A stretch of DNA of 64,000 nucleotides from Kofleriaceae bacterium (GTDB taxonomy: Bacteria > Myxococcota_A > Polyangia > Haliangiales > Haliangiaceae), in contig JANTGM010000016.1 in the NCBI GenBank assembly GCA_024762925.1, positions 1-64,000 of the forward strand, read 5' to 3'. Positions within the stretch are counted from its first letter, which is position 1. Each line of letters begins with the position of its first letter. Below the pieces are notes generated by a model. That model was not told where the DNA came from and did not search any database. It saw only the letters and a program-made list of their open reading frames with translations. Below are positions 1 to 64,000 of the stretch, piece after piece. The position numbers were made by a program, and so were the translations under genes.

Positions 1-98
1 AGATCCTTGCTTGCCCCAGCAAGGTCGTCCTTCGCGCCTTGTCAAAGAACGAGCTCCCGTTGCCAGCACATTTCTATTCCTCTGAGCCGCACACTAGC
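1..98 (-). repeat. Dispersed ~100-bp repeat, copy A
   Basis: On the minus strand the unit opens with CTAGTGTGCGG and carries the family core GGGAGCTCGTTC followed by ACAAGGCGCG. The same order of short blocks is seen at 5739-5836, inverted at 5662-5750 and at 36494-36598, which shows a dispersed repeat. No coding potential is conserved. It lies just beyond the end of the tRNA array. Confidence 0.65.
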
Positions 99-99
99 G

Positions 100-192
100 A
101 GGCCATTGACCGATGAATAACGATGAGCAAAGCAGCCAGAGAGCGAAGAATCGAGTTTGCTTGGTCAATGTCCATGGATTGCGCACTAGAGG
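100..192 (-). repeat. Dispersed repeat, diverged copy E
   Basis: The right edge, TTGCGCACTAG preceded by TTGGTCAATG, matches the same part of the copy at 5739-5836 (GCACACTAG preceded by CGGTCAATC). An internal GCCAGAGAGCGA block sits at about the same distance from the edge as GCCAGAAAACGA does in that copy. The left half is weakly conserved. It begins 12 nt after the last tRNA of the array, so it may act as a 3' boundary or processing element. Confidence 0.4.
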
Positions 193-203
193 AGCAAAGT
201 GAG

Positions 204-274
204 AGCGGGCCAGGAGACTCGAACTCCTATCATGAGCTCGGAAGACTCAGGTCTTGCCGTTAGACGAGCCCCGC
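204..274 (-). tRNA. tRNA-Gly(TCC)
   Basis: A complete cloverleaf can be folded. The acceptor is GCGGGGC with GGCCCGC (one G-G mismatch). The D-stem is GTCT/AGAC, the anticodon loop is CTTCCGA (anticodon TCC), and the T-arm is AGGAG-TTCGAGT-CTCCT. The discriminator is T, as is usual for bacterial tRNA-Gly. CCA is not encoded. It is the last element of the minus-strand array. Confidence 0.85.
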
Positions 275-290
275 AAGTGGAACCAGCATT

Positions 291-365
291 TGGTACAGGA
301 CCAGAGAATCGAACTCTGCACGGCCGTCATGTAAAACAGTCCCACCGCCAGGTGAGCTGTCCTGC
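291..365 (-). tRNA. tRNA, probably Val(TAC)
   Basis: The acceptor GCAGGAC pairs with GTCCTGT and is followed by an encoded ACCA. The T-arm is CAGAG-TTCGATT-CTCTG and the D-stem is CTCA/TGGG. The anticodon region CTGT-TTTACATG-ACGG forms only four pairs and leaves an 8-nt loop, so the anticodon is uncertain. TAC (Val) fits the T33 rule best. The defective anticodon arm is one of several oddities in this array. Confidence 0.65.
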
Positions 366-382
366 ATGAGTTTGTAGTTGTA

Positions 383-422
383 GCGGGAGGGTCGCACGTG
401 CTCGCTTGAGCGAGCATCCCGC
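383..422 (-). ncRNA. Coaxial hairpin in tRNA spacer (candidate structured RNA)
   Basis: On the minus strand GCGGGA is followed directly by TGCTCGCT, loop CA, AGCGAGCA, a 10-nt one-sided bulge and TCCCGC. This makes an 8-bp helix stacked on a 6-bp helix. It lies between the Val and Ser tRNAs of an array linked to a Ro60-like gene. A Y-RNA-like or processing role is possible but unproven; I did not find a convincing Ro-binding signature. Confidence 0.35.
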
Positions 423-449
423 ATTGCCTGAGCAGAGCGATGGCATTGG

Positions 450-536
450 AGGAAGGTAGGAGAGTCGAACTCCTGCGACATGTATTTGCCGGCTACAGGT
501 TAGCAACCTGACCTCTTACCGCTCGAGCAACCTTCC
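450..536 (-). tRNA. tRNA-Ser(GCT)
   Basis: The acceptor GGAAGGT pairs fully with ACCTTCC. The D-stem is CTC/GAG, the anticodon loop is TTGCTAA (anticodon GCT), and the T-arm is AGGAG-TTCGACT-CTCCT. A long variable arm of about 20 nt marks a class II tRNA and fits serine. The discriminator reads T rather than the usual G. CCA is not encoded. Confidence 0.85.
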
Positions 537-555
537 AAAGCTACGATGTCGATCG

Positions 556-629
556 TGGTGCCCCCGGAAGGATTTGAACCTTCAACCAACCGGGTAAGAA
601 CCGGGTACTCTGCGTTGAGTTACAAGGGC
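556..629 (-). tRNA. tRNA-Lys(CTT)
   Basis: The acceptor GCCCTTG pairs with CGGGGGC using two G-U wobbles and is followed by an encoded ACCA. The D-stem is ACTC/GAGT with a 6-nt loop (AACGCA) that lacks the usual GG. The anticodon loop is TTCTTAC (CTT) and the T-arm is GAAGG-TTCAAAT-CCTTC. The loss of the D-loop GG would weaken the elbow contact with the T-loop. Confidence 0.8.
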
Positions 630-630
630 G

Positions 631-700
631 TGGCAGGCGACTGAAGAATCGAACTCCACTTAGCGGTGTTGGAAGCCACATTGATCCCAGATCGTCGCCC
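631..700 (-). tRNA. tRNA-Gly(TCC)-like, shortened D region
   Basis: The acceptor GGGCGAC pairs with GTCGCCT and is followed by GCCA. The T-arm TGGAG-TTCGATT-CTTCA is sound. The D region is cut to about 13 nt and can form only GATC-TGG-GATC. The total length is 70 nt including CCA. The anticodon arm closes with three pairs around GCTTCCAA, so anticodon TCC is the best reading. It is an abnormal tRNA or tRNA mimic. Confidence 0.6.
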
Positions 701-720
701 ATAGTTGTGTCATTTCGTCG

Positions 721-794
721 TGGGCCCACCCGGAGTCGAACCGGGAACTCGCTGCTTAAAAGGCAGACACGCTAACCAACTGCGTCATAGGCCC
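721..794 (-). tRNA. tRNA-Lys(TTT)
   Basis: The acceptor GGGCCTA pairs with TGGGCCC and the discriminator is A. The D-stem is ACGC/GCGT with a GG-containing loop. The anticodon loop is CTTTTAA (TTT) and the T-arm is CCCGG-TTCGACT-CCGGG. This is a regular cloverleaf with no encoded CCA, and the second lysine tRNA in the array. Confidence 0.9.
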
Positions 795-863
795 ATATTT
801 TGGATGGCGCCGTGGGACCGTGTTTTTGCTGTCCAGTAGTCATACATTTTCCTATGCGTGAAG

Positions 864-934
864 TGGGGGCAGAAGGACTTGAACCTTCGTGCAAGCGCTT
901 TACAGACGCGGCAACCAGCCCGTGGAGTGCCCCC
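864..934 (-). tRNA. tRNA-Tyr(GTA)-like
   Basis: The acceptor GGGGGCA pairs fully with TGCCCCC, the discriminator is A, and the T-arm is GAAGG-TTCAAGT-CCTTC. The anticodon loop CTGTAAA matches the bacterial Tyr loop. The gene is only 71 nt. The D region is compact and the long variable arm normal for bacterial tRNA-Tyr is absent. Anticodon-stem pairing is imperfect. Identity is read from the loop alone. Confidence 0.65.
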
Positions 935-1009
935 GTTCGTCTTGGCGCAAGAAAGCGAGAGGGAGTGAGAAGGAATGCGAGAGCGACCGAGTGAAGGTGC
1001 TGAGTTTCG

Positions 1010-1081
1010 TTGCAATGGCTGGTTTCGAACCAGCTACATTCAGTTTGACGACTGACGCTCTACCTAATGAGCTACATTGGC
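1010..1081 (-). tRNA. tRNA-Asp(GTC)-like with short anticodon loop
   Basis: The D-stem GCTC/GAGC and the T-arm GCTGG-TTCGAAA-CCAGC are good. The acceptor GCCAATG/CATTGCA pairs over only five bases. The anticodon stem TCAGT/ACTGA encloses just six bases, CGTCAA, so T33 is missing or replaced by C before GTC. Thr(CGT) is the alternative reading. This may be a degenerate tRNA or one not meant for decoding. Confidence 0.55.
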
Positions 1082-1111
1082 TTGTAAGCACTCTAGTAGG
1101 GGTCGCTCTCG

Positions 1112-1182
1112 TGGCTCCGGACCCTGGAGTCGAACCGCTTTCTTGTTGCATGGCAACAAGCCGGCTTTCTCCTGCGTCCGAT
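1112..1182 (-). tRNA. tRNA-like element with CAT anticodon, broken T-arm
   Basis: The acceptor ATCGGAC/GTCCGGA has an A1-A72 mismatch and ends in GCCA. The anticodon stem TTGTT/AACAA encloses GCCATGC, which puts CAT at the anticodon position but with C at 33. The T-arm retains GG-TTCGACT-CC with only two pairs, and the D-arm is weak. It recalls an initiator-type tRNA in the 1-72 mismatch and CAT, but is probably a pseudo-tRNA or mimic. Confidence 0.45.
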
Positions 1183-1353
1183 TCCAAAAACGGATATTGG
1201 GCCTCGCCGTCAGGCAAGGCCTAAAGACGTTGAACTTGGGCTTTCTAGAAGGGCACGCTCAAAAGCGAGTGGCCCTGTTGGTTTGTGCTTTATACATCTC
1301 CCTAGTAGGGCGTTGGACCCCGTGGTCCATAACAGCAAATTGAAAATCTCACT
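1183..1353 (-). ncRNA. Structured spacer inside the tRNA array
   Basis: This gap between two tRNA-like elements contains several hairpins on the transcribed strand: GGCCTTGCC-TGAC-GGCGAGGCC, a bulged GGG/CCC-CA/TG-CGC/GCG stem around 1250-1280, CCCTA/TAGGG and TGGACC-ACGG-GGTCCA. There is no open reading frame of note. It could be a small structured RNA such as a Y-RNA relative or a processing region; the function is unknown. Confidence 0.3.
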
Positions 1354-1426
1354 ACCGCCGAGTCGCGAGCCTGGAGCGGTTTGCTTGTTTCACAGACAAG
1401 TGCCTTATCCATTAGGCTAGTTCCAC
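1354..1426 (-). tRNA. tRNA-His(GTG)-like remnant
   Basis: The 5' two thirds look normal: GTGGAAC, D-stem GCCT/AGGC with a GG loop, and anticodon stem CTTGT/ACAAG with loop CTGTGAA (GTG). The 3' part does not fit: the T-stem CCGCT/GGCGG encloses about 15 nt, and no strand complementary to the acceptor follows. It is probably a pseudo-tRNA or 5' half. A well-formed tRNA-His lies at 5422-5493. Confidence 0.45.
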
Positions 1427-1431
1427 GTTTT

Positions 1432-1500
1432 TGGTGAGAACCCAGGATTCGAACCTGGATTTGCGTGTAAGGCTTCGCGTGGTGGCGGTATTGAGATTTT
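1432..1500 (-). tRNA. tRNA-Val(TAC)-like 3' half
   Basis: A perfect T-arm, CCAGG-TTCGAAT-CCTGG, is followed by GTTCTC-ACCA. The heptamer CTTACAC, identical to a Val anticodon loop, lies upstream but has only two flanking base pairs. No D-arm or matching 5' acceptor strand is found within a normal distance. The 5' boundary is arbitrary. It is best described as a tRNA 3' fragment directly after the E1 gene. Confidence 0.4.
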
Positions 1501-1551
1501 ATCTTAGTTGTGTTCTTTGGGTTTGTCAATCTCGAACGTGTCTTGCTGTCG

Positions 1552-2127
1552 CTATGTCTTGGTCGCTCCGCTCGGGGAAACTTCATATCCAACTCTTCGG
1601 TTGTCTAAGAAAAACTCCTGAGCGGCACGCGCAAGGTACGCTGACGTAATCGCAATGAAGGGCAGGAACTCTCCGCTCTCGCAGGTGGCAGAGCCTGGCT
1701 CTCCCTCGCTGTCGATTGCGAAGTTCTCGTCCCAAACAACGCGTCCGAATGATCCGTCGGGAGCTAGGGCACCGTGCAAGCACGGAACGTTGTGCTTGCG
1801 GACCCACTCTTGAACGAGCGAGCGAGATGTCGCATTGTCCAGACAGTCGATTACAAGATCTCCACCCAATAGCGCATCTTGATTGTCTTTAGATAGCTTG
1901 TGCGAGATTGTCTTAATCTTAGCTCCAAAGAGCATCTGCATGCTCTGTGCGAGAGATGCGACCTTCTTCTTGCCAACGCCTGGTTTGCTGTGAAACTGCG
2001 AGTAGACGTTCTTCTGTTCAACGCGGTCAAAGTCGATTGCCCGAATCGCCACATCCTCGCTCCGGAGGAACTGGACGACGTGCGACCCAAGAGCGCCGAC
2101 TCCTACGACGGTTATGTTTTTAGTCAT
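1552..2127 (-). CDS. Minimal ThiF/MoeB-type E1 (UBL-activating) enzyme
   Basis: A 191-residue Rossmann protein of the ThiF/MoeB/HesA E1 family, which adenylates the C-terminal glycine of ubiquitin-like proteins. Visible motifs are the glycine loop G9-V-G-A-L-G14, D32-F-D34 with N40 (nucleotide ribose and phosphate contacts), K53-K55, and the C95-L-D97-N98 motif. Cys149 in a TCESGE context, followed by a hydrophobic helix, is the best candidate catalytic Cys. The Arg that normally follows the Asn (N-x-x-R-Q) is Ser43 here. It is shorter than typical ThiF proteins (about 240-250 aa) and lacks a rhodanese domain. The start is fixed by AAAGGAGG 5-6 nt before ATG. It lies 41 nt downstream of the UBL candidate and is followed at once by the tRNA array. 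The family assignment is firm; the substrate is inferred from context. Confidence 0.85.
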   Translation of the reverse strand: MTKNITVVGVGALGSHVVQFLRSEDVAIRAIDFDRVEQKNVYSQFHSKPGVGKKKVASLAQSMQMLFGAKIKTISHKLSKDNQDALLGGDLVIDCLDNATSRSLVQEWVRKHNVPCLHGALAPDGSFGRVVWDENFAIDSEGEPGSATCESGEFLPFIAITSAYLARAAQEFFLDNRRVGYEVSPSGATKT

Positions 2128-2168
2128 GAGTTCCTCCTTTGGAACGAGTGAGTTCGGTTCGATTCTGC

Positions 2169-2435
2169 TTAGCCAAAGGGGGTTTTTGGACGCAGCTGAA
2201 TCAGATTGTACGGACGGTCCCGAGTGGCTCGAAATCGGTCCACCACAAATCCGTGGAAGGTCGCGGATGGTGATGGGCGAATCCCTGGGATGCTCCCATT
2301 GCGAACGGCCTCTGTTGCCCATGCCCGAATGTCGCCATCACTTGCATGTGTGTAAACAGAGTCTGGAAGATCTCCGTTCTGTCCTGCATAGGTGACGTTT
2401 ACCCGTGCTTCATCGTTTCGATATTGGTTGTGCAT
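2169..2435 (-). CDS. Candidate ubiquitin-like (beta-grasp) protein with C-terminal Gly
   Basis: An 88-residue protein. The predicted layout fits a beta-grasp fold: strand R11-Y16, strand about L23-A31, helix D35-N46, strand F60-F68, strand Y76-L81, then a flexible tail R82-P-K-T-P-F-G88. The reading frame stops directly after Gly88, so no maturation protease would be needed, as in ThiS, MoaD and similar E1 substrates. GGAG lies 8 nt before ATG. It sits directly upstream of the E1 and downstream of the unknown gene at 2493-3425. I cannot match the sequence to a named family; the UBL call rests on size, terminal Gly, predicted strand/helix order and E1 adjacency. An alternative is an unrelated small adaptor. 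Confidence 0.6.
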   Translation of the reverse strand: MHNQYRNDEARVNVTYAGQNGDLPDSVYTHASDGDIRAWATEAVRNGSIPGIRPSPSATFHGFVVDRFRATRDRPYNLIQLRPKTPFG

Positions 2436-2492
2436 TGTCGTTTCTCCGTAGTCGAGTTTGGTTGTTTAAGAATAGACCGCACGAGAAGGCCC

Positions 2493-3425
2493 TCAGGCAT
2501 GCCTGTAGACAACCAGGACGCCTTCTCGGTCGGCTTGACGGATTACAGCGGGGAGTGACTCCAAGGTGAAGAATGTGTCGCCCTTTTCGCCGGTTGTTTC
2601 ATCGGTGAGGCAAACGCCCGCGTCGATGATGCGCATCTGCGAGTCGCAAACGCACTCATAGCGTCGACCGTCGAGACGGTATCGCACGACACTCTCACCT
2701 CTGCGCGCGCTTCGTGTATCGAGCAGCTCGGCGCCACCAATGGCAAGTGCAGCCGCTGCGGCGGTGTGGAAGTCCACACGGGCCATATCACGACGACCTG
2801 CGCCGTTTCCGAGCGACTCGACCAAGCGCTTGCGCTCTTCTTCTCTTTCGCGCCTTGCAGTTTCTTCGGCTCGAAGTCGCTGCAGTTCCCAACGCCGCTC
2901 CTCTGCCTTGTCGCGTTCGTAACACTCAAGATCGAATGCTGCTTGTAGCGATGGGATAACGCCCTTGACGTTCTGTACAGAAGTATTCCTATCCAAGAAC
3001 GCCGAGAGAACATCGTCCTCAGGGCCCAAGGGAAATGCCAGTCCGCGATATACGAGCTGGCCGTGTTGGCGCAGAGCACCAACTTCGATGCGCGAGAACC
3101 GCTCAAGCCCTTCTTCAAGAAGATGAACTTGCTTGAAACGCCCAGTCCACTGGTGCTCGAGCTGTCCGGCTTGCGCGTGGTCGGGAACAAAGCGATTTCC
3201 TACAAGGAAGCCGGTTTGTACCCAGCCAAGCGATTCCGGCGCGGGCATTGCGGCTTGGGTGATTGATGCAGCACGCGGCTCAAGTCGAAACAGGTACCAG
3301 TCGTGCTCCTCGGGCAAGTCGCCCTTGATCGTTCTGGTTCGTCCACCGGAGTGGAGAGACCGTCCTCCCATCCAAGGAGCGACGATTGCCTGTTCCTCTT
3401 CTGTGATTAGATCTCTCCATCCCAT
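2493..3425 (-). CDS. Unknown 310-aa protein in Ro60/UBL/E1 operon
   Basis: I do not recognise this protein. The N-terminal part (about 1-175) is globular and mixed. A charged segment at about 174-215, rich in Glu and Arg, should form a long helix or coiled coil. The C-terminal part (about 220-310) begins with an Ala-rich helix and contains a conserved-looking Cys cluster: YECVCD followed by IDAGVCL, then GDTFFTLESLP. There is no signal peptide or membrane segment. AGGA lies 6 nt before ATG. It is 18 nt downstream of the TROVE gene and 57 nt upstream of the UBL candidate, so co-transcription is likely. It could be a conjugation target, an E2-like carrier using one of the clustered Cys, or an RNA-binding partner; none of these is demonstrated. 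Confidence 0.8.
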   Translation of the reverse strand: MGWRDLITEEEQAIVAPWMGGRSLHSGGRTRTIKGDLPEEHDWYLFRLEPRAASITQAAMPAPESLGWVQTGFLVGNRFVPDHAQAGQLEHQWTGRFKQVHLLEEGLERFSRIEVGALRQHGQLVYRGLAFPLGPEDDVLSAFLDRNTSVQNVKGVIPSLQAAFDLECYERDKAEERRWELQRLRAEETARREREEERKRLVESLGNGAGRRDMARVDFHTAAAAALAIGGAELLDTRSARRGESVVRYRLDGRRYECVCDSQMRIIDAGVCLTDETTGEKGDTFFTLESLPAVIRQADREGVLVVYRHA

Positions 3426-3443
3426 GTGTTTCCTTTGCCGCCG

Positions 3444-5339
3444 TTACGCCCAGGCGGGCTTCACAAGCAGGTCAGTCTTGAGGATTGTCTCAACAAGGCT
3501 CACGCGCTTTGGTGCTCGGCGACCAGAAAAGTTCTGGCCGACCGGTGTTGATGCAACGAGGTTGCGGATGGTTCTCGGGATTGCGTAGGGATCCTCGAAC
3601 GTATCCTCCTCGACCATGAAGCAAGGAACTCCAAGCTCAGCGGCCGTACCGCGAACAGCAGAGTAGTCATATCCCTGACGATATCGACCACTAGCAGCAC
3701 CGGTGCTAGCCGTTGTCTTTACAAATCCGAAAGCCATTGGGGCAAGCCCCGACTCGCGAACTTCCTTTGTGAAGGTTCCTCGCTCCTCTTCATCGCCTAC
3801 GAAGAAGAAGAGAACATCCGCGCCGTCCTTTGGCTTTGCGCTCTTGAGCGCGCGGATACCCGCTCCGTGTGACGTTCCGCCACCCGCACGGATTCCGCGG
3901 AAGGCATTCGCTACGCCAGCCGCAGATGCGTGCTTGATTTCGACAGTTCGTCCCTGTGTGTTGAAGGTCGCAATGTGAAGCTGCTCAAGTGTGAAGCCCT
4001 GAAGGAACTTTGAGACGTAGCTCTTTGCTGCTTCGATTGCTCCCTGCATAGACGCCGAGATGTCCACAAAAACGTAGATCTCGATGTCCTTGGCGACTTC
4101 AGCGACCGCCTTCTTCATTGCACCGTCGCTGGCTTTCTCAAGCTCCTCCTTCACTGCCTGTGACCGCACCTTGCGTGCGATGTTGACAGCTCGCATGTCC
4201 TCGGCAGCCTTGACCGCGAGAGTCCAGCGATCACGAACGTCCTGAACGTCAAGAAGGCCAAGGTCCTCGAGAGTCGGAGTGAGGATGACGATGTCCTTGT
4301 CGGAGAGAGCTCGTGCTTCCATGGCCGCAGCCACGATTGCGCGAGTCACACCAACATCCTTGGGAAGAAGGCCTACGATGCGCTTCCAGTTCGGCTTCTC
4401 TGCGACAATCTTCTCACAGATGTCCGCTTCGGTGAGTCCACCCCAAGTCTCAGCTGCAGAAACCACGTCTCCGACCGCGAGCGATCGGCGGCCATCTTCT
4501 GCCTGCTTCTGCTTCCATCGCAGAACCTCGAAGAACTTTGGCGTGAGTGGCTTGTAGCCAACTCGACGTGCAAGTTCCATCACGGTTGTGCGGAAGCCGG
4601 CCTTCACCAGCCCCTCGAGCATTCTTGGGTTTTTTTCGCGGTAGCGGAGCCACTTTTCAACAGCCTTTGGCCAACGACCGTAGAAGGCATGTCGAGTAGA
4701 GCGGCCGAATCCGAGATCCCGATTGATCTTGGCAACGCCAGGAAGGCTAAGAATTTCTCGTACGCGCAGAAGAAGCTTTGGGTTTAGATCCTTCTTGTCC
4801 TTGCGGCGCAGAAGAATCATCGCCTCACCGACATTGCGGAAGTCTTCATCGCAGAAGAGAGCTTTGCCGCCTTCCACTACCGGGTCTCCTTTGCGGGACT
4901 GCACAAGCATAAAGGCTGCCAGCACGACTTTCAGATCGCGGTGTTCCTCGGCAAACGCGAAGGATGCCCATCGGGCAGCGAACTCGTTGTCAAGCTTCCA
5001 GACCTCAGCGACTTGTGAGTAGAGCCAGGTGGCAACTTCGGGGAAGATGCCGGCCGCGCGATATTGCCCGACGGTGGTTCCGTTGTTCTGTACTCGGCCG
5101 TCGCTAAGAAGAATACCAAGCCGAACACGCGTCGACTTTGCGCCCTGTTTGACTTGCTTGTAGACAATCGGAGTGCCGTTCTCGACCTTGTGGGTAACGG
5201 GAATCCAACGCAGACCGAGATTTTGGCGGTTATCTGTCAGCACAACGCCAGGTCGGTTGTGGACCATGTGGTCGGTATAGGTAAGGAGGGCCTGGACGAT
5301 CGTTTCGGCAGGCCCGAGTGTGTTTGCATCAGTTGTCAT
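3444..5339 (-). CDS. rsr: Ro60/Rsr-like TROVE-vWA RNA-binding protein
   Basis: A 631-residue protein with the Ro60 architecture: an N-terminal alpha-helical TROVE/HEAT-like region (about 1-400) and a C-terminal von Willebrand A domain (about 420-590). The MIDAS motif is visible as DISAS near residue 427, with GGGTSHG and the later VGDEEE supplying further metal ligands. Ro60 family proteins bind misfolded RNAs and Y RNAs and act in RNA quality control. It is longer than human Ro60 (538 aa). The start is set at the ATG with GGAGAGG 6 nt upstream; the open frame extends 26 codons further but without an RBS. It is flanked by tRNA-His/Phe upstream and by the unknown/UBL/E1 genes downstream, all on the same strand. 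No rtcB is nearby. Confidence 0.88.
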   Translation of the reverse strand: MTTDANTLGPAETIVQALLTYTDHMVHNRPGVVLTDNRQNLGLRWIPVTHKVENGTPIVYKQVKQGAKSTRVRLGILLSDGRVQNNGTTVGQYRAAGIFPEVATWLYSQVAEVWKLDNEFAARWASFAFAEEHRDLKVVLAAFMLVQSRKGDPVVEGGKALFCDEDFRNVGEAMILLRRKDKKDLNPKLLLRVREILSLPGVAKINRDLGFGRSTRHAFYGRWPKAVEKWLRYREKNPRMLEGLVKAGFRTTVMELARRVGYKPLTPKFFEVLRWKQKQAEDGRRSLAVGDVVSAAETWGGLTEADICEKIVAEKPNWKRIVGLLPKDVGVTRAIVAAAMEARALSDKDIVILTPTLEDLGLLDVQDVRDRWTLAVKAAEDMRAVNIARKVRSQAVKEELEKASDGAMKKAVAEVAKDIEIYVFVDISASMQGAIEAAKSYVSKFLQGFTLEQLHIATFNTQGRTVEIKHASAAGVANAFRGIRAGGGTSHGAGIRALKSAKPKDGADVLFFFVGDEEERGTFTKEVRESGLAPMAFGFVKTTASTGAASGRYRQGYDYSAVRGTAAELGVPCFMVEEDTFEDPYAIPRTIRNLVASTPVGQNFSGRRAPKRVSLVETILKTDLLVKPAWA

Positions 5340-5421
5340 TGGACCTCTCCAAGTGGTGTGTGTGCGGCCGTTTCTCGCAAAGACCATTCTTCGCGGTTCT
5401 CGAGCCTTGTGGGGCAATTGG

Positions 5422-5493
5422 GGTCATTGAGGAGAATCGAACTCCTGTCAATCGGATCACAACCGATGGCTCTACCATTGAGCTACAACAACC
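5422..5493 (-). tRNA. tRNA-His(GTG)
   Basis: The acceptor GTTGTTG pairs with CAATGAC using G-U wobbles. G-1 opposite discriminator C73 is the histidine identity pair. The D-stem is GCTC/GAGC, the anticodon arm is ATCGG-TTGTGAT-CCGAT (GTG), and the T-arm is AGGAG-TTCGATT-CTCCT. CCA is not encoded. It lies 82 nt upstream of the TROVE start codon, in the same direction, so it could be carried on the same primary transcript. Confidence 0.92.
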
Positions 5494-5496
5494 ATG

Positions 5497-5572
5497 TGGT
5501 GCCTCAGCTTCGAATCGAACGAAGTTCTTCCGGGCTTCAACCAGACGCACTGACCTGTAGTGCTACCGAGGC
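5497..5572 (-). tRNA. tRNA-Phe(GAA)
   Basis: The acceptor GCCTCGG pairs with CTGAGGC and is followed by an encoded ACCA. The D-stem is GCAC/GTGC, the anticodon arm is TCTGG-TTGAAGC-CCGGA (GAA), and the T-arm is CTTCG-TTCGATT-CGAAG. It is a regular cloverleaf, separated from tRNA-His by three bases. Confidence 0.92.
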
Positions 5573-5661
5573 AATTTGAAACCGGGCACCAGAATATTCC
5601 GGCACCCAATTTCAATGCGCCTGGCTTTGCCAAACGCGAGTCGTTCGCTTCCTTCCGGAAG

Positions 5662-5750
5662 CTAGTGTGCGATCCAAAATGTTTGACCGGCCCTCGCTTG
5701 GTTTCTCACCTTCTGGGCGCTTCGCTCTGAGTTGCTCGTCGGTCACGTAT
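5662..5750 (+). repeat. Dispersed repeat, inverted copy D
   Basis: It starts CTAGTGTGCGATCC and continues AAAATGTTTGACCGG, matching the opening of copy B read on the other strand (CTAGTGTGCAGATC, then AAATGATTGACCGG). Together with copy B it forms a large imperfect inverted repeat centred near 5745. The apparent 81-codon minus-strand frame across it (5612-5857) is a by-product of the repeat. Confidence 0.6.
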
Positions 5751-5836
5751 CTCGATACGCTCCACTCCTTGCGCCTTGCCAGAAAACGAGCTCCCGGCGC
5801 GATCTTCCGGTCAATCATTTCGATCTGCACACTAGT
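5739..5836 (-). repeat. Dispersed repeat, copy B
   Basis: Read on the minus strand it runs from CTAGTGTGCAGATC through GGGAGCTCGTTTTCTGG and CAAGGCGCAAGG to GTGACCGACGAGC. The order and spacing match copies at 1-98 and 36494-36598. It lies between tRNA-Phe and tRNA-Gln in the Ro60/E1 island. Confidence 0.65.
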
Positions 5837-5874
5837 CGCGTCCTGCCGCCAGGACACGGGTTTGTTTGTCCTAA

Positions 5875-5953
5875 GCTAGCGCCAGAGAATTCTTGCGCCG
5901 CTAGCAAATGGGGCACAACTGGCCCCCGTAATGGGGACGTCGCATGTCCCCAT
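5875..5953 (-). ncRNA. Three consecutive hairpins between tRNA-Phe and tRNA-Gln
   Basis: This short stretch holds a near-palindrome, GCTAGCG ... CGCTAGC around GAGAATTC (about 5875-5905), a GGGGC/GCCCC stem (5910-5926), and a perfect 8-bp stem ATGGGGAC/GTCCCCAT with a 7-nt loop (5931-5953). No reading frame is present. It is transcribed, if at all, within the tRNA-Gln to tRNA-Phe interval upstream of the TROVE gene. It is a candidate structured RNA, attenuator or processing signal. Confidence 0.35.
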
Positions 5954-6044
5954 TCATCGTTATGCTATTCAATTGTCAAATCTGCTATCCGTGCAACGCC
6001 GTGAGCGCGTCAATCAAGACGGCTGGATACGAACGCCATAGACA

Positions 6045-6118
6045 TGGTTGGGAAGAGAGGATTCGAACCTCCATGGACCGGTTCAGAGCCGGGCATCCTG
6101 CCATTGGATGACTCCCCA
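6045..6118 (-). tRNA. tRNA-Gln(CTG)
   Basis: The acceptor TGGGGAG pairs with CTTCCCA and is followed by an encoded ACCA. The D-stem is ATCC/GGAT with a GG loop. The anticodon loop is CTCTGAA (CTG) within a CCGG/CCGG stem, and the T-arm is GGAGG-TTCGAAT-CCTCT. The TGGGG 5' end is typical of tRNA-Gln. It is the first recognisable element of the minus-strand island. Confidence 0.92.
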
Positions 6119-6905
6119 AAATGTGGACCCAGAGGCCCACTACGGAAGGTTTGCTGCTAGTCGATTTTGCCCGAGGGCCCGAAACGAAGAACGCCACCGA
6201 GGTCTCCCTGGGCGGCGTGCTAACAAAAGATATGGTGTTCTTTCGCTAGGTTGCTACCCCCGTTTGGCTCTCCACTTGAAAACGGAAATCCTTGCTGGCT
6301 GTTGCTTGCGAGCTGAGCCCTTGACAGGAAATACGACAAAGCACTCTCCCGGGTTTGGCGGCCAGCGGATTGATCGCACTGGAATCAGCCATGAAGGACT
6401 GCCACTCAATGGCCTGAGAACTCATGACGTTCGCATCCGACTCGCAATACGGGAGATGGCTCCACGTATCGGCAATCTCAGCGTTATGTAGGGTTCTAGT
6501 CATCGATTCTGTGAGGCTCTCTTTGTTGTCGGCGATGCTTCCGCCGAAGTGGATATCAGTATAACACCGAGTCGCAGCAAGGACCAAGCGCTTCGTGACA
6601 CTTGGTTGCATTCTTGGGTGGGAGCCCGGTTTGGACTTGCGATGCGATGGCATTCCCCAAAGCGAGCTCGGTGGCTGAGAGAAATGCTGAGGAGCAACCT
6701 GGGCGACGACGACACCTTTGTTGCGCCTCTACGGCGAGGCCAAGTCTTGCAACGGTATTGGTCGAGATGCTGCGATGGACTTCGAGGAGCGCGGTTGCGA
6801 GCGAACGATCTCGGCGGCGTGCAGTTGTGTGAACTGCTTCTCGTCAACGACCGCGATCTCTTGTTCAAACTCGCCCGAGGACCGGTTCCTTACACTCACC
6901 ACACT
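6119..6905. other. Gene-poor region upstream of the tRNA/Ro60 island
   Basis: About 790 bases carry only poorly supported open frames on both strands, with no start signal, domain or consistent composition that I can defend. The part next to tRNA-Gln should hold the promoter of the minus-strand island, but I could not find a convincing -35/-10 pair. Decayed coding sequence is possible. Confidence 0.5.
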
Positions 6906-7433
6906 CTAGGTATCGCGGTTCATCCAAAACCAGCCCAGCCGAAATCCCAGCCCCATTGCGACTCCTGGAGCCTCCTTACCAACGAACCCCGAAACCTCTG
7001 GCCCAACAGCAAGAGTCCAGACGCTGGTGGTGCGAAAGTCAAAGAGAGTGAACTTACTGTTGCCCTGCCGACTCCTTGACGTCTTTCTGCGAAACGGAAC
7101 TAGGTACTGGCCGTAGGCCCGCAGCTTGATGTCACTACTGGTGATTGGCGTCCCTCGGCCACCAAATCCAACGCGCCATCCTCGCTTCTCGCCCATTCCT
7201 GTGTAGCTCACCGATTCCCCAACGACCAGTCGTGAGCGCAAGGACGGGCCCACCTCAACTTCGAGGTTAAGTGCGCTGTTCCCCGCAAAGGAATACCCAA
7301 GACCCAACGTGCCCACTGAGGTCACATCGGGGGTCCCCCTGGAGTCAACGGTCGGAGTTGCGTCGATGCCTGCTGTGGCGGAGAAACAAGCAGGGGAGAG
7401 GAGGAGGAGGAGGAGGAGCCGAGGCATGGGCAT
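6906..7433 (-). CDS. Secreted or outer-membrane-like protein, unknown
   Basis: A 175-residue protein starting at an ATG whose first 20 residues form a clear signal peptide: MPMPRL, a run of seven leucines, then SPACFS, with a possible lipobox-like Cys at 16. The remainder is rich in Gly and alternating hydrophobic residues (GLGYSFAG, LEVEVGP, FGGRGT), ending in GLGFRLGWFWMNRDT, a pattern common in small outer-membrane beta-barrels. The frame is open upstream of this ATG but without protein-like composition, so I place the start here. There is no Shine-Dalgarno. No operon partner lies on this strand. A barrel is inferred, not shown. Confidence 0.6.
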   Translation of the reverse strand: MPMPRLLLLLLLSPACFSATAGIDATPTVDSRGTPDVTSVGTLGLGYSFAGNSALNLEVEVGPSLRSRLVVGESVSYTGMGEKRGWRVGFGGRGTPITSSDIKLRAYGQYLVPFRRKTSRSRQGNSKFTLFDFRTTSVWTLAVGPEVSGFVGKEAPGVAMGLGFRLGWFWMNRDT

Positions 7434-7735
7434 GATGACGATCGGGGGCGCAGGTAGGTTCAATCGGAACGCGCTTTGCCAGGAGTTGCCGTGAGTGTTG
7501 CGCGCAACGCGACATGGACCTAGCCGGGCCAACACTGCCGACTGCAAGTGAGCGCAATCGAAGCCCTCTCGCGAAGTTCGTTGTGTTCCGCTCATCGAAG
7601 ACCGAGGCGAGTGGCACCTATGGTCCACCAACCCAAGAAGAACGAGTTTCGATGTTCGTCTACGAAATATTCTGGAGGTAGTTAAGAGCCAATGCCAAGT
7701 TCTCGCAGTATGCGCGTGGCGAGACATGCCAAGCG
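7434..7735. other. Intergenic region without recognisable gene
   Basis: About 300 bases separate the minus-strand secreted protein from the plus-strand small frame and lipoprotein. I see no tRNA, strong hairpin or credible reading frame. It should contain the divergent promoters. Confidence 0.5.
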
Positions 7736-7918
7736 ATGGACGTGCGTAGGGAGCACTACGACGCAGGAATGCAATGCTTGCGACACAGAGCTCGAGAAAC
7801 CGATGCTCTTCTACAACGATTGAAAGCGGCGGCGTTGGCACGTCAACGGCTGGAGTTGTTCGATGCTCAGAACAAACAGCAGTGGCGTGCTGCAGGATGC
7901 GCTATGGTTGGGAGATGA
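7736..7918 (+). CDS. Small ORF overlapping lipoprotein start (doubtful)
   Basis: A 60-codon frame beginning at ATG whose stop TGA overlaps the ATG of the following lipoprotein gene (ATGA). The product would be Arg-, Gln- and Ala-rich and helical (for example QRLKAAALARQRLELFDAQ). The overlap favours a real, translationally coupled ORF. However, there is no RBS, and a promoter-like TATGGT lies inside it just before the lipoprotein start, which suggests the lipoprotein has its own transcript. Function unknown. Confidence 0.25.
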   Translation: MDVRREHYDAGMQCLRHRARETDALLQRLKAAALARQRLELFDAQNKQQWRAAGCAMVGR

Positions 7919-8559
7919 AACGACGATATGCGGGGCTATGCCTAACTTTCGTGCTTGCCTCGTGTGCGAGTGAAGAAAGCAAACCCAAGACAATTGCTGG
8001 GAGCACGCCAGCGGTCACCGCACCCACTCCAGCATTGGATGCTGCTGCTTCTGCCAAGGTGGCCGTCGCTTCGATTGCCTCGGTTCAGATTGCTCAAGAC
8101 TGCCCAGACCCAAAGCGCGAGGCCAAGGCGGACAGGGCCGCACTCAAGATGAAAGCCAAGCGGGCAAAGGGCTCAGGGCCACTCACCCAGCCTTGTACGC
8201 AGTCAACTGTGCAGATCGCATTTACTGGCAAAGGAACGGGCAGTGCAACGGTGAAGATCGCTGCCGTGCGCCTCAAGAGCGCCGATGGCAAAGGGCTCGC
8301 TACTCTTGCCGTGCGCATGCCTTCGATTTGGAAGAAGAGCGGCTATGAGACTTGGGATGGCGTCCTGAGCGCCGACTCCGATTCCAAAGCAAGCTACAAG
8401 CTGTCGGTACCCGAGTGGTCCGCTGTCGAAACTGCGGTTGGCAGGAGCAGCTTTGATCAGATGTACACGTTGGAAGTTGAGATCGAAATTGGTGGCACCG
8501 TCACCACGCTAACATCTCCTCAGTTTGAGCGCTCCCGACCTCTGATGATCAAGACTTGA
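7915..8559 (+). CDS. Lipoprotein, unknown function
   Basis: A 214-residue protein. The N-terminus MKRRYAGLCLTFVLASC is a lipoprotein signal with lipobox LASC and Cys17 as the acylation site. An Ala/Pro/Thr-rich linker follows, then a globular domain with strand-rich sequence (TVQIAFTGKGTGSATVKIAAVRL, shortened here to its core) and a C-terminal segment of alternating Val/Glu. No family is recognised. The start is supported by GGGAG immediately before ATG; a TATGGT hexamer 6 nt upstream is also compatible with leaderless transcription. The 3' end overlaps the decayed dehydrogenase on the opposite strand by about 11 nt. Confidence 0.75.
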   Translation: MKRRYAGLCLTFVLASCASEESKPKTIAGSTPAVTAPTPALDAAASAKVAVASIASVQIAQDCPDPKREAKADRAALKMKAKRAKGSGPLTQPCTQSTVQIAFTGKGTGSATVKIAAVRLKSADGKGLATLAVRMPSIWKKSGYETWDGVLSADSDSKASYKLSVPEWSAVETAVGRSSFDQMYTLEVEIEIGGTVTTLTSPQFERSRPLMIKT

Positions 8560-9094
8560 TCGACTTGCGAACGAGCGCCTCACTCTCCCAAAGGCGAGCT
8601 GCGATGTTGGTGTCCATCGCTTCAGCAGAGAAATCGCTTTGCAGTCGATGAAGTACTTGCCGAAGGTAGATGGGTGTTTTCGCGCCCTCACGACTCTTGC
8701 GGGTGCAGACGCCATGAGCCGTTCTCGAAGAAGATTCGACATAAGAAAAAGACTTAGGTAGGAAACGGCGAAGTTGCTCTCTATCCCATCCTCGGTGAGC
8801 GTTCGCTGCGCAAAGACCGCGGCTCCATTGTGGAGCAACACATCGAATCGGTCGAAGCGCTTGAGAAACTCGTCGACACAGGCGCAGATTGATGCCCGTG
8901 AGGCAAGGTCGCACGCGAGAACAGCGATGGGGGGCTGTGCCGGATGCCTCTGCAATCTCGCGAACTGCTTGCTCTCCTCGCGCCTGCGTACGTGCGGCTA
9001 GAACGATTGTCGCCTCTTGTTGCGCCAAGGCTGTGGCGGCAGCCTTGCCAATTCCCGAGGTCCCTCCCGTGATTAGACAGATCTTGCCTTGCAT
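8549..9094 (-). pseudogene. Short-chain dehydrogenase (retinol-dehydrogenase-like), frameshifted remnant
   Basis: The N-terminal SDR cofactor motif is intact (TGGTSGIGKAAA, then LAARTQARGEQAV). Homology then continues in another frame (ACDLASRASI, LLHNGAAVF, SNFAVSYLSLFLMSNLL). It returns to the first frame for the family-like C-terminus TNIAARLWESEALV. The catalytic Tyr-x-x-x-Lys region is missing between these blocks. At least two frameshifts and an internal deletion are required, so this cannot encode an active enzyme. Typical SDRs of this group have about 280-300 residues; the remnant spans about 180 codons. Confidence 0.8.
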
Positions 9095-9266
9095 GGTTGA
9101 CCACAACGTCCGTGGGCTGAGGGCCAGTTCAATCGCCTTGCCTTGTGCACCTGGAGGGATGCTATATCGTATTGGAATTAAAAGGTTATTTGGCTGAGTT
9201 GCTCATGTCTAATGGGATCGACAGATCGCCGAGACCTATCACCGATGTCATGCGTTGGTACCGGCG

Positions 9267-10373
9267 ATGGATCGTATTGGTGAATATCTGGTCAAACGCC
9301 TCATCGGCGAAGGTGGCATGGGCAAAGTATATGAGGCCGAAGAGCGCCTCTCAAAACGCAAGGTTGCCCTCAAGGTGCTCAAACCCGAGCTTGGACGCTC
9401 GGAGAAAGGGCGCGAACTGTTTCTTAACGAGATGACGATTCTCGCGCACTTTGACCATCCCAACATTGTGCGATGCCTCTCTTGTTCAGAAATCGACGGC
9501 GAACTGGTGATGGCACTTGAGCTTCTCGAAGGCCAGACCCTGCGTGATCGGCTTGCTCTAGATGGGCCGCTATCGTGGATGACTGCCGTGGATATCGTGG
9601 CTCAGGTTGCGGCTGCTTTGGATGTGACACATGGACAAGAGCCGCCAATCATTCACCGTGACCTCAAGCCCGAGAACCTCATGTTGGTTGGTGGCGACCA
9701 AGTCAAGGTCATGGATTTTGGTATCGCGACTGCCATGCATGCCATGAGCAAGAGCACCACACACTCGGTTGGCACTCTGCAGTACATGAGCCCCGAGCAA
9801 ATTGATGCCAATCGTGTGGATGCTCGCTCTGACCTCTATGCACTTGGTCTCGTCTTCTACGAAATGCTCGTAGGGAATCCTCCATTCGAGTCAGAATCTC
9901 CTCGAGAACTGCTGAACATGCAGTGCACGAGCGCTCCACCAGAATTGCCAAGCGTAGTGCGAAGCCAATTACCAAAGGGTGTGGAAAGACTTCTCTTTGC
10001 GCTGCTCGAGAAGAAACCCGCGGATCGACCAGCCGATGCGTCGGAGGTTGTTCGCACGCTGGAGCCATTCTCCGTGGCCGAGTCGGCCGTTGCGTCAAGA
10101 CCCGAGCCGAGTACGAAGCCGCTGGAAGAGGCGCCAGCAAAAACCGTCAAAGCAAAGACGCAGCCGAGGACAAAAGCCCCAGCTCGATCAGACACCATCG
10201 CACTTCTCGAACGAGCGAGCGCACCCAGACAAATTCCTACCTCCTGGGCCATTGGCCTCGTTGCTATGGCCTGTCTGCTCGCTGGAGTCGCAACATACCT
10301 AGTGCGCGCAAATGGCTCGGGCAGCGCATCAAAAACTCCTGAGACTAGCGCAAAGGTGGAGCCTACGAGGTGA
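9267..10373 (+). CDS. Ser/Thr protein kinase with C-terminal TM helix
   Basis: A 368-residue PknB/Hanks-type kinase. The kinase domain occupies about 5-265: glycine loop G14-E-G-G-M-G19, VALKVL with catalytic K36, HRDLKPEN near 129, DFG near 150, and SPEQ followed by DLYALG. A basic Ala/Pro linker (about 270-320) leads to a single membrane helix at about 325-345, so the kinase is cytoplasmic with a short periplasmic tail. ATG at 9267 is preferred over a TTG four codons upstream because it begins the usual kinase lead-in. Its stop overlaps the GTG of the next gene (GTGA), which implies coupled translation with the pseudokinase-cytochrome protein. The kinase probably regulates the electron-transfer complex encoded downstream. 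Confidence 0.9.
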   Translation: MDRIGEYLVKRLIGEGGMGKVYEAEERLSKRKVALKVLKPELGRSEKGRELFLNEMTILAHFDHPNIVRCLSCSEIDGELVMALELLEGQTLRDRLALDGPLSWMTAVDIVAQVAAALDVTHGQEPPIIHRDLKPENLMLVGGDQVKVMDFGIATAMHAMSKSTTHSVGTLQYMSPEQIDANRVDARSDLYALGLVFYEMLVGNPPFESESPRELLNMQCTSAPPELPSVVRSQLPKGVERLLFALLEKKPADRPADASEVVRTLEPFSVAESAVASRPEPSTKPLEEAPAKTVKAKTQPRTKAPARSDTIALLERASAPRQIPTSWAIGLVAMACLLAGVATYLVRANGSGSASKTPETSAKVEPTR

Positions 10374-13351
10374 GTGACGACACGCTGGCAATAGCGGGGT
10401 TCCTTGTTGGGAGGCCCCTTGCGCCGATCGGTCGCGCTGAGCGATCTTGCTGCTGCCGGCAAGGAGATACGCTGTCATCTTTCGAGCTTTGGCGCCTCCC
10501 GAAGGGAGCTGAGGCGATCTCCAAACGTCTACACAAGCTGGGTGAGCGTGGTGTCGGAGGCTTCGTTGCCAGTGGCTCTGATGACTCTGGGCTGTGGCTT
10601 GTGCGGCGTGCGCCAACACCTCTTGCTGACTGGTTTCGCGAGCAGTCCAAGCCTGTTGATTGCATGACCGCTGTCGCGATGGTGTCGAGCCTTGCCGACT
10701 CACTTGCGGCTTGTGAGAAGGGCGCACTCTCACCGGGGGCGTTTCGGCCATCGGCAATCGACGTGGTTGGAGACGTCTGTGAGGTCCGTGCGGATGGGCT
10801 GGTTTATGGGCTCGTGGGCGCTGAGGTCGTTCAGGATACACCAAGCACACGCTGGAAGTCCCCAGAACAGATCGAGGGAGAGTCGGAGAGTTTCGGAAGT
10901 TGTCGGTACGTTCTAGGACTTATTCTGTACCGCCTTCTCGGTGGCGAGCACCCATTCTCTGGGCGTGGGATTCGGCATGCACTTGCCGATCGAGCCTTGC
11001 GAGGCGCTCCACCGTTCTCAGAAGAAATCCAAAGAACCCTGCCCCCAGGACTACAAGGGTTCTGTCTCCGTTTGCTCGCACCCAAGCCTGAAGATCGGCC
11101 GAAGGCGGCAGCATCGATTTCTTCTCGACTGCGAGAATTTCTTAGGAGTCCCCGTGGGTCAGCGCCTCTGCCGCTGGCCAAGACTCCACGGAAGAATGTG
11201 CGGACATCGGCCAAGGGAGAGCAGACGCGGCCACCAAAACGGCGCGTTCAAGGCAATCCCCGGGTATTGCTGGTAGCCGGCTCGGTCGTGCTCGGACTTG
11301 TGTCGGCAAGCCTCGCCATCGCTTCAATCAAGCCTACAAAGACAAACAAGACAACAGTACGGCCCCGAGAGCCGCTTTCCTCGGCGCTCTCCGTCGAGGA
11401 TTGCACCTCCTGCCATCCACGTCAGACTTCGGAGTGGGAGCGGTCGGTGATGGCGCACTCTGCAAAGAGCCCGCTCTTTCAGTCGCTAGAGATGCTCATT
11501 CAAGAGCAAGTCGGCAAGAGTCGCGCGTGTCCCGAGGGGGCGGGAATTCTTCGCAGTGCTAATGCCAATACCGCGTGCCGCAATCCAGCGACTGGGCACG
11601 CGATCACAGGTTCTGGCGGCGAGCTTTGGTGTGTGAATTGTCACTCGCCCGGAGAAAATCTTAGAAGCTCTCTACCTGCCTGGGATGGCACAAGTGCGTT
11701 CTCTGCATCGAGACGGCCACTAAAGGATCTGCTTCCCGATACCAGCATGGAGGGAATTGGGTGCGGCTTCTGCCACCAGGTCGAGGGCCCAGTAAAACCT
11801 GGCAATAGCCGCGTGGGAACGTATGAGGGCAATCCCAGCTGGACATCGTTCGTCACAGGAAGCGTCTTCTCGATGCGCCCGGAAGATCGGGCAGGACGTT
11901 TTGGGATTTCCAACAGCGGCTACTTCCTCAATCCATTTGGTTTCCTTGCTAGTGGTGTAAAGGATCCAGACCTTGTGCCTGGTGGCGCCCATAGACGACC
12001 TAGCTTCGATACCAAGGCGTACCTTCGCTCAAGTGAGTTCTGTGGCAGCTGTCACGATGTTCGCTTGTTTGGGAGCGATGTTGTTGGCGCGGCTCGGGGC
12101 GAGAACTTTAAACGCCTGCGCAATGCGTACAGTGAGTGGCAAGCTTGGAGTCGGCAAGAAGCTCGCGAAGGACGCGTGGCTGCCACATGCCAGGACTGCC
12201 ACATGAGCACCTATCCTGGCATCTGCGAGAAAGGCGACAAACCAGGCGTGAGAGGTGCGTGTCCCGATGGGACTACCTTCTCGCCTCGCGCTCCAGGCGA
12301 GTACGCCACTGCAAGCGCATCAGCGGCATCGATTGCAGACCGTGTCACGAACCACTACTTCTCCGGAGTCGACGTGCCTCTTTCTAGTGTGTTTCCGATA
12401 GAGGCTCTTGATGACCCCTCGCTTGATGCCTCGGGAATTCCCCTAGGCGCAAGGCAACGGAGAGATGTACTTCTTTCCAATACCTTCGACTTGCAGATTG
12501 ATAGACCCGCTGTCCGCGGCGACACCCTGGAAATTCCTGTTGTCTTCGAAAACGTTGGTGCAGGCCATAGAGTACCCGCCGGCTTTAGCCAAGAGCGCGA
12601 AGTGTGGATTCATCTTCGAGTAACCGATGGACAGGGAAAACTCGTATACGAAGTTGGCCGAGTTGGTCGCGGTGATGAAGATCTAGCCGACAAGATCTTC
12701 CTGGACGTGAATACATCGGATCGTACAACAGATCGCTTTGGTCGGCCGCTCGGGCTCTTTGGAGCCGACATTGTTGATGGACCTGATGTGCCCGAATGGA
12801 GCTCGGTTGGGGGAAGTGAAACGGAGTTCCGTGGCCGCGGTTTGGTGAACTTGCAGAATGGGTTTCTTCGGTGTGTGCGCTGCATTGGACGGATTGATGA
12901 AGATGGTCATTGCCAAGCGGGACCCGGGCAAGGTGCACATCGAGCAGACCGCTACGCGGATGGCGACTATGACATCGATACCGGCGAGTGTCGCTCTAAC
13001 CTACGAGGCGAGGAGGCGCTCTTTGAAATCTTCTTCCCTGTGGGTGCTCTTGACGCGACTCGCGGAGTGGTGCGAGGACCTGATGCGATTGTAGATTCAC
13101 GCTCCGCACCCCCAGGGGTTCCGATTCGGTACTCCTACGAAATCTCCCGAGAGAATACACAAGGCCCATACAAGATCGAGGCGCGCATGATGTTTCGCGC
13201 ATTTCCGCCCTTTCTGCTGCGAGCGTTTGCAGCGTATGAGCGCGGGCAGGAGCGGCTTGGTCGAAGGCCGAGCGGGCCTCTCTTGGGCAGCGAGACTCTG
13301 CAGCGTCTTGAAGCAATCGAAATCGCGAGAACGGAGTCGTCGATTCCATGA
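10370..13351 (+). CDS. Pseudokinase - TM - five-heme c-type cytochrome fusion
   Basis: A 993-residue protein with two unrelated halves. Residues about 1-265 keep the protein-kinase fold signature (SPEQIEG in place of APE, then YVLGLILYRLLGGEHPF), but the catalytic Lys, HRD (replaced by LSPGAFRPS) and DFG are lost, so it should be a pseudokinase. A membrane helix at about 298-322 follows. The rest is predicted periplasmic and carries five CxxCH haem sites: CTSCH (~345), CVNCH (~421), CGFCH (~465), CGSCH (~558) and CQDCH (~607). Together they resemble multiheme cytochromes that receive electrons at the membrane. The gene starts with GTG overlapping the kinase stop and ends with ATGA overlapping the next start. 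The pseudokinase may bind the upstream kinase or be its substrate (inference). Confidence 0.88.
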   Translation: MSDDTLAIAGFLVGRPLAPIGRAERSCCCRQGDTLSSFELWRLPKGAEAISKRLHKLGERGVGGFVASGSDDSGLWLVRRAPTPLADWFREQSKPVDCMTAVAMVSSLADSLAACEKGALSPGAFRPSAIDVVGDVCEVRADGLVYGLVGAEVVQDTPSTRWKSPEQIEGESESFGSCRYVLGLILYRLLGGEHPFSGRGIRHALADRALRGAPPFSEEIQRTLPPGLQGFCLRLLAPKPEDRPKAAASISSRLREFLRSPRGSAPLPLAKTPRKNVRTSAKGEQTRPPKRRVQGNPRVLLVAGSVVLGLVSASLAIASIKPTKTNKTTVRPREPLSSALSVEDCTSCHPRQTSEWERSVMAHSAKSPLFQSLEMLIQEQVGKSRACPEGAGILRSANANTACRNPATGHAITGSGGELWCVNCHSPGENLRSSLPAWDGTSAFSASRRPLKDLLPDTSMEGIGCGFCHQVEGPVKPGNSRVGTYEGNPSWTSFVTGSVFSMRPEDRAGRFGISNSGYFLNPFGFLASGVKDPDLVPGGAHRRPSFDTKAYLRSSEFCGSCHDVRLFGSDVVGAARGENFKRLRNAYSEWQAWSRQEAREGRVAATCQDCHMSTYPGICEKGDKPGVRGACPDGTTFSPRAPGEYATASASAASIADRVTNHYFSGVDVPLSSVFPIEALDDPSLDASGIPLGARQRRDVLLSNTFDLQIDRPAVRGDTLEIPVVFENVGAGHRVPAGFSQEREVWIHLRVTDGQGKLVYEVGRVGRGDEDLADKIFLDVNTSDRTTDRFGRPLGLFGADIVDGPDVPEWSSVGGSETEFRGRGLVNLQNGFLRCVRCIGRIDEDGHCQAGPGQGAHRADRYADGDYDIDTGECRSNLRGEEALFEIFFPVGALDATRGVVRGPDAIVDSRSAPPGVPIRYSYEISRENTQGPYKIEARMMFRAFPPFLLRAFAAYERGQERLGRRPSGPLLGSETLQRLEAIEIARTESSIP

Positions 13352-15588
13352 GCGCCGCGCGCGAACTCTCGAGTTTCCCGCATGAGGTGTTCGACAGCCC
13401 CGTGCTTCGAGAACTCGATCCCCTATCACGTGAGGCGATCATTGCCGCAGCGACAGTGCGCGACTTTGAAGCCGACAAGGTTCTCTACGAGGATGGCGAT
13501 GTTAGTGAGTCCTTCTTTGTAGTGCTCTCTGGCTCGATCGAGCTGCAGACGACACGTCGAGGAGAAGATGCCAGAAGCACGATTCGGGTTGCTCGCGTTG
13601 GCGATACATTTGGTGAGGAAGCAACGCTTCCTGGTCTTGCTCGTCGCGCGAGAGCGACAGCGACCACAATGGGAGCTGTTGTTGAGGTTCCGATCGCCGT
13701 GTTTCGACGGGCCATGGGACGCAGTGGAGGCCACGAGGCGGAGCGCGAAAAGCGCTATCTCCATCGTTCGGTCACACGCGACATTGTGCATTCAAGTGCG
13801 CTTGGGCGCGGGCTTGAAGAGGAGTATCTCGACGTACTTCTAGATGCGGCAGAACTCCGTCGAATCGCCAGAGGTACGCACATCTACAATGCAGGCGATA
13901 GCGCCGAGGCATTTTACCTTATCGCCGAAGGGCTTGTGCAGCTTCAGCTTGACCAGGACTCGCGCATCTCTGTTCAGGCATACGTTTCGCGTGGCGACTT
14001 CTTTGGAGACAAGGAGATTGCAGAATGTCGCCCAAGGGGGACCGATGCAGTTGCCTGTGGTGATACTTGGTGTATTCGAATTCCGGCCGAGTCGTTTCGC
14101 TACGTGGCTCAGAATAATACTCAGGTTCTAGCGCGCTTGCGACGCGTAGCCGACGACAGCGAGATGCGCCCGCCTGCTGCCAAACAAGGGTTTGACGACC
14201 TGTATAGGCTCAAGACAGCTCGATCCTTGCTTGTTATCGATCAGGATTCGTGTGTGCGTTGCGGTCACTGCGCCTGGAGTTGTTCTGAGGTTCACGGTGA
14301 CAGTCGCCTGGTGCGTCGCGGGGATACTGTGAGAGTTTCTCTAGGGCACAGCGACGCCGCGCCCTCGACCCTTTCAATGCCTAATACATGCCAGCACTGT
14401 CGCAACGCGGCATGCATGGTCGACTGTCCTACTGGTGCTATTGGCCGCGATATCCGAGGTGAAGTCTTCATTCGCGAGGAGTTGTGTACCGGGTGCGGCA
14501 GCTGCGCCAAAGCATGCCCTTGGGAGAACATTTCGATCGCTCCCCGCAGTGGAACACTGTCTCTCTCGCCGACAGTCGCCGTAAAATGCGATCTTTGCCG
14601 AGGGTACGAGGCTCCCGCATGCGTTCAAGGCTGTCCAACTGAATCGATTTTTCGAGTCGATCCAGAGCGAGATATTGCCGATATCAGAACTCTGCTTAGA
14701 ACCTCCGATGCCAAGAGTCCTGCGACTCGCCCGTCGGTCCGAGAGATTTCCGTGCAATCGGTCCTCGTAGCACTGCTCCTTGTAGCATCGATAGGTCTCA
14801 CTGGCGTTGGCTTCGCGATGCAACGAACGGGTGCATGGTATCCAAGTAGCACGGTAGGAACTCTCGCAGCGGCTTGTGCTGGGGTATGTATGGTCCTACT
14901 GGCCGGATATGCAATTCCCAAGCGAATGGTCCGGCTGTGGATGCGCAAGGTAGACACGTCAATGGTTCGCGTACCTCGATCGCGTATTCGGCCGCTGCTC
15001 ACGATGCACGTGGTGGTTGGTGTTTTGGCCTGCGCGGCAGCGGTTGTACACGCTGGAGTGCGGCTACCATCATCGCCCGCGGGTGCACTCAATCTTGCTT
15101 TCTGGATTTCTGTGGCTACAGGCGGCCTCGGTGGCCTCTTGTACTTCTTTGCACCAAAGAGGCTCACAAGGCTCGAGAGATCGAGCACACTGCCCGAAGA
15201 CTTGGTTGGCTGTCGGCAGACACTGCTTGATGACCTCTATCGTCAGTCGAGTGGCCGAGAAGAGCTGGTCAAGGCCATCACCGCCAAGGTGCTCGTTCCC
15301 TACGCACGTATGCCCCTCGGCAGCCTTTGGCTGCTTGCATCAGGTCGTACGATCGCCGAGGAGCGAGCACACTTGCGAGCACGTATCGATCGCATGCTTG
15401 AGTCGCGTGGAGCTGACCGATTGGCAGGGCTTGAGCAACTCATCGAGATCGTCGTTGACTTGCGAGCGGTGCCAAGTCGTCGAGTACTCAGCGCGAGTCT
15501 TCGTGGCTGGCTTCCAATTCACATTGTTGCGGCTGCAATGGCCAGCGTCCTCCTTGCTGTTCACATCGCCCTGGTGCTGCTTTGGTAA
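13348..15588 (+). CDS. cNMP-binding / ferredoxin / membrane electron-transfer protein
   Basis: A 746-residue protein. Two Crp-like cyclic-nucleotide-binding domains lie at about 15-140 and 145-270 (VLYEDGDVSESFFVVLSGSIE; IYNAGDSAEAFYLIAEG; each quoted block is the core). Four Cys clusters of a NrfC/DmsB-type iron-sulfur module follow: CVRCGHCAWSC (~302), CQHCRNAACMVDCP (~350), CTGCGSCAKACP (~382) and CDLCRGYEAPACVQGCP (~416). The C-terminal 280 residues hold about five membrane helices with His residues that could ligate haem b. The protein could pass electrons between cytoplasmic Fe-S centres and periplasmic cytochromes, with gating by a nucleotide. It overlaps both neighbours, so it is part of the same operon. 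Confidence 0.85.
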   Translation: MSAARELSSFPHEVFDSPVLRELDPLSREAIIAAATVRDFEADKVLYEDGDVSESFFVVLSGSIELQTTRRGEDARSTIRVARVGDTFGEEATLPGLARRARATATTMGAVVEVPIAVFRRAMGRSGGHEAEREKRYLHRSVTRDIVHSSALGRGLEEEYLDVLLDAAELRRIARGTHIYNAGDSAEAFYLIAEGLVQLQLDQDSRISVQAYVSRGDFFGDKEIAECRPRGTDAVACGDTWCIRIPAESFRYVAQNNTQVLARLRRVADDSEMRPPAAKQGFDDLYRLKTARSLLVIDQDSCVRCGHCAWSCSEVHGDSRLVRRGDTVRVSLGHSDAAPSTLSMPNTCQHCRNAACMVDCPTGAIGRDIRGEVFIREELCTGCGSCAKACPWENISIAPRSGTLSLSPTVAVKCDLCRGYEAPACVQGCPTESIFRVDPERDIADIRTLLRTSDAKSPATRPSVREISVQSVLVALLLVASIGLTGVGFAMQRTGAWYPSSTVGTLAAACAGVCMVLLAGYAIPKRMVRLWMRKVDTSMVRVPRSRIRPLLTMHVVVGVLACAAAVVHAGVRLPSSPAGALNLAFWISVATGGLGGLLYFFAPKRLTRLERSSTLPEDLVGCRQTLLDDLYRQSSGREELVKAITAKVLVPYARMPLGSLWLLASGRTIAEERAHLRARIDRMLESRGADRLAGLEQLIEIVVDLRAVPSRRVLSASLRGWLPIHIVAAAMASVLLAVHIALVLLW

Positions 15589-17555
15589 GCAAGGCAAAAC
15601 TCCTTGAGACCACCAGTGATGTGACGCGCTTTCGTGGTGTGTGGGCTGCGGCTCTAGTCGCTGCGCTTGCATGCGTCGTGGCCTCTGTCGCGTTTACGCG
15701 AGACAACGGCTTGCGTGGCGCCCCTGGGGCGCTGTCCGCCTCTCATGCGAAGGCGGGGCTGACCTGCGAAAGTTGCCACACCGAAAACAAGGCAGCTGCG
15801 CCAAAATGCACATCCTGCCACTCGGGGTATGTATCCCTCCGAAGGCCACATGCGGCGCTTCTCTCAAGTGCTGCGATGAACTGCGCATCTTGTCACCGAG
15901 CGCATGGTGGTGACGACAACGTTGTGTTGGTTTCGGAAGGAAGATCTTGGTGGCGCGATAGCGACGTTGATGCCAGCACAACGGCACCTGACGCGGCGTA
16001 CACAAAGGTCTCGGTGATTGCTGTCGACGCTTGCTCCCAATGTCACTCCATCAACTCCACGCAGGACCCCATTGCCGCGTGCCTCATGGTATCAGAAAAA
16101 GACCTAGGGTCTTGGCAGTCCACGCTGTGCCTTGATGAGCATGTAAGAGTGGGGGGTGCACGTGACGCCGCCTGGGAAGCTGCGAGGCACGTTGTTGCCA
16201 CGAAGCCACGACCATCTCGCCCACGCAATCGGCCTGCGACCGGGCCATGGTCATGGATTGGAATGGGCAGCCTCGCTGGTCTAGGAGTGTTTGCGGCCTT
16301 TCGGCTTCGCTCGTCACGAATCCACGCCAATGAGCTGGAACAGCCGGCTCTGCGAGCTCCAGAGGTTCTGCGCCTTCCGGTTGTCAACACTGCTACATGC
16401 TTAGGTTGCCATGCTTGTGTCGATGCGTGCCCGTTTGATGTTCTCGAAATCCGACGCTATGTCGCCGTAGTGGCTAGGCCTGCGGCTTGCTGCGGGCTCA
16501 CATTGTGCGAGCAGCGCTGTCCAAATGGTTCGCTAGTCATGGGCGATGGCACACAGATTCAAGATGCGGTAGCGCTGAGCGATTCCTTGCAATCTGACCA
16601 TGCTCCGGGAATCTATCTCGCGGGTGATGTCACCGGCCTGCCTCTCATTCGCAATGCCATCAATCAAGGCGCCCATGCAATGCGTTCCCTTCACAGCGAA
16701 CTTGGGGAGAAGGATGAGTCTCTTGCCTTCGATGTCGTCATCGTGGGGGCCGGGCCTGCCGGCATTAGTGCTGCTCTCGAAGCAAAATCCCTAGGACTCC
16801 GCTACGTGGTTCTCGAACAGGGGACTGTGGCTGGAAGCATTCAGAGTTTTCCCAGAGCGAAGTTGGTTTTCGACCAGCCGCTGGATTTGCCGTTGGTCGG
16901 TAAGTTGTGGCTTGAAGAATCGAGCAAAGAAGAGTTGCTTGCGCGATGGCTAAGAATTGTTCGCAGCGAACGGCTGGACATTCGTGAGGGGATGCAGGTT
17001 GCGGGCGTTGAAACCCGAGATAGCGGCGGCTTCGAGGTGCGCACAGTGGCCGGAGCCAGCTCTCCAAAACGATTCCCGGCAAAGCGCGTACTGCTTGCAA
17101 TCGGAAAGCGCGGCTCTTCGCGAAAGCTTCCAATCACTATCCCCAATGAGGTGGATGACAAGGTCTACTACAGTCTGGTAGATGCTCGCGCCTTTGCCGG
17201 GCAGAGCGTTGTGATTGTGGGGCTAGGTGATGTCGCCATGGAAGCTGCCATCGCGCTATCGCGGCAACCTGAGACCAAAGTAATCGTTACGCATCGTGGC
17301 GAGGGCTTCTCTCGGGGTAAATCGCGCAACATCGAAGAGCTGAAGCGACGTGCGCGAGCGGGTGTCGTTGACCTTCGAATGCAAACGACGGTGGCGCGCA
17401 TTGCAAGTGGTTCCGTGACACTGACCTCTGCCGAAGGAGACGTAGACGTGCCTTGTGATGGGGTCTTCGTGCTGATCGGGACAACACCGCCTATTGACTT
17501 TCTAACGCGTGCTGGCGTGTTGCCAGACACTGCGAATAAGGAGAACAGAGCATGA
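15582..17555 (+). CDS. Cytochrome c - ferredoxin - FAD/NAD(P) oxidoreductase fusion
   Basis: A 657-residue protein. It starts with a signal-anchor helix, then four CxxCH haem motifs (CESCH ~62, CTSCH ~77, CASCH ~101, CSQCH ~151). A second membrane helix at about 222-245 is followed by a ferredoxin-like Cys array (CLGCHACVDACP near 273, then a degenerate CGLTLCEQRCP) and a thioredoxin-reductase-like flavoprotein domain (about 384-657) with VVIVGAGPAGISAA and a second NAD(P) site VIVGLGDVAMEAA. The topology implies periplasmic haems and a cytoplasmic NAD(P)H-linked flavin. The start is a TTG overlapping the previous stop; a GTG 13 codons later is an alternative. The last four bases overlap the next ATG. 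Confidence 0.85.
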   Translation: MVSKAKLLETTSDVTRFRGVWAAALVAALACVVASVAFTRDNGLRGAPGALSASHAKAGLTCESCHTENKAAAPKCTSCHSGYVSLRRPHAALLSSAAMNCASCHRAHGGDDNVVLVSEGRSWWRDSDVDASTTAPDAAYTKVSVIAVDACSQCHSINSTQDPIAACLMVSEKDLGSWQSTLCLDEHVRVGGARDAAWEAARHVVATKPRPSRPRNRPATGPWSWIGMGSLAGLGVFAAFRLRSSRIHANELEQPALRAPEVLRLPVVNTATCLGCHACVDACPFDVLEIRRYVAVVARPAACCGLTLCEQRCPNGSLVMGDGTQIQDAVALSDSLQSDHAPGIYLAGDVTGLPLIRNAINQGAHAMRSLHSELGEKDESLAFDVVIVGAGPAGISAALEAKSLGLRYVVLEQGTVAGSIQSFPRAKLVFDQPLDLPLVGKLWLEESSKEELLARWLRIVRSERLDIREGMQVAGVETRDSGGFEVRTVAGASSPKRFPAKRVLLAIGKRGSSRKLPITIPNEVDDKVYYSLVDARAFAGQSVVIVGLGDVAMEAAIALSRQPETKVIVTHRGEGFSRGKSRNIEELKRRARAGVVDLRMQTTVARIASGSVTLTSAEGDVDVPCDGVFVLIGTTPPIDFLTRAGVLPDTANKENRA

Positions 17556-19012
17556 AACTGACAGTGTTTGTAGCAATCGCAATGGCCGGAATGACTGGGA
17601 CTTCGATGGCCGTGTGGTCGGCAACAGGACCGAGCGGATCAGAACAGGCGAGGGCCGAATCATCGCCTTCGGAAAGAGAGTTGGTCCCGCCCCAAGAACC
17701 GCCGATGATTGACAAGTCATCCTTTCTCGCCGGCGATACCTTGATGATGGAAGGACGTTTGGGACATTCTGTGATTCCCTCCCAACGAGGAAGTGAGTCG
17801 TTTCTATTCCTCGACATCAACGCAGATGCCACAAAGCAGGCCAAAACACCGGCACAGCTGAATCTAGCGATCGTGATCGATAAGTCGGGCTCGATGCGAG
17901 GCAAGCGTCTGCGGAACGCGATTGAAGGCGCCAAGACAGCCATTGGTGAGTTGCGCGATGGCGACGTGGTGAGCGTGATTACCTACAGCGAAAATGCTGA
18001 CGTGATCGTTTCTCCCACGGTGGTTTCTCCAACTTCGCGGGACACAATCCTCGGTTCACTTGGCAAGATTCGCGCAAAGGGCGAGACATGCATCTCCTGT
18101 GGAATTTCACTTGCGATGCGAATGGCCCGCGCGAATGATGACAAGCTCTCTCGTATCGTCTTGCTAAGTGATGGCGAGGCGACGGTGGGTGTGCGTGATC
18201 TTGGTGGCTTCAGCGCCATTGCGGAGGGATGTCGCAAGAGCAACATGGCAATTACGACCATCGGTGTCGACGTGGATTACAACGAACGCATCATGGATGC
18301 CCTTGCCCGCAACTCCAATGGTCGTCACCATTTTGTTGACCGCCCCGATCAACTAGCGGCGATCTTCACGAAGGAGATGGACTCGCTAGCGAAGACCGTG
18401 GCCCTGAATGCTGAAGTGACGGTTGATCTTGAGCCCGGCGTTTTTGTTGACCACGTCTTCGATCGCACCTTCGAACGCCAAGGAAACCGACTCATCGTGC
18501 CATTTGGCACCTTTGCGCAAAACGACCGAAAGACGTTGCTTGTCCGGCTACGTGTTCCAGCGGGGGCCGAAGGCGAGCGTCCGATTGCCAACGTCTCCTT
18601 CCGGTACGACGACTTAGCGGAAGGGCGAGATGGAGAATGTGAAGGGGAACTCATTGCCTTGGCGACCTCGGATGATGAGAAGAATTCTGAGCTTGACGGA
18701 CTTGTGTCTGGGCGTTTGATTCAAAGTGAAACGGCGCTCAGCTTGCAGGCCGCCAACGAGGCTTTTGAGAGCGGCGACTCTTCTGGCGCACGGAGGATTC
18801 TCAAGGATCAAAAGGTGAAAGCCTCAAAGCGGCGAAGGTCGGCAACTCGCAATCTCCCAATGGGTCGAGCAAGAGAGTTTGACGACGCGTTTCTCAAGTC
18901 GACGGATGCACTCAGCACTGGCAGCGGTGGCTTCGCTCCAGCGGCTGCCCCGCGCGAGTCCGCATCGCAAGTCAAACAGAACCAAGAAGATGCGTTCTCA
19001 TTAGGGCTGTGA
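17552..19012 (+). CDS. Exported vWA-domain protein
   Basis: A 486-residue protein with an N-terminal signal or anchor (MKLTVFVAIAMAGMTG). The von Willebrand A domain (about 100-285) has an intact MIDAS, D-K-S-G-S near 108-112, followed by the expected Thr and Asp elements (LLSDGEATVG). Two Cys lie in ETCISCGIS. The C-terminal third is strand-rich and then low-complexity. It is similar in layout to Ca-activated-chloride-channel-like or YfbK-type vWA proteins. It is the last gene of the five-gene redox operon and starts on ATGA overlapping the previous stop. A scaffolding role in the periplasm or at the membrane is plausible. Confidence 0.8.
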   Translation: MKLTVFVAIAMAGMTGTSMAVWSATGPSGSEQARAESSPSERELVPPQEPPMIDKSSFLAGDTLMMEGRLGHSVIPSQRGSESFLFLDINADATKQAKTPAQLNLAIVIDKSGSMRGKRLRNAIEGAKTAIGELRDGDVVSVITYSENADVIVSPTVVSPTSRDTILGSLGKIRAKGETCISCGISLAMRMARANDDKLSRIVLLSDGEATVGVRDLGGFSAIAEGCRKSNMAITTIGVDVDYNERIMDALARNSNGRHHFVDRPDQLAAIFTKEMDSLAKTVALNAEVTVDLEPGVFVDHVFDRTFERQGNRLIVPFGTFAQNDRKTLLVRLRVPAGAEGERPIANVSFRYDDLAEGRDGECEGELIALATSDDEKNSELDGLVSGRLIQSETALSLQAANEAFESGDSSGARRILKDQKVKASKRRRSATRNLPMGRAREFDDAFLKSTDALSTGSGGFAPAAAPRESASQVKQNQEDAFSLGL

Positions 19013-19077
19013 GGCTGACGCTACTCGTGTGCCGCTCTATAGGGCTGTGAGGACGACGCTACGCGTGTGCTGCTATG
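19002..19077 (+). repeat. 38-bp tandem duplication spanning a stop codon
   Basis: TAGGGCTGTGAGG...ACGCTAC.CGTGTGC.GCT occurs twice in direct succession (19002-19039 and 19040-19077), with a few substitutions. The first copy contains the last codons and the TGA of the vWA gene, so the second is a duplicated 3' end. Confidence 0.8.
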
Positions 19078-19204
19078 CTCCTCTGTAGGAGGATGTGAAT
19101 GGGCAGTAGCCTCGGGACGTCCAGTGGCTCATTGGCCCATGGGCGTTGCTCTGTTACTCTATGCGCTGCTTGGGAGTGCCTCGCGTCCTTTGCGGAGTAT
19201 CAGC

Positions 19205-20575
19205 ATGGCAGAGAAGTTATTGACATCGTCACGCTTGGTTCCTCTCGGAGAGTCTTCAGAAGATCACGGTGGCCCGTACCAAGAGGATACAGGCGTCTTC
19301 GATTTCTTTGCGCAGGCAGCTGCAACGCAAGTCGATCGCAGTCGGCTCATTGCTGGCCGGTACGAGATCGTGAATCGAATTGGTGCTGGTGGCATGGGAC
19401 AGGTCGTGCGTGCTCGGCACATTCGCTTAGGAAAGAGCTTTGCGCTGAAGCTCATGCAGGCTGAGCATGCGTTTGATCCTAGTGCTATCGAGTTGTTCCG
19501 ATCGGAGGCCCATCTTGCGAGTACCTTATGTCACCCGAACATCGTCTCAGTTGTCGACTTTGGCGAAGATCCTGATTGGGGGCTCTTCATTGCCATGGAG
19601 TACCTTGAGGGCGAAGCACTCTCAAAGCGAATCCTGGAACACGGAGCGTTCGCCGTTGAGAAGGCTTGCGATGTCGCGATTCAGGTGGCATCTGCTCTTC
19701 AGCACTCCCACGAGAACCTCGTAGTGCACTCGGATGTGAAGTCAGAAAATGTCTTATTCCTCTCAGAGGAGGACGGCTGCCAAGTTAAGCTGTTGGACTT
19801 TGGCACCGCACAGCTCGCCAATCAATCCGGGAAGGACGACCAAATCTCTGGAACACCCGAGTATATGTCACCCGAAAGAATTCGAGGAAACCCACCAGCT
19901 CCATCCAATGATATTTACTCTGTGGGAATTCTGCTGTACGAAATGCTTACTGGTGAGGTTCCTTTTTTAGGTGATGACCCACGTGCCATCCTTGAGAAAC
20001 AGTTGGAGCTGGAACCACCGAGCGCCGGTGAGGCTAGGGGAGAGCCTCTCGATTCAGAACTGGATGCGATCTTGATGCGCACCCTTGCCAAGAGCCCTGA
20101 TGATCGATTTGCTTGCGCTGGAGAGATTGTCGACGCGCTGCAGTCCTACCTGGAGACCAAAGGAGCCAGGCAACGCGCTGCCGAAGAGCAAATTGGTCTT
20201 GAGGAGTTTACTCGCGAAGAGGCTGCTGCGGACGCGTTTCATGCACTGGGCATCGCAGCTGCTGGGCTTCACTCCAATGGCACCATCGGGATTGTGAATC
20301 AGTCGTTTGCAACATTCATGCGGGCTTCTTCGCCACAAGAGCTCGAAGGGCGCACCATTCAGGAAACAACCCTGGCGAAGTTGCATCCGGGAATTCGCGA
20401 AGACCTTCGCCTCGTTGCCATGAAGGGCAAGCTCATCAATCGCAGGCTTGTGCTGCGTCGCAAAGACGGGCGCGAACTTCGTGTTCGCCTCTCAATGACG
20501 CCCGCCCGCGGCCGCGCAGGATCGTGCATGTTGGTGCTGCATGCACTATCGGCCAGCGAGGCTTCCGAGGAATAG
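19205..20575 (+). CDS. Ser/Thr protein kinase with C-terminal PAS domain
   Basis: A 456-residue Hanks-type kinase. The kinase domain is at about 48-315, with GAGGMGQVV, the FALKLM lysine, LDFGTA and SPERIRG. The catalytic loop reads HSDVKSEN, with Ser in place of the Arg of HRD, so it is a non-RD kinase that is less dependent on activation-loop phosphorylation. A PAS-like sensor follows at about 355-450 (IGIVNQSFATFM, then LVLRRKDGRELRVRLSM). There is no membrane helix, so it should be cytosolic. ATG at 19205 has GGAG about 9 nt upstream and is preferred to the open frame extending to 19067, which lacks kinase-like sequence. The gene stands alone downstream of the redox operon. Confidence 0.88.
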   Translation: MAEKLLTSSRLVPLGESSEDHGGPYQEDTGVFDFFAQAAATQVDRSRLIAGRYEIVNRIGAGGMGQVVRARHIRLGKSFALKLMQAEHAFDPSAIELFRSEAHLASTLCHPNIVSVVDFGEDPDWGLFIAMEYLEGEALSKRILEHGAFAVEKACDVAIQVASALQHSHENLVVHSDVKSENVLFLSEEDGCQVKLLDFGTAQLANQSGKDDQISGTPEYMSPERIRGNPPAPSNDIYSVGILLYEMLTGEVPFLGDDPRAILEKQLELEPPSAGEARGEPLDSELDAILMRTLAKSPDDRFACAGEIVDALQSYLETKGARQRAAEEQIGLEEFTREEAAADAFHALGIAAAGLHSNGTIGIVNQSFATFMRASSPQELEGRTIQETTLAKLHPGIREDLRLVAMKGKLINRRLVLRRKDGRELRVRLSMTPARGRAGSCMLVLHALSASEASEE

Positions 20576-21059
20576 CTGGACCCACGAGTCTTCCTTGGAA
20601 TCCGAAGTAACACTTGGTTCTCCCACAACCAATCTTGGCGCTGGTCTTTCTTGCAAAGAGGCCGAACTCCGTTTTCTGGAAGCTCTTGAGCTTCGCGGGC
20701 TTCACCCATCGGTTGCCAACAGGGCATTGGGTTCTGTTGCGTCGCAACGGAGACCTGCAAGCTGCTCGTTGAGGCGTCATGCACCGATAGGCATCGGATT
20801 GATGGCCCAGATGGCGCCCAAAGTGTGCTTGAGCGATTTGATGAGGCGGTGGGCAGCGAGAAAAGAGACTCTAAGAATATTTCCTGCCACTAGAGGCCGA
20901 TGCGGCCGATGTTGCGGGCATGCACTTCGACGATGCGGCCGACGTTGCGGGCATGTGCTTCGACCAAGCAAAGGGCGTGTGGAGAGCCGCAACAACGAAG
21001 GGTGAACGATGGGACGTACTTCACTTGGTACGTGATGCAAGAGCTGGCACCATCTGAGC
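20576..21059. other. Region without a supportable gene; 33-bp direct repeat
   Basis: About 480 bases contain fragments of reading frame in all plus frames but no intact gene. A 33-bp direct repeat lies at about 20896-20961: GATGCGGCCGA.GTTGCGGGC followed by ATG..CTTCGAC, twice. In one frame it reads DDAADVAGM.F repeated, followed by about 35 further codons ending at 21057. This looks like the 3' end of a decayed gene. Confidence 0.5.
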
Positions 21060-21485
21060 ATGCTCTTAGAACCTTCCGAAGTCGATGCCTTCGTGGCTCA
21101 GGTGTTCCCATCGGCCGCAGCTGACTATCGCTGCGAAGCGATTGCCGAGGGAACTGCTACCGCGCGGTGGAAGTACAATGAGGCGCGACTGCGACCAGGC
21201 AATCTCATCTCGGGGCCCACACAGTTCGCCACGGCGGACCTCGCGCTCTGGTACATGAGCTTCTCAGTGCTTGGGCTTGAACCAATGGCCGTTACTTCTG
21301 ACATGCAGATTACGTTTCTGAGGCCAGCGAGCGGAGGCGACTTGCTTGCCCGAGCGGAGCTGTTGCGTGCGGGCAAGACACGCTTGTGTGGCAGAGTGCT
21401 TCTGTGGGTGGAAGGTGATGAGGAGAGACCCGTTGCCCACGTTACAGGCAACTACGCGATACTCAGACCATCGGTGGACCCGTAG
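21060..21485 (+). CDS. PaaI-type hotdog-fold thioesterase
   Basis: A 141-residue protein with the hotdog layout: the GNLISGPTQFATADLALW helix region (the HGG-type signature is replaced by GPTQFATAD, as in the DUF4442/PaaI group), then MQITFLRPASGGDLLARAELL and a final strand pair. Members hydrolyse acyl-CoA thioesters. It is of normal family length. No Shine-Dalgarno is evident, and the start lies 3 nt after a stop in a decayed upstream frame. It converges on SelO across about 50 nt. The substrate is unknown. Confidence 0.8.
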   Translation: MLLEPSEVDAFVAQVFPSAAADYRCEAIAEGTATARWKYNEARLRPGNLISGPTQFATADLALWYMSFSVLGLEPMAVTSDMQITFLRPASGGDLLARAELLRAGKTRLCGRVLLWVEGDEERPVAHVTGNYAILRPSVDP

Positions 21486-21536
21486 TACAGGGCTAAGACA
21501 AAGTCCTACTCGGGAGCCCGGGCATTCAAAGTGGAC

Positions 21537-23003
21537 CTACGTGTTGCAGAACGTTTCGCGCACTTTCTCCTCTTCTCGTGGAGGGCGCTCGTACTCAGCA
21601 AACTCGGCCTGCTCACCATAGGGATTGGATAAGACGCCTGCCAGTTCGTGGAAGGTTTGGAAGTCTCCACGAAGGGCGTGAGAAATTGCTTCTTCAACTC
21701 GATGGTTTCTAGCGATGAAGATCGGGTTAACGCCTTGCATGATGGCCGCACGTAGATCCGCTGCCACATTCGGTTCGCCTGCAATACGTTTACGCCACGA
21801 GGCCAGCCATGTTCGTGCCTTGGCTGGCGTCGCAAACAGGGAGAGCAAGGCTTCCTCGGATTCGCCTGCTGCGACCCTGGTGAGGTGACGGAAAAAGAGC
21901 GTGAAGTCCACCTCGCCTTTCGCGAGAGCATCGGTGGTAGATGCAATGAAGGCATCGTCGCCCTCGGAAGCCTCCATCAGTCCTAGTTTTCGCTTGAACC
22001 CAGCGATGTAGTTTTCGTTGAATCGCAAGTCAAATCCGTCAAGAGCATGCTTGGCCATGTTCAGCGCAGTCTGCTCATCCGTTGAGAGTATAGGCAAGAG
22101 TGCCTCTGCAAGACGAGTTAGGTTCCACTTGCCCATAACGGGTTGCTGGTTCCACGCGTATCGCCCGTTGCGGTCAATGGAGCTAAAGACACACTTGGGG
22201 TGAAAGTCATCAACAAATGCGCAAGGGCCATAGTCGATGGTCTCTCCTGCAATCTGCATGTTATCGGTATTCATCACGCCGTGAATAAAACCAATTTGCA
22301 TCCAGCGCGCTATGAGCTCCGCCTGACGCTCTACGACAAATTCTAAGAGGGCAAGAAGCGGATTGCTAGATTCGTTGGCGCGTGGGTAGTGGCGCTCGAT
22401 GACATAGTCGGCCAACCGGATAAGCGATGCCCGATCATCTCGTGCCGCAAAGAACTGGAAAGTACCAACCCGAACGTGACTTTGCGCGACCCTAGCGAGA
22501 ACCGCGCCTGGCATAGGGGTTTCTCTGTAGATGGTCTCACCCGTCGTAACTGCGGCGAGTGCCCGTGTCGTGGGCACGCCCAAAGCAAACATCGCCTCGC
22601 TCAATAGGTACTCGCGAAGAATCGCTCCAAGCGTGGCCTTGCCATCACCACCTCGAGAAAACGGAGTGCGTCCCGAGCCTTTCAATTGAAAGTCACGGCG
22701 AATGCCGTTGCGGTCGCGAATCTCGCCAAGAAGGATGGCCCGCCCGTCTCCGAGTTGTGGATTGAACCCTCCGAATTGATGTCCTGCGTAGGCCATCGAG
22801 AGTGCCTCCGCAGAGTCCGGGAGCTTGTTGCCAGCCAACATGGCAACACCATCGTCAGATGCAAGCCACTCTGCATCCAAAGCAAGCTCGTTAGCGAGCC
22901 CCTTGTTGAGCCGAACGAGCGAAGGGGCGGGAACCTGCGCGGGACTGGTTCGGGCGAAAAACGCCTTCGGTAGCCGCGCATAGCTGTTGTCAAACGTGAT
23001 CAC
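21537..23003 (-). CDS. selO: SelO (YdiU) protein adenylyltransferase
   Basis: A 488-residue protein matching SelO/UPF0061 along its length: AYAGHQFGGFNPQLGDGRA, LKGSGRTPFSRGGDGKA, VPTTRALAAV, GFIHGVMNTDNM and DYGPCAFVD are all characteristic blocks. SelO is a pseudokinase-fold enzyme that transfers AMP to target proteins in redox homeostasis. The C-terminus ends ETFCNT, with Cys at the antepenultimate position where eukaryotic SelO has selenocysteine; no in-frame TGA is used. The start is GTG, preceded by TAAGGT 8 nt upstream and no Shine-Dalgarno. It stands alone and is convergent with the thioesterase. Confidence 0.95.
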   Translation of the reverse strand: MITFDNSYARLPKAFFARTSPAQVPAPSLVRLNKGLANELALDAEWLASDDGVAMLAGNKLPDSAEALSMAYAGHQFGGFNPQLGDGRAILLGEIRDRNGIRRDFQLKGSGRTPFSRGGDGKATLGAILREYLLSEAMFALGVPTTRALAAVTTGETIYRETPMPGAVLARVAQSHVRVGTFQFFAARDDRASLIRLADYVIERHYPRANESSNPLLALLEFVVERQAELIARWMQIGFIHGVMNTDNMQIAGETIDYGPCAFVDDFHPKCVFSSIDRNGRYAWNQQPVMGKWNLTRLAEALLPILSTDEQTALNMAKHALDGFDLRFNENYIAGFKRKLGLMEASEGDDAFIASTTDALAKGEVDFTLFFRHLTRVAAGESEEALLSLFATPAKARTWLASWRKRIAGEPNVAADLRAAIMQGVNPIFIARNHRVEEAISHALRGDFQTFHELAGVLSNPYGEQAEFAEYERPPREEEKVRETFCNT

Positions 23004-23053
23004 AAGAGCGCACCTTACCTTGGAACCTTCGCAAATCGAACCCCTCGACAGCG

Positions 23054-24064
23054 GTGATGCAGGTGAGGTTTGTGAGCGTTATGTGCGATACTCGGCCATC
23101 GTGCATGCCAGCTGAGCCTAACCATCCGCGCTACTGCGCTGAGCGAGACCTTCCGACGAGTGCGTATCAGCCAGGCCTTGATTCACCCAGTGCACGGCCG
23201 CAAGAAGACAGTTGTGAGGTTGGTTGGAATGCACAGGCATCTTCACTGTGCAATTCGCTCGGGTTCCGCTGGGCTGTCGATCTTTTCAATCACGCGTATT
23301 ATTGGGAAGCGCACGAGGCATGGGAGCGACTCTGGCTTCTTGCGTCCAAAGGGTCTTCCTCAAGGCTTGTGTTGCAGGGGCTCATCCAATTCGCTGCAGC
23401 TATGCTCAAAGCTGGCCAAGGTCAGTGGGAATCTTTTGCCAGCCTTCGCAAGAAGGCGTCTCAGAAGTTTACCAAGGCGGCCGAGAACGTAGACTACGGC
23501 CAAGTGGATTGGGATTCGGGCCCGCTGGTATCGAGAATGATTCTCTTTGGCGAGTTGCAGGGGCAGTCTGAGACACCGCGAATCGACCTTGGACGTTTCC
23601 ATCGTGCGGAGCATGCAAGGGCGCGAATTCTCCGAGAGGTCCTTCCAAGCGACTTGCAGACGTTCTATGAGCAACAACAGGAACCGGAAGGAGCCGCAAT
23701 GGCGGGCTTCCCTTCACAAGATCAGTCGGCCTTCATGCTTCACTGGCACGAAAAGGTATTGTCCTGTGAAGATGTTTGCAAGTTTGCCATCGTTGAACAG
23801 GGCTCGCTAAAGGGATACATCGTTCGTTGGTCTCAGGACGGCGAGCGATGTGTTGGATATTGGATCGGCAAAGCCTTCTGGAAGCAGGGTGTGGCTTCTC
23901 GTGCCCTTGGGGAATTTCTTACACAGCACGAAACAAGAAGGCCTCTGACGGCTTACGTCTCGGCTGACAATATCGCATCGATTCGTGTCCTGGAAAAGTG
24001 TGGGTTCATGGCTTGCCCAGGACCAAGCAAACACCATGGCGAGCTACGTTTCGAGCTGCTTTGA
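23054..24064 (+). CDS. DUF309 - GNAT acetyltransferase fusion
   Basis: Up to 336 residues. The central N-terminal part (about 70-185) is a DUF309 domain: FNHAYYWEAHEAWERLW, LVLQGLIQFAAAMLKA. From about residue 205 a GNAT domain follows (LQTFYEQQQEPEGAAMAG, VGYWIGKAFWKQGVASRALGEFL in the acetyl-CoA-binding region, VSADNIASIRVLEKCGF). DUF309 proteins are normally stand-alone with unknown activity, so the fusion is notable. The start is unclear: GTG 23054, ATG 23057 and later ATGs are possible, and the first ~50 residues look non-globular. It may be two formerly separate genes joined in frame. Confidence 0.8.
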   Translation: MMQVRFVSVMCDTRPSCMPAEPNHPRYCAERDLPTSAYQPGLDSPSARPQEDSCEVGWNAQASSLCNSLGFRWAVDLFNHAYYWEAHEAWERLWLLASKGSSSRLVLQGLIQFAAAMLKAGQGQWESFASLRKKASQKFTKAAENVDYGQVDWDSGPLVSRMILFGELQGQSETPRIDLGRFHRAEHARARILREVLPSDLQTFYEQQQEPEGAAMAGFPSQDQSAFMLHWHEKVLSCEDVCKFAIVEQGSLKGYIVRWSQDGERCVGYWIGKAFWKQGVASRALGEFLTQHETRRPLTAYVSADNIASIRVLEKCGFMACPGPSKHHGELRFELL

Positions 24065-24289
24065 GCTAGGGGTGACCCGCCGGAGCTCCTCGCACCTCTT
24101 TTGATACTGGCAGCCCGACTCGCCGAAGATGAAGAAGTTGAAAAATTCGCAGAGAATTCGCGGGTCGTGAGAAACCACGAGCAAGCCACCTGGCCATTCT
24201 CGTAGTGACCCGACGAGCCAAGAGACTCCCTGTTCGCTTAGATCTTGAATAGGTTCGTCGAGTAAGAGCAGGAATTCGACTGTCATCAT
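24044..24289 (-). pseudogene. ABC-F-type ATPase C-terminal fragment
   Basis: An 81-codon frame containing only the end of an ABC ATPase: Walker B LLLLDEP, D-loop region and H-loop VVSHD. No Walker A, Q-loop or signature motif lies upstream, because the frame begins inside hflX. The ATG overlaps the hflX stop (ATGATGA context), so it may still be translated by coupling. The family needs the complete domain for ATP hydrolysis. It is most likely a truncated ABC-F remnant. Confidence 0.65.
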
Positions 24290-25656
24290 CGGGCGCTCCT
24301 TTCGAGGGCTGCTTCAATCGACGCTAGCCAACGCGCGTCCGCTTGAATTCGAAAGCACATTCCACGTGCCTGGGACTCCGCGGCAAGCACCCGGCACTGC
24401 GAGTGCACGATGTTCGTGGCTTCCGTTGCGTGGTACGGAATCTCCACGGTCCGTATGACTTGATCGCGTCTTGCCTCAGTGAGAAGGGCTTCTCGCAGCA
24501 CATCAAGGGCGTCTGAGTCTTGTGCGCAGAGCGCGGCATGTGGAGCCCCACAACTGAGCATTCGCTGTTTCCACCTTGTTGGATAGAAGCTGCACTTGTC
24601 TGCCTTTGTGAAGATGTAGAATCGAGGGATGTTTGTGGCGCCAAGCCTCTGCAAGACGTTCTCTGTTTCAGCCAAGTGTGCTTCGTGCTCTCGATCGGCG
24701 ATGTCGACGACAATCGCAAGCAGTGAAGCGTTTGTGATCTCTGCCAATGTCGATTCGAAACTCGCGAAGAGTCGCTCTGGTAGGTCCCGAATGAAGCCAA
24801 CAGTGTCACTTAGGAGTACGTCACCACCATGTCGACTTAGGCAGCGCGAGGTTGTGTCTAGCGTCTCAAAGGGTTGATCGGCTGCGGACAGTGTTGCGTT
24901 GGTGAGGCCATTCATTAGCGTGGTCTTGCCCGCATTGGTGTAGCCAACAAGTGCGATACGTCTGCAGGTGGAGCGCTGTTTCCTCTGCATTTCGGCTTCA
25001 TGCGAAACCTGAACGAACGCCTTGCGGAGCGCGGCGAGGCGGCTATCAAGCTGTCTTGCTAATAGTTCTGAGGCCGTTTCGCCTGGTCCTCGTGATCCCA
25101 CAATGCCACCCGCTTGCTGGTCCATCTCCAGCCCGAGACCTCGGATTCGCGGCCGGAGGTATTGCAGATGCGCTATCTCTACCTGAATACGGGCCTTGCG
25201 AGTCCTGGCATGTCGCTGAAAGACATTGAGGATTACCGCCTCTCTGTCTCGAACCGCCAGTCCTGTGAAGTCCTCTAGATTTCGCGTTTGCGAAGGAGTG
25301 AGGAGTGCGTCAACGAGGAGAGTATTTGCGCCGCATCGGCTTGCCTCCGCAGCAATCCGATTTGCCATGCCCTTGCGAAACAGCGCGCGAGGGTCTGGCG
25401 TGCGCAGCCTGCACAATTCCTGACCAACTACGTTGTCCCCCTGGGCGCGAGCGAGAGCGAGAATTTCTCTCTCCCTTGCCTTTGGAAACACATCCTTTCC
25501 GTGAACAACAGAGACTACGTACGAGCGTTGAACTTCAGCGCGCTTCGTTTTCGAATCCTCTCGGCGTTTCCAATGCGCAACCAGATCCTCCCAACGTTCG
25601 CCATCGGCAACGGGTACATCTCGGTGTTCTTCTGCTGGCTTCGATCTAAAATACAT
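24286..25656 (-). CDS. hflX: GTPase HflX
   Basis: A 456-residue ribosome-associated GTPase that can split stalled 70S/50S particles. Visible features are the N-terminal HflX domain (about 60-200, with the GANTLLVDALLTPSQTRNLE block), the helical GSRGPGETASELLARQLDSRL linker region (given here as its core), and the G domain: Walker A GYTNAGKTTL, switch II DTVGFIRDLPERL and TKAD. The start is placed at ATG 25656, which has AGGAGAG 6 nt upstream; the frame is open 25 codons further. The ABC-F fragment overlaps its 3' end. Confidence 0.92.
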   Translation of the reverse strand: MYFRSKPAEEHRDVPVADGERWEDLVAHWKRREDSKTKRAEVQRSYVVSVVHGKDVFPKAREREILALARAQGDNVVGQELCRLRTPDPRALFRKGMANRIAAEASRCGANTLLVDALLTPSQTRNLEDFTGLAVRDREAVILNVFQRHARTRKARIQVEIAHLQYLRPRIRGLGLEMDQQAGGIVGSRGPGETASELLARQLDSRLAALRKAFVQVSHEAEMQRKQRSTCRRIALVGYTNAGKTTLMNGLTNATLSAADQPFETLDTTSRCLSRHGGDVLLSDTVGFIRDLPERLFASFESTLAEITNASLLAIVVDIADREHEAHLAETENVLQRLGATNIPRFYIFTKADKCSFYPTRWKQRMLSCGAPHAALCAQDSDALDVLREALLTEARRDQVIRTVEIPYHATEATNIVHSQCRVLAAESQARGMCFRIQADARWLASIEAALERSAR

Positions 25657-25770
25657 ACAACTCTCCTGACTGGATTGCACGACACGTCTCAAACGAGCGA
25701 GGCACACCAGAAGTACTCTCATGCTCTGCATGAGTTGATTCCAAGAGGGGCAGCTAGTGCTCCTCCAGGT

Positions 25771-25807
25771 ATAGGGGTTGCGAAACCGGGCTAGAATCGG
25801 CCCCTAT
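25771..25807 (+). promoter_or_regulatory. Inverted repeat and TAGAAT box at start of the 25806 ORF
   Basis: ATAGGGG (25771-25777) and CCCCTAT (25801-25807) are perfect complements flanking a GGTT-GCGA-AACC stem and a TAGAAT hexamer (25792-25797). TAGAAT lies 8 nt before the ATG at 25806. This could be an operator around a -10 element or an RNA hairpin that hides the start codon. Confidence 0.35.
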
Positions 25808-26195
25808 GGCACTATCTAGCCTTGTACTCGCAGATCCGCGAACTCAAGCGCCTGGACTCCGGCCGTCGAACATAGACGTAGGAAACACCGCCACAGAACG
25901 ATTGTGGCAGTCCCAGATTCAACTTGCGGCACTATCAGGTGACGTGCCGTGCAACATTGATGTGCGCGAGTTAGATGCGTACGAACTTCATGGTGAAACC
26001 ACACTACGGCCACCTAGCGTCTCTGTCAATCATTTGTGTGTCCATGCAGTGCATTCCGAGAATGTTGCCTGGATGGTCGACGAAAGAAATTCCCACTGGA
26101 GACTTGGGCCAGGAGTTGTGCGAGGCTCGAACCTATGTCGATCTTCGAAGGCTCGTCGCCAATCGCGGCTGCATGCGATCCCAAGAAACTCCTAG
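25806..26195 (+). CDS. Hypothetical protein (uncertain)
   Basis: A 129-codon frame upstream of the ECF sigma gene. The first ~95 residues look protein-like (IDVGNTATERLWQSQIQLA, DVPCNIDVRELDAYELHGET) but match no family I know. The last ~20 codons, overlapping the sigma factor start, are basic and less convincing, so a frameshift near 26100 is possible. A TAGAAT box 8 nt before ATG supports transcription. Position suggests a partner or regulator of the sigma factor, but no anti-sigma zinc motif is visible. Confidence 0.4.
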   Translation: MALSSLVLADPRTQAPGLRPSNIDVGNTATERLWQSQIQLAALSGDVPCNIDVRELDAYELHGETTLRPPSVSVNHLCVHAVHSENVAWMVDERNSHWRLGPGVVRGSNLCRSSKARRQSRLHAIPRNS

Positions 26196-26749
26196 ACCTC
26201 ATCGCAAACGGCGAGGCGAATGCTCTCGACAAGATCACTCGATGCTATGGCACAAGACTCCTTGAAGTGGGGCGCAAGCAATGCAGCAGCAACGACAGTG
26301 CACAGGACGCCGTACAAGATGCCTTGTTGGCAGCCGCAACGCACCTCAATGACTTTCGAGGGGACGGTAGCCTTGAAGGCTGGCTTTCGCGAATGGTGAC
26401 CAACGCATGTCGTCGCATGCAGCGCGGTCGCAAAGCCGATGCTTCGTTGCATGAAGAGTTTGGTGATGACCAAGCTGCACCATCGTTGGATCCTGAGGAT
26501 CTTGCCTCGAACCAAGGTCTTGGTGAGCAACTCATCACCGCCCTACTTACCCTGTCGCCAGAAGATCGTGCCATCGTGCTCTTAGGCGAGGTCAACGGAT
26601 GGAAGGGGCCTGAGATCGCAGAGTCCTTGGGGCTAACTGCAGGTCAGGTGCGGACGCGGCTAAGTCGAAGTCGAAGGAAGCTGCGTGACCAGCTAACCGA
26701 TCTTTGGCGCGATTGGGACCCAAAAGAGACCAATCGTATCGAGTCGTGA
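26135..26749 (+). CDS. ECF-type RNA polymerase sigma factor
   Basis: A 204-residue sigma-70 family protein of the ECF group. Region 2 (about 20-95) contains DAVQDALLAAATHLNDFRGDGS (core quoted) and the LSRMVTNACRRM helix. Region 4 (about 135-195) contains ALLTLSPEDRAIVLLGEVNGW, then GPEIAESLGLTAGQVRTRLSRSR, a helix-turn-helix for -35 recognition (cores quoted). The start is at ATG 26135; the upstream frame extension is not sigma-like. No anti-sigma gene is recognised nearby. Thioredoxin follows 64 nt downstream, which may hint at redox control. Confidence 0.9.
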   Translation: MSIFEGSSPIAAACDPKKLLDLIANGEANALDKITRCYGTRLLEVGRKQCSSNDSAQDAVQDALLAAATHLNDFRGDGSLEGWLSRMVTNACRRMQRGRKADASLHEEFGDDQAAPSLDPEDLASNQGLGEQLITALLTLSPEDRAIVLLGEVNGWKGPEIAESLGLTAGQVRTRLSRSRRKLRDQLTDLWRDWDPKETNRIES

Positions 26750-26813
26750 CACACTTTTCGGCTGTGATGGCTCTTATCAGTGCAGGGCGTTCTCCTGCGG
26801 AAAAGGAGCAATT

Positions 26814-27155
26814 ATGTCGAGTGAGCACACAGTACAAGTCACTGCCGAGAATTTCGAAGAAGAAGTCACCAAGTCAACCGAGCCTGTTATCATCGACTTC
26901 TGGGCGCCTTGGTGCGGCCCCTGCCGAATGATTGGTCCCGTATTGGACGAGCTCGCTCCAAAGTACAAAGGCCGAGTGAAGGTTGCGAAGGTCAATGTTG
27001 ATGAGCAGCCGGGGCTTGCTCAGAGTTTTCAAGTTCGAGGCATTCCTGCCCTCTACGCCGTGAAAGGTGGCGAGGTTGTGGACCAAATGGTGGGCTGGGG
27101 TGGCAAGAAGCGGCTTGAGGATGCACTTGAGAATCTTGCCAAGATGGGCGATTAA
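26814..27155 (+). CDS. trxA: Thioredoxin
   Basis: A 113-residue protein with the WCGPC active site near 33-37 (IDFWAPWCGPCRMIGP), the cis-Pro loop RGIPALYAV, and the C-terminal GWGGKKRLEDAL helix start. It is a normal cytosolic thioredoxin that reduces protein disulfides. AAAGGAGC lies 7 nt before ATG. The flavoprotein disulfide-reductase-family gene begins 8 nt after its stop, suggesting a two-gene redox operon. Confidence 0.95.
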   Translation: MSSEHTVQVTAENFEEEVTKSTEPVIIDFWAPWCGPCRMIGPVLDELAPKYKGRVKVAKVNVDEQPGLAQSFQVRGIPALYAVKGGEVVDQMVGWGGKKRLEDALENLAKMGD

Positions 27156-27163
27156 TCCCAGCA

Positions 27164-28549
27164 ATGACAGATATTGACGTAGCGATCATCGGTGCAGGCA
27201 CGGCCGGTCTCAATGCATACAGAGCCGCCTCAAAGGCTGGGGCCAAGGCTTTGATGTTTGACCCGGGGCCTTTGGGTACGACCTGCGCTCGTGTTGGATG
27301 CATGCCTAGCAAACTTCTGATCTCCTCCGCTGAGGTTGTCCATAGTGCGCAAACCGCTGGCAACTTTGGGGTCAAGATAGCGGGCATTGAAGTTGATGGA
27401 GAGGCAGTCATGGCGCGCGTTCAAAACATGCGTGACGCCTTCGTCAACAAGACGATTCGCGGCATCGAACGCATTGAGGCTAAGGGGGGCCTCGTGCGCG
27501 AGATGGCGCGGCTTACGTCTTCAAATACGCTGAGCGCTGGGGAGAAGAGCTACAACGCCAATGCGATCGTAATCGCAACAGGCTCGCGCCCATGGACGCC
27601 ACCTCCCTACCGTTCTCTTTGCGAACGGCTTCTAAATACCGATCAGATCTTTGAGTTGCCAACCTTGCCCGAGAGCTTGCTTGTCGTTGGTGCGGGTGTA
27701 ATCGGCATTGAATTGGCGATGGCCTTTGCGAGGTTAGGAGTTCGCATAACAGTTGTTGAACTCGAAGGTCGACTCGCTGGAATCGCCGACCCTGTGGTCC
27801 GTGACAGTGCGTATCAGATTTTCTCTGAGGAGCTGGATTTGCAGATTCGTCACGAATTTGGCAGCGTGCAGCTTGAGAACGACCGGGTGAGACTGCAGTT
27901 TGTCGATGACGACGGGCGAGCACGCGATGAGCAGTACGAGTACGCCCTGGTGGCCACTGGACGCAGGCCCAACCTGGAGAGGCTGGGACTTGAGTCCTTG
28001 GGGCTTGGCGATGCAGACGAAATCCTGGCTTCGATTGATCCAGCGACCGCGAGGGTGGGAACGGCGAGCATCTTCATGGCGGGCGACGTGACCGGCACGC
28101 GAACTCTCCTGCACGAGGCCACCGACGAAGGCAGCATTGCGGGAGAGAACGCTGCTCGCCATCCAGAGCAACCGCGTCACGCCGAGCGCAAGACACCGCT
28201 TGGCATTGTCTTCTCGGAACCCCAGATTGCCACTGTGGGCTGTTCTTTCGACGAGCTGCCAGACGATGTGATTGTGGCTGAAACTGACTTCGCAAACCAA
28301 TCCCGCGCCAAGGTGCTTGGTCGGGCGAAGGGCTGTCTGCGGATGTACTCTGCTCGAAGCGATGGCAGGTTGCTGGGCGCAACCGCCTTTGGCCCGGATG
28401 CGGAATACCTAGGACACCTTCTGGCGTCATTGGTGGATTCGGGCATGACCGCAAGGGAGGCGCTAAGGCTACCGTACTATCATCCGACAGTCGTTGAGGC
28501 GGTTCAGAGCGTTCTAAGGAAACTTCTTAGTTCTAAGGAGACCTCTTAA
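27164..28549 (+). CDS. Dihydrolipoamide dehydrogenase-like flavoprotein
   Basis: A 461-residue class I pyridine nucleotide-disulfide oxidoreductase. The FAD site is VAIIGAGTAGLNAY, the redox disulfide C-A-R-V-G-C lies near 43-48, the NAD site is LVVGAGVIGIELAMAF, and the second FAD motif is IFMAGDVTG. The C-terminal HPTVVE supplies the His-Glu pair of lipoamide dehydrogenases. The gene is not next to 2-oxoacid dehydrogenase subunits but directly follows thioredoxin, so the physiological partner is uncertain. It converges with hemJ across 14 nt. Confidence 0.85.
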   Translation: MTDIDVAIIGAGTAGLNAYRAASKAGAKALMFDPGPLGTTCARVGCMPSKLLISSAEVVHSAQTAGNFGVKIAGIEVDGEAVMARVQNMRDAFVNKTIRGIERIEAKGGLVREMARLTSSNTLSAGEKSYNANAIVIATGSRPWTPPPYRSLCERLLNTDQIFELPTLPESLLVVGAGVIGIELAMAFARLGVRITVVELEGRLAGIADPVVRDSAYQIFSEELDLQIRHEFGSVQLENDRVRLQFVDDDGRARDEQYEYALVATGRRPNLERLGLESLGLGDADEILASIDPATARVGTASIFMAGDVTGTRTLLHEATDEGSIAGENAARHPEQPRHAERKTPLGIVFSEPQIATVGCSFDELPDDVIVAETDFANQSRAKVLGRAKGCLRMYSARSDGRLLGATAFGPDAEYLGHLLASLVDSGMTAREALRLPYYHPTVVEAVQSVLRKLLSSKETS

Positions 28550-28563
28550 AGTCTGCCAAAGAG

Positions 28564-29127
28564 CTAGCCTTTGCGAATCTTGCCGTAGATCTTGATTCCC
28601 ATCATAAGGACGATGGCAAAACCGAAAAATCCCAGGACGCCCCAAAGCGCATCGAGTCCTTGTTTGAAGACAGCAACAAAGACAATGGCCACCAACAAGA
28701 GTGTGGCCACTTCGTTCCAAATGCGAAGTGCTTTGGATGACCACGTGCTCTCACCCGCCCTAAGTTGACGGTAGATTCGATGCGAGACCAGGTGATAGAT
28801 CACAAGCAGTGCGACGAGTGTTAGCTTGATGTGAACCCACGGTAGGTTCCAGAGTTTGTATTGGTAGAGTAGCCATAGGCCAAAGCCCACAGTTGCGATC
28901 ATGGATGGCCAGGTGATTCCAAACCACAAGCGCCTGGTCATGATTGCGAGTTGCGCCTCGAGAATGTCGCGAACTTCTGGAGGTTTCTCCTGCGCTTCGA
29001 CGCGGTAGATGAAGAGCCGAATTGCGTAGAACAGTCCTGCAAACCAGCAGACGAATCCAATGACGTGAAGTGCTTTTGCGAGGGGATACACGAGGCGGCT
29101 ACGTTCTACCGTTCCGCGAATCAGCAA
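28564..29127 (-). CDS. hemJ: Protoporphyrinogen oxidase HemJ
   Basis: A 187-residue integral membrane protein of the UPF0093/HemJ family, which oxidises protoporphyrinogen IX in haem synthesis. Four to five hydrophobic helices are visible. The conserved first helix carries KALHVIGFVCWFAGLFY with the essential His, and later blocks ITWPSMI, WVHIKLTLV and RIWNEVATLLLV match the family. The start is TTG at 29127. Haem supply fits the many c-type cytochromes encoded in the window. Confidence 0.88.
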   Translation of the reverse strand: MLIRGTVERSRLVYPLAKALHVIGFVCWFAGLFYAIRLFIYRVEAQEKPPEVRDILEAQLAIMTRRLWFGITWPSMIATVGFGLWLLYQYKLWNLPWVHIKLTLVALLVIYHLVSHRIYRQLRAGESTWSSKALRIWNEVATLLLVAIVFVAVFKQGLDALWGVLGFFGFAIVLMMGIKIYGKIRKG

Positions 29128-29229
29128 TCCACGAGCAATTCGTGCGAATCTCAGAAACCGGCTGATGCAGGGCCCGCCTCAATCGCTAAGGTTCTGAAAT
29201 CAATGAGTCGGTGGATGCGAGAGCAATCG

Positions 29230-29985
29230 CTAGAAGAAGAGCAGCTTGATGGCCGCTGCAACAACAACAACGACAAGGACCGGGCGAATGAGGGCTGCAC
29301 CACGACTGAGGGTCGCGCCTGCACCAAGGTGACCACCAACCGACTGACCCACAGCAAGGATCAGTGCGTAGCCAATGTGAATCTTCGCGTTGATGCCAAA
29401 GACGACAATTGCAAGTGGCGTGAATGCCATCACGAGTACGACCTTTAGGATGTTGGCTCCGACCAGTGAATAGCCACCAGCCAAAACGAGGGCGGCCAAG
29501 AAAAGATAGCCGACCCCAGCCTGTGCCAGTCCTCCATAGAAACCAACGATCATAAGCGCAATGAAAAAGAGGAGGCGGCGGAACATAGTTCGCTGTGACT
29601 CTTTGTCTGCGAGGAACTTCTTTAGATCAATTGCGACGATCCCGCCGGCCACAAGGGTGATCCAGCCAATCATTGATTTGAAGTCGGTATCGGCCATGTT
29701 CGAAGCGACAAGCGCTCCGGAGATTGCACCCAACCAAACAGGCCAAACAAGAATGGCCACAGTCTTCCATGGGATTACCCCGGCTCGGTGATATCGAGTT
29801 GTTGCCACCAGACCTTGAGCGAGGATTGCAATGCGCAAGGTGCCATTTGCCGAAGTCGGAGGAATACCGATGAAGATGAGCAGAGGAAGCGTGATGAGTG
29901 AGCCACCGCCAGCAACGACATTTATGAAGCCCGCAACGAGGCCTCCTGCGGTTAGCGCAAGGGCTGGTAGCAGCGCAAGATCCAT
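29230..29985 (-). CDS. TSUP family (TauE/SafE) anion exporter
   Basis: A 251-residue membrane protein with about eight helices and the two TSUP signature regions: AGFINVVAGGGSLITLP near the N-terminus and FYGGLAQAGVGYLFL in the second half. Family members export or import sulfite, sulfoacetate or other small organosulfur anions. The start at 29985 is 5 nt after the stop of the CBS-domain gene, so the two are probably co-transcribed. The substrate cannot be told from sequence. Confidence 0.88.
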   Translation of the reverse strand: MDLALLPALALTAGGLVAGFINVVAGGGSLITLPLLIFIGIPPTSANGTLRIAILAQGLVATTRYHRAGVIPWKTVAILVWPVWLGAISGALVASNMADTDFKSMIGWITLVAGGIVAIDLKKFLADKESQRTMFRRLLFFIALMIVGFYGGLAQAGVGYLFLAALVLAGGYSLVGANILKVVLVMAFTPLAIVVFGINAKIHIGYALILAVGQSVGGHLGAGATLSRGAALIRPVLVVVVVAAAIKLLFF

Positions 29986-29990
29986 CAGGC

Positions 29991-30806
29991 CTATGCGCCA
30001 CGTGCAGCGTACTTCGCGAAGTCGAGCCCTGAGAGAATGCCGCGCATGTGGCGATTCTCTGATGCAACGATTCTTCGTACGCGCATCCGAAGCCCCTGCT
30101 GTGCGGCTCGTTGCATGGTTGTCGAGACCGGCATGCAAATGAGTGCCGGGTCCATGGCTTCTTCCACACTGGTGTTGTCGTCGAGCTCGCGAGCTGCCAG
30201 CGCCTCAACTTGTGTGAAGACTCCAACCGGCCAATCGTTCTCGACGGCGATAAGGCCACTCACCTCGCTCTTCTCAAGTTGTTCGACTGCTGTCGCAACC
30301 GTCTGTTCAACATCAACGACAGAAATCGGTGATGTCATGAACTCCGAGATTGGCTCCTTTGCAGTCTGAGTGCGAAGAGAGCGCATGATATCGAGGGTAC
30401 TAAAAACACCGAGCATCCCATCACCTTTGACAAAGACTCTGTGAACATGTTGCTCGTGCATGGCCTTACTGGCTAGCGCAATGCTGTCATTGGGCGAGAC
30501 AGTGGCAACGTTGCGAGTCATGATTTCTGCGACGGCGGTTGGCGGAAACTCAAGAAGCACATGACGCGCATCTGCACTGCGCTCAAGTGCTGAGCTCGAT
30601 GCAGGATTGGAACTGCGGCGACCCACGCGAAGCAGATCGGTTCGCGAAACCACCCCAGCCAGGGTGTCGTTCTCCACAATCGCCAAGCATGAGATGCCTG
30701 CGTCGAGGAGGCGTTGGTACACGTCTGAGAGAGAATCTGTTGGTGCTGCGGCTTCTGCCGGCACGGACATGAAGTCGTGAACAGGAGTTTCTAGGAGTGT
30801 TCGCAT
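29991..30806 (-). CDS. Protein with four CBS domains
   Basis: A 271-residue protein made of two CBS pairs (about 8-60, 90-145, 150-205, 210-270), recognised by the repeated V-x-x-D/S-x-x-L pattern and short blocks such as GVVSRTDLLRV, GVFSTLDIMRS and GILSGLDFA. CBS pairs (Bateman modules) bind adenosine nucleotides and control partner proteins. It lies 12 nt downstream of the GCS2-CBS gene and 5 nt upstream of the TSUP exporter, so it may sense energy state for both. TAGCTT 9 nt before ATG may be a -10 element. Confidence 0.88.
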   Translation of the reverse strand: MRTLLETPVHDFMSVPAEAAAPTDSLSDVYQRLLDAGISCLAIVENDTLAGVVSRTDLLRVGRRSSNPASSSALERSADARHVLLEFPPTAVAEIMTRNVATVSPNDSIALASKAMHEQHVHRVFVKGDGMLGVFSTLDIMRSLRTQTAKEPISEFMTSPISVVDVEQTVATAVEQLEKSEVSGLIAVENDWPVGVFTQVEALAARELDDNTSVEEAMDPALICMPVSTTMQRAAQQGLRMRVRRIVASENRHMRGILSGLDFAKYAARGA

Positions 30807-30818
30807 CGCTCTGAGAAG

Positions 30819-32711
30819 CTACGCTTTTAGGCGCGCTTCAAGCAAGCTCGAGGCAACGTCGAGTAGGTCGGTTTGCGTGATAAGTCCAACCAGCTTTTCG
30901 TTCTTCACCACCGGTAGGCAGCCAATTCGATGTTGGCGCATAAGGCGTAGTGCTTCGAGCGTGGCTGTGCTGGGCGAAACGGTGATTGGAGAACGCGTCA
31001 TCACATCTTTGACAGCCAGCGCTTCGCTCCGCTCTGAGGCACTTTTCGTGAGCTGCCTCAGAAGCGTGCGATGTGTGATGAGCCCAACGAGGCGACCGTC
31101 TTTGTCTTCGACGGGAACGTGTTTGATGTGGCGCCAATCCATGAGGCTGGCGGCCAGATCGAGCAAGTCCTCAGAGCTCACCGTGAACAAGTCGGTCACC
31201 ATGAAGTGCTCAACGCGTCGATACGATTCGGCAAAGTCGATGCTCGTATTGCATTTCCCCCACGAATGAACCGGCCGGTCGCGGTACTGCTCGCGGAGCA
31301 TATGAGCAGTTAGGGCGCGGGCTCGAACATCGAAGGGTTTGTTTGCATCTGATTGGGCAAGGGCTCCTAGCACCCATGAGGAGCCAGTTTGTCTGCGTTC
31401 GATCCGTTCCTCGACGATATCGAGGTACGAATCTGCCTCGGTCTTGTCCACGCCAACAGCGAAAAGCCCTTGACGCGCGAGGGGCAAGAGTCTGTCGCGA
31501 ATGAGCTCGCTGGCGGGAATTGTCGCGCCACCTTCCCATGAGAACTGTGCATCGAGACCTTCGCGGGCGCTGGCGAAGAAGTTTGCCTTGGCATCATCGA
31601 AAGAAAATGATCTCGAAATGTCTGAGAACTCTTCTGGTATTGCCATCATCAAGCCATAATAGAGGGCCGCATTGGCTACTTGGTCCGCGAGTGTTGGACC
31701 CGAAGGAAGGGCCCGGTTTTCGATGCGGAGGTGTGCCTTGCCCGCAAAGACACCGTAGCAAGCGCGATTCCAACACCAAACGGTGCCATTGTGCCCACGC
31801 AGGGCATAAAGCTCCGGGATGCCACCGGCTTTCGCGATCTCCAAGGAGCGCTCGGTTCCCATTGCAGGCATCATGATGCGGAAGCGCGCAATTTGCTCTC
31901 GGAGAATTTCTAAAACGCCGTTTTCGAGCCAGTGACTGCCAAATCCCACGCGAGGTGGCGTTCCTCGTGTCTTTTGGAGCGTTGAGCGCGAATCTACTGC
32001 GCCTTGAAATAGTGCAACGCGGTTCTCATGCCACAACCTGCGCCCAAAGGCGAGTGGTGAGTTGACCGCAGCAGCCAAGACAGGGCCCGTGATGAGCTGG
32101 GCTGTGTTGTGAAGCACTGTGAAATCGTCTGGATCAACTTGAAGATGGAGTTGGAAGCTACAATTGCTCGACTCCATCATCACCGAGTCACAGCTCGTAC
32201 TCAGTTCATCCTGCCCTCGGATGTCGATGTGAAATGGGCCGTTGCGCAAGGCGACGAGGTTTTCGTTTAGCGCTGTATACCGCGGTGCTGGCGTCATGTT
32301 CTCGAGGCCAAGGTCCGATTGCGCGAGGGTAGGCAAGAAGCCCGAGAGCACCACATCGGCGCCATGGCTGCTGGCTGCACCTCGCACAATGGAAACCAAT
32401 TCTCGCAGCTCGCGATGCATCGCAGAAAAGCACTTGCCCGAGAACATGAGCGGGGTGGCGTTTGCCTCAAGATTGAACCGTGCGAGCTCGCCGGTGATGC
32501 GTGAGTCGTTGGCGTCCTTTTGTACCTCGGGTCCTAGAGGTGCCGGATGCATCGCTCCATCAACTAAGAACATTTCCAGTTCTGCTCCGATGCGTCGAAT
32601 CCCTGTCTCGATGCGGTTGGCATCTAGCAAGACTTCGAGTGCTTGCAGGTCTTCGAGTAGCGCTGCGGTGTTCGCGCGGCGCTCTGCACCATCGAGAGAG
32701 TCATTGCTCAT
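30819..32711 (-). CDS. GCS2-type glutamate-cysteine ligase-like enzyme with CBS pair
   Basis: A 630-residue protein. Residues about 35-480 belong to the carboxylate-amine ligase (GCS2) family: IGAELEMFLVD, LNLEAN-type block FNLEANATPL, MMESSNCSFQLHLQV, and HLRIENRALPSGPT with the catalytic Arg-Asn. The last ~130 residues form two CBS domains (MTRSPITVSPSTATLEALRLM in core, VGLITQTDLLDV). GCS2 enzymes join an amino acid to glutamate or a related acid. The CBS pair suggests nucleotide control. Whether it makes gamma-glutamylcysteine is unknown, although frmA/fghA in this window imply a glutathione pool. Confidence 0.88.
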   Translation of the reverse strand: MSNDSLDGAERRANTAALLEDLQALEVLLDANRIETGIRRIGAELEMFLVDGAMHPAPLGPEVQKDANDSRITGELARFNLEANATPLMFSGKCFSAMHRELRELVSIVRGAASSHGADVVLSGFLPTLAQSDLGLENMTPAPRYTALNENLVALRNGPFHIDIRGQDELSTSCDSVMMESSNCSFQLHLQVDPDDFTVLHNTAQLITGPVLAAAVNSPLAFGRRLWHENRVALFQGAVDSRSTLQKTRGTPPRVGFGSHWLENGVLEILREQIARFRIMMPAMGTERSLEIAKAGGIPELYALRGHNGTVWCWNRACYGVFAGKAHLRIENRALPSGPTLADQVANAALYYGLMMAIPEEFSDISRSFSFDDAKANFFASAREGLDAQFSWEGGATIPASELIRDRLLPLARQGLFAVGVDKTEADSYLDIVEERIERRQTGSSWVLGALAQSDANKPFDVRARALTAHMLREQYRDRPVHSWGKCNTSIDFAESYRRVEHFMVTDLFTVSSEDLLDLAASLMDWRHIKHVPVEDKDGRLVGLITHRTLLRQLTKSASERSEALAVKDVMTRSPITVSPSTATLEALRLMRQHRIGCLPVVKNEKLVGLITQTDLLDVASSLLEARLKA

Positions 32712-32855
32712 CGTGGCTTGATTGTTTCACAGATGCGTGAGCGCGCAAACGCATGAACGCAACTGCTGGCAGAGGAATTGGGGCTCTTCTGAGCGGTCGG
32801 AAAACGGAGTGACACTCACCGCCAATGGCCTCGCTGCAAATCCTGCGCATAAGGG

Positions 32856-33596
32856 TTAGCTGAGTGCGTCGACTAGCGCTTGTGAGAACCGGTGGACATC
32901 GCCTGGGTAGCGAGCCGAGATGTAGTTGCCGTCTTGCACGATGAAGCCACGCCCTGGCTTTTTTGGCGTGTCGCGAAAGAGAGGCTTTGGGCCGGTGAGA
33001 AACGCGCCTTCCTCGCCGAGCGCCTCGGTGACTTCACTTTGCACCGTTTGCGGGTAGGTGCGATAGTACGCACCGAGTTTGCGCTTTGTGACACGCCACG
33101 CAAACAACTCCATCGCCTCGGTGAGGGCTGTGGTCTGCCTTCCGAATAACACTGACTTTCCATCTTCACGCTTTGATCGGGCGGCAGCCACAACGCCGTG
33201 ACAAATCGCGCCGACAACCTTGTTGCTGGCAAAGAACGAAGCAATACAGCTGTGCAACGTGCTCGACTCTAGGTATGAGCGCATCTTTGGAGCGTGCCCA
33301 CCGGGCAAGACCAATGCATCGAACTCATCGGCAGAGACCTCTGCATAGGATTTTGGTGAGGTACACATGGCGTTCTCAAACTCGCGGTATGTCGTTCGGC
33401 CATTGCGGTCGGCTCGCAGCAAGAACCCCAGCGGTCCAAGCCCCTTCCCAGTGAGCACAATCGGATCCGCTGTCGCGGCGTTGCCATCTGGTGTGGCAAC
33501 CACAACTTCGACACCCGCGCTTGAGAGCATCTTCCAAGGTACTGCAGCTTCTGTCGGATCGAAGTCAGTATTCGGGATGGGCATGAGCACGCGCAT
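32856..33596 (-). CDS. DJ-1/PfpI family protein
   Basis: A 246-residue class I glutamine-amidotransferase-like protein of the DJ-1/PfpI superfamily. The nucleophile elbow is AICHGV with the reactive Cys, preceded by the ALVLPGGHAPKM loop that supplies the acidic residue. Members act as glyoxalases, deglycases or chaperones. The start lies 9 nt after the stop of the antiporter gene, so it is likely co-transcribed with it. The precise activity is not predictable. Confidence 0.88.
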   Translation of the reverse strand: MRVLMPIPNTDFDPTEAAVPWKMLSSAGVEVVVATPDGNAATADPIVLTGKGLGPLGFLLRADRNGRTTYREFENAMCTSPKSYAEVSADEFDALVLPGGHAPKMRSYLESSTLHSCIASFFASNKVVGAICHGVVAAARSKREDGKSVLFGRQTTALTEAMELFAWRVTKRKLGAYYRTYPQTVQSEVTEALGEEGAFLTGPKPLFRDTPKKPGRGFIVQDGNYISARYPGDVHRFSQALVDALS

Positions 33597-33605
33597 GCAA
33601 CAAGG

Positions 33606-36413
33606 CTAGCCCGATTTGTTTGAAGGTGGTAGCGGGCTTGGCGGTTCTGGCAAGCGAACGAGATACGCCAGAGATGTCACTCGATAGACGCTGTGCTCTT
33701 CGACCTTGAGGAGCGCCGGTGCTGAGCGTTTGGATCCCGATATGTCGAGTTGGCCAGACGCGAGGAAGAGAAATTTCGCGGTGTCTGCTGTTCTCGAAAA
33801 TTTGGGACTGGCCACTTCTCCAGCTTCGAGCTCGTCACAAGGCTCGGCGGTTGCCCACCAAGTGGACACGGCTTCATGGCTCATTTGTGAGTATCGCCAA
33901 TCATTGCGAACTAGGTTGTCGAAGCGGTGATGAGAGAACGCACTCCAAACGCTGCTTCGCAAGCTCGGCATATGATTCATGATGCGCTGAAAGTCGTCCT
34001 GATCGATTCTTCCAACGGCTAGGGTTGTGACGGCGCGGACGGTGGCGTTGCGGGACTCTCCTGTTAGCAGCGCCATTTCTCCAACAATGTCTCCACCGCC
34101 AAGCGTGTCTAAGAGAATTTCTTTGCCGCGACTCTGTTTGAAAACGGCGGCAGCTCCTCGGGCGATTACGTACATGCAGTCGCTCGACTCGCCGTCGCGC
34201 ATGAGTATCTCTCCTGGTGAATAGAACATTTCCTTGGTGGCACGAGCCAGCTCGCCTAGCGCCTCTTCGTCCAGGTTTTGAAAGAGTGGCATTGAACGCA
34301 CAATGTTTGCGGTCTCGGGAAGCGAGTGGCGATGCGGTGCGTACATGAGCTCGCGCATTCTACGTTCGATGTCGCAAATGGCTCGCTCTGCTGCCTCAGC
34401 CTCAATGGCGCCAGCCTCACGCTGTGCCTGATAGCTCGATAGTTCGAGATTGAGTCGAATGCGGTGTGCAAGTCGCAGTTCAATTGCTCGGGCAACCTCG
34501 GGGAGCGAGGCTCGCAGGTCTTCGAGTTGTTCTTTTGCCTGCCACTGGAACCGCAAATACGTGTCTCGAATTCTGTCATCCCAGCCGTCACATCCTTTGT
34601 GGAGCTGGTCCATCCTCGCGATCACGCGTTTTGCTGCGAGCATTTGTGCCCGAGCCAGATCGTAGGTGAGAGTGAGCCTCTCAAATTGCCATCTCGGAAA
34701 GAACGTCCGAGTTGCGAAGCGCCTCGCCATGCGTTCTCGGAGCCCTACGCGACCCAAGACCCGACTTCGCGGTGCCTGCTTACCCGAGGCAAGGTCGTCG
34801 AAATGCAGTGCTACAGCGTGATCGAGAATTCGCGTGCCTTCGCGTGAGAGCACGCCGCTTGCAAAGGCGTTCCAGTAGGCTCGACGCTCGATACGACATG
34901 CTTGGTTCCACTCGGTGCGTAGCTTGTCCGCGCCCGATGCTTCCGCAACCGTTTGAAGTTCTGCGAGCCTTGATTCTTCTACCGCGGTCTTGTCTTGATC
35001 GAGTTCCTCGTGCACATCCTGCCAAGGCACCATCGCAAGGTCGGGCTGCTGAGCGAGGTCGCGCAGGCGGGATTCAACGGCCGCAAGCAGGCTTCCTCTA
35101 ACTTCGAGCGCCAATGCTCGCTCTGCGGAAGACTGCGAAGCCAGGCCGAGCTTGCGGAGTAGCCATGCCACCGTTGCGCCGTTGATGAGAATGGTCAAGA
35201 ACACAACGCCGGCGGTGACGAGCAAGACCTGTCGACGGAGAGCTTCAGGAAGGGCAGGGTGCTGGCTTACAATCAACGCCAAGGCGAGCGATACGGCGCC
35301 TCGCAAGCCTCCCCATGCCATCACGGTCGCTTCTCGAGCGCCGAGAGGCGTTGCGACGAGTGAGACCAGTGGGCGAAATGAGAAGATGACGGCAAATCGC
35401 AGCACGATCACTCCGCTATAGACACCTAAGATAATTTCGTAGTCTCCCATGTCAGCCTGCTGTTGCTGAGCGGCAATGACAAGTCCGACGAGAAAGAAGA
35501 TCAGGGTGTTCGCAATATGGGTGACCATGCCCCAGAACCGATGAAGGAAATGGCGTACCTCGGGACTAATGAGGGTGCGACCTGGGCCGCTGAGGTAGAG
35601 GCCAGTGGTCACGACAGCCATTACGCCCGAGACATGGAGAAGACCCTCTGCGATGAACATGGCTCCATAGGCGGCGACAAGCGTTAGAGAGATCTCGATG
35701 GTTGCGTCGTTGAAGGTTCGAGCGATCAGCGTCGACACCGTCCAGGCGATCGCCAAGCCAACCCCCACGCCACCACCGACAACCCACAAGAAGCCGAGCG
35801 CCTCGTGTCCAAAGTCGACCGTGTCGCCCGAGGTACTCGTGAGAACAGCCATGAGTGCGCCAAAGACGACGATGGCTGTGCCGTCATTCATGAGGGATTC
35901 CCCCTCGATGAGCATCCCGAGTCGTTTCGGACTCGTGGTCTCTCGCAAGATTGCGACCACCGCGACGGGATCTGTCGCGCTGATCAAGGCACCAAAGACC
36001 AATGCTGTTATCCACGACCAATCCCAGGCCAGACCGCTTACAAGGAGGGTCCAAGCTCCAACAAGAATGGTGCTTACAAGCAGGGCAGGGATTGCAAAGA
36101 TCAGAATTCCACCGAGCTCTTTTTGAAACGCGTGGGCATCTAAGTCAAAGGCGGACTCAAAAACGAGCGCTGGCAGGAAAACAAAGATGATCAAGTCGGG
36201 CGCTAGACTTGCACCCGATTGCAGTGCTGTAAGAACGCCGGCAGATGCATGCACACTTGGAGAGTGCAGTGCAGCGCCGATTGCGAGGCCGGCGAGCAAA
36301 ACGACTATGGTGTAGGGCAGCTTGAGCCAACGCCCGAAATAGCGGGCGAGTGCCCCGAGCCCCAACGCTACACAAACGAAGAGGACTGCGATAAACTCTG
36401 GCCCTGTCTTCAT
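33606..36413 (-). CDS. CPA1 Na+/H+ antiporter with cNMP-binding domain
   Basis: A 935-residue protein. The N-terminal ~410 residues form a 12-helix monovalent cation/proton antiporter, with the conserved FGALISATDPVAVVA motif and GLRGAVSLALAL. A long charged cytoplasmic region (about 420-690) follows, then a Crp-like cyclic-nucleotide domain (about 700-830, with EILMRDGESSDCMYVI and GEMALLTGESRNATV) and an unconserved tail. The layout resembles plant SOS1 and related bacterial exchangers, where the soluble part regulates transport. No Shine-Dalgarno is visible. It sits upstream of the DJ-1 gene and close to an RCK K+ channel, suggesting an ion-homeostasis neighbourhood. Confidence 0.9.
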   Translation of the reverse strand: MKTGPEFIAVLFVCVALGLGALARYFGRWLKLPYTIVVLLAGLAIGAALHSPSVHASAGVLTALQSGASLAPDLIIFVFLPALVFESAFDLDAHAFQKELGGILIFAIPALLVSTILVGAWTLLVSGLAWDWSWITALVFGALISATDPVAVVAILRETTSPKRLGMLIEGESLMNDGTAIVVFGALMAVLTSTSGDTVDFGHEALGFLWVVGGGVGVGLAIAWTVSTLIARTFNDATIEISLTLVAAYGAMFIAEGLLHVSGVMAVVTTGLYLSGPGRTLISPEVRHFLHRFWGMVTHIANTLIFFLVGLVIAAQQQQADMGDYEIILGVYSGVIVLRFAVIFSFRPLVSLVATPLGAREATVMAWGGLRGAVSLALALIVSQHPALPEALRRQVLLVTAGVVFLTILINGATVAWLLRKLGLASQSSAERALALEVRGSLLAAVESRLRDLAQQPDLAMVPWQDVHEELDQDKTAVEESRLAELQTVAEASGADKLRTEWNQACRIERRAYWNAFASGVLSREGTRILDHAVALHFDDLASGKQAPRSRVLGRVGLRERMARRFATRTFFPRWQFERLTLTYDLARAQMLAAKRVIARMDQLHKGCDGWDDRIRDTYLRFQWQAKEQLEDLRASLPEVARAIELRLAHRIRLNLELSSYQAQREAGAIEAEAAERAICDIERRMRELMYAPHRHSLPETANIVRSMPLFQNLDEEALGELARATKEMFYSPGEILMRDGESSDCMYVIARGAAAVFKQSRGKEILLDTLGGGDIVGEMALLTGESRNATVRAVTTLAVGRIDQDDFQRIMNHMPSLRSSVWSAFSHHRFDNLVRNDWRYSQMSHEAVSTWWATAEPCDELEAGEVASPKFSRTADTAKFLFLASGQLDISGSKRSAPALLKVEEHSVYRVTSLAYLVRLPEPPSPLPPSNKSG

Positions 36414-36493
36414 AGCCTAGTGCGTGATTCAAAGAGATTGAGCGTGCTCACTTGTCTTCTCGCCGCTGGACGTGTTGACGAGCTAACGCTCAT

Positions 36494-36598
36494 CGTTGCT
36501 TGATCGGTCACTTGCCCCAGCACGCTCCCTTCGCGCGCCTTGCCAGCGAACAAGGGTACTTCGCGATTCCATCTCAATCTCTCTGGATCCCGCACTAG
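36494..36598 (-). repeat. Dispersed repeat, copy C
   Basis: On the minus strand it runs CTAGTGCGGGATCC ... CGCTGGCAAGGCGCG ... GGGAGCGTGCTGGGGC ... AAGTGACCGATCAAGC, the same ordered blocks as the copies beside the tRNA island. Its opening CTAG provides the TAG stop codon of the upstream K+ channel gene, so the insertion or divergence touches the 3' end of that gene. Confidence 0.65.
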
Positions 36599-37668
36599 TC
36601 GGCTCTGCGAGCAACGCCCGCCTTCTCTTCGATCATAGTGCGAGCCTCTGGATTCCCCATGAAAATGAGCCCAGTGCCAGGAGGGAGGGGCGTCGTATCG
36701 GGTGGGTTGTAGCGCCAACTACCATCCGCTTGGCGCACTGCAATGACCATCAAGTCGAGGGTCTTTTCGTCTCGAATACTCGCTAGCGTCTGCTCCGCGA
36801 GGATGGCGCCAGGTGCGATTATCACTTCTTCGATTCGCAATTGGCCCCCTTCGCGCAACATGGAGTCAAGAAACGTAACCGCTGTGGGACGGACAAGTTC
36901 TGAGACTAAGCGCAGTCCGCCAATCTGATCGGGCGTGACAATGGCGTCAACGCCTGCCTTCTTGAGTTTTTGCACGTCCCTCTGGGCACTGCATCGCGAG
37001 ACGATTCGCAGCTCTGGTCGCAGGTTGCGGGCGGAAAAGGCGACGACCAGGTTGTCTTTGTCGCTGCTGATGCAGCTCACGAGACCACGTGCACGTTCAA
37101 GCCCCGCCTCGATGAGAGTTTCATCGTCGGTCGCATCACCGATGACCACAGGAATGTCCTTGCCCAGACGTTCCAGTAGGAACTCAACGCGTTCTTCGTC
37201 ACGTTCGATCAAGACAAAGTGTCGATTGGTTTGCAGAAGTTCCTGCAAGACGTAGTTGCCAGTCTTTCCTCCGCCACACACGACGAAGTGATTGCTGATG
37301 TTGCTAGTGATTCTTCGCATGCGCCGTCTCCAAAACAGTCGGTCCAATGTGCCTTCGACGGCGAACGCCGTGAGATTCGAAAAAAAGTACAAGAAGCTAC
37401 CTACTCCCAAGAGAAGCAGCGCGATGGTGAACACTTGCCCCCCAGGGTTGTGTCCCACTTCGATAGCCTCGGAGTAGCCGACGGTTGTGAGGGTAACCGT
37501 CGTCATGTAGAGGGCATCGAGCCAGGTTGCCTCGGAACCGCCCACGATCTTGTAGCCGATCGTGCCAGCAATGCCGGTAACCAACAATGCTCCAGAGGCT
37601 CGGAGAATCGAGCGCTGCGGCCCAACGCGTGTGAGGTTGCCTAGCATCGAGACGTCTATGGGCTGCAT
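36595..37668 (-). CDS. Potassium channel with RCK (TrkA-N/TrkA-C) domains
   Basis: A 357-residue two-helix K+ channel. Helix 1 is at about 25-45, the pore helix and selectivity filter TVGYSE near 65, and helix 2 at about 80-105. A RCK domain follows (FVVCGGGKTGNYVLQEL NAD-binding loop, VVIGDATDDETLIEAG) and then a TrkA-C-like domain to the end. Such channels are gated by nucleotides, Ca2+ or K+. ATG 37668 is taken over a TTG four codons upstream. The TAG stop lies within dispersed repeat copy C. Confidence 0.9.
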   Translation of the reverse strand: MQPIDVSMLGNLTRVGPQRSILRASGALLVTGIAGTIGYKIVGGSEATWLDALYMTTVTLTTVGYSEAIEVGHNPGGQVFTIALLLLGVGSFLYFFSNLTAFAVEGTLDRLFWRRRMRRITSNISNHFVVCGGGKTGNYVLQELLQTNRHFVLIERDEERVEFLLERLGKDIPVVIGDATDDETLIEAGLERARGLVSCISSDKDNLVVAFSARNLRPELRIVSRCSAQRDVQKLKKAGVDAIVTPDQIGGLRLVSELVRPTAVTFLDSMLREGGQLRIEEVIIAPGAILAEQTLASIRDEKTLDLMVIAVRQADGSWRYNPPDTTPLPPGTGLIFMGNPEARTMIEEKAGVARRAD

Positions 37669-38006
37669 GCCTCGGACCAATGATCAGGGCACCAGCAAGC
37701 AGCGAATGCGCAATTCGAGCGCACCTGTTTGTCAGGCGGTCAAGCTAGGCGAACAATGTGCCGATTTGCAAAGCCGTGGAAGTAAGATAGCGGTGTGGCA
37801 AACAGGAGCCTCCTCGTGACGTAGTCTATCGAGACAATGTAAGCGTGGTTTTGGCGCGTTCAGATGCACTTGCCCAAACACCGGAGGGAGTGCGGCCGTG
37901 CGAGAAGCGTGAGCAGCGCATATGCGAGTGCTGCGGGCTGCGGGCTGCCCATAAACTCTCGAACTCCCGAACTCATGGAACTCCAGTTGTTTGATAGCAT
38001 GCGCAG
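37669..38006. other. Divergent intergenic region
   Basis: About 340 bases between the K+ channel (minus) and the plus-strand membrane protein. There is no reading frame of note. It contains short direct repeats (GCGGGCT three times near 37934; CGAACTC twice near 37970) and a TAGCAT box 6 nt before the 38007 start. Confidence 0.6.
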
Positions 38007-38657
38007 ATGCCATCTAAGAAATTGACCTTAGCTGCAAATGATAGTCGGCCTGTGGAAGTTCATTGGAAGGGGAACTTCAAGAACCTCCGCGTCACTGTTG
38101 ACGGTGCCGAAGTCATGACACTCGCCAACAAGGAGGAGCTTCAAGCAGGCAAGTCCGTGGTGCTCCCCAATGGCAAGACGCTGTCGGTAGGGTGGGCCGG
38201 CGCGTACTCGGGTGGGTTCTCGATCGACTTGGATGGTGTCGCGCTTCCTGGCAGTGGCAGTGACCCGGCCACGATGGTGAAGGCTGCTGCGCAACTGCTC
38301 GCCTTCGTCGCGGTACTCAACATTGTCCTTGGCGCAGCGGCGGAACTTGGTCCAGTAGAGTTCTTAGTGCGAATGGGCATCGGATGGGCGTCAGCAATCT
38401 CGGGAGGCCTATATGCGCTGCTTGCATACGGCACGTACAAGCGACACTTCATCGCCCTACTGCTCGGAGTTTGCCTTTTCGCACTGGATGGCATCTACGT
38501 CATCTATCTCTCATTCGAATATACAGGCCGAATTCCGACCGGTGGCATCATCTTTCGCGTGTTGCTCATGGTGCCAATGATTCGCGCACTCGGGCCGATT
38601 CGCTCGTTACGAAGAAGCGAGATGGACAAGCCAACGGCGCGCGTAGTTAACGAGTAG
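38007..38657 (+). CDS. Membrane protein, unknown
   Basis: A 216-residue protein with a soluble N-terminal strand-rich part (about 1-90; VEVHWKGNFKNLRVTVDG) and three to four membrane helices (about 92-115, 125-145, 148-172, 180-200). I recognise no family. TAGCAT lies 6 nt before ATG and no Shine-Dalgarno is present, so the transcript may be leaderless. The protein probably exposes the N-terminal domain to the cytoplasm because it has no signal peptide. Confidence 0.7.
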   Translation: MPSKKLTLAANDSRPVEVHWKGNFKNLRVTVDGAEVMTLANKEELQAGKSVVLPNGKTLSVGWAGAYSGGFSIDLDGVALPGSGSDPATMVKAAAQLLAFVAVLNIVLGAAAELGPVEFLVRMGIGWASAISGGLYALLAYGTYKRHFIALLLGVCLFALDGIYVIYLSFEYTGRIPTGGIIFRVLLMVPMIRALGPIRSLRRSEMDKPTARVVNE

Positions 38658-38780
38658 CTACAAGCCAGCGAGGCCCAGGGCAGAAGCTCAAATCTCCAAC
38701 GACTGCGTCTTCGATGCTGAAGGCGTTTTGTAGCGAGATGACCAGATTGGGGAGGAGATTTCTCGATGAGGCAAATAGAC

Positions 38781-39200
38781 TTATTCGATGGAGATAAGCG
38801 AGACATCGAAGACGAGAGTGCCCGCGGGAAAGCCCTCTTCACCGCGATAGGCGAGAGGCTCTGGAATCCACAGCCGGTACTTGCTGCCGGTCTTCATGAG
38901 CAGTAGCGCTTCGGTCCACCCGGCGATCACTTCATTCACAACAAATTTTGCGGGTCTGCCTTTGGATACCGAGCTGTCAAACATCGTGCCGTCGACTGTC
39001 CATCCCGTGTAGTGCACGATCACTTTGTCGTCCGGACGAGGGGTGATGCCACCTCCCTTCTTTAGCGGCACGTACACCAGGCCACTGTTCGTCACGATAG
39101 CGGAGTCCGGTGGATCTGCAACGTCGGCAGGTGCTGGAATCTGTGCACGCGGTCCGCAGCCAGCAATTGCTAGGGCCAAGACGACGAGGAGGCTTCGCAT
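38781..39200 (-). CDS. FKBP-type peptidyl-prolyl isomerase lipoprotein
   Basis: A 139-residue lipoprotein: MRSLLVVLALAIAGC has a lipobox with Cys15. The FKBP domain (about 45-139) shows VIVHYTGWTVDGTMFDSS, VIAGWTEALLLMKTGSKYRLWIP in its core, and LVFDVSLISIE at the end. Members assist folding in the periplasm by proline isomerisation. The upstream frame extension is not protein-like; TACGAT lies 6 nt before ATG. It follows the minus-strand phosphatase-fold lipoprotein by 19 nt. Confidence 0.92.
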   Translation of the reverse strand: MRSLLVVLALAIAGCGPRAQIPAPADVADPPDSAIVTNSGLVYVPLKKGGGITPRPDDKVIVHYTGWTVDGTMFDSSVSKGRPAKFVVNEVIAGWTEALLLMKTGSKYRLWIPEPLAYRGEEGFPAGTLVFDVSLISIE

Positions 39201-39219
39201 GGTCGCATCGTAGCACCGC

Positions 39220-39819
39220 TCACTCGCGCACAAAGAGACCGCGAAGATATGACTCGAGAGAGCCCATCCCGGCACGCTTGCCGATTTCCAATGCTTCTTC
39301 GGCGCTGAGCTCATCTACGAAGAATGCTACGAGCGCAAACATTGCTCCAACGCGCTCCCCATTGGCGCTGTGAATGATGGCGGGCTGCCCAAGCATTCCC
39401 AACGTCGAGGCAAACTGCCAAGCCATGGACTCATTGAGATCTTCGTTGCGTCGAACGGTGAATCGAATGTAGCGAACACCTATTGACGATGCGTATTGGG
39501 CAATCTCACGGATGCCTTCCTCGTCGTTGGCCATAAGGCTCATGGCAGATTCAAATCCTGCGGCAAAGGCGTCGTCAAACTGCGGCTTGCTAGGGAGGCC
39601 GCCAACGACGTAGCCATTGTGGAGTCGCCCATTGGGGATCACAATCGGTGGTTTTGGAAGTGGCTCAGGCTTTGGGACTGCCTCGGTGGACGGCTCGTCT
39701 ACCAATGAGGGTGGGCCGATTGGAGTGCTGGGGATGGGCGCTGGTTCTGGAGCTTTCGCTGATGAGCCACACCCGAGCGCAGTTGCGAGCACGAGGGCAA
39801 GTGTGCAAATCCAGCGCAT
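39220..39819 (-). CDS. Phosphatase-fold (DUF442/DSP-like) lipoprotein lacking catalytic Cys
   Basis: A 199-residue lipoprotein (MRWICTLALVLATALGC). After a Pro-rich linker (about 22-62), residues 68-190 resemble the DUF442/dual-specificity phosphatase-like family: GYVVGGLPSKPQFDDAFAAGF, then the P-loop region. The family signature H-C-x-x-G-x-R reads H-S-A-N-G-E-R here, so the nucleophilic Cys is Ser. The protein is probably a catalytically dead ligand-binding member. TAGACT lies 10 nt before ATG. It is divergent from the TerB-like gene. Confidence 0.75.
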   Translation of the reverse strand: MRWICTLALVLATALGCGSSAKAPEPAPIPSTPIGPPSLVDEPSTEAVPKPEPLPKPPIVIPNGRLHNGYVVGGLPSKPQFDDAFAAGFESAMSLMANDEEGIREIAQYASSIGVRYIRFTVRRNEDLNESMAWQFASTLGMLGQPAIIHSANGERVGAMFALVAFFVDELSAEEALEIGKRAGMGSLESYLRGLFVRE

Positions 39820-39869
39820 GACCGGGGGCAGTCTACCAGCCCCTGCGTCTGGTAGACTCGATTTTCACC

Positions 39870-40172
39870 ATGCACAAGAACCTTGCTATTTGTCACGTAA
39901 TCGCTTCCGTAGTTTCTGCCGACGGCATTATGGAAGAAGTCGAGCGCGCCTTCCTTGAAGAAGCAATGGGCGACTTTAGCCTCAGTGAGGAAGAGCGTGT
40001 CCTCGTTCGCGAATTCAAGAATGATGGGGCGGAAGAGGTGGTTCGCCAGATGCCACAAGAGGACAAAGAGCGACTTCGAGATGGGCTCGTTGCTGCGACA
40101 TTGGCGGATGGAAAAATCAGCCCCCACGAAACTGCCGTCGTTAAGCGAATCACAGAGCTGATGGGCCTGTAG
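39870..40172 (+). CDS. TerB-like protein
   Basis: A 100-residue all-helical protein with the TerB/DjlA pattern: an acidic turn after the first helix (VVSADGIMEEVERAFLEE) and a second, related turn (TLADGKISPHETAVVKRI). These DG-containing loops bind metal in TerB. It is complete and small, with no membrane segment. TAGACT lies 11 nt upstream of ATG. The role is unknown; TerB proteins are associated with tellurite and other stress responses. Confidence 0.75.
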   Translation: MHKNLAICHVIASVVSADGIMEEVERAFLEEAMGDFSLSEEERVLVREFKNDGAEEVVRQMPQEDKERLRDGLVAATLADGKISPHETAVVKRITELMGL

Positions 40173-40245
40173 CGCGCAAGCGGATCGTGATTCTATACCC
40201 TGCCCGAGTGCGGCACTCTCCGAGCGGCGTGCACCTTGTCGTCTC

Positions 40246-41088
40246 TTATTCGGCGGGGTCGAGTTGGGAGCGAAAGTGCTCGGACGTTCTAGCGAGCGTC
40301 TCCACATAGTCGCGAACTTGGTCTTGCGAGCTCTGTGGAAGCTCCGAGAAGTTCTCAATCTTGTTTGGTGGCACATGGCGAAAGGAAACGCTCACACGCC
40401 TGAGTTCGAAGTTTGCCACCTGGCAGCGCATCGCTGGCAATGCGCCCGTGCGGACCTGTGTAACTCGATGATACAGGCGGTCCTTAAACTCCGGGCCGCT
40501 AATGATTGAAATTGAGCGGTGGCGCATCCACAAACGCAGCTCAGGCTCAGGGGAACGGTTGGGATCGAGAAACTCGATGAGCGCAGGCTGCCCAATGTTG
40601 AACATGATGACCGGACCCGGTTCGTGATCTCGGTGCATGCGCAAGCGTGCGTAGTCTCGTGGGACGCCATTCCCAACTTCGCGACCGTAGTAGTTTATGA
40701 GCGCCGTGTTGGGCAGTATTTCAAGCCTGGTGTCGCTAGGTTCGCTGTGATATTGCGCCAGCCTAGGCTCTAGGCGACTAAGAATTGTTCTTGCAACACT
40801 CGGTATCGCTTCTGCCCGCATACACCGGTGTTCTGTGTGATCTGGCTCGGAATAGTACCCAAGGCAAGCAAACTGCCACGCTCCCAGCCAATACACGGGG
40901 CGTGTGAGACGTCGGTGGTGTTCTTGGTTGCGTTCCTTGCCTTGGTCTCGATAGCGCTGCTCCCAAAGGGGCTGCAAGCTCGCAAAATACTCAATGAGGG
41001 CATCACCCTCGTCCTTACTCATGAACTGCGGCGCGTAGGTAAATCCGCCAAGCTCAATGGCAGAGCGGCCGTCGGCGGGTTCAGACAT
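40246..41088 (-). CDS. AlkB-like 2-oxoglutarate/Fe(II) dioxygenase
   Basis: A 280-residue protein. The metal motif HRD (H-x-D) lies in RMHRDHEPG, the distal His in LYHRVTQV, and the 2-oxoglutarate-binding Arg in RRVSVSFRHV. The NYYGR block before the metal site and the conserved spacing fit the AlkB family, which removes alkyl groups from nucleic acids or proteins. Its start overlaps the stop of the upstream hydrolase gene by about 8 nt, so the two are co-translated. Location beside a hydrolase is not typical of the ada-alkB regulon. Confidence 0.85.
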   Translation of the reverse strand: MSEPADGRSAIELGGFTYAPQFMSKDEGDALIEYFASLQPLWEQRYRDQGKERNQEHHRRLTRPVYWLGAWQFACLGYYSEPDHTEHRCMRAEAIPSVARTILSRLEPRLAQYHSEPSDTRLEILPNTALINYYGREVGNGVPRDYARLRMHRDHEPGPVIMFNIGQPALIEFLDPNRSPEPELRLWMRHRSISIISGPEFKDRLYHRVTQVRTGALPAMRCQVANFELRRVSVSFRHVPPNKIENFSELPQSSQDQVRDYVETLARTSEHFRSQLDPAE

Positions 41089-41638
41089 GAGGTCTTGATA
41101 CCAAACCCTGGAGGAACGTTTGGATGGCGAGTGCAGCATCTTTTGCGTGGTTCTGCACACTGAGCCCGGGCTGGCGACTTCTCCAGCGATGGTTCGCATC
41201 TCGAAGCCACATCACCTCGATCTGTGAGGGCAGGGGGCCTACACCTCGCACTTGGGCTTGGCTCCCATGCGAGTCCCTTGTCCCTTGAATGAGCAGGGTC
41301 TTCACCACTACCGAACGAAGCGTGGCCAATCCATGTTGCTCCAGTGGCTGACCATGACGATGAAAGGGAAACGAGAGGCCGATGAGTCCCGCGACAGGAA
41401 CTCGCAGACTTGCCATCGCCGCAATGCGAGCTCCTAAGGAGAATCCACCGACGACCACATGACCGCTACCTTCCCCGAGCCTACGAACAACCTCCTCCAC
41501 CAACTCATCATCGTTGCAGTTCACACGGAGCTGCACGAACTCACAGTGAAGATGCCCTCGCAGATGCGGCACCAGCGCATCAAGCGGAGAGGCATGCAGA
41601 TCGCCAGGATGGGCGAAGAGGAATCGGGGAGTAGGCAC
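41081..41638 (-). CDS. Small alpha/beta hydrolase
   Basis: A 185-residue alpha/beta-hydrolase of the KANL3/Tex30 or dienelactone-hydrolase-like type. The nucleophile elbow is GFSLGAR, preceded by HVVVGG. A possible acid-His pair lies in QGTRDSHGS and LRDANHRW. The start is GTG with TACCCT 11 nt upstream. It overlaps the AlkB-like gene, forming a two-gene operon. The substrate is unknown. Confidence 0.8.
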   Translation of the reverse strand: MPTPRFLFAHPGDLHASPLDALVPHLRGHLHCEFVQLRVNCNDDELVEEVVRRLGEGSGHVVVGGFSLGARIAAMASLRVPVAGLIGLSFPFHRHGQPLEQHGLATLRSVVVKTLLIQGTRDSHGSQAQVRGVGPLPSQIEVMWLRDANHRWRSRQPGLSVQNHAKDAALAIQTFLQGLVSRPHV

Positions 41639-41818
41639 GCCAGCTTCTGAGGGTAGCAGTGTGGGAGCGTCCTACGCTGTTGGAATCCGCCACAACAGTG
41701 TAGCGGGCTCTTGATGTACCGATCTGTATGATTTCAGTTAGTTGCCTATTGGCATAGGGCCTGCTCTAGAGCGTGGCAAGACATCCATTCTCTCTCACCA
41801 GACCTAGGAACAAACACT

Positions 41819-42940
41819 ATGAAGACTCTTGGACTTTCTCTCCTCGCAACCACACTCCTCGCTGGCGCCTGTGCTGCTCAAGACGACGACTTGGGGTACG
41901 ACGAAGCGCAGCTCGCAACCTATCGCAGCGCACTTCCAACCCGCGCTCGCCTTGAGGCGGGTCAAGCAACCGCCACCACAGCAACACTTCTCGGTGAGCC
42001 AGCGGTGTACCCACATGCCTCCGCCGATGTCATTCTCGGCATCAATGGTACTGTCGGAATCACAGTAGATCTCTTAGACATCATCACTTCGATTCCACCA
42101 ACGGTATACAACAGTGATACCAACGAGTTTTTCTGGGGTCCCTACCAAGACGATGACTTTGGATATGGTGCTGCCTACATTCGCGAGGCGGGCCCCGGCG
42201 CCGACTTCCAATATGAGTACGCATTTCTTCGTGGTGTGAGCAATGACCTCGCGACGCTAACGCCTATCGTCTACGGTGGCGCAACGCCCGACCCATTGAA
42301 TGAAGATCACGGCGTTGGTGTGACTGTTTGGGACATGACGGCAGCGGATGCCTTTGCCGCCGAATTCGATCCGAACTACGATGCTTCCCAAGCCGAGTCG
42401 GGTCGCTTTGCAGCGCTCTTTGCCGCCGGTCCTGATGAAGATGACCCCGAGAGCACGGTCACCGCAGTGGTTGCTGTCTTTCGCGATGCAGTCTTTAAGG
42501 ACAGTGAAGACGACCTTCCCGTAGACCTCGACTACTTTTACGGTCATGTCGAGAATGCGGAGAACACCTTTGATTTCGTAGACATTGAGGGAGACATTGA
42601 TGTCACCGAGCCCACCGATGGCATTGCAGAGCGCATTGGCATCCGCATGGCCTTCGTTGATGGCGGTACAGGTCGAGCCGAGGCAGATGCACTGGGTGGC
42701 AGCCTCGCCAGCGGTCAGTCGTTTCAAGCCATCGAGTGTTGGGATACTTCGCTCAATCAGACTTTCATAAGTGGCAATGTAAGTGAGAACGGCACAAGCA
42801 GCGAAGTGCAATCGCTTGGTGTTCCTGAGGACTGTGGCGATTTCAACATGAGTCTCGACGACCTGGGTGTGCCACGGCTTGAAGACGTGGACGCCGACCT
42901 GCTTGCAGCATTGGACGAAGTTGCATCAAACGGCCTGTAG
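41819..42940 (+). CDS. Acidic secreted lipoprotein, unknown
   Basis: A 373-residue protein. MKTLGLSLLATTLLAGAC is a lipoprotein signal with Cys18. The mature protein is strongly acidic, with short Asp/Glu clusters (QDDDLGYDEA, DEDDPES, SEDDLP) and strand-rich sequence. Two Cys near the end (ECWDT and EDCGDF) could form a disulfide. No family is recognised. AGGA lies 9 nt before ATG. A clear rho-independent terminator follows at 42987-43017. It is a monocistronic surface or periplasmic protein. Confidence 0.75.
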   Translation: MKTLGLSLLATTLLAGACAAQDDDLGYDEAQLATYRSALPTRARLEAGQATATTATLLGEPAVYPHASADVILGINGTVGITVDLLDIITSIPPTVYNSDTNEFFWGPYQDDDFGYGAAYIREAGPGADFQYEYAFLRGVSNDLATLTPIVYGGATPDPLNEDHGVGVTVWDMTAADAFAAEFDPNYDASQAESGRFAALFAAGPDEDDPESTVTAVVAVFRDAVFKDSEDDLPVDLDYFYGHVENAENTFDFVDIEGDIDVTEPTDGIAERIGIRMAFVDGGTGRAEADALGGSLASGQSFQAIECWDTSLNQTFISGNVSENGTSSEVQSLGVPEDCGDFNMSLDDLGVPRLEDVDADLLAALDEVASNGL

Positions 42941-42986
42941 GCCTACTTCGCACCAGCTATAGCAGGTGTACGAGATACGAATGGAA

Positions 42987-43017
42987 GGGGCGCGGCCAAT
43001 CTGGTCGCGCCTTTCTT
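42987..43017 (+). terminator. Rho-independent terminator
   Basis: GGCGCGGCC-AATCT-GGTCGCGCC forms a 9-bp stem (one G-U pair) with a 5-nt loop, followed by TTTCTT. It lies about 45 nt after the stop of the acidic lipoprotein gene. Confidence 0.85.
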
Positions 43018-43066
43018 CGTTCAATAACTGGCCCACAAAGGCCTCGGCGCGGCAAATTCGATAGCG

Positions 43067-43429
43067 ATGGCAAGGGCAACGCACTCACAACCAACCACGG
43101 TTTCCGCTTCTCCGTTCCGAGATCGGCTCAGCAAGGCACAGCCTGAGGTGCTGGTTTGGATTGAACAACACCTCAGCGGTGAGAGTGCGGAAGCGGCAAT
43201 CGAGCTTACCGTGCGCTACTTTGATACCGCTGCACGCTGGGGTGAGCAACTACCTGTTCTCAAGAAAGCGCGGCTCAATATCGAGCTAGCCGATCAGGTC
43301 CCGACCATTGATCCACGAGACCGTTGGATGACCGAGTTGCCCATTCCTGCACAGAGCGGAGATCGGATCGCGATTGGACGCATGCTTCGTGCCGTGGTCG
43401 CGGTGTCCCAGGCAACACTCTTACAATAA
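43067..43429 (+). CDS. Hypothetical protein
   Basis: A 120-residue protein with no signal or membrane segment. Two predicted helical parts (about 25-75) are followed by a short conserved-looking end, IDPRDRWMTELPIPAQSGD. No family is recognised. It stands between the terminator of the previous gene and the convergent lipoprotein gene. No Shine-Dalgarno or TANNNT box precedes the ATG. It is accepted because of length and normal composition. Confidence 0.55.
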   Translation: MARATHSQPTTVSASPFRDRLSKAQPEVLVWIEQHLSGESAEAAIELTVRYFDTAARWGEQLPVLKKARLNIELADQVPTIDPRDRWMTELPIPAQSGDRIAIGRMLRAVVAVSQATLLQ

Positions 43430-43481
43430 CGGGCCGACTCGAGCGATGGGGCAACCCGCTAAGCAAATCTCTTAGAGGCGC

Positions 43482-44474
43482 CTATTGAACGCCAGCCGAT
43501 CCAGAGACACTGGCACTCACTTTGATGCTCACGTCGATACGTGCAGAGATCTGGGCTGAGGCAGCGACGGCTGCAGCGAGTTGTGCTCCCACACAAATGC
43601 TCTGCGCCCCAAGGTCGGAGACGAGCTTGCCGCTTGCACCTGCCAAGGCAACTGCTGTCTTGCTCCAGTGGACGAAGGCCTTGGCGACGAGCTTTGCCTC
43701 TGCTGCCGCCTTTAGAAGCACAGGCATGCCAATCTCGATGGCCTTAACAGCTCGGTCCAAGCGACTAGCATCCACGACCGTTACGTTCTCGGTGACAACA
43801 ACAACTTTTGGCTCCGTGCAGGTTGTTCGAAGGTCTGCTCGAATCTCGGCCGATGCTTTGCACTCCGCTGATGCATCAACGGTGGCGCCGCCTTGGCAAG
43901 ACCCGCTGCAGCTCCCCTGGCATGTGCCTTCACACGTGCCTGCGCAGCTTCCATCGGCGGCAGTTGCAGAACACTGCCCATCACACTGCCCATTGCATGT
44001 GGCGCCGCAGTAGCCATCGCAGTGAATGCTCACATCTGCGCTCACACTCGCTTCACACTCAGCCGCTACCTCGGCTGCGAAGTCAAGTTCGGTTGTGCAA
44101 ACTGCGGGCTCAGTGCGCGTTACCAATCGCTGCTCTTGGCTAACTGAAACTTCGAGGCTCGCCTCGATCTCCTTTGCGACTCGATCACAGAGGGTGGCGG
44201 TGTCACCATCGGTGGCAATCTGCAGTTCAGTTGCCATGCGCGCACAGGCTTCGCGCACAGTGGCTTCAAGCTTGATGGAACCGCGATCCAATTCGGCCGA
44301 CGCCGTCAAGAATGCGTGCACCTTCCGTCCAACGTCGGTGGTGTTTAGCTGCCCACAGGCGGCAGGGTTCACACCACTGGCTCTCGCTGGCCCTCCGGCC
44401 GAGTTTGGCGGTGGGGTAGGACAGCCCGCGAAAACGAGAAGTAGAAGAGGAATGACGAATCGGCCGATACTCAT
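43482..44474 (-). CDS. Lipoprotein with CxGxC repeat tract
   Basis: A 330-residue lipoprotein (MSIGRFVIPLLLLVFAGC). An Ala-rich helical region precedes a Cys/Gly tract at about 160-200 built from the repeat C-x-G-x-C or C-x-x-x-C with three- to four-residue spacing (CNGQCDGQC, then CAGTCEGTCQGSC). A second Ala/Val-rich helical region ends the protein. The tract could bind metal or form a disulfide ladder. The start is chosen at ATG 44474 on the signal peptide, with TACCCT 7 nt upstream. It diverges from the PLD gene, with overlapping promoter-like boxes. Confidence 0.75.
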   Translation of the reverse strand: MSIGRFVIPLLLLVFAGCPTPPPNSAGGPARASGVNPAACGQLNTTDVGRKVHAFLTASAELDRGSIKLEATVREACARMATELQIATDGDTATLCDRVAKEIEASLEVSVSQEQRLVTRTEPAVCTTELDFAAEVAAECEASVSADVSIHCDGYCGATCNGQCDGQCSATAADGSCAGTCEGTCQGSCSGSCQGGATVDASAECKASAEIRADLRTTCTEPKVVVVTENVTVVDASRLDRAVKAIEIGMPVLLKAAAEAKLVAKAFVHWSKTAVALAGASGKLVSDLGAQSICVGAQLAAAVAASAQISARIDVSIKVSASVSGSAGVQ

Positions 44475-44498
44475 GACAGCAAGGGTATACTGGTGCGT

Positions 44499-45992
44499 GT
44501 GAACGTCCATCGCTCTGCCCTCCTCTTTGCTGTTGTCGTTTCGTTATTGTCTCCTGCCTGCGGGCCGTCTGCGATCCCGGGGGTTCCGAAAGCAACCGAT
44601 AGCAAGGGTTGGTATGAGGCCCATCGGCTGGAGCGTCTTCTCGACAAAGAGACTTCCTCCGAAGTGATGGGAGGCAACTCGATCGATCTCCTGATCAATG
44701 GCGAAGCGGCCTTTGCCAGACGCTACGAGAATCTCGAAACCGCGACCTTTGTTCTCGTAAAGACCTTCATCTGGACCGACGATGCTGCGGGTCGGAAGAT
44801 GGCAGATACGATTGCAGAACGGGCACGGGCCGGCATTCCCGTGATTGTTCAATACGATGTCAAGGGCAACATCGGCAGTGTTGCGGATGTACAAGATATG
44901 CTTTCCCGGGCCAGCACCGCACATCCCGTGGGCGAACCAAAGGTAATCGCGGATATGCGAGCTGCAGGCGTCACCATTGTCGCAACCAACTCTCCAGGTC
45001 GCCCCATGGAACTCAAGGAATGGGTCGAGAACTCTAAGCGGTTCTTTCACAGCCCCGGCGAAGCTGTCTTGCGGTCCTTGGAATCACTAGTGCTCTTTGA
45101 TCATGTCGACCATGACAAATATTTCGTGACCGGCCATGAAGGTGGGGAAGTGCGGGCGATTCTCGGAGGTTTGAATATCGCCTCCGAGTACGCGTTTGGA
45201 GGCATTCCCAATGTCAAAGATCCGGAAACAGGCCGGGGTGGTTGGCGTGATACTGATATCGAGATTCAAGGTCCCACAGCGCTGTTGGTGGTTGATGAGT
45301 TTTTTGAGGACATTGGGCGACACCAAGGTGAGCCTGCATCAAAGCCGCTTCGGACGGCAATCTACGAGCGCATTGATGCCACAATCCACGCAGGTGATGT
45401 CAACCTGCGTCTCGTCACCAACAATCCCCTCTTCGGCGAGCGGGAGCACATGGATCGAGTGTTTCGAATCCTTATCCAGGCAACCCCAAAGAAAGAACAC
45501 ATATTTTTCTCGACGCCGTATTTCGCGCCATCCAAAGAACTGCGCAAGGCCATGCATGACCACATGGACAGCGGCGGAACGATTTCTGTTCTTACGAACT
45601 CTTCTGATTCGAGTGATATCACCGTCATTACAGACGCTGGGCGCTACAGTGCACGCGAGCTGATGAAGACCGATCGGTTTGTGCTCTATGAGCGCAAGCC
45701 AAGGCCAGATCTGGGAGAGCAAATGCTGCACCAGAAGGTAGCGAGCTTTGGCACTCATGGCCCCATGGCGATCGGGTCTGCAAATCTGGATGCACAGAGC
45801 TTTGTGCACAACGGGGAGGCTGTGGTCGTTGTGCAAGACGAGAAACTGCGAAAAGACTTCGATGCCATGGTTGCAGTTGATATTGATCCTTCGAGAGCGC
45901 GGCGCATTCCCCGTAGCGAACTGAACGCTCCAAGCATGCTAGAGCGACTGCGTCAGTTCTCGGCTGGAGAACTCGCTTGGTACTGGTTATAG
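44499..45992 (+). CDS. Phospholipase D / cardiolipin synthase-like lipoprotein
   Basis: A 497-residue protein of the PLD superfamily with two HKD modules. The first contains H-D-K (DHDKYFVTG) near residue 205 and the second H-Q-K (MLHQKVASFG) with GSANLDAQS near residue 420, matching cardiolipin synthase-like enzymes that move phosphatidyl groups. The N-terminus has a signal ending in SPAC, a probable lipobox. GTG at 44499 is preferred because TATACT ends 7 nt upstream; GTG 44493 is the alternative. It is monocistronic and divergent from the CxGxC lipoprotein. Confidence 0.85.
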   Translation: MNVHRSALLFAVVVSLLSPACGPSAIPGVPKATDSKGWYEAHRLERLLDKETSSEVMGGNSIDLLINGEAAFARRYENLETATFVLVKTFIWTDDAAGRKMADTIAERARAGIPVIVQYDVKGNIGSVADVQDMLSRASTAHPVGEPKVIADMRAAGVTIVATNSPGRPMELKEWVENSKRFFHSPGEAVLRSLESLVLFDHVDHDKYFVTGHEGGEVRAILGGLNIASEYAFGGIPNVKDPETGRGGWRDTDIEIQGPTALLVVDEFFEDIGRHQGEPASKPLRTAIYERIDATIHAGDVNLRLVTNNPLFGEREHMDRVFRILIQATPKKEHIFFSTPYFAPSKELRKAMHDHMDSGGTISVLTNSSDSSDITVITDAGRYSARELMKTDRFVLYERKPRPDLGEQMLHQKVASFGTHGPMAIGSANLDAQSFVHNGEAVVVVQDEKLRKDFDAMVAVDIDPSRARRIPRSELNAPSMLERLRQFSAGELAWYWL

Positions 45993-46040
45993 GAGCGTGC
46001 TGTAGCAGTCGCAATTGCCGTGGTGGTACGGTTCCCCGCG

Positions 46041-47303
46041 ATGAAGCTCGGCGAAATGCTTGTACGTGACGGGCGATTAACAACAGAACAACTCGATCAA
46101 TCCATTGCCAAACAACGTGCCGTTGGTGGGCGTCTCGGAACCGTAATGGTGGAGTTGGGTTTTATCGACCTTGACACGCTCACGCTCTTCTTGGGAGTTG
46201 AGCTCAGCACACCGATCGCCACACGGGCAGCCCTTGAGAAGGCCAAGAAGCGGGCGGTGCGTATTCTGAAACCGGATGAAGCGGCTCACTACCGATGTGT
46301 GCCTCTGCTCATCCAAGAACGACAGGTCATCGCTGCGATCGACGACCCGCATGACATGGAGTCTCTCGACGAGCTTCTGCGCATCACAGGGTATCGGGTT
46401 GTGCCACGCGTGGCTCCCGAAGTGCGTATTCACAAGTACCTTGAGCGCTACTATGGAGTGGAGTGTAATCCTAGATTTGCGAAAATCTCTGATTTCCCGA
46501 TGAAAGGGGAGAGCCAAGCTGCTGCGCCTGCGAGACCACTTCCTGGCTTGCCAAAGATGACGGAGAGCCCCGTAATAGCGCCAACGCAGGCACCTCCCCT
46601 GCGCACTATTGACGACGAATCTGCAACTCCCTCGGTGGGCGAAGCCGATGCAAGCCACGGCGATGATTCGTTTGATGAGATTGAACTCGAGGCAGCGGAC
46701 CTGCTCTTTGAGCTCGACAATGACGAAGAAGAAGCAGCGCCCGCTCCGATTTCCGATAGCTTTGCAGATGAGCAGGCGGCCACGGTCGTTGCACCTGCTC
46801 CCACCCACGAGGAGTATCGCGCCATCTCGGTTGCGGACACGATGGCAGCGATGGAGGAGGCGAGTGGGCGCAACGAAATCGCGAAAGCACTCATGGCCTA
46901 CGCGAGTGGCGTCTTTGATGTGGCAGCACTGTGCATTGTTCGCGACAACATGGCCTTCGGTTGGAAGGCTCATGGGGCAGAGCTTGACCGCAAACGCATT
47001 GAAACGCTGCTCATTCCGCTAGACAAACCTTCGATGTTCGCAAAGGCGATTGCCAGTGAGGACAAGACGTTTCACGGTGCGCCATTCCCAGCGACGCTGC
47101 ACAAATACCTCTTCAAGGTCTTGTGTTGCGGCAAGCCGGAGTCTGTTGTGGTCCGCGCGATTTGCATTGGAAACCGCATCGTCAACGTCTTCTATGGGCA
47201 TCTAGCCTCAGCTGACGCTTCGCTAGAGGAACAGCTTGCAGGCATTCAAGAAGTTTGCGACGCGGCAAAGAACGCTTACGTTCGAATGATCACAAATGCG
47301 TAA
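46041..47303 (+). CDS. MshEN-domain protein with acidic linker
   Basis: A 420-residue protein. The N-terminal ~140 residues are a MshEN/GspE-II N-terminal domain (MKLGEMLVRDGRLTTEQLDQSI in its core; VPLLIQERQVIAAIDDPHDM), which in type II secretion and type IV pilus ATPases binds c-di-GMP or partners. A Pro- and Asp/Glu-rich linker follows (about 160-265). The C-terminal ~150 residues are a globular GAF-like domain common in myxobacterial proteins (inference). There is no ATPase domain. TACGGT lies 8 nt before ATG. It may be a stand-alone nucleotide-sensing adaptor. Confidence 0.75.
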   Translation: MKLGEMLVRDGRLTTEQLDQSIAKQRAVGGRLGTVMVELGFIDLDTLTLFLGVELSTPIATRAALEKAKKRAVRILKPDEAAHYRCVPLLIQERQVIAAIDDPHDMESLDELLRITGYRVVPRVAPEVRIHKYLERYYGVECNPRFAKISDFPMKGESQAAAPARPLPGLPKMTESPVIAPTQAPPLRTIDDESATPSVGEADASHGDDSFDEIELEAADLLFELDNDEEEAAPAPISDSFADEQAATVVAPAPTHEEYRAISVADTMAAMEEASGRNEIAKALMAYASGVFDVAALCIVRDNMAFGWKAHGAELDRKRIETLLIPLDKPSMFAKAIASEDKTFHGAPFPATLHKYLFKVLCCGKPESVVVRAICIGNRIVNVFYGHLASADASLEEQLAGIQEVCDAAKNAYVRMITNA

Positions 47304-47421
47304 TCGGCCGCAGGCTCGTCGGTCGGCAAGCCGGAGGGAGAGTGTGCCCTCGAAAAACTCAGATGTCGCAGTGTCCGTCGTACGAGATGACCATAGTACA
47401 GCTTGGCTGGAAAGGTTGCCG

Positions 47422-48690
47422 CTAGCGACCAAACCACTTGCCAGGCATGCTCTCAGTGAGTAGCGCTGCAAGACTGATGATGCGCACACCGGTGTCTTTT
47501 GCAAGGTCTTCAGCGAAGCTTGAGTGCTCGGAGACTCTCGCAAAGGATCTCGTTTGCTCATACATACGCTGCACCGATAGAGCGCTGCGGATGTTTGTCG
47601 CGTCGTTACTCGAGCCCAGCACAAAAGCAGGTGTATGGCTTTGGAGAGCAAAGCGCTGCTCAATTTCCTTCCAAGTGCTAGGGCTCGCGAGGTCCGATGA
47701 AATTAGGAAGTGTTCGTAGTGATCTTCTCGGAAGCCAACTTGCTCCTCGAATAGCGCCGCCATTGCATCGATCTGTGGGTCAATAATGATCACTTTGTTG
47801 AAGCGCTCGCCGGCGTGCTCTTGCAGTTCTCCCAGCACCGTTTGTCCAAAACGGCCGAAGCCACCGAGCACTACGATGTCGTCTTCAACTGTGTGATGAA
47901 ACCACTCGAGAAGCTCGGTGTGAACGAGGTGAGTTGCTGCAATGTGAAAGGTGTTGAAGGTCGTGCACTCACGAGCCACACGGGTCGCGTCGACAGCCCG
48001 CAAGAGTGATAAGTCCGACACGTGCACGATGATGTTTTCGCCAAGCGCTGGAACTCTAGCCAAAACTCGGGTGGCCAAATCCAGATTGAGAAAGTCGTCA
48101 CTCGTTGCGACAACAACTCTTTTCGCCTTTTCGAGCCGCAGGCGGTCTAAGAAAATGTCTGACTGTACGTCGCCGTGTACATAAATTGGCCCACCTTCGC
48201 TCAACACCGCGCTGCCCTCGACGACATCGCGCTCAGGCTCCACCACAATGATCGACGCACCTGGATCTAGCATCCGCAGCCGGTTCAAGTAGATTTCGCC
48301 GATGCTTCCAGAACCAACGATGACGGTGTGATTGCGGATTTTTCGAAAGTGCCAGTGCCCGGGGGCGATCGTCTTCAGTAGCGTCTCAACAACGGTAAGT
48401 CCCGTAATGGCTGGCGCCCCAAAGTACGCAAACCACATGAGCATGCGCGCAAATGTGGTGCCAGACGTTGGCTCACCGAGGTCGAGTCCGCCAAGCACAA
48501 AGAGACCTATCGTGTCATAAAAACGAAGCATCCAACTTGAGTCCACGGTGCCTGGTCGCTCAGAAAACTCGACTCCCATTTCGAGCGAGACGAGGGCACA
48601 AGCACTCACAAGAAGCACGAGTGCACCTTTCCATATGGGGCTGCGAAATCGGTTCAGTTGTCTGACCTTCTTAAAGTCGGGAGTTCGCAC
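47422..48690 (-). CDS. RCK-domain ion channel-like protein
   Basis: About 422 residues. Two membrane helices (about 22-42 and 85-108) flank a pore-like loop, YDTIGLFVLGGLDLG. It is followed by two tandem RCK/TrkA-N domains (VIVGSGSIGEIYLNRL; DIVVLGGFGRFGQTVL). The filter lacks the GYG of K+ channels and is closer to the atypical GLDxG-type loop, so ion selectivity is open. GTG at 48690 lies 9 nt after TATACT; another GTG at 48699 abuts that box. It is divergent from the J-PilZ-Hsp70 gene. Confidence 0.75.
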   Translation of the reverse strand: MRTPDFKKVRQLNRFRSPIWKGALVLLVSACALVSLEMGVEFSERPGTVDSSWMLRFYDTIGLFVLGGLDLGEPTSGTTFARMLMWFAYFGAPAITGLTVVETLLKTIAPGHWHFRKIRNHTVIVGSGSIGEIYLNRLRMLDPGASIIVVEPERDVVEGSAVLSEGGPIYVHGDVQSDIFLDRLRLEKAKRVVVATSDDFLNLDLATRVLARVPALGENIIVHVSDLSLLRAVDATRVARECTTFNTFHIAATHLVHTELLEWFHHTVEDDIVVLGGFGRFGQTVLGELQEHAGERFNKVIIIDPQIDAMAALFEEQVGFREDHYEHFLISSDLASPSTWKEIEQRFALQSHTPAFVLGSSNDATNIRSALSVQRMYEQTRSFARVSEHSSFAEDLAKDTGVRIISLAALLTESMPGKWFGR

Positions 48691-48782
48691 AGTTGGCACA
48701 GTATACTGCGCGTCTCAGGTTTTGCTTGACAGCAACTCGCCTCTACCCAGAAGGGGCTTGGCTTCCTATACTAGTTCTACAG

Positions 48783-50906
48783 GTGGCGAACGAAAGCGAA
48801 GTATCCAAGACACTGCTCTTGGTTAAGCAAAAAGCCGACGCGAGCGCTGCAAAGCTCGGAGGCTTAAGCATGGAGCAGCTTCAGCTGTGGAATGGCCTGG
48901 GACTTTGGGGAAAGACTGTTGCCAAGCTTGAAGAGGAATACGCCAGCCCACAGTTGAGCGCCGAATTGCGAGGCTTGCTTGAGCGCGGTGTCATCGTTCT
49001 CGAAGAGGTTCCCCAAGGCGTTGATGGAAAACTCGGAAAGCTTAGCGCCAAAGAGAAGGAGCTTCTCGAGTCGCACTGCGAGCTGGAATCGTCTCTCAAG
49101 GAGCGCATTCTTCTCGTCGTGCGAGCTGTTGATAGTGGGCAGCTATCCTCGCTGCTCGACCTACCACGTGATGCCAAGCTTCAGGACATCAAGCGGGCAT
49201 ACTACGTACTTAGCAAGGAGCTTCATCCCGACCGTTACCACGGACTAGAACTGGGTGCGTTCAAGCCCGTCTTAGAATCGGTTTTTGCTGCGCTTTCCCA
49301 ATATGTAAAAACTCTGAGTGATCGTCGTACAACCATGCCGATGAAGCGCTCAGGCGACAAGAACGCGCGACGAGGGCTCCGCTACAGCGTTCGGCTTTCT
49401 GTTCAGACAAAGTGCGCGAGTTGGGCCGAGCCAGAGTTGGCTGTGTCACAGGACGTGAGCAGTGGCGGCATGTTCTTGCTGAGCGACCGACAAGCCCTTG
49501 TGGGCGAACCTGTTGACATCGTAATTGCCGCGCCCAATGGATGGGTTTCCGCAACCGGAAAGGTGGTCTCGTACTGCGGCAAAGACGAAGCATTGCGTCT
49601 AGGCTGTGACTCGGGTATCGGAATTCGCTTTGCCGAAGATGGGAGAAGCGACGAAGCAGGCATAACAGCTCTTCTTTTGCACCTGCGAGAGCACTCCCCG
49701 CGTTTCGCCCCAGCTGAACCCGAAGAGACGGTCTTTGCCCAAGGCAGCGTTGTTGTTCGAAGCAAAGATCCGATCATCGGCATCGATCTCGGAACCACCA
49801 ATACATCGGTAGCTTTCACGATTGGCAACCGTGTGCAAATGGTTCCCTGGATCGACGGTAGCTACTCCATTCCTTCCGTCGTGGCATTTCCAGAGAAAGG
49901 GAAGTCGCTCGTTGGAAATGCGGCTCGAAAGCGGCTCTTGCGTGACCCTCGATATGCAATTGGCTCCAGCAAGCGTCTCATTGGCCGACAGCTTGACGAT
50001 TCAAGTATCGCAAGTTTTGTCGCTGGTGCTGGCATTGCACATCAGGCTGGGCCCGATGGCAGCGTGCTCGTGGATTTTTGGGGCGAGCTCTACGCTATGC
50101 CTCAGATTTGTTCTTATCTCTATTCTGCTGCTCGCGAAACGGCTTCCAACGTGATGGGTCAAGAGGTAAACAAAGCCGTGATCACTGTGCCTGTGTGCTT
50201 TGATGATGCACAGCGAGACGCAATGCGCTTGGCGGCAAAACTCGCACACCTTGAGGTTGTCGAGATCATCGAGGAGCCTTGTGCGGCTGCCATCGCAAAT
50301 CAGGGACAGGAGGGCTTTGAAGGCATTGTCGGAGTCTACGACTTTGGCGGTGGCACCTTCGACTTCTCGTTGGTCGAGGCCACAGCTACCGATATGCGAG
50401 TGCTTGCCACAACCGGTGATAGCTGGCTCGGCGGCGACGATTTCGACCTAGCAATCGCCAACACGGCGGCCGACTCTGCGTTCCGTGCTCAAGGTGTCGA
50501 TTTGCGAAGTCGCAGCGTGGAATGGCAGACCTTGCTGCGCGCCTGCGAACAGGCCAAGCGGGAACTCAGTGTTCAGGAAGCGACGCGCATGGTCGTTCCT
50601 GGAGTTCTCCGCAATGCCCAAGGCGCTTGTGATATGCGGATGCAGCTAACCCGCGCCAAAGTAGAGCCACTGTGGAGCGATGTAATTGCGCGTTCCATAA
50701 ACACATGCATGCAGGCTCTTGCGGTTGCCGGAGTGCCAAAGTCCAAGCTCAGCGCCGTCTACATGAGTGGCGGCACTTCCTACATTCCCCTCATCCGCAG
50801 CCAACTTGAGGCGGTATTTAAGGTGCCGATCGTCCTGGGAATCGCGCCGGAATACGCTGTGGCCGCAGGCGCGGGAGTTCGTGCCGCACAGCTGGAGAGA
50901 CGCTAG
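48783..50906 (+). CDS. DnaJ - PilZ - Hsp70 nucleotide-binding domain fusion
   Basis: About 707 residues. After a helical N-terminal region (1-110) comes a J domain (about 110-175) with the catalytic HPD in KELHPDRY. A PilZ domain (about 190-305) begins RRGLRYSVRLSV and contains DVSSGGMFL, the c-di-GMP-binding layout. Residues about 328-707 form a complete Hsp70 ATPase domain: IIGIDLGTTNTSVAF, YDFGGGTFDFSL and YMSGGTSYIPLI. No substrate-binding domain follows. Normally DnaJ and Hsp70 are separate, and PilZ is not part of either. The start is ambiguous: GTG 48783 has TATACT 10 nt upstream, and TTG 48693 is an alternative. Confidence 0.85.
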   Translation: MANESEVSKTLLLVKQKADASAAKLGGLSMEQLQLWNGLGLWGKTVAKLEEEYASPQLSAELRGLLERGVIVLEEVPQGVDGKLGKLSAKEKELLESHCELESSLKERILLVVRAVDSGQLSSLLDLPRDAKLQDIKRAYYVLSKELHPDRYHGLELGAFKPVLESVFAALSQYVKTLSDRRTTMPMKRSGDKNARRGLRYSVRLSVQTKCASWAEPELAVSQDVSSGGMFLLSDRQALVGEPVDIVIAAPNGWVSATGKVVSYCGKDEALRLGCDSGIGIRFAEDGRSDEAGITALLLHLREHSPRFAPAEPEETVFAQGSVVVRSKDPIIGIDLGTTNTSVAFTIGNRVQMVPWIDGSYSIPSVVAFPEKGKSLVGNAARKRLLRDPRYAIGSSKRLIGRQLDDSSIASFVAGAGIAHQAGPDGSVLVDFWGELYAMPQICSYLYSAARETASNVMGQEVNKAVITVPVCFDDAQRDAMRLAAKLAHLEVVEIIEEPCAAAIANQGQEGFEGIVGVYDFGGGTFDFSLVEATATDMRVLATTGDSWLGGDDFDLAIANTAADSAFRAQGVDLRSRSVEWQTLLRACEQAKRELSVQEATRMVVPGVLRNAQGACDMRMQLTRAKVEPLWSDVIARSINTCMQALAVAGVPKSKLSAVYMSGGTSYIPLIRSQLEAVFKVPIVLGIAPEYAVAAGAGVRAAQLERR

Positions 50907-51091
50907 AAAGCTCAACGCCAAAGGAGGCGCTAGAAGCAACGAGGAGATGCCCAACGAGAAGATACCCAACTCAGTGTTTGCTGAGGCTTCTCGCGCACCG
51001 ATTCGACCCCCCTCGTGCGAGCCGGCCCCCTGCCGCCAGCGTTCGCGATCGAAGGGATATCGGTCCTCGTATGTGCAGACAATGCAATGAG

Positions 51092-51940
51092 TTACAGCGC
51101 TGCAGCCGCGAGGAATTTCGCGTGATGTCGCAAGTGATCTTCCATGAAGGTCTGTATGAAGAAGTAGCTGTGGTCGTAGCCTTCATGCATGCGCAACTCG
51201 ACAGGTTGGCCCGCCTCGCTGCAGGTACTAACGAACACGTCGGGGCTAAGCTGCTCGGCGAGGAAGCTATCTGCCGCACCTTGATCGATCAGAATGTCGG
51301 GGCAGCGCTTGCCCGATTTCACAAGCTCGTTGGCATCATATGCTGTCCACTCGTCTTGATTCTGCAGGTAGCCAGCGAATGCCTTGCGGCCCCAAGGAAC
51401 CTGGGAAGGCGCGCAAATGGGGGAAAAGGCGGAAACGGACTTGTAGCGGTCGGGATCTTTAAGTCCCAAGGTGAGAGCACCATGCCCGCCCATCGAGTGG
51501 CCAAAGATGCCCTGAGGCGCCGATGTCGCGCCGATCTCCGGCAAGAGGAGCGTTGGCAGCTCTTTGGTGATGTAGGTCTCCATCAGGTAGTTCTTGGCCC
51601 ACCGCTCCTTGGTGGCATCCAGGTAGAAGCCCGCGCCAGTACCGAAGTCCCAGTCATCGTCTTCGCCTTCGATGCCCGCTCCCCGAGGTGAAGTATCTGG
51701 GCACACGATGATGAGCCCAAGCTCCGCTGCGACTCGCTGAAAGCCGCCCTTGGTGACGACATTCTGATCGTTGCAGGTAAGGCCGCTCAGGTACCAGAGC
51801 ACAGGCGTTTTCTCGTTGGCACCTGGTGGCAGAAACACCGACACCGGCATGTTCGTGCGGGTTGCGGTAGAGAGGTGCTCATAGCGAATCTGTCGACCGC
51901 CGAAACAGAGAAACTCTGATGTCTTGATGAGGCTAATCAT
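51092..51940 (-). CDS. fghA: S-formylglutathione hydrolase
   Basis: A 282-residue esterase-D-family enzyme that hydrolyses S-formylglutathione to formate and glutathione. The nucleophile elbow is GHSMGGHGAL; other family blocks are WYLSGLTCNDQN and PDTSPRG, and DHSYFFI supplies the catalytic His. Its ATG overlaps the stop of the preceding dehydrogenase gene by one base (TAATG), so the two pathway steps are translationally coupled. Length is normal for the family. Confidence 0.95.
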   Translation of the reverse strand: MISLIKTSEFLCFGGRQIRYEHLSTATRTNMPVSVFLPPGANEKTPVLWYLSGLTCNDQNVVTKGGFQRVAAELGLIIVCPDTSPRGAGIEGEDDDWDFGTGAGFYLDATKERWAKNYLMETYITKELPTLLLPEIGATSAPQGIFGHSMGGHGALTLGLKDPDRYKSVSAFSPICAPSQVPWGRKAFAGYLQNQDEWTAYDANELVKSGKRCPDILIDQGAADSFLAEQLSPDVFVSTCSEAGQPVELRMHEGYDHSYFFIQTFMEDHLRHHAKFLAAAAL

Positions 51941-53049
51941 TAGAATGTCACAACGCTTCGAATGCTCTTGCCTTCATGCATAAGGTCAAAGGCCTTGTTG
52001 ATGTCGTCCAGCCCCATGGTGTGCGTAATCATCGGATCGATTTGGATTTTCCCATCCATATACCAATCGACGATTTGCGGAACTCCCGTGCGTCCCTTCA
52101 CGCCACCAAATGCACTGCCTTTCCAAACCCGGCCGGTGACCAGTTGGAAGGGGCGTGTGGCGATTTCTTGGCCCGATCCTGCAACGCCGATGATGATCGA
52201 CTCGCCCCAGCCTTTGTGACAGCACTCGAGCGCCTGGCGCATGAGGGTGGTGTTGCCAACACACTCGAAGCTGTAGTCGGCACCGCCACCAGTGAGGTCG
52301 ACGATGTACGGTACCAAGTCGCCTTCCACTTCTTTGGGATTCACAAAGTGCGTCATGCCGAAGTCTTCCGCCATGGCCTTCTTGGATGGATTGATGTCCA
52401 CGCCAACGATCATGTTTGCTCCAGCGATGCGCGCCCCCTGCACGACATTGAGTCCGATGCCACCAAGGCCAAAGACCACAACGTTGTCGCCTGGCTGTAC
52501 CTTCGCGGTGTTGAAGACCGCACCAATGCCTGTGGTGACACCGCAACCGATGTAGCAAATCTTGTCGAAGGGAGCATCTTCACGGACTTTGGCGAGAGCG
52601 ATTTCTGGAACCACCGTGTGGTTGGCGAAGGTGCTGGTGCCCATATAGTGGAAGATGGGATCGCCATCGATCGAAAAGCGACTCGAGCCATCGGGCATCA
52701 GGCCCTTGCCTTGAGTTGATCGAATCGCTTGGCAGAGGTTCGTCTTGCCCGAAGTGCAGTAGCTGCAGTTGCGACACTCTGGCGTATAAAGAGGAATGAC
52801 ATGATCACCCTTCTTGAGGCTGGTCACCCCTGGTCCAACATCGACGACAACGCCTGCGCCTTCGTGGCCGAGAATGGCAGGGAAGATGCCTTCCGGGTCA
52901 TCGCCAGAGAGCGTGAATGCATCGGTGTGGCAAACTCCAGTGGCCTTGATCTCGACGAGAACCTCGCCGGCTTTTGGGCCGCCGAGTTCAACGTCGGTAA
53001 CGGTGAGGGGACTTCCTGCTTTGGTGGCGAGTGCAGCGCGTGTCTTCAT
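51940..53049 (-). CDS. frmA: S-(hydroxymethyl)glutathione dehydrogenase (class III ADH)
   Basis: A 369-residue zinc-dependent class III alcohol dehydrogenase that oxidises S-hydroxymethylglutathione. Catalytic zinc ligands lie in GVCHTDAF and GHEGAGVV; the structural zinc cluster is [15 protein letters not shown]; the NAD-binding loop is [11 protein letters not shown]. With fghA it forms a formaldehyde detoxification operon. ATG 53049 lacks a Shine-Dalgarno, and TACCCT lies 6 nt upstream. The 160-nt region to recA contains a perfect palindrome. Confidence 0.95.
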
Positions 53050-53070
53050 AGGGGGAGGGTAACGCGGAGA

Positions 53071-53084
53071 TGTCCGATCGGACA
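53071..53084. promoter_or_regulatory. Perfect palindrome in frmA-recA intergenic region
   Basis: TGTCCGATCGGACA is an exact 14-bp palindrome 22 nt upstream of the frmA start. The related half-sites GTCCG and CGGACAT recur within about 45 nt (GGACGGACATC at 53111-53121), forming a larger inverted arrangement. It could be an operator for frmA, recA or both. It does not match a LexA box that I know. Confidence 0.35.
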
Positions 53085-53210
53085 GAGGCATGGGCGTCCG
53101 CGTTGCGGCCGGACGGACATCGGGCCGCTAGGAGTCTCGGCACCTTGGCTTTGGATCGCTTTGTGCGATGGCTATGGGGCGAACCCCAACCCAAAACTAT
53201 GGAGAAGAAG

Positions 53211-54350
53211 ATGCCCAAAGACACAAAAACTGCCGTGAAATCGAACACGGAATCTGCCCGTACCAGCGAGCTCTCATCGAAGAAAGGCAAGGCTATCGAT
53301 GAAGCACTGCGGGTTATCCGAAAACAGTTCGGCACCGGCTCGATCATGCGACTCGGCAAGGACGAAGCCCAAGATGTGGAAGTGATTCCAACTGGCTCTC
53401 TCGCCCTTGATATGGCGCTCGGAGTCGGTGGTTTGCCCCGAGGGCGCATTGTTGAAATCTACGGCCCAGAATCGTCGGGTAAAACGACGCTCACCCTTCA
53501 CGCCATCGCAGAAGCGCAAGCCAAGGGCGGCGTGTGCGCATTTGTCGATGCAGAGCATGCCCTCGACACGAGCTATGCTCAGAACCTCGGCATCAAGTTG
53601 GACGAGCTTCTGATCTCACAGCCCGACTGCGGTGAAGAGGCTCTAGAGATTACCGACACTCTGGTGCGCACTGGTGCGGTCGACTTGATCGTTGTTGATT
53701 CGGTGGCGGCGCTAACACCGAGAGCGGAACTCGAAGGAGAGATGGGTGATCATCACATGGCGCTACAGGCTCGGCTCATGAGTCAGGCACTTCGCAAGCT
53801 CACCGCTGCCGCATCGCGCACAAAGACCACAGTCATCTTCATCAACCAACTGCGTCTCAAAGTTGGTGTTGTCTTTGGCAATCCCGAGACGACAACTGGT
53901 GGCAACGCGCTCAAGTTCTACAGCTCGGTGCGGCTTGATATTCGCCGCAAGAAGGCCATCAAGAGCGGAGACGAGGTGATTGGTTCGTGCACGCGGGTGA
54001 AGGTCGTCAAGAACAAGATGGCTCCGCCGTTTCGCGAGGCCAACTTCGAAATCATGTATGGCACGGGTGTCAATCGCATGGCAGAACTCGTCGATACCGC
54101 AGAAGGCTTTGGGCTCGTCGAGAAGAGCGGAGCTTGGTACAGCTATCGCGGCGAGAAGCTCGGTCATGGGCGAGAGAAGGTCATGGCGAGGCTCAAAGAG
54201 CAGCCCAAGATCGCAGACGAACTCAAAGGCATGCTGATGCAGCACGTTAAGGACAAGCTCTCAGGTGTGATCTCAGGTCCAAGCAATGGAGTTCTTCATA
54301 GCGCGAGCAATGGCAACCCGGGCAAGATGGCTGCAGGAGTCGCATCGTGA
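53211..54350 (+). CDS. recA: Recombinase A
   Basis: A 379-residue RecA with all core motifs: Walker [10 protein letters not shown], Walker [11 protein letters not shown], loop L1 region [20 protein letters not shown] (20 residues quoted), loop L2 with [15 protein letters not shown], and the KVKNKM-type sequence [10 protein letters not shown]. It catalyses homologous pairing and activates LexA-type self-cleavage. ATG 53211 has GGAG 6 nt upstream and is preferred over upstream ATG and TTG options in the same frame. The stop overlaps a GTG that begins a small downstream ORF. Confidence 0.97.
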
Positions 54351-54568
54351 ACCGGGCCGACATGCTCGAACCGAGCGCCGAATTGCAGCGTCTCGTCGAG
54401 AGACATCTACGAGATTCTCTGATGCTCCGATCGGTCATCCAGGCAGAGAAGGCCTCGCTCGCTCGCATCGTCGCGTCGCTGCGCGATGTGCCCGAGGAAC
54501 TACACACCACCTTGGTCGGAATCTGCATGCGCCGTGTGGCAGACACCTTCGTTACCGACCCCAAGTGA
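54347..54568 (+). CDS. Small protein coupled to recA
   Basis: A 73-residue helical protein beginning at GTG, which overlaps the recA TGA by four bases (GTGA). The sequence has regular heptad-like hydrophobic spacing ([15 protein letters not shown], then [20 protein letters not shown]). No family such as RecX is recognised; RecX is longer. The overlap and normal composition support expression with recA. A modulator of recombination would be a guess from position only. Confidence 0.5.
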
Positions 54569-54765
54569 CACGCCGTTCCGCGAACAGGCCGTGGCATTCT
54601 CTAAGGATGTCGGTGGTGGCAAGCTGCCTTGTGCTCGCTCTCGCGCTCGCTCTGAGTGCGGGAGTCTGCGGGTGATTGGCTACGACGCTGGCTCCAAACC
54701 CGCGACGGACGCTGGAAGAATCTCCGGTAATCGCGCAGGGCAAGTAGAAGCGCTACACTTCGCAC

Positions 54766-55803
54766 ATGACGACATGGATGCTCTACGGAGCTAACGGCTA
54801 TACCGGCAAACTCATAGTCGAAGTGGCGAAGCGGCGTGGTCTTAAACCGATCTTGGCTGGGCGCAACCAGGAGGCAGTCGAGGCGTTGGGGGCAGAGTAC
54901 GACATGGAGTGTCGCGTATTTCCGATCGATGCGATGTCAAACAATCTCGAAGGAGTCTCTGCGGTGCTTCTTGCTGCAGGTCCTTTCGTTCACACCAGCG
55001 CTGTTGTCGCAAACGCGTGCATCGCCAAAGGCATTCACTACCTAGACATCACGGGAGAGATTAGTGTCTTCGAAGACTTGCACGCCATGCATGACCAAGC
55101 TGCTGCTGCAGGCAGCGTTCTGTTACCCGGGGTAGGTTTTGATGTCGTGCCATCAGACTGCTTGGCAGCATCACTGGCCGAAGCGATGCCTGATGCCGTT
55201 GCGCTCGAGTTGGCGTTTTCCGCTGGGCAGCTGAGCAAGGGTACCACGAAGACCATGCTCGCTCACATTGGAAGCGGTGGTGCGATTCGGGAGGATGGCG
55301 TCATTCGAACGGTGCCACTTGCGTATCACACCAAGACGATCAAGTTTCACGACAAGAGCCGCCAGTGCATGACGATTCCGTGGGGCGATGTATCGACCGG
55401 CTATCGCTCAACGGGAATCGGAACGATTCGGGTCTACACCTCAGCGAACAAGAAGGCGGTTCGGCAGATGAAAGTCATGCGCCACATCGGACCACTCATG
55501 ACGGGCCGTTTTATCCAGAAGCAGCTCGGAAAACTCATTGATGCCAAGGTCAAAGGGCCTGGAGCCTCCGCACGTGCCTCTGGCAAGACGGAACTCTGGG
55601 GGCAGGTCCGCGACGCAGCGGGCAACACTCTCGAGGGAACGCTCACCGCGCCAGAAGGCTACTCGCTTACAGCGGAGTGCGCGACGAGCAGTGCCGAGCG
55701 CATTGCATCAGTGGAGGCCGGTTTTAGGACTCCATCGCTCGCGTTTGGAGCTGCTTTCATCACTGAATTTGATGGCTGCACATTGCGGATTCCTGCTCTA
55801 TAG
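54766..55803 (+). CDS. Saccharopine dehydrogenase-like / trans-acting enoyl reductase family protein
   Basis: A 345-residue protein with an N-terminal Rossmann domain (MLYGANGYTGKLIVEVA) followed by LLAAGPFVHTSAVVANACI and YLDITGEISVF, which are characteristic of the saccharopine dehydrogenase NADP-binding family, including mycobacterial trans-acting enoyl reductases. The C-terminal substrate domain is complete. No lysine-pathway neighbour is present, so the reaction is unknown. TACACT lies 6 nt before ATG and no Shine-Dalgarno is seen. Confidence 0.85.
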   Translation: MTTWMLYGANGYTGKLIVEVAKRRGLKPILAGRNQEAVEALGAEYDMECRVFPIDAMSNNLEGVSAVLLAAGPFVHTSAVVANACIAKGIHYLDITGEISVFEDLHAMHDQAAAAGSVLLPGVGFDVVPSDCLAASLAEAMPDAVALELAFSAGQLSKGTTKTMLAHIGSGGAIREDGVIRTVPLAYHTKTIKFHDKSRQCMTIPWGDVSTGYRSTGIGTIRVYTSANKKAVRQMKVMRHIGPLMTGRFIQKQLGKLIDAKVKGPGASARASGKTELWGQVRDAAGNTLEGTLTAPEGYSLTAECATSSAERIASVEAGFRTPSLAFGAAFITEFDGCTLRIPAL

Positions 55804-55849
55804 AAGCGGACCCAGTGACCGATAGATTCAAGGGAGTAGCGAGGTTCCC

Positions 55850-56296
55850 ATGCGTCTTCTTTTTATCATTGTGTTTGCGACTACAGGATTGCTTGGCGGG
55901 TGTGCTGCAACCACCTCGAGACCACTTCCAAGTGGAACTGCCGAAGCCAGGCCCACTCACAACAGCATGATTCGCGGTGTGGTTCGCAATGAGCACGGTT
56001 GGGAATTGAGTGAAATTTCCGTGCTCGCGATCTCCAATGAAGGAACCGGCTCTCGCACAGGGTATAGCGACCATCAGGGAATCTATCGGATCGATGATTT
56101 GGCGCCTGGGACCTACACCTTGCGAGTTCGCCGAGGCTCAGCGCTCGTGCTTGAACAGACGATCCGGGTTTCTAGTGGGACCTATCGAAATCTGCACTTG
56201 CGACTTCCCGCGATGTTTGGCGACAGGCCAGATCAGCGTGCGCGACCCATCGTCGACAGGTCCTTGATCCGCTCGAGCCGAATCCGCGGTCGGTAG
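55850..56296 (+). CDS. Lipoprotein with carboxypeptidase-regulatory-like domain
   Basis: A 148-residue lipoprotein (MRLLFIIVFATTGLLGGC). Residues about 42-120 form a beta-sandwich of the carboxypeptidase regulatory-like / CnaB-like type: IRGVVRNEHGWELSEISVLAI, then GIYRIDDLAPGTYTLRVRRG (cores quoted). The C-terminal ~25 residues are Arg-rich. Such domains mediate binding at the cell surface. It follows the saccharopine-dehydrogenase-like gene by 46 nt on the same strand; GGGAG about 17 nt and GAGG about 6 nt upstream may serve as RBS. Confidence 0.8.
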   Translation: MRLLFIIVFATTGLLGGCAATTSRPLPSGTAEARPTHNSMIRGVVRNEHGWELSEISVLAISNEGTGSRTGYSDHQGIYRIDDLAPGTYTLRVRRGSALVLEQTIRVSSGTYRNLHLRLPAMFGDRPDQRARPIVDRSLIRSSRIRGR

Positions 56297-56602
56297 TTCT
56301 ACTCGGCGGGTCCAGGCTATTCCCTCAATGAGACATGATTCAGGCTCTCAACGTCCGAGCCGGAGCATGCTACCGAACCGAACCGCTTGAACCGCTTGCC
56401 GATCCTCCAAGCGAGAGTACGCAAGCTGTGAAGCAACCCCGATCTCACGAACGTTGTCGAGGAGCGAACCACCATTCGCCACTCACTCACGTTCAAAGGA
56501 AGCGAGGAAAAAATGGTTGAGTTCGTCTTTCCGCGTTCGCCGCGAAAGGGAGAAGCACACAAAGTGCTCCTAAGTAATATGGAGGGTTCCTCAGCCAAAG
56601 CG
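56297..56602. other. Intergenic region without recognised gene
   Basis: About 305 bases between two convergent genes. It contains a short repeat of ACCGAACCGAACCGCTTGAACCGCTT type (about 56373-56398) but no tRNA, strong terminator or supportable reading frame. The minus-strand open frame crossing it is a shadow of the hybrid kinase gene. Confidence 0.5.
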
Positions 56603-58192
56603 CTACAGCGGTAGGAAGATTGTGAACGTCGTGCCCTCACCAACGATGGAGTCGGTGGTGATATAGCCGTCGTGCTTGTCGACGATAATGTCGCGGGCGA
56701 TCGCCAGGCCTTGTCCTGTGCCCCGCCCGACATCCTTGGTCGTGAAGAACGGATCAAAGATGCGTTCTTGGGTCTCCGAATCCATTCCGCATCCATTGTC
56801 CTGAATGCTGATCTTGAGCATGTGCGCCTCGTCATCAACCATCGTGCGTATCTTGATAAGGCCGGTCTCAACGCTCTTACCCGCGTCGGCAATCGCATGG
56901 GCTGCATTGACGATCATGTTGAGGAAGACCTGGTTGAGCCCTCCAAGCAGACACGGGACTACTGGTATCTCGTTGAGTTCGCAATCGATCGTTGCCAAGT
57001 AGCGGTACTCCGAATGCGCAACAGCCAGTGTGCTTTCGATCGCCCGATTGATATCACCAAGCTCCTTTAAGTCACTGTCCGGGTGCGCAAAGTTGCGCAT
57101 CGCTCCAACGATGGTCGAGATGGTCGTGATGCCTTCTGTGATCGCAGCAAAAGCGTCTGGGATTTCTTCGTAGAGAAAGCTGATGTCAACTTCTTCGGCT
57201 TCCTTCTCTGCTGCACGCAAGAGCCGGTTACAACTCTCGACGTCCGAGCGCGCATCGCAGGCTTCTTTGAACTTTGCAACGACAGTTTGGATGTCTCCGA
57301 AGGCCTCTGCGAGGAAGTGGATGTTGTTGCCAATATACTGGGTTGGCGTGTTGATCTCGTGGGCAATACCCGCCGCCAGCTGGCCAACGGCTTCGAGTTT
57401 CTGAGCAACTTGCAGCTCTCTGGCGATGCGACTCTTCTCTCGAATTTCCTGCTGCAGACGAGAATTGGTTTCGACGAGCTTGTCGAGAGCGCCTTGTAGC
57501 GCAGCTTGTTTGGCGTGCAAGAGCTCATTGGCGATCGCGAGTTCGCGTGCACGAACTTGGGCGTCACTCTCAAACCGATTGATTGAGGAGCGTAGTCCCT
57601 CTTCAAGACGCGCATAGTCGCGTCGCCGCTGTGCCGCGGCGATCATATTGGAGGCTTTCTGGACAATTTCGTTGCCAGTGAATGGCTTGTTGATGTAGTC
57701 CCACTGATCATTGCATTGCTCGCCAAAGACTTTTGCCAGTTCCTCTAAGGGCTTGTCTTGGTAGGCGGTAACGATCACGCAGTACAGGTCCGGATCGATT
57801 TTAAGTAGCTCTTGAATGGTCTTTAGACCGTCAATACCTCCAGGCATCTTCATGTCGAAGAACCCGAGATTGATCCGTTTTCCCTGCAGGTAGAGCTCAC
57901 GCGCAAGTTCGATTGCGGCTTCGCCTGTGCTCGCTGTGAGCACGTTGTAGTCCGCTCTTGGGTTTGGCACCTGCAGCGGTTTGTTGCGCCGCCGGCTGCT
58001 GCGTAGCGCTGGTCGTGCCGTGCCACTTTCGGCTGACAGATAGTGCACATAGGAGTCAAGCAAGCCCCGCTCGTCATCAACGACCAAAATTGTCGGCTTG
58101 ATCTGCCGCGAAGTTGCTTGGGCATCACCCGAATGCTCAGCTTTCGCCTCAGTCCGTGTGGCAACGAGCGGCTTAGGACTAGGCTGCGGCAT
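56603..58192 (-). CDS. Hybrid receiver - histidine kinase
   Basis: A 529-residue cytosolic protein. It starts with a receiver domain (about 30-200): ILVVDDERG supplies acidic residues, FFDMKMP the phospho-acceptor Asp, and YINKPF the Lys. The receiver has a basic insertion after the first helix. A coiled coil (about 205-285) leads to HisKA with the phospho-His in [13 protein letters not shown], and a HATPase_c domain with [18 protein letters not shown] and [10 protein letters not shown]. The start overlaps the upstream histidine kinase gene by 14 nt. The likely order is sensor kinase to receiver-kinase in a phosphorelay. Confidence 0.9.
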
Positions 58193-59846
58193 GCTCGGAT
58201 CCTTGAGTACATTTCTTAGGGGCCAAACAACCCGCCTGTGGCAGCTCGATCTGAAATACTGTGCCCGTTCCAAGCTCGCTGCTGTGCAGTGTAAGGTCCC
58301 CTTCTGCTGCTCGAACAAGGCGTCTGGCGATGGCTAGGCCAAGACCGGTTCCGTCGCTTGAGCCTCGGGTGGTGAAGTTGGATTCAAATAGGAAAGGCTT
58401 ATGCTCCTCAGCGATCCCTGGGCCATCATCATCAACGAAAATGTACGCATAGCCGTCCCGACTCTCAGCGCGCAACTTGATGCGTCCCCCAGACCGACCG
58501 CGATCTTCTTCGATGGCTAGCATGGAATTTCGCATGAGGTTGGTGATGACTTGGATGAGCTCATATCGGTCGACGCACACGACGAGGCCGTGGCTACACT
58601 CTATGTCGGCCAGGATGTTTCGCTTCTTGAAACCATCCTGGAGGATATCGGCCGATTCGCGCAGAAGAGCCTCTACTTCGTGGACCATGGGCGTTCCAGA
58701 CGAGCGAGTCATGCTGCGCATGCCATCTACTATGTGGGTGATTCGATCAATTTCTTTTAGCAAGAAGGCTAGGTCGCCCTGAAGCTCGTTGCTCTGCGAA
58801 TCCAGGCTCCCTAGGAAGAGTTCTATGTTCTCTAGATCTTCGGCGAATAGTGCTTTATGTGGGTCGTCCGCGCAGGGTTCCCGAAATCCCAGGAGCAGCT
58901 TCTCAAAGCCCCCATCTCGGTAGTCGTCCTTCCAGCACGAGAGGATTTCCTGGATGAGGCCTCGCTCTTCTCGGCTTGCTGCCTTGGTGGTTTCGGAAAT
59001 TCGCACAATCCTTCCGTGCATACTGGCTACAGGATTTAGCACCTCATGAGCGGTGCGCCCTGCCATCTCACCAACGGCTGCAAGTCGTGTGGAGCTTAGA
59101 AGCTGCTCTCGGGTCTCGTGAATCGTCTGCAGGTTTGCCTCTAGTTTGCCTTGTTGTTGCGCAAGCTCGATGTCTCTTTGATGAATAGACCGAGTCATGA
59201 CGTTGAGGTGGTGAGCAAGCAAGCGCATCTCAGACGCGCCTACGTCCTGTGGGACGCTGCCCGACAAGTCTCCCCTCTTCACCGCCTTCGTGAATTCCAC
59301 CATAGCGTCTAGTGGCGATACAATCGCTGATGAGAATTTTACCGATACGATGATGGATAGGATCACAAATACGACGGCGGCCAATGCGACAATTCGAATC
59401 CAACTCCGAAGGGTATCGATCGTTGAGGTCGAGTAGGCCAGTTCGATCCGCCCAAGAGGCAATCCTTCAAAAACGACCGTGCGAGCACCAATCGCCAGCC
59501 CCTTCGACTGTCGAACAACGCCATCAGCAGGGCTTAGGGCCTGCTTTGGGCGTGTTCCGTAGGTGTATATGGTGGTGCCGTCGCTGTCTAAGAACTGTAC
59601 GTAGCGTAGCTCTTCGTCTGAAGTAAGCTGGGCCACGGCCTCGGTGAGTGCACCAATATCATTGGTTGCTAGAGCGACGTCAAGCTGTCCCAGGCGCTCA
59701 ATCGACATCGTCGTCTTGCGGCGAAGATTGTCTCGCACTGTTGGCAGAATCGTCGTCTGCAGCAAGACCAAGACCAGAACGGAGAACAGCGAGAAGACTG
59801 CTGTTGTGCCGAGTCCAAAAAGTAGTAACTGTCGTCGCAGCCGCAC
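58179..59846 (-). CDS. Membrane sensor histidine kinase
   Basis: A 555-residue kinase. TM1 is at about 8-32, a periplasmic sensor domain at about 33-145, TM2 at about 148-170, HAMP at about 172-225, HisKA with phospho-His in GEMAGRTAHEVLNPV (~263), and HATPase_c with NLMRNSMLAIEE, DDGPGIAEEH and GTGLGLAIARRL. The GTG start overlaps the stop of the PstS-like gene (TAGTG), and the stop overlaps the hybrid kinase. Coupling to a periplasmic binding protein and porin suggests it senses a small solute. Confidence 0.92.
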   Translation of the reverse strand: MRLRRQLLLFGLGTTAVFSLFSVLVLVLLQTTILPTVRDNLRRKTTMSIERLGQLDVALATNDIGALTEAVAQLTSDEELRYVQFLDSDGTTIYTYGTRPKQALSPADGVVRQSKGLAIGARTVVFEGLPLGRIELAYSTSTIDTLRSWIRIVALAAVVFVILSIIVSVKFSSAIVSPLDAMVEFTKAVKRGDLSGSVPQDVGASEMRLLAHHLNVMTRSIHQRDIELAQQQGKLEANLQTIHETREQLLSSTRLAAVGEMAGRTAHEVLNPVASMHGRIVRISETTKAASREERGLIQEILSCWKDDYRDGGFEKLLLGFREPCADDPHKALFAEDLENIELFLGSLDSQSNELQGDLAFLLKEIDRITHIVDGMRSMTRSSGTPMVHEVEALLRESADILQDGFKKRNILADIECSHGLVVCVDRYELIQVITNLMRNSMLAIEEDRGRSGGRIKLRAESRDGYAYIFVDDDGPGIAEEHKPFLFESNFTTRGSSDGTGLGLAIARRLVRAAEGDLTLHSSELGTGTVFQIELPQAGCLAPKKCTQGSEHAAA

Positions 59847-60328
59847 TAAGGCACCAGCACATAGAGTGGATTGTTTGCGTCGGTGTATGACTTGCCGCTG
59901 ATCGTTATTGCCTTCACCCAGCCAGGCATTCTGTCCGCCCGCATGTATCCGATCGCTCCGGGAAAACGAGCGACGATCTTTGCCACGTGTCGACTGCTGC
60001 TAAGGCTTCGTGGGGCGCCTCGTTCGCCGCGTACCTTTCTGTCGATCCAGTACCTGCCCACTGCACTGGGGGAAAGTCCTAGGACTTTCTTGTCGAATGC
60101 CACGCGCACTTGTGTGCGTGCAGGGCGATTGAAAGGCCTGCGAGATTGTGAGGGATTGTCTCCGTCGAAGGTTCGCCTTAGTTCTCGGAGCGACATCGAG
60201 TCAATCTTGCTGTCTCTTGCTACAACAACTACCAAGGGCACTCGGCGGTCTGCGAGTGCAGCGCGAGTGTCAGTACCGCTAAGAGAGAGAGCAAGACACG
60301 CTGCAATAAGGCTTGAAAACAGTCGCAT
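59846..60328 (-). CDS. PstS-like periplasmic substrate-binding protein
   Basis: A 160-residue exported protein with a signal peptide (MRLFSSLIAACLALSLSG). The mature part resembles the C-terminal half of phosphate-binding (PBP-like) proteins: VVVVARDSKIDSMSLRELRRTFDG, then FDKKVLGLSPSAVGRYWIDRKV and KIVARFPGAIGYM (cores quoted). It is shorter than PstS and lacks transport partners, as in small PstS-like proteins encoded beside sensor kinases. It starts on TGATG overlapping the porin stop and ends on TAGTG overlapping the kinase start. A sensory co-receptor role is likely. Confidence 0.82.
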   Translation of the reverse strand: MRLFSSLIAACLALSLSGTDTRAALADRRVPLVVVVARDSKIDSMSLRELRRTFDGDNPSQSRRPFNRPARTQVRVAFDKKVLGLSPSAVGRYWIDRKVRGERGAPRSLSSSRHVAKIVARFPGAIGYMRADRMPGWVKAITISGKSYTDANNPLYVLVP

Positions 60329-61782
60329 CAGAACACCCACGCGATCTGGAGCTCGGTGCCAAAGACCGAATCCGATGGGAGAAAGGAGGTACCATCGTCG
60401 GGTTCGCGAAACTCGAAGCGAAACGCTGTTGCCTTGAGGGTGACCTTGGGCAGCGGACGAAGTGTGATGCCACCTGTGTTCATATGAACATTGACGCCGA
60501 ATCGGTTGCTGGTCGCTGATTCATAGACTCCCCACACCATCGCGTTCTGCCATGGAAGCTCGTAGCCGAGGAGGCCATACCAGCCAAGAGTTGTGGAGTC
60601 GGGTTGTAGTGTCCCGGGCACGGCAAAATGCTGGGGACGTCCCCGCTCCGTGTAGGCGATTTGTTCAGAGACAAGCTCTCCAGCAAAGAGAAGGTTCTTC
60701 CATCGCAGCTTGAGGTCGGCGCTGAGAGTTAGGACATTACTCTCTTCATCGATTCGCGTTTCGACCATGACGTCCTCGACGCTCGTGCCGGTGACCGTCG
60801 CCTCTGGATGGTTGATGGAGCTGCGTCCATAGTTGGAAGCGCCTCCGATCGTGGCCTCGTCGAGCCAGGGCGTTTCGAGTTTGAAGCTCAGTCCGAGAGC
60901 CTTGTTGCCGTCGAGATCGCGGTATTCATCAAATGGTCCCCGCCCGTTGGCTACGGTAGCAAAGTACTTCAGTCGGTATTCGCCAGTGCGGTACTCGCCA
61001 TGCAACTGGATTCCTGTTTGCGCACTGGGCATGAGGTCCAAACCAATGATGAAGGGTTTTCGTGTTCCGATGAGAGTGGGCGACCCATGATCGATGTTCC
61101 AGATTCCGTAGGGGGTTAGCCAACGTCCGAAGCGAACTTGGAGGTACTCACTGTAGCGATACTCGAGCCAGGCTCGTTCGATGATGATTCCGCCGACCCG
61201 CACCGTATCAGCTGGGTCCGCATCGTCACGAAAGGTCGTGTTCTGTCTTTCCATCTCGATGCCAAAACCATCGCGCTGCGCCCCGTTGGGGAAGAAAGAA
61301 AACCTCACCTCGGTCAGAGAGCTCCACTTGGTTGAGATGTTGGCACGGACATAGAGGTTGAGATTGCCCACAAGGAACGTGCTGTTGTCTTGTAGATTGA
61401 GAGCCCATGGGCTGTCTGCTGGGAAGAACAGGTTGCGATACATGGTGTCTGCGAAGCCATAGATTTGCAATGCGTCGTTTTCCATGTCGATGTGGGATGT
61501 GTCGTCTAAGAATTCTTCTAGGTCGTAGTCTTCCTCGCTGTCAGAAAGGGGACTCGCGCCCGATTCGGCATTCACATATTCGGACTCGAGCTCTTCTGGC
61601 AGAGCTGGTTTGTCAAGAGTGGTGGGCCCGGTTGGTTTCTCTGGTGGTGATGGTTTGTCAAGAAGGGGCGCTCCTGTCGGTTCTTCTGGCAGGTTGGGAG
61701 CCTCGGGTTGCGCCAACGCCTCGGAAGCGCCCCCGAAGAGGGCGAGCAAGGCGAACAGGAACCTCAGAACTATACGGGGCAT
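60328..61782 (-). CDS. Outer-membrane porin-like protein
   Basis: A 484-residue protein with signal peptide MPRIVLRFLFALLALFGG...ALA. A Pro/Glu-rich periplasmic linker contains repeated LDKP...PEEP units (about 30-65). The rest is a predicted beta-barrel with alternating aromatic strands (VRFGRWLTPYGIW, RLKYFATVANGRGPF) and a C-terminal Phe (LQIAWVF), the usual assembly signal. It resembles phosphate-selective porins (OprO/OprP type) in layout. Its ATG overlaps the 3' end of the frameshifted Cys-rich gene by 13 nt, and its stop overlaps the PstS-like start. Confidence 0.82.
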   Translation of the reverse strand: MPRIVLRFLFALLALFGGASEALAQPEAPNLPEEPTGAPLLDKPSPPEKPTGPTTLDKPALPEELESEYVNAESGASPLSDSEEDYDLEEFLDDTSHIDMENDALQIYGFADTMYRNLFFPADSPWALNLQDNSTFLVGNLNLYVRANISTKWSSLTEVRFSFFPNGAQRDGFGIEMERQNTTFRDDADPADTVRVGGIIIERAWLEYRYSEYLQVRFGRWLTPYGIWNIDHGSPTLIGTRKPFIIGLDLMPSAQTGIQLHGEYRTGEYRLKYFATVANGRGPFDEYRDLDGNKALGLSFKLETPWLDEATIGGASNYGRSSINHPEATVTGTSVEDVMVETRIDEESNVLTLSADLKLRWKNLLFAGELVSEQIAYTERGRPQHFAVPGTLQPDSTTLGWYGLLGYELPWQNAMVWGVYESATSNRFGVNVHMNTGGITLRPLPKVTLKATAFRFEFREPDDGTSFLPSDSVFGTELQIAWVF

Positions 61783-62325
61783 TGTCCCTCAGGAACGCAG
61801 AGGGTGTCTTCAAAACCCAGACTGGTGAGGTCACAGCACTCCCAGCCTTCGAAACACGTTCCAACATCGCACCCCTGGACCAGGCACTGTCGGGCAATCA
61901 TCGTTTCGCAGTAGGTTGCCTCGCCAGTGGCACAGTCCTCGGAGGTTAAGCATTCTTGTCCTTGTCCCACCGGTGGCCGCTGGCAGTACGAAGTGACGTC
62001 GAGGAGATTGCATGCGTACTCGGAATCGCAATCGTCGCTAGACTCACAGGCACTCTGGGTGCCCAAAATCGCTGCTGGCACAGAAGGAATAGGTCGAATC
62101 TGCGCATGGCAAGTCCTCGGAGCACTCGACTCCAAGTCCGGCCGGCACGCTTACTTGAGGAGTGCAATCTCGCCCTTCGGATAGGACAGTGCCTTCCTTA
62201 CACTCGCAAACCCCCATCTCATTGAGCAGCTGGTCCTCACCACAGCGGTCATCACTGTCCACAATGCATGCAACGGAGAGCAGTAGGGGCAACCACAGAA
62301 GTCTGGTTTGGAGTTGAAACCACAT
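61770..62325 (-). pseudogene. Cys-rich lipoprotein with frameshift
   Basis: A lipoprotein signal (MWFQLQTRLLWLPLLLSVAC) opens a Cys-rich protein. The first frame (62325-62044) carries CGEDQLL, CECKEG and ECSEDLPC, then stops shortly after FCASSDFG. The next frame continues the same repeat pattern (ACESSDDCDSEYAC, ECLTSEDCATGEATYC, CDVGTCFEGWECC) to a stop at 61770. A single-base change in the run TTTTGGG near 62060 would restore one ~184-residue product. It may be a real frameshift, programmed slippage or a sequencing error. It is first in the porin/sensor operon. Confidence 0.75.
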
Positions 62326-62397
62326 GATTCAACTCAAACATCGGCGTGGCGACTGAGAACTTGAGCAGACGGTGTTCGTTCTTAGGTCGCCGGATGC

Positions 62398-63915
62398 CTA
62401 GCAGTTGATATCCGGGAATAGCGGCGTCACCAGATACATCTTTGCTGCCTCACAAGCGCGATCTCTTCTGCGCTCCTCCAAAGCATCCCGAGTGGTTGTA
62501 TCCAGTGCGTCCTGCATTTGTGCACCGAGTTGAGCAGCCGACACCTCATAGGGCGCGAGGTTGTCGAAGCTGGCAGCATCAGCGTCAGGGATCGAGAAGA
62601 CCATCGCAGCAACGGGTGCTAGGGCAGTGCGCTCTCCTGCTACCTCCAGTGTCATGATTTCATCGAGCACGACGGGTAAGAGATCCGCATTCATGGCGCC
62701 TTCCGGGAGGGCGGCAATGGAAGCGTCGAGTGCTCCGCTGGCAATGCGAACCACAGCGTCGTCAAAGAGTCCGCAACGGAACTCACTTCCCACTGGGCGC
62801 TTCCAATCGAGGCTTCGCACCTGTAGCACTTGCAGCGGAGTCAGTGTTTGACGTGCCACAAGTGCAAGCTCGGCACGGAGGCTTGATTCCCCTCGAACTG
62901 CCATGAGCGTTAGGTTCGCATCGTCTCCAGAGGCAGGAGTGATCCGCACTGTGTCTTGGCGCACAAACTCCAACGACTCACCAACATCGAGGGCAATCAG
63001 AAGTTCTCTTACGCTATCGTCGATCACTGCAGAGCTTCGGAATTCTCCGCTTCCGTGAATCTCTGAGACATAGTTGGCCTGCTCATCGCAGAAGAGCGGT
63101 TGCAGCAGGGAGAGTGCCTTGGAAACCTCGGCTGGTTGGTGGCGCACCTGCACACGGGCACCAGTCACCCGATCAATTCCCGCACGGATGATTGGCTCAA
63201 AGTTGGAGGCTGAGTCGAGAAGCCCAGAAGCGCTGACTTTTGCGAAGACATCGCCCGATGCACTGGCACTTGGGAGGAACTCGTCAAAAACGTGCGACCG
63301 AAATCCTGGTTCAGCATTCCACTGTGACCAGGGATTTGTCATCTCATTCATGAGAGGCTGCCAGGTGCCTAGCTCTCGTGGTCCTGCGTGACAGGCGAGA
63401 CAGTAAGCGGGTTGCACGTTCACACTCATGCCACCATCGGGGCGAGGTGCGGTTGCATATCGTCGATACTCGCCAGCGTCCTCATCCCATGCAGTCATGT
63501 GCACGATGCGAGGTTCGAAATCCTTGTTACTGGCCAGCTCTGGTAGAAGCAGAAAGAATTCACTGGCTCGCGTGGGTGCATCAGCGCAGTGGTTGAAGAT
63601 GGTCTTTGGATTGAGTGCCTCGTTGGAGAGCACCATGAAGCTTTTTTGCCGCTCTGGCTCGCAGCCAAGCACAGCACTCATACCTGTGAGAATGTCTTCA
63701 TAGTCACCAACGAGGCTGCCGTCATCTTGGACTTCAGCTCGGAGAAACTCGGAGATGGGATCAGAAAAACCCGCAACGGCTTCGAGAAGCTCATCGCGGG
63801 TTTCTGCAGCGTTGCAACGATCGTCGTTGCAGTTTTGGGCGCTATTGCCTCCGCAGCTCGCAGCAAGTGCAGCGAGTGCGAGTAGACTCGTTCCTAAGGT
63901 GCTCCTTATGAACAT
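62398..63915 (-). CDS. Haem-containing lipoprotein (single CxxCH)
   Basis: About 505 residues starting MFIRSTLGTSLLALAALAASC, a lipoprotein signal. One c-type haem site, CLACH (~168), follows the context NVQPAYCLACHAG. Extra Cys pairs near the N-terminus (CNDDRCNAAE) and the C-terminus (RRDRACEAAK...INC) may form disulfides. The rest is globular and unrecognised. TTG four codons upstream is an alternative start. The 5' end overlaps the 3' end of the upstream Cys-rich gene, suggesting an operon. A role in extracytoplasmic electron transfer is plausible. Confidence 0.75.
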   Translation of the reverse strand: MFIRSTLGTSLLALAALAASCGGNSAQNCNDDRCNAAETRDELLEAVAGFSDPISEFLRAEVQDDGSLVGDYEDILTGMSAVLGCEPERQKSFMVLSNEALNPKTIFNHCADAPTRASEFFLLLPELASNKDFEPRIVHMTAWDEDAGEYRRYATAPRPDGGMSVNVQPAYCLACHAGPRELGTWQPLMNEMTNPWSQWNAEPGFRSHVFDEFLPSASASGDVFAKVSASGLLDSASNFEPIIRAGIDRVTGARVQVRHQPAEVSKALSLLQPLFCDEQANYVSEIHGSGEFRSSAVIDDSVRELLIALDVGESLEFVRQDTVRITPASGDDANLTLMAVRGESSLRAELALVARQTLTPLQVLQVRSLDWKRPVGSEFRCGLFDDAVVRIASGALDASIAALPEGAMNADLLPVVLDEIMTLEVAGERTALAPVAAMVFSIPDADAASFDNLAPYEVSAAQLGAQMQDALDTTTRDALEERRRDRACEAAKMYLVTPLFPDINC

Positions 63916-64000
63916 TCCTGGTTGCAAACGGTTTCCACTTGCTCAACACAGAGGTTGTCCCAAGTGTTGTTGCAGCAGAATGCATCTGCTTCACAGATTT
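63906..64000 (-). CDS. 3' end of a Cys-rich secreted protein (partial)
   Basis: Thirty codons plus stop are visible at the window edge. They read ICEADAFCCNNTWDNLC, then VEQVETVCNQECS. The motif C-x-x-D-x-F-C-C-x-x-x-W-D-x-x-C-V followed by V-x-x-x-C is a repeat that I associate with large secreted proteins of myxobacteria (family memory, not a search). The stop TAA at 63906-63908 overlaps the start of the haem lipoprotein gene, so the two are probably co-transcribed. Confidence 0.7.
   Translation of the reverse strand, partial: ICEADAFCCNNTWDNLCVEQVETVCNQECS

What the first reader, a model, noticed from the sequence alone, without database searches (positions are those of the whole stretch)
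204..6118. tRNA array, Ro60, UBL candidate and E1 in one transcription-unit-like island
On one strand lie tRNA-Gln, -Phe and -His, a TROVE-vWA protein, an unknown protein, an 88-aa Gly-terminated protein, a ThiF-type E1 and about eleven tRNA or tRNA-like elements, with gene spacers of 18, 57 and 41 nt. Ro60/Rsr proteins do RNA quality control, and bacterial Y RNAs can carry tRNA-like modules. E1/UBL pairs attach small proteins to targets or supply sulfur. Combined, they suggest a system that senses or repairs damaged or foreign tRNA and marks a component (perhaps Ro60 or a ribosomal/tRNA factor) by UBL conjugation, with the array as spare tRNAs, decoys or guides. The function is inference; the gene order is observed.
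Basis: partly seen in the sequence, partly recalled or inferred. Interest (0 to 1): 0.95.

Follow-up and report, generated by a model that had tools for sequence, protein, structure and literature searches.

The report
Phage Ro60-like, ubiquitin-like tRNA cassette
A small set of genes that appears to join an RNA quality-control protein to a ubiquitin-like tagging kit, often set among phage tRNA genes, turns out to be shared by many giant phages and some bacteria, and may be a way to look after tRNAs during infection.

Summary
The vWA protein (no Pfam TROVE hit) folds like Ro60 in an AlphaFold model; its best PDB hits are Ro60-RNA complexes and a phage Ro60. The order Ro60-like - partner - Ubl - E1 recurs on one strand in every fetched locus that holds all four (21 of 29, 59 of 66, 32 of 72 loci in three searches, the first two overlapping). 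Many carriers are viral contigs of 200-600 kb; in 8 of 10 examined, listed tRNAs cluster round the cassette, mostly on its strand. All 6 distinct loci without it encode a Ubl that already ends in the final glycine, against 17 of 80 with it (p=2e-4; at least 5 separate changes), as expected if JAMM matures the Ubl. The window copy sits in a Kofleriaceae-like bacterial genome, and its E1 falls in a mostly viral clade. Function is inferred: a phage RNA-quality-control particle for tRNAs under Ubl control. I found no description of the combination in the papers searched.

The parts
6045..6118 (-). tRNA-Gln(CUG), outer 5' edge of the island; 5965-6119 is 86% identical to a stretch at the same edge in a congeneric genome
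5497..5572 (-). tRNA-Phe(GAA)
5419..5492 (-). tRNA-His(GUG)
3444..5339 (-). Ro60-like protein, 631 aa, C-terminal vWA with invariant D426-x-S428-x-S430, T489, D516
2493..3425 (-). Partner protein, 310 aa, no named family; model: beta-rich N-terminal part (OB-like by weak matches), long helix 158-206, small a-b-b-b-a end domain
2169..2435 (-). Ubl candidate, 88 aa, ends ...RPKTPFG with no tail
1552..2127 (-). E1-like (ThiF/MoeB) adenylyltransferase, 191 aa, invariant C149; no arginine at the NxxRQ place
1009..1081 (-). tRNA, anticodon unclear
863..934 (-). tRNA-Tyr(GUA) (ARAGORN; not among the 8 Rfam matches)
720..794 (-). tRNA-Lys(UUU)
556..629 (-). tRNA-Lys(CUU)
447..536 (-). tRNA-Ser(GCU)
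291..365 (-). tRNA-like, probably Val
   Evidence: 95% setting; Val read by eye
203..274 (-). tRNA-Gly(UCC)
1370..1426 (-). weak tRNA-like element (25 bits, cut-off 29)

Best explanation
The island is a bacterial-genome copy of a cassette that giant phages carry, mostly inside their tRNA arrays: a Ro60-like protein, a possibly RNA-binding partner, a JAMM peptidase (absent here), a Ubl and an E1. SHOWN: gene content, order, strand, Ro60-like predicted fold, JAMM between partner and Ubl, link between JAMM absence and a tail-less Ubl, frequent tRNA surroundings, phage nature of many carriers. INFERRED: the Ro60-like protein with its partner binds broken or misfolded tRNA (and phage tmRNA), as bacterial Rsr does with structured RNA. 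JAMM trims the Ubl to its glycine and later removes it. E1 adenylates the Ubl and, since no E2 recurs, passes it itself to lysines, most likely on the Ro60-like particle or another RNA-handling protein, switching it on or off. In infection this would keep the phage-supplied tRNA pool usable while the host cuts tRNAs. The window copy, with a pre-matured Ubl, would work without JAMM, so tagging would be constitutive or host-reversed.
For: Ro60 fold: Foldseek top hits 9nep 1e-7, 9kop, 9l5y (Thermus phage Ro60), 1yvp; 9kop Z 13.1 over 422 residues. Order and strand kept in every locus with all four genes: 21 of 29, 59 of 66, 32 of 72. JAMM cluster in 55 of 58 non-redundant viral loci; beyond the five, the largest printed cluster (37 loci) is out-of-frame ORFs over the vWA gene and no other exceeds 20. 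Prok-JAB 1.4e-6 and 3.5e-7. JAMM-minus loci: 6 of 6 tail-less against 17 of 80, p=2e-4, at least 5 changes. tRNAs: of the 150 best of 424 in ten phages, 112 lie within 30 kb of the cassette against 23 expected, 109 on its strand. Phage: Rctr197k; terminase relatives in 20 of 29 IMG/VR records, 0 of 9 bacterial genomes. E1 C149 in 89 of 89. Of 6 viral loci scanned with Rfam, 2 hold tmRNA and 1 an SRP RNA.
Against: No binding, conjugation or expression data. Ubl fold untested; hhalign to ThiS found nothing; only stray weak family matches. The partner gave no significant PDB or BFVD match. In 2 of 10 phages the listed tRNAs are far from the cassette, 12 of 29 and 23 of 66 viral loci hold fewer than 5 tRNAs, and cultured myxobacterial loci have none. 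Vibrio phage pir03 is reported with a Ro60-related protein but no tRNA (PMC7765460, passages). Sequence-profile link to TROVE is weak (probability 12-14%). The E1 lacks the NxxRQ arginine (0 of 89 have it). No Y RNA in the complete Rfam lists.
Confidence: 0.45

Rival explanations
1. Sulfur relay: E1 makes a Ubl thiocarboxylate that donates sulfur to tRNA, as TtuB/TtuC do in Thermus, with the Ro60-like protein presenting the tRNA.
For: E1 closest to MoeB/ThiF; Ubl ends in Gly; tRNA surroundings; in T. thermophilus a JAMM mutant changes TtuB conjugates and halves tRNA thiouridine (PMC3980101, passages).
Against: No sixth family recurs in more than 20 of 58 viral loci apart from out-of-frame ORFs, so no constant thiotransferase neighbour (I did not run a thiotransferase model); the profile match to ThiS fails.
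Confidence: 0.2
2. The tRNAs are passengers: the cassette handles other RNA or modifies a host defence or translation protein, and sits among tRNAs only because phages cluster translation genes.
For: Cassette without tRNAs in cultured myxobacteria and away from the listed tRNAs in 2 of 10 phages; pir03 has a Ro60-related protein and no tRNA.
Against: 112 of 150 listed phage tRNAs within 30 kb against 23 expected, 109 on its strand; tRNA-rich loci in Verrucomicrobia and Myxococcota contigs too; a canonical TROVE gene in a related genome lies among 27 tRNAs, though seven other TROVE genomes show none within about 1.5 kb.
Confidence: 0.2
3. In bacteria the cassette is a host system (stress or antiphage), and phages took it from hosts to counter or mimic it.
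For: A separate clade of 20 E1s, nearly all Myxococcota and Verrucomicrobia by title, with compact overlapping genes in several genomes; E1 matches PADLOC E1-E2 models over part of their length (5.6e-12).
Against: The window copy lies in the mostly viral clade; the root is by midpoint only; no PADLOC match for Ro60-like, partner or Ubl and only weak ones for JAMM.
Confidence: 0.1
4. The window copy is a decaying phage remnant without function.
For: JAMM is missing; its tRNAs include the two lowest-scoring of the 49 in this genome; no phage terminase relative in the genome.
Against: All four frames are open and keep the family's invariant residues; JAMM absence is matched by a tail-less Ubl; a congeneric genome keeps a 72-74% identical Ro60-like gene and the start of the partner next to other bacterial genes.
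Confidence: 0.15

Closest known systems
Bacterial Ro60/Rsr with Y RNA and the rsr-yrlBA-rtcBA repair operon
   Same: Ro60-like fold; small tRNA or tRNA-like RNAs nearby; tRNA damage context (PMC7790460, abstract and passages)
   Different: No recurrent sixth gene such as RtcA/RtcB and no Y RNA found; Pfam TROVE does not match; Ubl/E1/JAMM added
Phage Ro proteins (mycobacteriophages, Streptomyces phages, Thermus phage phiLo; ROT/TROVE of jumbo phages)
   Same: Phage-borne Ro60 fold; canonical Ro in 340 of 50,697 phage records; two tRNAs near one
   Different: A different, divergent Ro60 branch; no cassette gene was found by profile in the one mycobacteriophage locus (25.6 kb) or the tRNA-rich bacterial TROVE locus scanned
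Prokaryotic E1-JAB-Ubl operons (Iyer 2006)
   Same: E1, JAB and glycine-ended Ubl together; JAB proposed to free the Ubl glycine (PMC1779556, passages)
   Different: E1 and JAMM are separate genes, no recurrent E2, and a Ro60-like protein plus partner are constant members; that paper has no TROVE mention
Thermus TtuB/TtuC/JAMM
   Same: Ubl, E1 and JAMM acting around tRNA (PMC3980101, passages)
   Different: No constant TtuA-type neighbour; function there is thiolation
Phage tRNAs against tRNA nucleases
   Same: Phage tRNA sets (PMC10264068, abstract)
   Different: Here a conserved protein cassette is embedded

Membership tests
Ro60/TROVE (Rsr) | TROVE sequence model PF05731 | tested here: not met
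   TROVE not among the families matched by 31 members at E 0.1; own genome 0 matches; hhalign probability 12-14%
Ro60/TROVE (Rsr) | Ro60 overall fold (helical repeats plus vWA) | tested here: met
   Foldseek 9nep 1e-7, 9kop, 9l5y, 1yvp; 9kop Z 13.1, 5.3 A, 422 aligned; TM only 0.34-0.51, so domain placement differs or is uncertain
Ro60/TROVE (Rsr) | Metal-binding DxSxS...T...D site in vWA | tested here: met
   D426, S428, S430, T489, D516 invariant; motif recalled
Ro60/TROVE (Rsr) | Y RNA partner | tested here: inconclusive
   No Y RNA family; one search printed 150 of 199 matches
Ro60/TROVE (Rsr) | Binds misfolded RNA | not testable with these tools
   needs experiment
Prokaryotic E1-JAB-Ubl operon | E1-like enzyme with catalytic cysteine and ATP site | tested here: met
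   ThiF 4e-19; C149, K55, D97 in 89 of 89; NxxRQ arginine in 0 of 89; roles recalled
Prokaryotic E1-JAB-Ubl operon | JAB/JAMM peptidase gene | tested here: met
   Family: 116 of 123 Ubl loci; window itself: none in 64 kb
Prokaryotic E1-JAB-Ubl operon | Small protein with conserved C-terminal glycine | tested here: met
   L175 ends in Ala instead
Prokaryotic E1-JAB-Ubl operon | Beta-grasp fold of the Ubl | tested here: inconclusive
   no fold run; ThiS comparison empty; PF14454 search rang nowhere, controls included
Bil / E1-E2 antiphage system | E2 gene | tested here: inconclusive
   no sixth recurrent family in 58 viral loci, but no E2 model was run
TtuB-type sulfur relay | tRNA thiotransferase (TtuA/Ncs6) nearby | tested here: inconclusive
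   no such constant neighbour; no model run; could be host-encoded
Prophage | Phage structural or packaging genes | tested here: inconclusive
   no terminase relative in own genome, but these queries also miss some phages and the contig ends at base 1

The most novel reading that the evidence does not exclude
A ubiquitin-like tagging cycle (JAMM maturation, E1 transfer without E2, JAMM removal) controls a Ro60-type RNA quality-control particle that giant phages use to guard their own tRNA and tmRNA supply: a phage ribonucleoprotein surveillance system under Ubl control.
Probability: 0.4. Interest if true: 0.93.

Novelty: new variant of a known kind. Interest (0 to 1): 0.83.

Why it matters
It ties two systems that I found nowhere described together, Ro60 RNA surveillance and ubiquitin-like modification, in a conserved five-gene unit. 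It gives the old puzzle of giant-phage tRNA arrays a testable protein partner. Copies exist in cultured Myxococcus, Archangium and Corallococcus, so genetics and pull-downs are possible now.

Tried and rejected
Pfam, NCBIfam, PHROGs and PADLOC gave no usable family for the partner or Ubl; the best stray matches were single Ubl members at E 0.004-0.01 and DUF3833 in 5 of 46 at 0.023 or worse. PDB profile searches found only the vWA part and MoeB-type E1s, nothing better than E 0.04 for partner or Ubl. No plasmid relative of the Ro60-like protein. The PF14454 search rang nowhere, even in controls, so it says nothing. Phage_portal and Terminase_6N models were too insensitive (0 of 5 and 3 of 31); a Rctr197k terminase worked better. 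A Ubl-like hit in Vibrio phage pir03 (E 0.2) was dropped: it lies in a 449-aa ORF with no cassette. Genes between JAMM and Ubl in Archangium and Corallococcus were dropped as part of the system: Pfam shows a GH31 glycosidase, GMC oxidoreductases and DUFs. Promoter and terminator scans were at chance. A chimeric contig was considered: the congeneric genome also has the Ro60-like gene beside bacterial genes, so it is unlikely.

For the tree and tail test, loci without an E1, with no readable Ubl end, with an E1 under 150 aa or with a duplicate E1 were dropped: 117 loci with both, then 86. L056, whose contig ends just after the Ubl, shows no JAMM and has no E1, so it is not among the 86. L054 has no JAMM between partner and Ubl but one after the Ubl's start, so it counts as JAMM-positive. 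The count of changes is against the 17 JAMM-positive tail-less rows only, hence a lower bound. In one search, L189 (an unrelated E1) and eight near-duplicate viral loci were left out, leaving 58. In one search only the 150 printed of the 424 matches were used, for 10 of the viral records.

Literature: no paper with the combination in the listings of searches; subscription papers are mostly not held (two that I wanted were not available).

E2, thiotransferase and prophage rows were lowered to inconclusive.
Full report
WHAT IS THERE. On the minus strand of window 1-6118 lie tRNA-Gln, -Phe and -His, then a 631-aa vWA protein, a 310-aa protein, an 88-aa protein ending in glycine, a 191-aa ThiF-type E1, and 7 well-supported tRNAs with up to 3 weak ones. 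Spacers are 18, 57 and 41 nt. Ten tRNAs in 6.2 kb, all on one strand, against none in the other 57.8 kb and none in 20 shuffles (95% setting) is far from chance. The window starts at the first base of contig C16 (82.5 kb) of a 6.8 Mb, 246-contig genome, so the left end is open. Genes further right (protein kinase, 4Fe-4S, SelO and others) look bacterial.

THE vWA PROTEIN IS RO60-LIKE BY FOLD. Pfam TROVE is not among the matches of 31 relatives, and profile-profile comparison with seven true TROVE proteins is weak (E 0.002, probability 12-14%). An AlphaFold model from 41 sequences (pLDDT 81.7, pTM 0.66) finds as its best PDB hits Ro60 with misfolded pre-5S rRNA (9nep, 1e-7), the Trove domain 9kop, the Thermus phage phiLo Ro60 9l5y and Ro with RNAs 1yvp, over 500-600 alignment columns, TM 0.34-0.51. 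VIA-align places 9kop over model residues 9-626, 422 aligned, Z 13.1, rmsd 5.3; many vWA-only structures score Z 13-15, so part of this is the vWA domain. The metal-site residues are invariant. I call it Ro60-like and do not file it in PF05731.

THE SET IS CONSERVED. Searching with the vWA protein gave 29 IMG/VR loci and 72 bacterial contigs; searching with the E1 gave 66 further viral loci, overlapping the first set, plus L027 again. Profile searches of these loci show that wherever all four genes are present they stand in the same order on one strand: 21 of 29, 59 of 66, 32 of 72. Many loci without all four are short or cut at contig ends. In M. eversor the Ubl and E1 lie 9.4 kb downstream of JAMM on the same strand. 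In M. xanthus AM003 the E1 and Ubl lie on a 19,310-base contig, the length of the one that holds the vWA gene; by coordinates they would be about 6.8 kb downstream on the same strand. E1 was found in 10 of 11 genomes searched (not in G001).

A Prok-JAB model hit 31 of 37 records or genomes, 16 above cut-off. The seven phage hits that I placed by hand lie between the partner and the Ubl. A motif scan of the stretch before the Ubl finds such an ORF in 115 of 123 loci, and a profile built from these finds the JAMM in 116 of 123. In 58 non-redundant viral loci the recurrent same-strand families are E1 58, partner 55, Ubl 55, JAMM 55 and vWA 52. The next cluster (37 loci) is out-of-frame ORFs over the vWA gene; the rest, in 20 loci or fewer, include HNH genes and overlapping frames (ORFs of 70 aa or more, blastp 1e-8, 25 largest clusters printed). 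Pfam gives Prok-JAB at 1.4e-6 in the closest phage and 3.5e-7 in a related genome.

A NATURAL TEST OF UBL MATURATION. The Ubl family ends in RPKTPFG or close to it, followed by a tail of 0 to about 60 residues. If JAMM removes the tail, loci without JAMM should encode no tail. Among 86 distinct loci, all 6 without JAMM have none; of 80 with JAMM, 17 have none and 63 have one (Fisher p=2e-4). The tree needs 6 separate changes for the 6 JAMM-minus rows, at least 5 forced by well-supported branches. A close trio shows it: Labilithrix-type L091 and L105 have JAMM and a 2-residue tail, L115 neither. The window belongs to the JAMM-minus group and its Ubl ends in the glycine. Limits: relatedness is not fully removed from the p value, the test was framed after seeing the window and a few loci, and 17 tail-less loci keep JAMM, which may then serve removal from targets.

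PHAGE LINK. Carriers include Virus Rctr197k, classed as a tailed phage, with annotated terminase-like and head morphogenesis genes, and a 595 kb uncultured phage with distant vWA, partner, E1 and JAMM and 29 tRNAs. Relatives of the Rctr197k terminase occur in 20 of 29 IMG/VR records and 0 of 9 bacterial genomes. In the E1 tree the window lies in a clade of 46 rows, mostly viral; its nearest row is a Sorangium-titled contig with low support. Most of the bacterial chromosome-type sequences form the other main clade of 20 (midpoint root). In a congeneric genome (Kofleriaceae by record title) the Ro60-like gene (72-74% identity) and the tRNA-Gln edge recur beside different bacterial genes, so the island is probably a chromosomal acquisition and not an assembly error.

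tRNAs. In ten phage records, 112 of the 150 printed (of 424) tRNAs lie within 30 kb of the cassette against 23 expected by length, 109 on its strand; two records (G328, G336) have none of their printed ones there. Strand agreement within loci is 227:0, 849:25 and 96:1; 17 of 29 and 43 of 66 viral loci and 5 of 72 bacterial ones hold 5 or more tRNAs. Cultured myxobacterial loci have none. A canonical TROVE gene in a related genome sits among 27 tRNAs, but the loci of seven other TROVE genomes show none within about 1.5 kb. Vibrio phage pir03 is reported to have a Ro60-related protein and no tRNA (PMC7765460, passages). Y RNA is absent from the complete lists.

THE PARTNER. The model is confident (pLDDT 87, pTM 0.63) but has no significant PDB or BFVD match. 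The weak rows include many OB-fold RNA proteins (Dis3L2, RNase II, exosome parts, S17, IF1A) and the Mpa interdomain (Z 4.9). The small C-terminal a-b-b-b-a domain resembles a dsRBD in order; a few dsRBD rows appear lower down. RNA binding is a guess from this.

MECHANISM. Shown: composition, order, predicted fold of the Ro60-like protein, JAMM-tail link, phage carriage. Inferred: the Ro60-like particle handles damaged tRNA; the Ubl is matured by JAMM, activated by E1 and attached without E2; JAMM reverses it. Context from papers: Rsr/Y RNA and the tRNA-repair operon in Salmonella (PMC7790460, abstract and passages), phage tRNAs against anticodon nucleases (PMC10264068, abstract), TtuB/TtuC/JAMM (PMC3980101, passages), E1-JAB-Ubl operons (PMC1779556, passages). 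The E1 keeps C149 in 89 of 89 sequences, but arginine stands at the NxxRQ place in 0 of 89 (motif recalled), so the chemistry may differ.

NOVELTY. Phage Ro proteins are known: a subset of jumbo phages (PMC7824862, passages), 340 of 50,697 phage records by tblastn with a canonical TROVE, a solved phage Ro60. E1-JAB-Ubl sets are known. The union was not found: PMC7824862 shows no Ubl or JAB account (term search), a 2026 jumbo-phage review has no TROVE, Ro60 or ubiquitin (PMC13282480, term search), Iyer 2006 has no TROVE, and a Borg paper treats deSAMPylases without Ro60 (PMC12660748, passages). Most subscription papers were out of reach.

Noticed in passing
L125 18743-19095; L182 11865-12243; L146 11605-11697: Phage tRNA arrays beside the cassette also encode tmRNA (two) and a small SRP RNA (one), on the cassette strand.
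   Followed up: no
L202 (G005:C80:25000-44000): A canonical TROVE-vWA gene in a related bacterial genome lies among 27 tRNAs on one strand, without cassette genes in that 19 kb.
   Followed up: partly
L194 (G000:C72:16000-30453): A second cluster of six tRNAs (Asp, Pro, Ile, three Leu) in the window's own genome, on another contig; it could be a continuation of this array.
   Followed up: no
L020, L021, L149, L177 Ubl tails: Some Ubl tails carry CxxC pairs like a zinc knuckle, so some tails may have a role before removal.
   Followed up: no
L210, Dolichospermum plasmid pAfl69: A cyanobacterial plasmid holds distant vWA, partner and ThiF-type E1 genes in the same order, with no tRNA and no JAMM found in the 8.2 kb read.
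   Followed up: partly
L024 9223-9330, L026 7866-8231: Partial second copies of the partner gene in two viral loci.
   Followed up: no
viral loci L124-L188: HNH-type endonuclease genes recur in the arrays (20 or fewer of 58 loci per cluster), which may help move and shuffle them.
   Followed up: no
E1 family, window residue S43: The usual NxxRQ arginine of E1 enzymes (recalled) is Ser, Ala, Gly or Tyr in all 89 distinct sequences.
   Followed up: partly

Follow-up and report, generated by a model that had tools for sequence, protein, structure and literature searches.

Does the small protein encoded directly ahead of a minimal E1 enzyme in this myxobacterial contig serve as the substrate of that enzyme? 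We favor, at a probability of roughly 85%, the explanation that the 88-residue protein is a β-grasp ubiquitin-like modifier (UBL) and a substrate of the adjacent E1, and that a JAB peptidase gene and the modifier's C-terminal tail were lost in this lineage.

The modifier-like protein and the adjoining E1

Our window is the whole 64-kb stretch of DNA analyzed. It belongs to a 6.8-Mb Myxococcota assembly with Kofleriaceae MAGs among its near relatives, and carries four co-oriented minus-strand genes (RO, X, UBL and E1) between two groups of tRNA genes (Table 1). All nine tRNA genes found by ARAGORN and Rfam RF00005 flank these four genes, and none was detected in the other 58 kb. The remaining contig is chromosomal in look when inspected by eye, with kinase-like, transport-type and lipoprotein-like genes; our inference is that a chromosomal contig carries a mobile-type module at its edge. 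The initial annotation had described an 88-residue product ending R-P-K-T-P-F-G with the stop right after Gly, and had placed it directly ahead of an E1; the ORF at 2169–2435 on the minus strand confirms the former (ATG start, TAA stop), and for the latter we find the E1 ATG at 2127, which is 41 nt beyond the stop codon of UBL, an order that recurs in relatives.

Table 1. Features of the tRNA-flanked locus, with positions in the 64-kb window
Feature	Position	Strand	Evidence
Six tRNA genes past E1: Gly, Ser, Lys, Lys, Tyr, one with unsure anticodon	203..1081	-	ARAGORN, Rfam RF00005
E1, minimal MoeB/ThiF-type adenylating enzyme, 191 aa, invariant Cys149 (codon 1681-1683)	1552..2127	-	PF00899, MoeB match, 90/90 homologues
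UBL, 88 aa, predicted β-grasp, encoded C-terminal Gly88 (codon 2172-2174)	2169..2435	-	ORF, AF2, core Gly in 118 loci
57-bp gap, site of the JAB gene in most compact-operon relatives; JAB lost in the window	2436..2492	.	
X, 310 aa, predicted tandem OB folds, long helix and C-terminal α-β4-Cys-α domain, invariant Cys272 (codon 2610-2612)	2493..3425	-	51-row alignment, AF2, VIA-align
RO, α-helical N-terminal region and C-terminal vWA domain with MIDAS motif, Ro60-like architecture	3444..5339	-	
Three tRNA genes ahead of RO: His, Phe, Gln	5419..6118	-	ARAGORN, Rfam RF00005

The AlphaFold2 model of UBL, built with 82 sequences, has a mean pLDDT of 93.9 and a pTM of 0.83. Its elements (strands 9–16 and 19–22, helix 33–46, strands 63–68 and 77–83, then the tail) match the strand-strand-helix-strand-strand order first guessed from the letters, and the protein modeled alone, as had been proposed as a check, gives a confident structure that is β-grasp-like rather than of another fold. 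Foldseek returned a ranked list consisting mainly of β-grasp proteins (the UBL domains of FAF1 and UBLCP1, PB1, the EccD ubiquitin-like domain, the PI3K Ras-binding domain and Smt3), with no match at E < 0.001, and VIA-align matched PB1, NLE1-UBL, GB1 and SUMO1 only weakly, at Z ≤ 4.9. We found no convincing family match for UBL in Pfam, NCBIfam, PHROGs or PADLOC, and its alignment yielded chance matches only in a PDB profile search. The predicted model supports a divergent β-grasp fold at the level of topology; it does not support close kinship.

E1 scores 69.1 bits against ThiF (PF00899; cut-off 28.1), and its profile finds MoeB as the best solved structure (E = 1.7e-19), followed by Uba4 and ThiF. 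The columns of the ATP-site motifs are conserved, and Cys149, present in 90 of 90 homologues, aligns with TCVEAG of MoeB. The frame begins at the residue aligned with about residue 30 of MoeB, so that the N-terminal 30 residues of MoeB are missing. The arginine finger of MoeB sits in these 30 residues; judged from the alignment, E1 lacks an N-terminal arginine finger.

Relatives, the terminal glycine and the loss of JAB

Relatives were collected from near genomes (6), viral contigs (13 loci) and genome contigs (71), with 65 further viral loci added via E1. The UBL family occurs in ∼118 loci, on Myxococcota chromosomes and on jumbo-phage contigs, and because protein and C-terminal Gly alike are found again in so many loci, we do not regard them as chance. 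UBL lies ahead of E1 in 48 of the 50 viral loci found via E1 (L162–L211), and the gene order RO-X-JAB-UBL-E1 is common to dozens of phage and bacterial loci, often within tRNA arrays. The UBL-E1 pair belongs to a five-gene module made of the vWA protein RO, the OB-fold/Cys protein X, JAB, UBL and E1. JAB and UBL are not always adjacent: several loci of Myxococcus, Corallococcus and Archangium have ∼3–7 kb of other genes between the two. Most bacterial carriers are Myxococcota, and a few bins belong to Actinomycetota, Planctomycetota and Acidobacteriota; a record labeled Comamonas sp. KCTC 72670 (L054) branches within Myxococcus in the E1 tree and is either mislabeled or contaminated, or reflects a recent transfer. 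At another locus (L042), one UBL is followed by two E1 copies downstream, at +2169 and +3687.

Nearest to the window among the relatives is a viral contig of 199,636 bases (UBL 72% and E1 70% identical), in which JAB is present, reading ...HSHPGGGMPQPSHTD..., and UBL ends ...PFGK. More distant versions of RO, X and E1 are found in a 595-kb uncultured phage (L026, 1895–8576), where JAB is present, and in the Dolichospermum plasmid pAfl69 (L027, 3–4349), where none was detected; no clear UBL was found in either. Our literature search, whose cover was incomplete so that a prior mention is not excluded, returned no paper joining vWA, UBL, E1, JAB and tRNA arrays, and the five-gene module carried by giant phages and myxobacteria is apparently undescribed.

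The UBL core ends in RP[KE]xx[FYL]G, and its last residue is Gly in 118 of 118 proteins after removal of repeats; behind it we find 53 different tails of 0–61 residues. The 71 genome loci were found with two seed patterns, one of which contained RPK..FG, so that their Gly conservation is due in part to selection; the viral loci, found by N-terminal/helix or E1 patterns, show the same conservation. Tails of ∼50–61 residues occur in six loci (L041, L204, L209, L211, L052 and L025); some are highly acidic or charged and may function before cleavage. It is doubtful that UBL is merely a never-activated subunit of E1 or of an RO/X complex, with its C terminus acting as a binding motif. The protein is small and lies beside E1, and RPKxPFG is longer and more conserved than the usual UBL tail, as such a partner might have it, but the Gly is fixed while the residues that follow it vary, its neighbor is an E1 with an invariant catalytic-type Cys, and JAB and the tail are lost together.

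This last link is seen when all loci of known JAB status are considered. JAB and a tail occur together in 71 of these, JAB without a tail in 14, neither in 4, and a tail without JAB in none (Fisher p = 0.0013, uncorrected for kinship; 0.0008 in an earlier subset). The JAB proteins themselves have an intact JAMM motif, with E4, H49, H51, P52, S59 and D62 invariant in 44 rows, corresponding to the Glu, HxHP and SxxD zinc site, and those of L059 and L026 pass the Prok-JAB (PF14464) cut-off. In the four JAB-less loci (the window, L050, L051 and L113), UBL stops at the core Gly, and a JAB-family profile finds no match in any of the four whole genomes, with three JAB-bearing control genomes positive. 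The absence of a JAB gene stated initially thus holds at the locus and extends, for the module's JAB family, to the entire genome of the window. The suggestion that UBL is a divergent modifier needing no processing is likewise supported, since relatives with JAB are mostly tailed and all four JAB-less loci stop at Gly. The only Prok-JAB match of the window genome lies elsewhere (L036, contig G000:C17, ∼3.5–5.3 kb into the contig), in a CysO/CysM/Mec+-like cluster, and probably serves another modifier because its neighbors look like CysO, CysM and Mec+. This apparent cysteine-synthesis cluster, with a CysO-like protein ending GGVA and CysM and Mec+ look-alikes, would constitute a second UBL/JAB pair.

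JAB absence arises three times independently on the E1 tree (L050, which has no E1, is not on the tree). In nearly every random pairing the tail is missing along with JAB; with only three pairs, significance is out of reach (sign test p = 0.25). In one such case L113 has no JAB and a UBL ending PFG, and its sister L111 has JAB and a UBL ending PFGCT. Neither the window's 57-bp gap nor a 292-bp gap in L050 showed a JAB remnant. Because the ancestral module has JAB, its absence in the window is a secondary loss, and loss of the tail together with JAB is the pattern expected if JAB exposes the Gly. The link is one-way only, as 14 JAB-positive loci are also tailless; their retention of JAB suggests a second role, which we infer is probably removal of the modifier from targets.

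Could the loss of JAB instead mark a decaying, inactive phage-derived copy? The module lies at a contig end, and its closest kin are phage copies, not copies from the same bacterial family. We nevertheless consider decay improbable: the frames of RO, X, UBL and E1 are each open and intact and keep conserved catalytic residues, and two other JAB-less lineages retain an intact set with a tailless UBL.

Partner proteins and the link to tRNA arrays

In X, Cys272 is invariant across 51 homologues and lies in the motif DAGICL. The AlphaFold2 model (pLDDT 89.5) predicts a β-rich N-terminal half, a long helix and a C-terminal α-β4-Cys-α domain. VIA-align returns tandem-OB matches for the N-terminal half at Z 5 to 5.5 (the interdomain tandem OB of Mpa at Z 5.5; RNase II/R, eIF5A and IF1 lower) and lists RWD-type kinetochore folds at Z ∼4. 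The order of elements in the C-terminal domain is E2-like, and by eye DAGICL resembles the E2 motif GxICL, but an assignment of X as an E2 is not supported by profile comparison: a PDB profile search gave nothing. The C-terminal part, not folded alone, reaches an hhalign probability of 0.3% against UBC, in a comparison with three E2s, one of them checked against the PDB. Too few E2 and PRTRC examples from Myxococcota were found for a profile comparison.

RO contains VWA_2 in 38 of 38 homologues, with invariant MIDAS residues Asp426, Ser428 and Ser430. Our first guess that RO is a TROVE protein (PF05731) is not borne out by profile, as none of the 38 homologues matches and the window genome has no match. 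The helical part of RO aligns co-linearly with TROVE at an hhalign probability of 20% (E = 0.0011). True TROVE/Ro60 genes are present at separate loci in same-family genomes (L121–L140); in several of these, upstream frames read like translated tRNA genes.

Phage loci hold up to 34 tRNA genes in a 16-kb locus. The bacterial loci contain 211 tRNA genes in 0.93 Mb, and a tRNA gene is within reach at only 27 of 71 loci, so the tRNA link may mark the location of the module rather than its job. Across 54 neighborhoods, only HNH-endonuclease-like and unidentified ORF families recur beyond the five genes. In many phage arrays (L046, L162 and others), the tRNA genes and module genes are interspersed with genes for HNH endonucleases.

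These neighborhoods also bear on whether UBL is a sulfur carrier, in which the Gly88 acyl-adenylate would be converted to a thiocarboxylate for tRNA thiolation or other sulfur transfer, as in ThiS, MoaD, Urm1 and TtuB. We regard this as unlikely, although the order of E1 matches among solved structures (MoeB, Uba4, ThiF) and a single-domain E1 adjoining tRNA arrays would fit. The 54 neighborhoods contain no conserved extra partner such as a sulfurtransferase or tRNA-modification gene, E1 ends after the adenylation domain without a rhodanese domain, and vWA and OB-fold partners are not suggestive of metabolism.

A putative conjugation module and its counterparts

We return to UBL as a modifier activated by E1. 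What we observe is the sequence, the predicted fold, the conserved operon, the intact JAMM and E1 motifs and the links of JAB to the tail and of the module to tRNA arrays; E1-UBL binding, adenylation, the thioester, conjugation, targets and benefit are inferred only. With ATP, E1 would adenylate Gly88 and take UBL onto its invariant Cys149, and the activated UBL would pass to a target, possibly by way of X and its invariant Cys272. In most relatives, the JAMM peptidase JAB would cut a short modifier tail at the Gly and would probably also strip the modifier from targets. In the window lineage, UBL would be made activation-ready, with no module-borne peptidase to reverse the modification. Likely targets would be either the module's own RNA-binding complex (RO and X) or RNA-damaging proteins encountered by this complex, with the tRNA array as the beneficiary. 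Among possible functions, we rank modification of an RNA-binding complex tied to tRNA arrays as likeliest and sulfur transfer lower, and the most economical reading that we infer is a UBL conjugation module acting on or from an RNA-binding complex serving the tRNA array. A more specific scenario remains tentative: a jumbo-phage conjugation system in tRNA arrays, with X as an RNA-binding minimal new E2 and RO as a ring-like RNA sensor, might tag proteins on damaged or structured RNA (for example host tRNA-cleaving defense nucleases) while the array replaces tRNAs, and Myxococcota would have taken it into their chromosomes.

Among known systems, one point of reference is operon type 6d, which we take to be the PRTRC systems. 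Of the JAB/E1/UBL/E2 operons described by Iyer, Burroughs and Aravind in 2006, this type is nearest in make-up, sharing a small stand-alone UBL with a conserved C-terminal Gly, separate E1-like and JAB proteins, a further conserved-Cys protein and a sporadic spread (PMC1779556). In contrast, our UBL has no PRTRC_C match and E1 reaches only 38.7 bits against PRTRC_ThiF (cut-off 144.75); the module's JAB has only ∼120–136 aa, E2 similarity of its Cys protein is not shown, and it comes with a vWA protein and tRNA arrays. With ThiS/ThiF, MoaD/MoeB and Urm1/Uba4 the module shares a β-grasp protein with a free C-terminal Gly and a MoeB-type E1, activation being inferred in our case; it differs by a single Gly in RPKxPFG, by JAB and two further conserved genes, and by lacking rhodanese or cofactor genes. 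Bil (BilABCD), type II CBASS and 6A-MBL likewise combine an E1 and a JAB peptidase with a modifier or target and are mobile (PMC11354881, PMC1779556, PMC10097602), but have E1-E2 fusions or other partners, whereas our E1 consists of a single 191-aa domain without E2 fusion; of the PADLOC E1-E2 models, only the E1 part matches the module, which has no CD-NTase or recognizable E2. RO resembles Ro60 (TROVE-vWA) in its helical region, C-terminal vWA domain and adjoining tRNA genes, but lacks a TROVE match. FtsH-type vWA-MoxR systems, too, join a vWA protein with UBL, E1 and JAB genes; in those systems, however, the UBL forms a fusion with E2 and EAD1 domains, and caspase-like effectors are encoded (PMC7159879), neither of which is seen in our module.

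Five-gene UBL operons lying beside tRNA arrays in jumbo phages would connect ubiquitin-like tagging with RNA surveillance, or with a conflict between phage and host over tRNAs. The family is missing from the curated libraries searched yet present in cultivable Myxococcus and Corallococcus, which makes it testable, and the lineages without JAB amount to natural experiments in which modifier maturation can be told apart from modifier removal. For most tRNA arrays of jumbo phages the function is unsettled, and the module gives a handle on it.
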